From the IMG/VR virus record IMGVR_UViG_3300033146_003359, positions 1 through 20,562 of that record: 20,562 bases of DNA; one strand, given 5' to 3'. Under the pieces are notes generated by a model, which was not told the origin of the DNA, did no database searches, and saw only the letters and a program-made list of their open reading frames with translations. The first letter of the stretch is position 1; each line of letters begins with the position of its first letter. Source of the stretch: a virus. Below, piece by piece: positions 1 through 20,562 of this stretch. Both the position numbers and the translations under genes were made by a program.

Positions 1-186
1 GCACAAGAAAGTATAAAGCGTAGAGAAATGGATAGGCTTAAAAACAAGTACAAAAAAGAAGGTTATACCGTAGTAGAAAACGCTTACGATGATAGGAGTG
101 TTGTAGATATAGAGCATACACACTTAATAAAGCCGATGCACATAGATTTATGAACAATAAAACAATTATTAGGTAAAAAGGAATAG
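1..186 (+). CDS. C-terminal end of an unrecognised protein (5' truncated)
   Basis: The frame is open from the first base to a TAG at 184-186, giving 61 residues of a gene that starts before the window. The only in-frame TGA (codon at 151) reads as glycine in HIDLGTIKQLL. The peptide is highly charged, starting AQESIKRREMDRL and ending GKKE. I recognise no family. The visible part has no membrane segment and no clear catalytic motif. It lies 36 bases before the next small gene and probably belongs to the same rightward transcript. Whether it is the end of an early/regulatory gene or the last gene before the late block cannot be told from this fragment. Confidence 0.6.
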
Positions 187-222
187 ATCTTTATATACTA
201 ATAACATACTAATAATATAAAA

Positions 223-411
223 ATGAGAACAAAAAAATGAGTAAACCATAAAAAACAATTACAATATAGAAACTGTATGAACTTAATACTAGAGTTTATC
301 CATCAAGAAAAAGATCGAGATAATATATCAAAGGAAATAAAAACAACAAAAGAATATAATCTGTATGAGTTTCAAAAGTGGATTTGAGAAAAAACTAGTA
401 ATATAGTATAA
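223..411 (+). CDS. small hypothetical protein, 62 aa
   Basis: ATG at 223 opens a 62-codon frame ending in TAA at 409-411. Two in-frame TGA codons read as glycine (MRTKKGVNHKK near the start, KWIGEKTSN near the end). The product is basic and mostly predicted helical, with no hydrophobic segment and no motif I recognise. It sits between the truncated first gene and another small charged protein, just before the terminase genes, a position where phages often carry small DNA-binding or regulatory proteins. That role is only a guess from position. Codon usage is A-rich like the neighbours. Confidence 0.55.
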
Positions 412-421
412 GAATCAATCA

Positions 422-625
422 TTGTTTAGAATTGGAAAGAGTGTAAGCGAAAACGAGATCAAAAAAAAGGAAGAAGAACCAAAGAAAGCCAAGGTAAAAG
501 ATGTAAGAAGAGAACTGATAGACCGAGTAGAAAGTAAATCAATAAGGAATAGAATAATATTCATAGAAGGTGAAGATAAAAAAAGAGTAGAGCAAAGGAT
601 ATATAAATTATCAGAATATATGTAA
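422..625 (+). CDS. small, highly charged hypothetical protein, 67 aa
   Basis: The frame is open from 407 to a TAA at 623-625 and has no internal ATG usable as a start. The earliest conventional start is TTG at 422, 11 bases after the previous stop. The product is lysine/glutamate-rich (SENEIKKKEEEPKK, then IIFIEGEDKKRVEQRIYKL) and looks like a helical, possibly coiled-coil protein. It contains no TGA codon; its glycines are GGA and GGT. A TTG start is plausible with translational coupling to the upstream gene. Alternatively a shift at the end of that gene could join the two. No family recognised. Confidence 0.5.
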   Translation: MFRIGKSVSENEIKKKEEEPKKAKVKDVRRELIDRVESKSIRNRIIFIEGEDKKRVEQRIYKLSEYM

Positions 626-688
626 TAATGTGATAATGATATTATTAAAATAATAATAAAATAAATTTATATCATAATCTAGTATAAT

Positions 689-1075
689 ATGCCAAGATGA
701 GTACCTAAAGTATTAAAGAAAGATAAAAAACACGCATGATGAAGACCGACAAAGAAGAACGAAGAGACAGTAAAGAAACTAGAGGAAATATTTAAAATAG
801 ATTGAACAGTGTCAGAGGCTTGTAGTAACGCTTGAATATCAAGGGAGACCTACTATAATCGAGAATCAAAAGATAAAGAATTTTTTGACAGGATGACTAG
901 GGCAAAGAATTTTATGTATATATTAGCAAGGAGAACCTGGGTAAAATGATTAAATGATTGAGATACAAAAAGTGCAATAGAATATCTAAAACGTAGGGAC
1001 AAAAGATATAAAGACAAGCAAGAAACAACAATAGAAGTCTCTATATCAGAAGAAGAATTAGAAGACGAAGAATAA
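689..1075 (+). CDS. terS: terminase small subunit
   Basis: This is a 128-aa protein with the layout of a phage small terminase, which binds the packaging site on phage DNA and recruits the large subunit. A basic N-terminus carries GGRPTKKNEE (residues 17-26), the usual GRPTK lead-in of these proteins. A helix-turn-helix region follows at about 25-60 (VSEACSNAGISRETYYNR). A helical segment comes next (KEFFDRMTRAKNF, TKSAIEYLKRRD), then an acidic tail (SEEELEDEE). Two tandem TGA codons encode the Gly-Gly of GGRPTK, and another encodes the Gly of NAGISRETYY; these are direct evidence for UGA = Gly. ATG at 689 follows a TATAAT-like string. A hairpin with a short T-run lies 23 bases after the stop. 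The large subunit is 750 bases downstream. Confidence 0.88.
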
Positions 1076-1097
1076 AACACATAAAAACAGTACATAC

Positions 1098-1119
1098 ATA
1101 GACGTTTGTCTATATTTTA
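1098..1119 (+). terminator. possible intrinsic terminator after terS
   Basis: A perfect 6-bp stem (ATAGAC 1098-1103 with GTCTAT 1108-1113) closes a GTTT loop and is followed by ATTTT. It lies just after the small terminase stop. The stem is short and A+T-rich, so termination would be weak or partial. Confidence 0.35.
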
Positions 1120-1191
1120 AAAGTAGGTTGTCCATATATAAAAGACAACATCGCCCCAGCGTAGAGTATAAACTTTATTTCACTACAATAA

Positions 1192-1305
1192 ATGGTTATA
1201 AAACAACATCCAAACACTTGCACAAGATACATTCTACAAGGCCTAAACGACACTAGCAAAATATTTTTGTGCAAGGCTTTAAGAATCAAAACAAAGTTAA
1301 AATAG
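1192..1305 (+). CDS. possible micro-ORF, 37 aa
   Basis: ATG at 1192 opens 37 codons to a TAG at 1303. The peptide begins MVIKQHPNTCTRY and ends KALRIKTKLK. It has no TGA codon, so it would be open in any code, and it overlaps the 9-bp inverted repeat at 1217-1275. There is no recognisable ribosome site or family. It may well be chance within a structured non-coding region. Confidence 0.2.
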   Translation: MVIKQHPNTCTRYILQGLNDTSKIFLCKALRIKTKLK

Positions 1306-1337
1306 TTAGCTATTGTGTTTATTTATCTAGTATTAAT

Positions 1338-1445
1338 ATGAGTTTAAGAAATAGATTAAAATTGATTTGTATTATAATTTGAATGTGAAGTTTATTACTC
1401 ATCACATTGACATCTTTGATTGTATTTATTGTAAAGATAGTGTAA
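1338..1445 (+). CDS. possible single-span membrane micro-protein, 35 aa
   Basis: ATG at 1338 gives a 35-aa peptide ending at TAA 1443-1445. It has a basic N-terminus (MSLRNRLK) and one continuous hydrophobic stretch, about residues 9-32 (ICIIIGMGSLLLITL and onward). One TGA codon reads as glycine inside the segment. That is the layout of a small inner-membrane protein with its N-terminus in the cytoplasm. It sits in the spacer between terS and the 85-aa gene. Such short hydrophobic frames do occur by chance in A+T-rich DNA, so confidence is moderate at best. The function is not known. Confidence 0.4.
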
Positions 1446-1559
1446 CTAATAGCTTAATGAATTTGTATTTGTCTATAACACAACATATATAAAAAAATTT
1501 AATATACACAACGCAAGATTTTAATACTACAAACAACGTTTTATAACTTATTAATTATA

Positions 1560-1817
1560 ATGACAAATATTGATGAAAAGAGACAAGAGTATTGAAGCCT
1601 AAAGACTTTCATATTTTGAAATACTTGTAAAGTAATATGATGATTTTATGAATGACAAGAAGTTGTTATTGATGACATTTCTATGATATTACCTGAACAA
1701 GAAAAGGATTGAGAAATATTACCTGAGCTTGTAATAGAATATTGATGTGTATTTGAGTGAAAGCATTGAATTATAAAAAGAAATATAGATGCCAAATATT
1801 TGACTCTTAAAAAATAG
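1560..1817 (+). CDS. hypothetical protein, 85 aa, possible KOW/SH3-like fold
   Basis: ATG at 1560 opens 85 codons ending in TAG at 1815-1817. Many in-frame TGA codons read as glycine. The middle (TCKVIGGFYEGQEVVID) and the later FEGKHGIIKRNIDAKY have the Gly-rich beta-strand spacing of small KOW/SH3-like barrels, but this is only a resemblance. The gene lies directly before the large terminase, and its TAG stop is in the same frame as the terminase ATG at 1824, with two codons between. It may act with packaging or simply be a small regulatory protein. Confidence 0.7.
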
Positions 1818-1823
1818 TTTGTT

Positions 1824-3338
1824 ATGGTTATTGAAACAGGCAAATCAAAGAATCATATGTTTAAAACAAATAAGCCCAAATCTAATATAGTAAACAGGTT
1901 TTGGAGATTAAATCATTTGTATAAAATAATAGATAAGAGATGACAGTCTATTACATTCAAACTAAACGAAGCACAACTAAGTATTTATAGGTTAGAAAAA
2001 GAACATAACAAGATAATAATATTAAAGGCTAGGCAATTATGAATATCCACATACAAACTTATAAGCTGATTAGATAAGTCATTATTCTATCATAACAGAA
2101 CAATAATAATAACAGCACATAAACAAGAGAAACAACAAGAATTGTTCCAGAAAGTTAAATACGCTTTTGCGGAGTTACCACAAACAATAAAGTTAAAAGA
2201 TTGAAGGATATGGAAGAAACCAACACCAAGATATGACAGTGTAAATGAGTTATATTTCCAAAAGCTTAATTCAAGAATAAAAGTAAGTCTTGATAGTAGG
2301 AGCTGAACCCCCACAGATCTACATATAACAGAATTGGCATTTAAACCAGATGCCAAGAAAATGATGACTGGTACATTACCGTCTATCCCTAAATGATCCC
2401 CAATAACAATAGAAACAACAGCAAACGGTGCAAGTGGTTATTTTTATGAATTATGGAAAAAATTTGAAAACACAGATAAATGATTTCATTGTTTGTTTAT
2501 CCCACGGTATACTGATAAAGATTATACAATAAACACAAAAGAAAAGATAGTATTACCAGAGGGATTGGATCATCTTAATAAGTTAAATTTAACAAATTGA
2601 CAGAAATCACGGTATATTGATAAATATAATGAATTATGAAGAGAATGTTTTCAAGAATATCCAAGCACTCCTGACGAGGCGTTTCTTACAACTGGTGATA
2701 CTGTATTTAGCTTACAAATAGTAAAATCACTTCCTATTATATGATACAAAGAGGACTATAAATATGCTTGATTACGTATCTATAAACAACCTGACGAAGA
2801 AACCATGTATATATATGGTGTTGATACTGCTATGTGATGAATTTATTGAGATTATTCTACAATAAGTGTAAGAGATACAGATCTAAATTTATGTGCTTTT
2901 TATTACTGACATATCCCGCCTGACACATTGGCGGAGGTTATAGATCACTTATGGGAGATGTGATATATGTGCGAAAATATATGAATAGAAGTTAATAATA
3001 CTTGAATAGCCACAATAACTAGAGCAAAAGAGTATGTTTGGTATCAATATATATACGCAGAGACAACAATAGATAAAATATCTAATAGGAGGACAAGAAA
3101 AGTATGATGGAATACAAATCTAAAAACAAGGCCTAAAATGATAAGTGATTATGAAGAAGCTATAAGAAAATGATTAATAACACAAATAGATGAAAGATTA
3201 AGATCAGAGATGTATTCGTTTATATATAACGAGAAAAAGAGGCCAGAGGCACAAAAATGAAGCCATGATGATGCTATAATATGTGATTGTATTTGTTATC
3301 AGATGTCCATGCAATATACAACATGATTTATAGGATAG
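1824..3338 (+). CDS. terL: terminase large subunit (packaging ATPase and nuclease)
   Basis: This 504-aa protein is the motor that cuts phage DNA and pumps it into the prohead through the portal. The N-terminal ATPase has a Walker A-type motif KARQLGIST (68-76), a Walker B-like strand LHITELAF (166-173, acidic E170) and a coupling motif TIETTANG (195-202). The linker EYPSTPDEAF (278-287) is typical of this family. The C-terminal RNase H-like nuclease shows YGVDTAMGGIYGDYS (D334), IGIEVNNTG (E389) and SHDDAIIC (D482/D483), the expected metal-binding acidic set. Of 30 glycines I count 22 encoded by TGA and 8 by GGN; the Walker A glycine is TGA. The length is normal for the family. ATG at 1824 lies 7 bases after the upstream TAG. 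Confidence 0.95.
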
Positions 3339-3488
3339 CAAAAAAACATTGAAAAAACAAAAATAATAGTTATTATTATTATAATTTATAATTATTTACG
3401 ACAATTCACCAATTACTTGTGTCCGTTATTTTAGTTTTGCTACGGACGGCAAAAGTCTATATCGGTTGGACAACAATCATAGAAGATT
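3339..3488 (+). promoter_or_regulatory. portal leader: AT hairpin and copy 1 of the repeated element
   Basis: This 150-nt spacer separates terL from the portal gene. An all-A/T inverted repeat (AATAATA 3362-3368 with TATTATT 3371-3377) may be a weak transcript end for terL. The 38-nt structured element at 3421-3458 follows, then about 30 nt of leader to the portal ATG. Confidence 0.4.
3421..3458 (+). promoter_or_regulatory. structured leader element, copy 1 (before portal)
   Basis: This 38-nt element contains two interleaved inverted repeats: GTCCGT 3421-3426 with ACGGAC 3442-3447, and TTTTGC 3435-3440 with GCAAAA 3449-3454, followed by GTCTA. A second copy with identical spacing lies at 15564-15601. 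The two match at 34 of 38 positions, and all four differences fall outside the pairing segments. The portal ATG is 31 nt downstream of the element. The two helices overlap, so as RNA they would be mutually exclusive or form a tight pseudoknot. As DNA they could be paired operator half-sites. I do not recognise it as a known riboswitch class. Confidence 0.6.
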
Positions 3489-4802
3489 ATGCAACTAACA
3501 AAATTTCAGCAAAACAATCTAGTAACGCAATCTATATTATCCAGATTATGAGATAATACTTATCTTACTGATGAAAGTAATGATAATTTTTCTTATATTA
3601 AAGATAAATTTTTTTATGGTGAAACTACAGATAAGGTTAAGTTATTAAATACTGGTAGTTGATTGTTTGGTTCGATACAGTCTACAATATCTTTCTATGT
3701 ATGAGAGCCAGAGATAGAGACAAAACTAAATCTAGATTTATTTATACAAGACTTTCTAGCATTATGATTTACTACAATATGAATACAATGATTAGAGGGG
3801 AAGAGAGAAATACAATATTTGCCAGCAAAAAGATATTTCAAGCAATGAGATGCTGACAATATAATGCGAACATATATAAAAGAAAAAGAATGAAGTTATA
3901 CTAGCAACTATGATACATATGCTTTTATTAAAACATATGAAGTATGAATAACATATAATAGATTATACTTATTATCAAATAATTCATTAACAACAAGTAT
4001 GCAAGAGGTCCCACTTAATACTATATGGGAAACATCACATTTACAACCAATAGAGAAAACTTGATTAAAGACAAAGGCTATATTTGTTATAAAGAAAGAT
4101 GAAAATGAGCAATATCCAGTATCAGAATTTCAGACAATAAAAAATATAGTATATTCGATAGATAGAAAAATAGTAATGATGGACACACAATATTTACAAA
4201 ATATGGAGAGTTTTGTTTTATTAAAATGAATAAACTTACCAAAGAATTTATTGAAGGATTATATAGCTTGAAAAAGGTTAAATCTATCTCAATTAGGTAG
4301 AATAGTGCAATGAAATCAAGATTCAAGTATAGAGTTTATAAATAATATAAACAATTTAATAGGCGAAACAAAATGAACAATAAACGACCAAATAAGACAA
4401 ATAAGTTCAATGACAAAAATACCTATAGATTTCTTATGATTAGATAGTAAAGATGGTGCTATATGAGAATGATCTAGGACATTGAAGCATTGATCATTTA
4501 TAAAGAAGATACAATCAATAAGAGATATGTTTGATACTTATTTGCCAGATATACTTGGAGCGTTATGAGAATATGAACAGATAATGCGACCAGACATATT
4601 TGCTAAAAGCAATAAGGAGCTTGTAGAAGAGTTAAGTATAGCATTAGACAATAGAATAATAAGTAGATTGAATGCAATAAAACAGTACAATTGATTTAAT
4701 GATGATGAAGCAGAAAAAGAACTAGAGAATATAAATAAAGAAAAGGAAGAATCATTAGATATTTTAGATACAACAAATAATAATGTTGGTACAGATTGAT
4801 AA
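3489..4802 (+). CDS. portal protein
   Basis: This is a 437-aa protein in the usual place after terL. Portal proteins form the twelve-subunit ring at one capsid vertex through which DNA enters and to which the tail joins. The best marker is the C-terminal third: a short motif KIPIDFLGLDSKDGAIGEG (310-328) followed by SRTLKHGSFIKKIQSIRDMF. This matches the portal pattern of a proline-containing loop, a small-residue and Ser stretch, then long helices. The N-terminal half has alternating strands and helices with no membrane segment. The acidic C-terminal tail (DDEAEKELENINKEKEE) is typical of portals. Glycine is mostly TGA. ATG at 3489 follows the structured leader element; the 3' end overlaps the next small gene by 20 nt. 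Confidence 0.85.
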
Positions 4803-4944
4803 AATAGTAAAACTAAAAAAGACATTAGCACAAAAGACTGAATCAATAATAACAAATAGCAAGTTCTGATTGTTTGTGCTAATAAATATACTTTTATATT
4901 GATTTTGATGAGTATTACTATTATTGAGATTGTTTGGGTATTAA
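4783..4944 (+). CDS. small single-span membrane protein, 53 aa
   Basis: ATG at 4783 lies inside the portal 3' end in another frame and gives 53 codons to TAA at 4942. The N-terminal half is basic (DKIVKLKKTLAQK), and residues about 28-51 are hydrophobic (FGLFVLINILLYGFGG, then VLLLLRL). Three TGA codons read as glycine in the membrane segment, so the frame is only seen in code 25. It overlaps both neighbours, which suggests coupled translation. A holin-like or membrane-anchored assembly role is possible but not shown. I do not recognise the family. Confidence 0.55.
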
Positions 4945-5021
4945 TCCAAGCAATATCAATAGTTGTAGTGGGCTATTATGTTCGGTACGGTAAACCGTTA
5001 TTTATATCGTTATTATTATAA
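4908..5021 (+). CDS. very small membrane protein, 37 aa
   Basis: ATG at 4908 starts within the previous membrane gene (37-nt overlap) and runs 37 codons to TAA at 5019-5021, one base before the scaffold ATG at 5023. The peptide begins MSITIIEIVWVLIQAIS and continues hydrophobic to about residue 24. A short basic turn (VRYGKP) and a hydrophobic tail follow. The tight nesting between its neighbours and the exact run up to the scaffold start argue for a real gene. Two overlapping membrane micro-proteins in a row recall holin/antiholin pairs, but this is inference. Confidence 0.45.
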   Translation: MSITIIEIVWVLIQAISIVVVGYYVRYGKPLFISLLL

Positions 5022-5022
5022 A

Positions 5023-5616
5023 ATGGAACTAACACAAGATGCTTTTGACGCTCTTACAAAGAAACTAGAAAAATTAGAAGAGATTAACAACAACAAAGAC
5101 AAGGCATTACATGAGGAGAGGGGTAAAAGACAATCCCTAAGTAAAAAGCTAGAGTCACTTTGAGATGTTAATCCTGAAGATTTAGAGGAATTAAATAAGT
5201 TAAGAGAAGAAAAGAAGAAAATGGAAGATAAAAAGCTAAAAGAGAAATGAAAATACGAAGAGCTTTTAAAAGAGAAAGAAACAGAACTAGAAGAACTAAA
5301 GAAACAGATTGAGGGAGTTGTATGATATAAGGAAAAATATACATCATTTATGGAGAAACAGTTAGAAACGAAGATTGATGAATTCCCAGAGGAAAAAAAG
5401 GAGTTCATAAAAAAACTAATAGAATGAAAAGAACATGAATCACAATTAGAACTATTAGAGTGATTTAAAAAAGAATTTGGTGGTGATAGCTTCTGATGAA
5501 TACCGAAGACAGAATGAGAGCCACCAAAAAATAATACAGAGTTTGATGAGGCAAAAAAGAAATGAGACATTTCTTCAATGTTATCAAATGCTCCTGTACT
5601 GTGAGAAACACAGTAA
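5023..5616 (+). CDS. capsid scaffold protein
   Basis: This 197-aa protein lies directly before the major capsid gene, where scaffolds that guide prohead assembly are usually coded. Residues about 8-110 are almost wholly charged heptad-like helix (ALTKKLEKLEEINNNKD, LREEKKKMEDKKLKEKG, KETELEELKKQIEG), that is, a long coiled coil. Compact helical segments follow (LETKIDEFPEEKKEFIKKL), then a flexible Gly/Pro-rich stretch (GGDSFGGIPKTEGEPP), and a short C-terminal segment (DEAKKKGDISSMLSN) that may bind the capsid protein. This is the layout of gp20-type phage scaffolds. I chose ATG 5023 over in-frame ATG 4978 because 4978 lies inside the preceding small gene and would add an unrelated tail. A hairpin (5597-5603 with 5609-5615) overlaps the stop. 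Confidence 0.85.
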
Positions 5617-5672
5617 GAAAAAACATTTATAAAAACTTTTAGAAAAATTTTTAATTAATTATTTATTTTAAA

Positions 5673-6812
5673 ATGGCATGATTCCAATTATCTTATGATT
5701 ATCAAAATCAGAAAAGAGATCTAAGCGACATTTTTAATGTAATTGTTTCAAAAGATCCAGTTTTATCATCAATTATATCAGTCGGTGGTATAGCTACTAA
5801 CAAAAAACATGAACGACTAGAAGATTCAATAGCTCAAGTATCATGGACTTTGAATGCTGCATATACATCTGGTGCTTTGACAATGACAGTTGTTGATACT
5901 ACAGGCATGAAAGTAGGAGATATCTATAAATTTGAAGATGCAACAACTGGTGCTACTTCCACATTGAAAGCTAAGGTTGCAACAATACCAAATGCTACGT
6001 CTTTCACTTTCACAGTTTATGGTTGATCAGCTGATCAAAATGTTGCAAACGCTTCTACAATTGAATTAGTTGCAAGACCTAAAAATGAAGGTACAGATGC
6101 AGATCCAGACAATGGCACAGAACAAGTTGTTGAATATAACTACTCACAAATCTTTGATAGAACTGCTAAAGTATCAAAAACCACTCAATTTGAGAGTAAA
6201 TATGGTATGGTTGACCCATTGAATTATCAAGTAGAATATCAATTAAAACAAATTGCATATGAGGTTCTTAATTCAATGATTAATGGTGAAAGAGTACAAA
6301 GAACAGCAACAGAAGCTGGTACATTTGGAGGTATACTTGCTTTACTAAGAGATGCTACTTGAAACAAAGTTGCTGTTGGTTGAGCTATCACACTTGATGC
6401 TATAAACGACGCTTTTGAAGTAGTTAACTCTAATTGATGAGGAAATGCAGTTAATACTATTGTATGTCACCCATTCCAAGCTAGAAAGATTTCAGCATTC
6501 AATACAACTTGAAATAACCCAGTTATGACAAGAAGTGAAACTACCGCAGGTTCATATGTAATGGATATTGTATGAGATACTGGTAACACTGTTAGAATAT
6601 TGGCAGATAGAAACCGAGACAAAGATAAGGTTGCTATTATCGATCCTTCAAAAATCAAATTAGTACCATTTAAAGGTAGAGCATTCTCTGATGAAGATGC
6701 TACATTAAATGGGTCTGATTACTTTGCTAGAAGAATATTATGAGAATATACTTTGGAGATGAAAAATGCTTCAAATTGACATGTTCTTTTGACATGACTA
6801 ACATCTATTTAA
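5673..6812 (+). CDS. major capsid protein (HK97 fold, SU10/DUF5309-like)
   Basis: This 379-aa protein is the shell subunit. The N-terminal arm (about 1-60) is followed by a strand-rich inserted segment (about 61-140, TSGALTMTVVDTTGMKVGD) as in SU10-type capsid proteins. The core then has VVEYNYSQIFDRTAKVSKT (152-170), the helix QVEYQLKQIAYEVLNSM (186-202), and the late motif NTIVCHPFQARKISAFN (261-277), all characteristic of this capsid family. No protease-cleaved delta domain is seen, which fits the separate scaffold gene. Codon use differs from the neighbours: I count 20 glycines as GGN (mostly GGT) and 11 as TGA. A 56-nt A+T leader precedes ATG 5673, and a G+C-rich hairpin follows the stop. 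Confidence 0.92.
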
Positions 6813-6846
6813 ATAATAGATTTTCTGTCGGTTTAGTTAATATATG

Positions 6847-6880
6847 GTGGAGGGATTTATTCCTCCTCCACATTATTAAT
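6847..6880 (+). terminator. GC-rich hairpin after the capsid gene
   Basis: GTGGAGG at 6847-6853 pairs with CCTCCAC at 6865-6871 around an 11-nt loop and is followed by ATTATTAATT. It lies 35 nt after the capsid stop and stands out in A+T-rich DNA. It is likely an intrinsic terminator (possibly partial) or a 3'-end stabiliser for the capsid message. Confidence 0.7.
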
Positions 6881-6912
6881 TAAGCACTATATTTATAATT
6901 TAATAACACAAC

Positions 6913-7293
6913 ATGTATAAATTCAAATCACAACCAAAAATGAGAGTAAAGACATCTGAATGAGTAATAATGTTCGATCATAATTGAATATTTGAAACTA
7001 ATAATGAAGAAGTAGCAAAAACCTTATCAAAAACATTTATGGTAGAACAATTATGAAGTTGAAGCCAAACCAAAAAAGCTATTAAAGAAGAAGCTATTAA
7101 AGAAGAAGCTAAAAACGTAACAAAAAAAGATGAACCAAATAAAGAAAGCGAAACATGAAGAAGATTTGAAGATGAAGATTGAAAGGAGATGAATATAGCA
7201 AGAGCTGAATATCTCGATAAATTCTGAAAAGTAGTACCAGTAAACAAGAAAAATGACTTAGACTGGATTAAATCCAAATTAAACGAAGACTAA
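6913..7293 (+). CDS. capsid-associated small protein, 126 aa (function unproven)
   Basis: ATG at 6913 gives 126 codons to TAA 7291. The N-terminal part is strand-like (YKFKSQPKMRVKTSEGVIMFDHNGIFETNNEEVAKTL, here described in pieces: a short beta motif, then a Gly-Ile-Phe-Glu turn). A charged linker follows with a 15-bp duplication coding AIKEE twice (7078-7110). The C-terminal domain has AEYLDKFGKVVPVNKKNDLDW. Small proteins of this layout (short N-terminal beta unit, linker, C-terminal helical LEM/HeH-like end) are common directly after the capsid gene and may be capsid-associated or pre-connector proteins. The function is inferred from position only. A short hairpin (7286-7300) overlaps the stop. 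Confidence 0.75.
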
Positions 7294-7315
7294 TTGTCTT
7301 ATATATCTCTTTTCA
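7286..7315 (+). terminator. weak hairpin over the stop of the 126-aa gene
   Basis: AAGAC 7286-7290 pairs with GTCTT 7296-7300 around TAATT, with a T-rich stretch ending TCTCTTTT downstream. A second inverted repeat (TTCACTT 7312-7318 with AAGTGAA 7331-7337) and a TATAAT string at 7341-7346 follow before the connector gene. A weak terminator plus promoter is possible; both are low confidence. Confidence 0.25.
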
Positions 7316-7379
7316 CTTAACCACTACAAGAAGTGAATCGTATAATATAAATCATCTTTTATAAAAAGAATCTCAAACA

Positions 7380-7838
7380 ATGACAAATCTATTAGACAGT
7401 CCAGTTTATACTAGCTGACAAGACGTCCTAGATACCACTACTATCACAGGGCTAATAACAGAATTGACGGCAGATATAAACTATGCAGATTGATTAATAA
7501 CACAAGCACAGCGAATAATAGACGACTATATTTGACGATATGGTGTGCCTTTTGTTGATTGACAACAATTTGTATTTCCAATAGATGTTGATTGAGTTTC
7601 AATAATACCGGAAGATATACAACTTACTACAATATATATTGTAGAATACCTATATCAAAATGGTTGAACAAGTGGCGGTTCCTGATCTGCTAGTAATATA
7701 AAGAGCGAGAAAAATTTATGAAGATCTATAACCTATAAAGATGGTTCTTGATCTACTATTAGTAATAATATACCACTAAAGGCTTTGTCTTTATTGGATA
7801 AATACAAGGGTAATTTATTTGTTTGACAGGTTATATAA
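7380..7838 (+). CDS. head-tail connector (adaptor) protein
   Basis: This 152-aa protein has the pattern of the HK97 gp6/SPP1 gp15-type adaptor that docks under the portal. It has a helical N-terminal part ending ITQAQRIIDDYIGRYGVPF, a short FVFPIDVDG strand, and IPEDIQLTTIYIVEYLYQNGG, the usual helix in which these proteins have 'P-x-x-I/V-x-x-A/T'. A flexible Gly/Ser turn and SEKNLGRSITYKDGSG then lead to a C-terminal helix (LKALSLLDKYKG). It starts the tightly packed connector operon: its TAA overlaps the next ATG (TAATG). Confidence 0.78.
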
Positions 7839-8185
7839 TGTTCTTAGATAAGAAATGTACAATAAGCAGTATTTGATTTGTAATGGTTGATTGATCTGAA
7901 ATAGAACAAGAGACTATCATATATAATAATATTGATTGTAATTTTGAATGGACAAGTTCTAAATGAAACCAGTTAAACAATGACAATCTTTCAGTACTTA
8001 CTGAGACAGACAAGTATATGGTAGTATTGCCGATAGATAGAGATCAAGTAAGAACATGACAAACAATAGAGCTTATAGAAAATATAATATGATCTATAGG
8101 TAAGTTTAGGATAGATGATGTGTTGGTTAATCAAAGTATCTGATGATGAATAGATAATTTACTTTTAAGATGTAGCAAGCTATAA
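7838..8185 (+). CDS. head closure / head-tail joining protein
   Basis: This 115-aa protein starts within the stop of the connector gene (TAATG at 7836-7840). It is mostly strand (DKKCTISSIGFVMVDGS, KYMVVLPIDRDQVRTGQ, IGKFRIDDVLVNQSIGGG), as in the small beta-barrel head closure proteins (SPP1 gp16, HK97 gp7-like). Three consecutive TGA codons give the GGG before IDNLLLRC. The final IDNLLLRCSKL resembles the C-terminal strand of this family. The identification rests on gene order and secondary-structure pattern rather than a diagnostic motif. Confidence 0.65.
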
Positions 8186-8562
8186 TGTGAATAAAAATAA
8201 AGTTTTCTGTAAATGAGGTTATGAAAGAAATAACAAATAATACAGTAGACTGACTTAATAGTATAGCTTTTGATTACAAAGACGAGGTTGATAGATTAAC
8301 ACCTGAAGATACACAAGAATTATTACATAACAATACTGTAGAACCAGTACGTAGGATATGAAAAACACTTGTATCAAGTGTTTATAATAATACAGAATAC
8401 GCATCTATAGTAGAATATGGAATAACATGAAAAGATTATAACTATCATAAGCCTAAATGAACTATCATGTATACATGAGAAGGGAACAGGACATTTGCTA
8501 GAGCGTTGGACAATATAAAAGAAATCTTGATTGAGAAATTATCTAATAAAAAATACGTTTAA
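8185..8562 (+). CDS. HK97 gp10-like neck / tail-completion protein
   Basis: ATG at 8185 overlaps the previous stop by one base, and the second codon is TGA (Gly). The 125-aa product has the classic gp10-family motifs: a helical N-terminus, DRLTPEDTQELLHNN (37-51), SSVYNNTEYASIVEYG (64-79), then an FARALDNIKE helix (104-113) near the C-terminus. The N/Y-T-E-Y-A-x-x-V-E-Y-G string is the family signature. These proteins sit at the head-tail interface and are needed to complete the tail. TAA is followed directly by the next ATG. Confidence 0.82.
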
Positions 8563-8970
8563 ATGATAAGACAAATAGAGGTTGATAAAATAGTTGCACA
8601 ATTAAATACAATTCCAGCAATAACTGGTGTATTTCCTTGATGAATATATTTTGGTAAACCTAAATCTGTCAAATCAGATACATATTGTACAATAAAAGTA
8701 GTATCAGATAAGCCTTCTTATATAAACAAAGTAGCAAGACTTGAATTTAGGATAATATGAGGAACGAAAGACACAACCCCAAAATCACTATTTGATGCAG
8801 TGCATACTCTAACAGAGGAAATAGCAATCGAGCATTGCAATAAAATATTTGACTTTGATGGTTTTATTGTATGGAAAGCACAAGAAGATACAGTGTTTTG
8901 ACCCTCATATGATGCTAATGAGAGACCTGTTATAGTAAAAGATTATTTATTTACTTACATAGCTAGATAA
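8563..8970 (+). CDS. tail terminator / tail-completion protein
   Basis: This 135-aa protein starts directly after the gp10-like stop. Residues show helix MIRQIEVDKIVAQLNTI, a strand TYCTIKVVSDKP, then LEFRIIGGTKDTTPKSLFDAV and a C-terminal strand VKDYLFTYIAR. This alpha/beta order, with a paired RxEFRI strand and a following helix, fits lambda gpU/SPP1 gp17-type tail terminators, which cap the growing tail tube. Gene order (after gp10-like, before the tube protein) agrees. I see no single diagnostic residue, so the call is moderate. Its TAA overlaps the next ATG. Confidence 0.68.
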
Positions 8971-9194
8971 TGGGTAAATGTAAAGATACAAAGAAATTAG
9001 ATAAAGAAACAAATAAAAGTATTATGGAAGATAGGAAAAAAACAACATCATTACAGCCAAGTAAGTCAAAATGATTTACTGTAATGATTATAAAGGATTG
9101 TGTAACAATATGATGAAAAACATATAAATATTGAGACAAGATCAAAGTACAAACAATTGACTGACTTATAGGGTTGGTTACAAAGATAAAATAA
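8970..9194 (+). CDS. small hypothetical protein, 74 aa
   Basis: ATG at 8970 lies in a TAATG junction with the tail terminator gene. The first 33 residues are polar and Lys-rich, with an internal ATG at 9024 as an alternative start. The second half (FTVMIIKDCVTIGGKTYKYG, then DKIKVQTIDGLIGLV) is a compact run of strands like a small SH3-like barrel. Five or more TGA codons read as glycine. It lies between the terminator and the tube gene; I recognise no family. Confidence 0.6.
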
Positions 9195-9232
9195 ACATTA
9201 TTAACTATTTTATATTATATTTATTAAAAAAA

Positions 9233-10090
9233 ATGGCATTTCAAAATAAAGATATGAACTTAGAATGAGGTGATGTATATACAGCAATAAATTATGATTT
9301 TGCTAATGATACAATTACAGATGTTCTTGAAGATGGTTCTAATAATAACACAGTAGTAGCAGAAATTGAGTCTACATATACATTTGATAATGCAGGTTAC
9401 TTACAAGATATATCATTTTATCATTCATTAGAAGAAGAAAAATCAGTTAAATCTGATAACTGTGGTAAATGAGAGATATATGCTTCTGCAACACTTACCC
9501 CAAGAGCTGAATGGACACGATTAGAGGTTGATAATATAGATGCAATTGCAAGAATGACTGGGCTAACAGTTCAAAACGTAGCTGGTGTATTAGTACCAGG
9601 TGAAATACAAACAGAAACAAATCCAAGTGCATATAATAAGTTTATTCTTATTGCTAATCAAAATTGTGATGGTTCTGTAGTAGTAGTTAATTCTATTACT
9701 GGTTCTATTGATTGAGTATTAGTAGTTAATACAGATTATAGAATAGTACAGAATGCAAACAATGAATACGGTATTGAATTAATAAGTGGTGGTGCAATCA
9801 CAACTCTTACACAAGACTTTGCGATTGATTACGACTATACACCTTGTCAATCACAATACTTAGGGTATGAAGTTAAAGCTAGAGAAATACCATATATGCT
9901 TATTAAAGTAGTATCTTGTGCTAATGCTAACGGAGAAAGAAACACATACTATCTTAAAAAGGCTAAAATGAATGCAGAAATACAACAAGCACTTACAAAT
10001 CTTGATAGAAATGACCTCGCTGGTTCTTCTATGAGTTTCACAGGTGTTACATGATCTACACGAATTGAACATAAAGGAAAAGTAAGTTAA
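9233..10090 (+). CDS. major tail (tube) protein
   Basis: This 285-aa protein fits the tail tube subunit in position (after the terminator, before the chaperone and tape measure) and in character: mostly strands, acidic, no membrane segment. The N-terminus AFQNKDMNLEGGDVY is followed by a tube-like domain (WTRLEVDNIDAIARMTG). An inserted domain (AYNKFILIANQNCDGSVVV, DYRIVQNANNEYGIELISGG, AIDYDYTPCQSQY) resembles the added Ig-like part of larger tube proteins. The C-terminus has LKKAKMNAEIQQALTN. I count 17 GGN and only 4 TGA glycine codons, the lowest TGA share of the large genes, as expected for a very highly expressed protein. A 38-nt A+T leader precedes it and a clear terminator hairpin follows. 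Confidence 0.82.
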
Positions 10091-10099
10091 ACATAAAAC

Positions 10100-10130
10100 G
10101 GGAGGGTATTGGCTCCCTCCCTTTTATTAT
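10100..10130 (+). terminator. intrinsic terminator after the tube gene
   Basis: GGGAGGG 10100-10106 and CCCTCCC 10115-10121 form a perfect 7-bp G+C stem with an 8-nt loop, followed by TTTTATTAT. It lies 10 nt after the tube stop. This is the most convincing intrinsic terminator in the window. It would lower expression of the chaperone and tape measure relative to the tube. Confidence 0.88.
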
Positions 10131-10143
10131 AAATATATATAAT

Positions 10144-10809
10144 ATGTATGAAAACTTCCCCTTCACAAAAACTTTTATATATCGTATCAATGCAGATGAA
10201 TGATATATAGAGTTTGAGTATAAACAAGCAACAGCAATGGAAAGCATAGAGTTTTATAATAAATGACTAGAAGAACAACTTAAGGAAATAGCAAACATAA
10301 TAGAATGTTGAGTATTCCATTGATATAATAAAACTAATAAGCGATATAAAACTAAAAAGATGAATACATATAAGGTTAGATCAACAAAAGAGTCAATTCT
10401 TAATAAATATATAAAAAAAGAATGAGATAAACTTATAAATAAAATAACAGACACAAAACATTCTGTATATAAAAGTATTTACGAAGGGATACCAAAACCT
10501 ATTGGGAAAAGAAATAAAAGTATATTCTGATATGATTTAATGTTTATATGTAGTGAGTATAATATACCATGACCTAAACATTTATTAGAAAATTATACAT
10601 TGGAGCAAGTAGGTTACTTATGAGACTGATTAACATTTAAAAGCTATGAGTCTGATAAAAAAACACAGTGGATAAATGATAGAGCATTGTTTATTAAAAA
10701 ATGATGATTAGATCATAAACAAAAAGCACTACTAAAGAAACTTAAAGAGCAAAGGGCGAAAGATTTAAAAAAAGATTTAAAAAAAGATTTAGAAAATAAG
10801 AAAAACTAG
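10144..10809 (+). CDS. probable tail assembly chaperone
   Basis: This 221-aa protein lies between the tube and tape-measure genes, the standard place for the tail assembly chaperone (lambda gpG/gpGT analogue). The N-terminus INADEGYIEFEYKQA is followed by charged helices. A middle region has SIFGYDLMFICSEYNIPGP, where a short helix precedes a conserved-looking Pro. The C-terminus is a Lys-rich helix with KDLKK repeated (two 12-bp repeats near 10768-10791). Two canonical U UUA AAA slippery heptamers lie in that repeat, but the -1 frame stops after about ten codons, so no long GT product is evident. The TAG stop is followed immediately by the tape-measure ATG in the same frame. The function is from position. 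Confidence 0.6.
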
Positions 10810-13557
10810 ATGTCAAAGTATGTTATAGAAACAGAATTTATTGCAAGCGTTGATGATGCTAGTTTTAAGAACGCTAAAAAAAAAATAGCAAGGGATACTT
10901 GAAAGGAATTAGATCCTTTATTATTGAAGAAACTAAAATTAAACATAATAGACTTTGAAAACAAGATAAAAGAAGTCAAAAGAAGGTTAAAAGATCCTAA
11001 TCTAGACAAAGATACAAGACTAAATCTAAGGCTACAACTTCAAGACTTTAAAAGTGACTTAACAGAGGCTAGAAGAAAATTACAGAATTTCAAAAACACA
11101 TGAGACGAAAGTTTATCAAGATTACAGAGCAAATTTAATGGTATCTGAAAATCAATAATATCAAACTTTGTAAATCCAATATCATTATGAATTTGAGCTA
11201 TATTATGACTATGAAAAGCGATAACAAATGCTAGTAAAACTGCAATAAGTTTTGAAAGTGCTTTTGCATGAGTTAAAAAAACATTTGATGATACAGCAGA
11301 ATGATATAAGATATTAGAAAAATGATTAGTAGATTTATCAAAAAGGCTTCCATTAACATTTGAGGAATTATCTTGAATAGCAGAAGTTGCATGACAATTA
11401 TGAGTCACAGGTAGAGCAGATTTATTAAAATTTACAGAGGTTGCAGCGTGATTATGAATTGCTACAAATTTAAGTGCTGAGGAGGCTGCAACATCATTAA
11501 AAAGATTTAGTGATGTGTTATGAGTACCTATAGATCAAATAGATAGGTTATGATCTTCATTGGTTTCATTAGGTAATAATTTCGCTGCAAATGAACAAGA
11601 GATATTATGATTTGCAGAAAAGGCACAAACAGCAGGTGTTGTTTCAAGTCTTACAGCTACACAAATATTATGATTATCAACAGCACTTGTTTCTAGTTGA
11701 ATAAAAGCAGAAGCATGAGGAACTGCTATTGTAAAGGTATTTGCGAAAATAAATAAGGCGGCATTAGAATGATGACCATGATTAGAAAAATTTGCAAAAG
11801 TAGCATGAAAAACATCAGAAGAATTTGCAAAAGATTTCAGAGAGAATGCTTGAACTGCATTTACTGACTTTATGAAATGATTAAGTGTTAGTTGACAAGA
11901 GGGTGCTATAGTACTTGATAAACTAGGCATAAATTCATCAAGAGCACAACAGGCATTTTTAGCATTATGAGGTAATGTAAAAACATTAGAGGATGCAATG
12001 AATAATTCTAATGAAGCATTTGATATGAATACCGCACTACAAGATGAGGTACAAAAAAGACTAGATACGACAGAATCAAAGTTATTAATAGCTAAAAATA
12101 TGTGGAGATCATTATCCTCTGAATTATGAAAATGATTTAATTCTATACGAGTACCTGTATTCCAATGATTTACAACATTAATGAATTGATTTATAACTAA
12201 AATAAAGTTAGCATTTGTAATATGAAAAAATGTATTTCATAATCTATGAGTTGCAGTGTCTAATATGTGAGTTTCAATAAAGGTATGATTAAATGCGTCA
12301 ATAACGTTATTAGAATGATTTATAAATAAAGCTATCGATTGAATAATAAAACTTGCAAAAACGATACCTGGTGCTGGGCAGTTGTTTTGAGACCTAAAAG
12401 CAGATATAAAACTTTGAAGTATAGATGTATCAGAACAAAAGAAATCATATAGAGATTTATCAGAATGAACACAATCCGTTTTATGATCTATAGAAGATAC
12501 AAATTCACAGATACTTGATAGTACAAAAAAGACAATAGAGGAACAGATAAAAGGTGAGTATTGACTACTAGACGAATTAAAAGCAATAGATGAAGAAAAA
12601 GCTAGGTCATGAAAATCATCATCAAAGGCTAGATTAGATGCAAATAAACAAGCTGAAAAAGAACTAAAAGATAAAATAAAATTTTATGAAGAAGAATGAA
12701 AAGCATTAGACAAACTTTCAGATGAGAAACTTAAAAAAACATGAGAGACGGCGAAAGTAGCATTTAAAGCGGTTGAGGATTGAATAAAAAACTCAAAGAA
12801 CGCTATAGAATGATTTGATAAGGAGATAACAAGAATAAACGACGAACTTACTAATTTGGAATCGTGAAGCAGTGCTGATATAGCCACAAGAGCCGTATCT
12901 ATACAAGAAGAAATAGATAAGTTGAATGAAAAAAGAAAAATAACACAATTAGATAAGGAAGAACAACAGAAACTTATAGATTTACAAAAAGAATTAAAAC
13001 TTGCAAAATCAGAAACAACAAAAGAGGATATAGTAAGAGCAGAACTTATAGCAAATGAAAGTGAGACAGAAAGATTGATAAGAACAGCACAAGAAAAAGA
13101 AGAATCATTAAAAAAAGAGCTTGAAGCAGTACAAGCACAAAAAGATGAAGAACTTGTTATATTAGAGTGATTAGAAAACGCTAAGAAACAATTATTAGAT
13201 GAATTTAGTGTATTTTTAAATAAAAAAGTAGAAGAAGAAAAAACATTAGCAGATAGCCTAATTAAAAAGCGAAACGAAGTAGCAAGGGCGAGGGCAAAAG
13301 CTGGTGCTTGATGATGAAGTATTGCAGGAGCAAGGGCTGAATGATGACCAGTAACATCATGAAAATCGTATCTTGTTTGAGAATTATGACCTGAAATATT
13401 TACACCTGCATCAAATTGAAATATTATACCAAATAACCAAATCACAAATAATGCAAATATAAATGTAAATGCGAATGTCTCAAACAATATAGATATAGAT
13501 TATTTATGATCTGAATTAGCAAGAAAGATACAATTGGCACAAAAGAATATATTTTAA
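10810..13557 (+). CDS. tape measure protein (TP901 type)
   Basis: This 915-aa protein is the longest in the window; it sets tail length and travels inside the tube. The N-terminal 110 residues are charged coiled coil. Residues about 148-420 form the conserved TP901-type core, recognisable by FESAFAGVKKTFDDTAEGY, RLPLTFEELSGIAEVAGQLG and SAEEAATSLKRFSDVLGVP. Gly-rich hydrophobic segments follow (about 440-540). A long coiled coil lies at about 590-820, and the C-terminus has the tape-measure signature LVGELGPEIFTP (855-866), with G857 and G860 both TGA-coded. An Asn-rich stretch (ITNNANINVNANVSNN) and a helix end the protein. I count about 13 GGN glycines against several dozen TGA. The opposite strand carries long false frames. 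Confidence 0.94.
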
Positions 13558-13585
13558 GATACCTTTTAGATAAAATAATAGCAAA

Positions 13586-14413
13586 ATGATCTGACAGACA
13601 TCATTAATAAAAACAGCAATACTATGATGATATAATAACCCAACAAGATGATTATCAGAATGAGATATAGTTTTTTGATGATTTAATTTACTTGATTGTT
13701 GAGAGATATACGCAGAGGACGGAAACTATGATGACATAAATAAATTTGATATATCTACATATAATGCACCAAGAATAGATTGATGATGATTATTATGATA
13801 TTATATTAATTGAAAACAAATAGACTTTCGTATCATATTAAGAGCGGATAATGAAACAGACTTAAACAATAAAATAGATGAAATGAAAAAAAAATTAGCA
13901 AAACCAAATCAAGACTTAAAAATAAAAATAAATTGAGAGTATAGAGTATGGGAAGCAAGTCTAAATAAGTTTGAAGTTAATAGGGATTTTTCAGAGGGAA
14001 CAATACAATCAAATATACAAATATGATTTATAGCAAATACTCATTGAGAGTCTAATAATTCATCTATAACAACATATAATAATGTTACTACTAATATAAA
14101 TATGGATATAGAGAACAACTGAACAACAAGTTGTGATTATATAATAACAATAGTATTTAGCCCAGGAAGTTCGTGAGTAGATAATATTATAATAGAAAAA
14201 GATTGATATGAACTAGAAATAAATCAATCTGTATCTCCATGAGATGTTATAGTAATAAATTGAATAGAAAAAGAAGTATTATATATGATGACAGAGATAG
14301 ATTATGATTGAGTGTTTAGACAATTGGAAGTTGGTAGCAATCCTATTATATTAAAGCTCAATTGAAGCCCTGTCTGTACTGTAAGTGTCGTATTCAATGA
14401 AAACTATTTATAG
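13586..14413 (+). CDS. distal tail protein (Dit-like)
   Basis: This 275-aa protein follows the tape measure, as distal tail proteins do; they form the ring joining the tube to the tip. The N-terminus has a strand-rich ring domain (NAPRIDGGGLLGYYINGKQI, DFRIILRADNETDLNNKIDE), the usual 'G..I...I.......L......L' layout in which the helix of a Dit contains DELKK-like residues (KIDEMKKKLAKP). A second beta-rich domain (galectin-like) contains TTSCDYIITIVFSPGSSG and ends NPIILKLNGSPVCTVSVVF, the typical 'n.i.l..N...v.v.f...y' close. Its TAG stop is followed in frame by TAA inside a tandem repeat. Confidence 0.82.
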
Positions 14414-14467
14414 TAAGTAGTTTATAGTAAGTAGTTTATAGTAAGTAGTTTATAGTAAGTAGTTTAT
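14407..14467 (+). repeat. 14-bp tandem repeat, about 4.4 copies
   Basis: The unit TTTATAGTAAGTAG is repeated at 14407-14420, 14421-14434, 14435-14448 and 14449-14462, then a partial TTTAT. The copies are identical. The first unit contains the stop codon of the distal tail gene, with TAA directly in frame after TAG. Since 14 is not a multiple of 3, the array puts TAG/TAA stops in all three forward frames. Confidence 0.95.
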
Positions 14468-14506
14468 CAAATATATTATTTATATATTTATAATAAAATT
14501 ATATTT

Positions 14507-15529
14507 ATGTTGTGAACACAATATCAGGTGAAAGTATATAATAAAACATGATCTACATTGATTGATACAATTTCACCAAAAAAAATAATTTCTGATATAA
14601 GATTTAGTGAGAATATAAACTGATGACAATGACAATTACAACTACAACTTAATATGAATTTTGAACAAATAACATATTCATTAAGAGATGTAATAAAAGT
14701 AATAGAATTTAATGATAAATATAAACAATGAAGACAAATCTATTTTTGATACATATCAAGAATTATAAGAACACAAACATCAACAATTGAAACAATAACA
14801 TTAACTTGTTTATGAATAGCCACATTATTAAGTAGTATAGAGTTCTCTTGAATTTATAACCAAGATCCAGCAGACACAATAAAGACAGCTATTAATAATT
14901 TTAATACTGAGTACTGATGAAACTTATTTACAACAAACAATGTTAACAATTATTGAAGCACTGAGTATGTTTGATTGTCATCGTGAACAACAACATTAGA
15001 AGCGTTTAAAATAATATGAGATACAACAAACTATTTTCGATATATAGATGCTTATGGTGATGTTACTTTTAGGTTAAAGTCTGCTTTCCCAGACCATAGA
15101 CTAAAAAACCAAAAAGATATAGAAAAGATATCAATAACAGAAGATTCAGAATGAATAATAAACTATTTAACAACGTATGGCGTGATGTTGCCTGAAAAAA
15201 TATATCAAGATTCCATAAGTATCGCTTTGTATTGAAAGATAGAAACAAGAATAGATTTAAAGGATATGTATAATACATGATCTCAGGATTCATTTAGTAA
15301 TAATTATATATCTAAACATAAAGATATAAAAGTACAGACAAAAGTTAGTGTAAACACAAAATATGATATATGAAGTTTATCACCATGAGACACAATAAAA
15401 GTATTGAATTCAAAATATGTTATAAACAACCTACAAATTATAAGAATAAGTTATACTCCTGATTTAGTATCTTTAGATTTAGAAAATTATATATCATTCT
15501 GAGACTTAATTATTTCTTCTTGAAAATAA
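14507..15529 (+). CDS. tail hub / baseplate protein (Tal, Gp37-like N-terminal hub)
   Basis: This 340-aa protein comes right after the distal tail gene, where the tail hub (Tal) is coded. The N-terminus QVKVYNKTGSTLIDTISPKK is followed by DIRFSENINGGQGQLQLQL, the 'a.kfs..ln..G.l...l' string typical of siphovirus hub proteins. Next come RDVIKVIEFNDKYKQGRQIY and FGYISRIIRTQ, then a helical middle (DPADTIKTAINNFNTEYGG). A strand pair follows (SLSPGDTIKVLNSKYVINN, LQIIRISYTPDLVSLDLE) that matches the C-terminal hub strand set. No lysin or peptidase domain is attached, so it is hub only. Glycines are nearly all TGA. Confidence 0.78.
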
Positions 15530-15563
15530 ATATTTTATCAATATATATATCAATAATATTTGA

Positions 15564-15601
15564 GTCCGTTAATTTAATTTTGCCACGGACAGCAAAAGTC
15601 T
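15564..15601 (+). promoter_or_regulatory. structured leader element, copy 2 (before tail fibre)
   Basis: This is the second copy of the 38-nt element at 3421-3458. GTCCGT 15564-15569 pairs with ACGGAC 15585-15590, and TTTTGC 15578-15583 with GCAAAA 15592-15597, then GTCTA. All internal distances equal those of copy 1. The fibre ATG is only 13 nt after the element ends, against 31 nt for copy 1. It lies in the 84-nt spacer between the hub and the fibre gene. Confidence 0.6.
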
Positions 15602-15613
15602 AATATAAGATAT

Positions 15614-17623
15614 ATGGCTTTTGAAAAGTATAATATAGAAAACTTAGCTAGTGGTGTATTAAATGCCTCAATTTCAAGTACAGATACAACTGTTGTTCTG
15701 AATTCATGACAATGAGACCTATTCCCCACATCAAATTTTTTTATAAAAATAGAACAATTAGATAGTACAAGTGTATTAGAAATAAAACCAGTATTAAAAA
15801 GAGAAGTAATGTTGGTTGCTGTTAGGGTATGAGATATATTAACAGTTTCAAGATGACAAGATTTTTGCCCAGTAAGTGATACAGCAACAACACAAACAAA
15901 TACACATCTATCTTTTGATGCGTGAGATGTTATAACACAAGTATTCACGGCAAAACAGATAGAAGATATACAAGATGAAATAACAGATATTGAGAATATA
16001 CAATTACCTTTAAAGCTAGATATAACAGATTATATAACAAATGCTAAATTATATTCTGATAGTACAACATGAACAGATGCTTATCAAATAACATTATCAG
16101 ATGTTACAGCGTATAATGATTGAATGAATGTATATTTTAAAACAGATGTAGCAAATAACGCAGATGCGACATTAGAAATAAACGCATTATGACCTAAATC
16201 TATATTAAAATTTAATGATAGGCCATTAGAAACATGAGATATTGAAGCTTGAATGATAGTACATTGTGCATTTAATTCTACTGATGATACTTGGGAAGTT
16301 TTAAGTACAATGGCCGATTATAGTAATAATGTAGAGGTTGATAGATTCAGTAGAATGGTTACATTATGAGAAGATATCACTGCTTGAGACTGAAAATGAT
16401 CAGTATTTTATGGTAGTTGAATATTAGATACAGAAAAAACCATACAAACAATATGATGATCTGATTTAAATGTGTGAGATTCAACATCAAGACAAAAGTC
16501 ATGATTTATATTTACTCCTGATAGTGATTGACTTATAGATATATTGAAGTCATTTGAATTAAATATAAAAAAGGTATGAAGCCCCACAGATAATATACAA
16601 TTTAATTTATATGAATCAGATAAAACAACGCCTGTAGCTTGATTTTCACAACAAATAATATCATGATCTACAATAACAACTTCTTATATAAAGTATAATA
16701 TAGATTGACAAGATGTAAGTGTTATAGCATGAACAACATATTTTTTGGAGATATCAAGAAGCTGAGTATTAGACGCTTCAAATTATTATCAAATAGAGCA
16801 GGCAGGTGCAGATATTATTGCCAATTATTGATTATCAGAATATAATTGAACAACACGAACTGATAGTACAAATGATATATACTTTTATGTGCAATATTGA
16901 AAAAACACAGAAACAAACAAGGTATATTTATCAGACATAAGATATGAATACACAAACAAATCAGATTGAATAGTAATACAAACGTGACTAGCTTGAGAGA
17001 GTAAAAAACTTGTATTTTGATGAATACTAACACAATCATTAGTTAGTCCTGTTGATGAATTTTTTCTAAATAATAATAGTCTAGCTACTAGATGAGATTT
17101 CAGCAATACAAGACCAATATTACAATATCCAAGACCTATATGACAAGCTAAAAGCACAACAGAAATACAATTAATGATAAATGATGTAAATTCTTGTAAT
17201 ACATATCCTCAATATTGAATTTGTAGTTGAGTAGATAATAAATATTTAACATCTACAAATTCTGTCACATCTAGTGCAACAAATGTATATTTTGAAGTTA
17301 GTAGAATGATAGTATGACATATAAGTGACTATAATTGAAGTAGATTCATAATGACAATATGAGCTAGAGCTGAAATAATGAGTTCTAGTGGATGACGTAG
17401 GACTAGAATAAAAGTTGAAGTCAATTGAGTACAGGTATGAACAGAACGAACAACATCTACTAGTTGGGTCGAAGTTGTTATGCCGATAGTGGTAGAAGAA
17501 TGAGATGAGGTTGTGTTCTACGTTAGATCTGAGAGTGCGTTTTCTAATTGATCTGCAAAGGATTGTGAGTTGTCTTATGATTACGACTTCTTTTGAGATG
17601 ATGAGTGAGTAGTTATATTATAA
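15614..17623 (+). CDS. tail fibre / receptor-binding protein, 669 aa
   Basis: This long, strand-rich protein follows the hub. The N-terminal 130 residues have the common tail-attachment layout: ENLASGVLNASISSTDTTVV (9-28), GQGDLFP, KREVMLVAVRVGDILTVSRG (62-81), and TAKQIEDIQDEITDIEN (112-128) as a short linking helix. A second module (about 138-232) contains AYQITLSDVTAYNDGMNVYF and DDTWEVLS, as found in many fibre proteins. The middle resembles beta-sandwich units (SGFIFTPDSDGLID, TTYFLEISRSG). The C-terminal part (YFEVSRMIVGHISDYNG to YDYDFFGDDEG) could be the receptor-binding head. I count 4 GGN glycines against dozens of TGA. It starts 13 nt after element copy 2. Confidence 0.82.
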
Positions 17624-17649
17624 ATTTATAAACTTATTAATAATGTATT

Positions 17650-18033
17650 ATGAAGCATAAATTTAAATGAAATACAAATAATCTAAAGTATATATGATAT
17701 ACTGATTTATATATAAAGAATTCTGTATTAGAGCTAGATACACTATCTAATGAAGAAATAGATAAAATAAATAATTGATATAGAATAGAATATATCAATT
17801 GACAATTATATTTACACGATGATGATAACATATTATATAAAAATAAAAAAGAAGAATGTAAGAATATTATTTTATGATATTATACAGAGACAGATCAAAG
17901 GAATACATTGATGTTTTGAACAGAAGAAGAAAGAACAATAATGGCTGACTTTATAAAAGAAATGATAATAGAATTTAGAACAAATAAAGAAAACGCTAAT
18001 TATGAATGAATAGAACCAGGCGAGATTATTTAA
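17650..18033 (+). CDS. hypothetical protein, 127 aa
   Basis: ATG at 17650 (the ATG at 17643 stops after five codons) opens 127 codons to TAA at 18031. It is acidic and mixed alpha/beta (LDTLSNEEIDKINNGYRIEY, INGQLYLHDDDN, then TEEERTIMADFIKEMIIEF). Small proteins of this sort, with a strand pair and a C-terminal helix, are often coded beside tail fibres and may be fibre chaperones or attachment factors. I recognise no family, so the role is unassigned. In-frame TGA codons read as glycine. Confidence 0.6.
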
Positions 18034-18070
18034 TAAATATAATAAATATTTAATAAATTAATATGACTAA

Positions 18071-18319
18071 ATGGCAACAAAAGTAATAACTTTAGTAGGT
18101 GGTATGTGGGAGAAAATAAACTACGATGATACAAAAAGTTCTGATGGCTATATATTCCGAGTAGACACATGAGTTGCGTTTGCTGAAAAAGAATCACCTG
18201 CGTGAGATGAAAGTATACCAATACCTGCTAATACTAAACTTAAATTCAAAAAGCCTAAATGATTCTATCTTAACGGTACAGCATGAACACAAGTATTTTT
18301 ATCACCATTTGATAAATAA
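18071..18319 (+). CDS. 82-aa structural module, paralogous to the N-terminus of its neighbour
   Basis: ATG at 18071 gives 82 residues to TAA 18317-18319, whose last base starts the next ATG (TAATG). It is a small beta-rich protein (TKVITLVGGMWEKINYDDT, ESIPIPANTKLKF, AGTQVFLSPFDK). It aligns without gaps to residues 1-81 of the following protein, with about 27 identities in 81 (TK.ITL, W..I, DT, DE.IP, GT, L.PFD). The module is therefore duplicated, once alone and once fused. The role is probably a structural or fibre-tip attachment unit. I choose this ATG over the 18063 ATG, which stops after seven codons. Confidence 0.72.
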
Positions 18320-19332
18320 TGATTACAAAGACAATAACATTATCGACTACAGATTGGTTGCATATCTCATTTATGGATACTAGAGATGCCAACTGATTTG
18401 TATTTTGGGCTAATGCTTGAATAGAATTTACTGATAGGGCTATGCCAAATGCTGACGAAGTAATACCACTATCACAAGATAGTATGTATTGATTCGATGC
18501 ACCACAAGATATACGAGTTAGGGGTCCTATATGAACAGAAATATATTTATGACCTTTTGACTCTGTCCCATGAAGTGGAGGTTGAGGTTGAAGTGGTAGT
18601 TGTACATTTTCTTGAGTATATCATCAGCCAAGTTGATTCGTTGCATGAACAACATGCCAAGAATGGATAGATCTACATTTCCCTAGTACTCCTCCTACAG
18701 TCGATATTAGGTGAACTGATTATGCTTTCTGATTATATGAGGTATGACAGATACTAACAACACCTTTAATAGAATGACGTTGACACTTATGAGCTAATCC
18801 TGTTTGATTATTAACAAATCTAGATATAGCTCCTATATGATTTACACAAACCAATCCAACAGCAAATACTCGATATTGAAATAATGATGCAAATTTAACA
18901 ATAATATTATGAACAACACAGACATATACTGCTACAATACAAGACGATCAATCTAGAAGTTGAACAGCAAGTTGAAGTTATACATGAACATTCCCTTATT
19001 ATGGGACATCTGTAGATATTACAACATTGACTAAACAAATATTATCTGATATATGAAGCACATATTTTCAAGTAGATATGGTTGCAGAAACAGGATGAGA
19101 TAAATACAAAGCCGATTTTGAGACATCCAACATAACAATAACTTGAGTTATGTTCTATAATACTGTATCTAGTAATTGGGAATGGATGTGATGAAGTAAA
19201 GCGAATAGTCTAACTCTGCGAACTACAAGTGCAGTAACACATACAGTACAAGGTAATATAACTAACTATACAAGATACACACATAATTGAGTAGATGGTT
19301 GAGCATTATTAACTCGCTTTTATACTAATTAA
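18319..19332 (+). CDS. fibre-region structural protein, 337 aa
   Basis: The start overlaps the stop of the 82-aa gene. Residues 1-81 are a paralogue of that protein. A Gly/Ser linker (84-94, PGSGGGGGSGS, mixing TGA, GGA and GGT) leads to a beta-rich body. It holds VDIRGTDYAFGLYEVGQILT, LIEGRGHLGANPVGLLTNL and TYTATIQDDQSRSGTASGS, like the repeated strand units of phage appendage proteins. The C-terminal half (TFPYYGTSVDITTLTKQIL, then VMFYNTVSSNWEWMGG) is a second beta domain. The surrounding fibre genes suggest it is exposed on the tail tip or capsid and may contact the host. Confidence 0.72.
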
Positions 19333-19337
19333 ATAAG

Positions 19338-20562
19338 ATGGCAAGAACAAAATGATTAACAGATTTTTCAGCTAATTTTGAGGTACAGAAAAGAGCACCA
19401 TTAGATGCTAGATTTTCTGTTGAATATCAAAGTGATTTAGTTCAACTATCTACCTGGACGGCTTTGGATTGAAATGAGTATACTTATAAAGGTATGTTCG
19501 TTGCAGTGTGGAATGACAATACTAATAACTGAATATATATATTGATAGCTGATGATTATACACAGCTTACTAATTGGGTAAATGTTGGTGATACTTGAAC
19601 AACAGTATTAGAAGACAACCGAGTTTCTAAATACCAAGTAACTACACCATTTCAAGCAAACGAAGTAATAGATCTAACAAACTGAATAGGTAGTATTTCC
19701 TGAGTATTAAACCATTTTGGTGATGTTATTGATTGAACAGACAAGGGAATATGAACTTGAGCTTGAGTATTCTTTTCTGATAATGCTTTAAATGTATACC
19801 TAAAAGGGACAGGAGAGTTATATAAATCTGACACGGTAGTTTGGGATAGTCCAACTAGTTGCCATTTCACAGTCCCATTACAAGTATGAGATTATTTTTG
19901 GGTAGAACACGATGCTGGTATGGGGATGTGAGGTACAACTTGGGCTGATGCTTTGGAATGAACTTATGCAGAATTGGAAGTTTTGAAGGATAATAATTTA
20001 TTAGTACCTTGAAATTGGTATAAGCTTACTGATTTTATAAGTAAAAATAGCACAACAGATTTTTGAATGATATATACTTCTACTGTAATAGAATCATTAT
20101 ATCTTCAAGCCACAAGTACAAACACTTTCGCTCAAGATGTTTATTCTGAGTTACATTTTGATGATATTATAAAGTATGATTTTAACGATAATTTAATTTC
20201 TTCTGACACTAATTGAGGTTGGGACGCTCGGGGTTGAGATTGGGGAGATGACACAACTATTTCAAACATTACTCCTACAAGTTTTGAGATAAATAGAGAG
20301 TATGACTGGGGTTCTTATTACTATCTATATATAGAAGATAGTTCTAATAGTTATGAATATAATGAAAATTGATATGGAACTAATTTTACTGTTACGGATT
20401 TGTGAGGATGACAACGAAGAATAGATATTTTAGATGCTCCTTTGGATCTAACTGATTGAAGCGGTTACATTGAAATTGAATGATATAATAAGATAGATGA
20501 AAGACCTTGAAAAATAATTTATAGAAAAGATAATAATAAAAACATAGAGGCTTCTTTTGATT
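19338..20562 (+). CDS. tail fibre-like structural protein (3' truncated by the window)
   Basis: ATG at 19338 is followed by 408 open codons to the window end. The N-terminal part (QKRAPLDARFSVEYQSDLVQ at 17-36, YTYKGMFVAVWNDNTNNGIY at 48-67, TQLTNWVNVG) is a pattern shared by many large phage structural and fibre proteins: a PLDxR strand, a (Y)xGM strand and a TxWxxVG turn. The rest is rich in Asp, Tyr, Trp and Gly strands (GDYFWVEHDAGMGMGG, WYKLTDFISKN, DWGSYYYLYIEDSSNS), consistent with beta-helix or beta-sandwich fibre domains. TGA glycines occur throughout. The end of the protein is not visible, so the receptor-binding part cannot be described. Confidence 0.75.

Follow-up and report, generated by a model that had tools for sequence, protein, structure and literature searches.

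A candidate leader pseudoknot kept in fold rather than in letters in two phages that read TGA as glycine

The pseudoknot of the bacteriophage T4 gene 32 mRNA has a short first loop and a long last loop. Lying at the 5' side of its operator, it is where the repressor docks first, before going on to cover the A/U-rich region of the start (PMC535899). The candidate elements reported here lie in phage mRNA leaders, as do the T4 and RB69 gene 32 operators, and may share with them a short 5' pseudoknot (~28 nt) ahead of a less structured, A/U-rich stretch up to the start codon, as well as recognition of structure with a relaxed sequence requirement (PMC535899). The present elements differ in preceding portal and tail-fibre-like genes, not the gene of a single-strand binding protein, and in being present in two copies per genome; the gap to the start codon is 16-34 nt, whereas the unstructured stretch of RB69 runs from -1 to -45 (PMC535899). 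In contrast with the T4 fold, it is the first loop (L1) that is long, at 8-12 nt, and the last linker that is short, at 1-2 nt. The H-type preQ1-I, SAM-II and SAM/SAH riboswitches likewise have small pseudoknots in the leader, close to the start codon; our elements differ from them in having no ligand-binding letters conserved between phages and no Rfam match. The exoribonuclease-resistant RNAs of flaviviruses and plant viruses are alike in idea, being compact pseudoknots that act as a roadblock by shape; these adopt a ring fold with conserved core letters, whereas the elements described here are without a conserved core and belong to a bacterial setting. The put RNAs of phage HK022, one at each of two promoters, are also RNA elements near the 5' end of phage transcripts, but are sequence-conserved, simple stem-loops rather than an interleaved fold.

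The window, i.e. the whole stretch of DNA analysed, is the entire IMG/VR record IMGVR_UViG_3300033146_003359 (20,562 bases, G+C 28.7%). Its main genes all lie on the + strand and contain 337 in-frame TGA codons, TGA (normally a stop) being read as glycine (table 25); their order is that of the late genes of a siphovirus-type phage, i.e. small and large terminase, portal, SU10-type capsid, tape measure, Dit and a tail-fibre-like gene. Phages with the TGA-glycine code have been reported for Gracilibacteria and Absconditabacteria (PMC10746230), and from the code we infer recoded Candidate Phyla Radiation bacteria as hosts. The features relevant to the following are:

3349..3392, + strand: promoter-like stretch 5' of copy 1, by consensus match alone (TTGAAA-16-TATTAT at 3349-3376; TATAAT at 3380 and 3387)
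3421..3426, + strand: copy 1, 5' strand of stem P2, GTCCGT
3427..3434, + strand: copy 1, loop L1, TATTTTAG, A/U-rich, as is L1 of all four elements of the two phages
3435..3440, + strand: copy 1, 5' strand of stem S2, TTTTGC
3442..3447, + strand: copy 1, 3' strand of P2, ACGGAC, inside the 8-nt loop of S2
3449..3454, + strand: copy 1, 3' strand of S2, GCAAAA, with the portal ATG 34 nt downstream
3489..4802, + strand: portal gene (table 25; ATG at 3489; PHROG portal family phrog_533, E 1.2e-7), copy 1 in its leader
15564..15569, + strand: copy 2, 5' strand of P2, GTCCGT
15570..15577, + strand: copy 2, loop L1, TAATTTAA
15578..15583, + strand: copy 2, 5' strand of S2, TTTTGC
15585..15590, + strand: copy 2, 3' strand of P2, ACGGAC
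15592..15597, + strand: copy 2, 3' strand of S2, GCAAAA, with the ATG 16 nt downstream
15593..15623, + strand: possible competing hairpin CAAAAGTC/GGCTTTTG, which spans the ribosome landing region and the start codon and excludes S2 of copy 2
15614..17623, + strand: tail/tail-fibre-like gene (table 25; ATG at 15614; PHROG tail families phrog_4900 and phrog_8469), copy 2 in its leader

The first-pass annotation of the window had described a 38-nt element with interleaved inverted repeats, the two copies of which differ solely in the gaps between paired strands and lie in gene leaders. Recounting from the sequence bears this out: the copies at 3421-3458 (GTCCGT TATTTTAG TTTTGC T ACGGAC G GCAAAA GTCT) and 15564-15601 (GTCCGT TAATTTAA TTTTGC C ACGGAC A GCAAAA GTCT) are identical at 34/38 positions, the differing positions (9, 14, 21 and 28 of the element) all fall in gaps, both helices are intact in both copies, and both copies are intergenic, 5' of the portal gene and of the tail/tail-fibre-like gene, respectively. 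By counting, the probability that all four differences lie within the 14 gap columns is 0.014. The 38-nt match is real, but the repeat extends further than was first described, from 3414-3459 and from 15557-15602, with 40/46 positions identical; this is the top ungapped 46-nt repeat of the record, three dinucleotide shuffles of which gave 31, 32 and 35. The two-stem part occupies 3421-3454 and 15564-15597, and the whole record holds these two copies only. Nested folding of a longer piece of the copy 1 leader prefers other structures.

Relatives were sought via conserved phage protein motifs with glycine encoded by in-frame TGA. Searching with the capsid motif GEYTLE-V/I/M-K returned a single contig, IMGVR_UViG_3300033146_001578 (19,420 bases, hereafter G383), which also reads TGA as glycine and is syntenic with the window, with identities of 65% for the small terminase, 49% for the portal, 56% for the capsid, 48% for Dit and 48% for the N-terminal part of the fibre-like protein (residues 1-346 of the window protein). 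A capsid alignment scan again gave G383 alone, and protein scans with the portal, the terminase and a single-sequence capsid gave nothing useful. The terminase motif with in-frame TGA yielded more distant relatives (L007 and L013, 41-43% identity), in the scored leaders of which the element is absent, and, in genome contigs, a single weak terminase match (L014). Among the genomes drawn from the phylum of a Daviesbacteria contig, a search for hosts that use the code of the window gave none. An exact scan of IMG/VR, in a form from which records nearest to the window may be absent, gave no further copies of the full element pattern; a shorter pattern, ACGGACNGCAAAAGTCTA, gave two matches there, both rejected as unrelated chance. 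The earlier annotation had recognised no known class; Rfam covariance models gave no matches to the elements of the window or of G383, even at permissive E-values.

The interleaved two-stem fold is present in the portal and fibre leaders of both phages, at orthologous positions and with identical strand order. The G383 elements read GGTCGT-AAAAGTTTA-GCTCAA-G-GCGACT-CA-TTGGGC (portal) and GGCTGT-AAAATATTTAAA-CAACT-A-ACAGCT-C-GGTTG (fibre), so that the common fold comprises a 6-bp P2, a 5-6-bp S2, an L1 of 8-12 nt, a 1-nt junction between S2 and P2 and a last linker of 1-2 nt. All 47 pairs over the four elements are standard or G-U, with zero mismatches. The compensatory changes that the first-pass annotation had proposed looking for are evident: P2 pairs 2, 3 and 4 (3/6) are changed on both sides across the four elements, all S2 pairs differ between the window and G383, and 4/5 comparable S2 pairs differ between the two G383 leaders, with pairing kept throughout. 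This is the opposite of the pattern named there as refuting the proposal, i.e. letters kept with pairing broken, or copies away from leaders. The same place and topology in G383, with changed letters, probably reflect selection on RNA structure.

Statistical support was sought by dinucleotide shuffling of the 100-nt leaders. The two-stem score was reached in 1/20,000 shuffles for copy 1, 0/20,000 for copy 2, 35/20,000 for the G383 portal leader (p 0.002) and 202/20,000 for the G383 fibre leader (p 0.010), the last being modest support when taken alone. The architecture search leaves some freedom in linker lengths and allows G-U pairs; with the linkers fixed at 1 and 1-2 nt, the counts become 0, 0, 14 and 46 of 20,000, respectively (p 0.0007 and 0.0023 for the G383 portal and fibre leaders). 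When the 43 leaders of the window and G383 were ranked together, the four elements took ranks 1, 2, 5 and 6, ranks 3 and 4 being intrinsic terminators that precede a single orthologous gene. The sample comprises two phages and four elements; the window copies share their stem letters and are thus counted as one independent observation. The G383 fibre leader (L036 8703-8767) has in addition a 9-bp outer stem, AGTAAATAG/CTATTTACT, which encloses the pseudoknot and ends 2 nt before the ATG (p 0.008); the p values of 0.17-0.71 for such a stem in the other three leaders imply that it is not part of the common fold.

The topology is that of an H-type pseudoknot, with loop lengths reversed on the sense strand: 8-12, 1 and 1-2 nt rather than the classical short first and longer last loop. 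The fold is best viewed as hairpin S2, whose loop of 8-9 nt contributes six bases to P2 by pairing with a strand that lies 8-12 nt upstream of S2. A single nucleotide can span the deep groove of a 6-bp helix of A-form geometry, as in kissing loops. On these grounds, the strain predicted by the first-pass annotation can be relieved by stacking of S2 onto the 3' end of the P2 loop strand, leaving one nucleotide to cross the deep groove; the pseudoknot itself is supported by our analyses, but its strain was overstated, applying only to the opposite stacking. Because reversed interleaving gives the classical H-type loop lengths (1, 1 and 8-12 nt), an antisense RNA was worth considering, but was set aside, as five pairs in G383 that are G-U on the sense strand would turn into C-A mismatches if the opposite strand, or DNA, were the active form, and the main genes are on the + strand. 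The search itself permitted G-U pairs, which makes them no more than a moderate argument as to strand; from the sequences, action as a sense-strand RNA is favoured.

Each element is probably downstream of a promoter, as judged from sequence motifs. The presumed start site from the promoter-like stretch at 3349..3392 lies ~20-40 nt before copy 1, consensus matches of this type in the AT-rich window being not commoner than in shuffles of the record. Just upstream, at the place that corresponds to the G383 block described next, copy 1 has AAAAAAACATT, which is common to the G383 leaders. In G383, a 14-nt block, CATTTTACTTTTGA, which holds the -35 of TTTACT-16-TATAAT, occurs exactly twice, each time just 5' of an element, and is followed in both leaders by TTATAATT and AATTGAT; P2 there starts ~14-15 nt past the presumed transcription start, as read from the sequence. 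The gap from S2 to the ATG is 34 nt (copy 1), 16 nt (copy 2) and 20 and 21 nt (G383). By position the elements fit a comparison with the gene 32 operator, but helices that would compete are predicted in the window leaders, as is an outer stem in the G383 fibre leader. No Shine-Dalgarno sequence is evident in the listed leaders of the window and G383, which agrees with the placing of Absconditabacteria genomes among 'SD-scarce' organisms (PMC10783764).

On balance, we favour the view that the elements act in cis, as RNA pseudoknots in the 5' leaders of late mRNAs, and most likely set translation initiation; covariation between the sequences points to the fold, and the role is proposed from there. 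The element would be placed downstream of the promoter and ahead of the ribosome landing region, close to the 5' border of the 30S site, on mRNAs without a Shine-Dalgarno sequence, and would be recognised by shape rather than by letters. It may set the translation start of the promoter-proximal gene by holding an A/U-rich landing site open or, by analogy with the T4 gene 32 operator, may be where a protein first docks before covering the landing site. A bolder form of the proposal, that such leaders constitute a sequence-free, shape-only class of pseudoknots in TGA-glycine phages, replacing the Shine-Dalgarno sequence in guiding the ribosome to promoter-proximal late genes, seems to us improbable. 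Since almost no letters are common to the two phages, sequence-similarity searches cannot find this structured RNA; it was revealed by synteny and topology. For phages of recoded Candidate Phyla Radiation bacteria (the host suggested by the code), it is a concrete candidate for a regulatory element, in a setting where little is understood of how start codons are chosen when no Shine-Dalgarno sequence is present; it also predicts that related phages hide more such leaders.

The nearest alternative, which could coexist with a role in translation, is that the pseudoknot is a 5' roadblock to mRNA decay, blocking 5'-to-3' degradation (RNase J type) or removal of the 5' pyrophosphate and so giving long-lived late mRNAs. 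We consider this possible, though unlikely as the main role: it would account for the retention of structure alone and for the presence of an element at both presumed promoters, close to the presumed start in G383, but the presumed 5' end may be 20-40 nt from copy 1, and a stabiliser does not require the start codon to lie at a similar distance each time (16-21 nt in 3/4 elements). We give less credence to a bistable leader switch, as raised by the first-pass annotation, in which a helix formed with the start-codon region competes with S2, such that pseudoknot and start-codon hairpin are alternative states. Competing 8-bp partners are indeed present in both window leaders, CAAAAGTC/GGCTTTTG over the fibre-like start codon for copy 2 (p 0.0055 versus downstream shuffles) and GTTTTGCT/AGCAAAAC at +19 in the coding sequence for copy 1 (p 0.0135), each being one of eight tests made; these hint at a switch, but they pair different S2 strands, there is no conserved ligand pocket, and neither G383 leader has a competing helix, so that any switch would be no more than a local addition in the window.

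The first-pass annotation had also weighed an RNA structure against paired operator or promoter sites in DNA. The two near-identical window copies, with perfect inverted repeats and a probable promoter nearby, could indeed be operator or activator sites, or a phage promoter recognised as double-stranded DNA, but a DNA-binding protein is expected to conserve letters, whereas in G383 the letters are replaced while position and RNA pairing, including G-U, stay; this supports the RNA-pseudoknot branch of that reading and disfavours the DNA branch, which, with the copy 2 site ending 16 nt before the ATG, we think very unlikely. Chance, i.e. a recent duplication in the window combined with AT-rich look-alikes in G383, draws on the use of a single relative and on the freedom in linker length, but each of the two G383 leaders independently scores a low p value, with or without fixed linkers, making this explanation still less probable. 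Least probable in our view is transcription antitermination by an RNA element at the head of late operons: as with HK022 put, the elements are 5'-proximal at both presumed late promoters, and an intrinsic terminator lies downstream at 10100-10121, but put-type RNAs conserve their letters, which are free here.

Several further features of the two phages were observed. Strong intrinsic terminators are found at orthologous positions, at 10100-10121 in the window (GGGAGGG-8 nt-CCCTCCC-TTTT) and 10307-10328 of the G383 contig (L039 808-829; GAGGGGC-8 nt-GTCCCTC-TTTT), in both cases following the presumed major tail protein gene and ahead of the next one. The 8-nt loop of each is in addition able to pair with a strand further upstream, in part through weak pairs. 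The large terminases (window 1824-3338, G383 2243-3715) are similar from residue 260 onward only, with no detectable similarity between their N-terminal (ATPase) halves, which, given the similarity of the flanking genes, suggests a module swap. Immediately 3' of the Dit gene, the window has a 14-nt tandem repeat, TTTATAGTAAGTAG, in about four copies (14407-14476). At 18071-19332, two adjoining genes encode proteins with like N-termini (MATKVITLVGG... and MITKTITLSTTDW...); the two are adjacent in G383 as well and have the appearance of a tandemly duplicated tail-associated domain.
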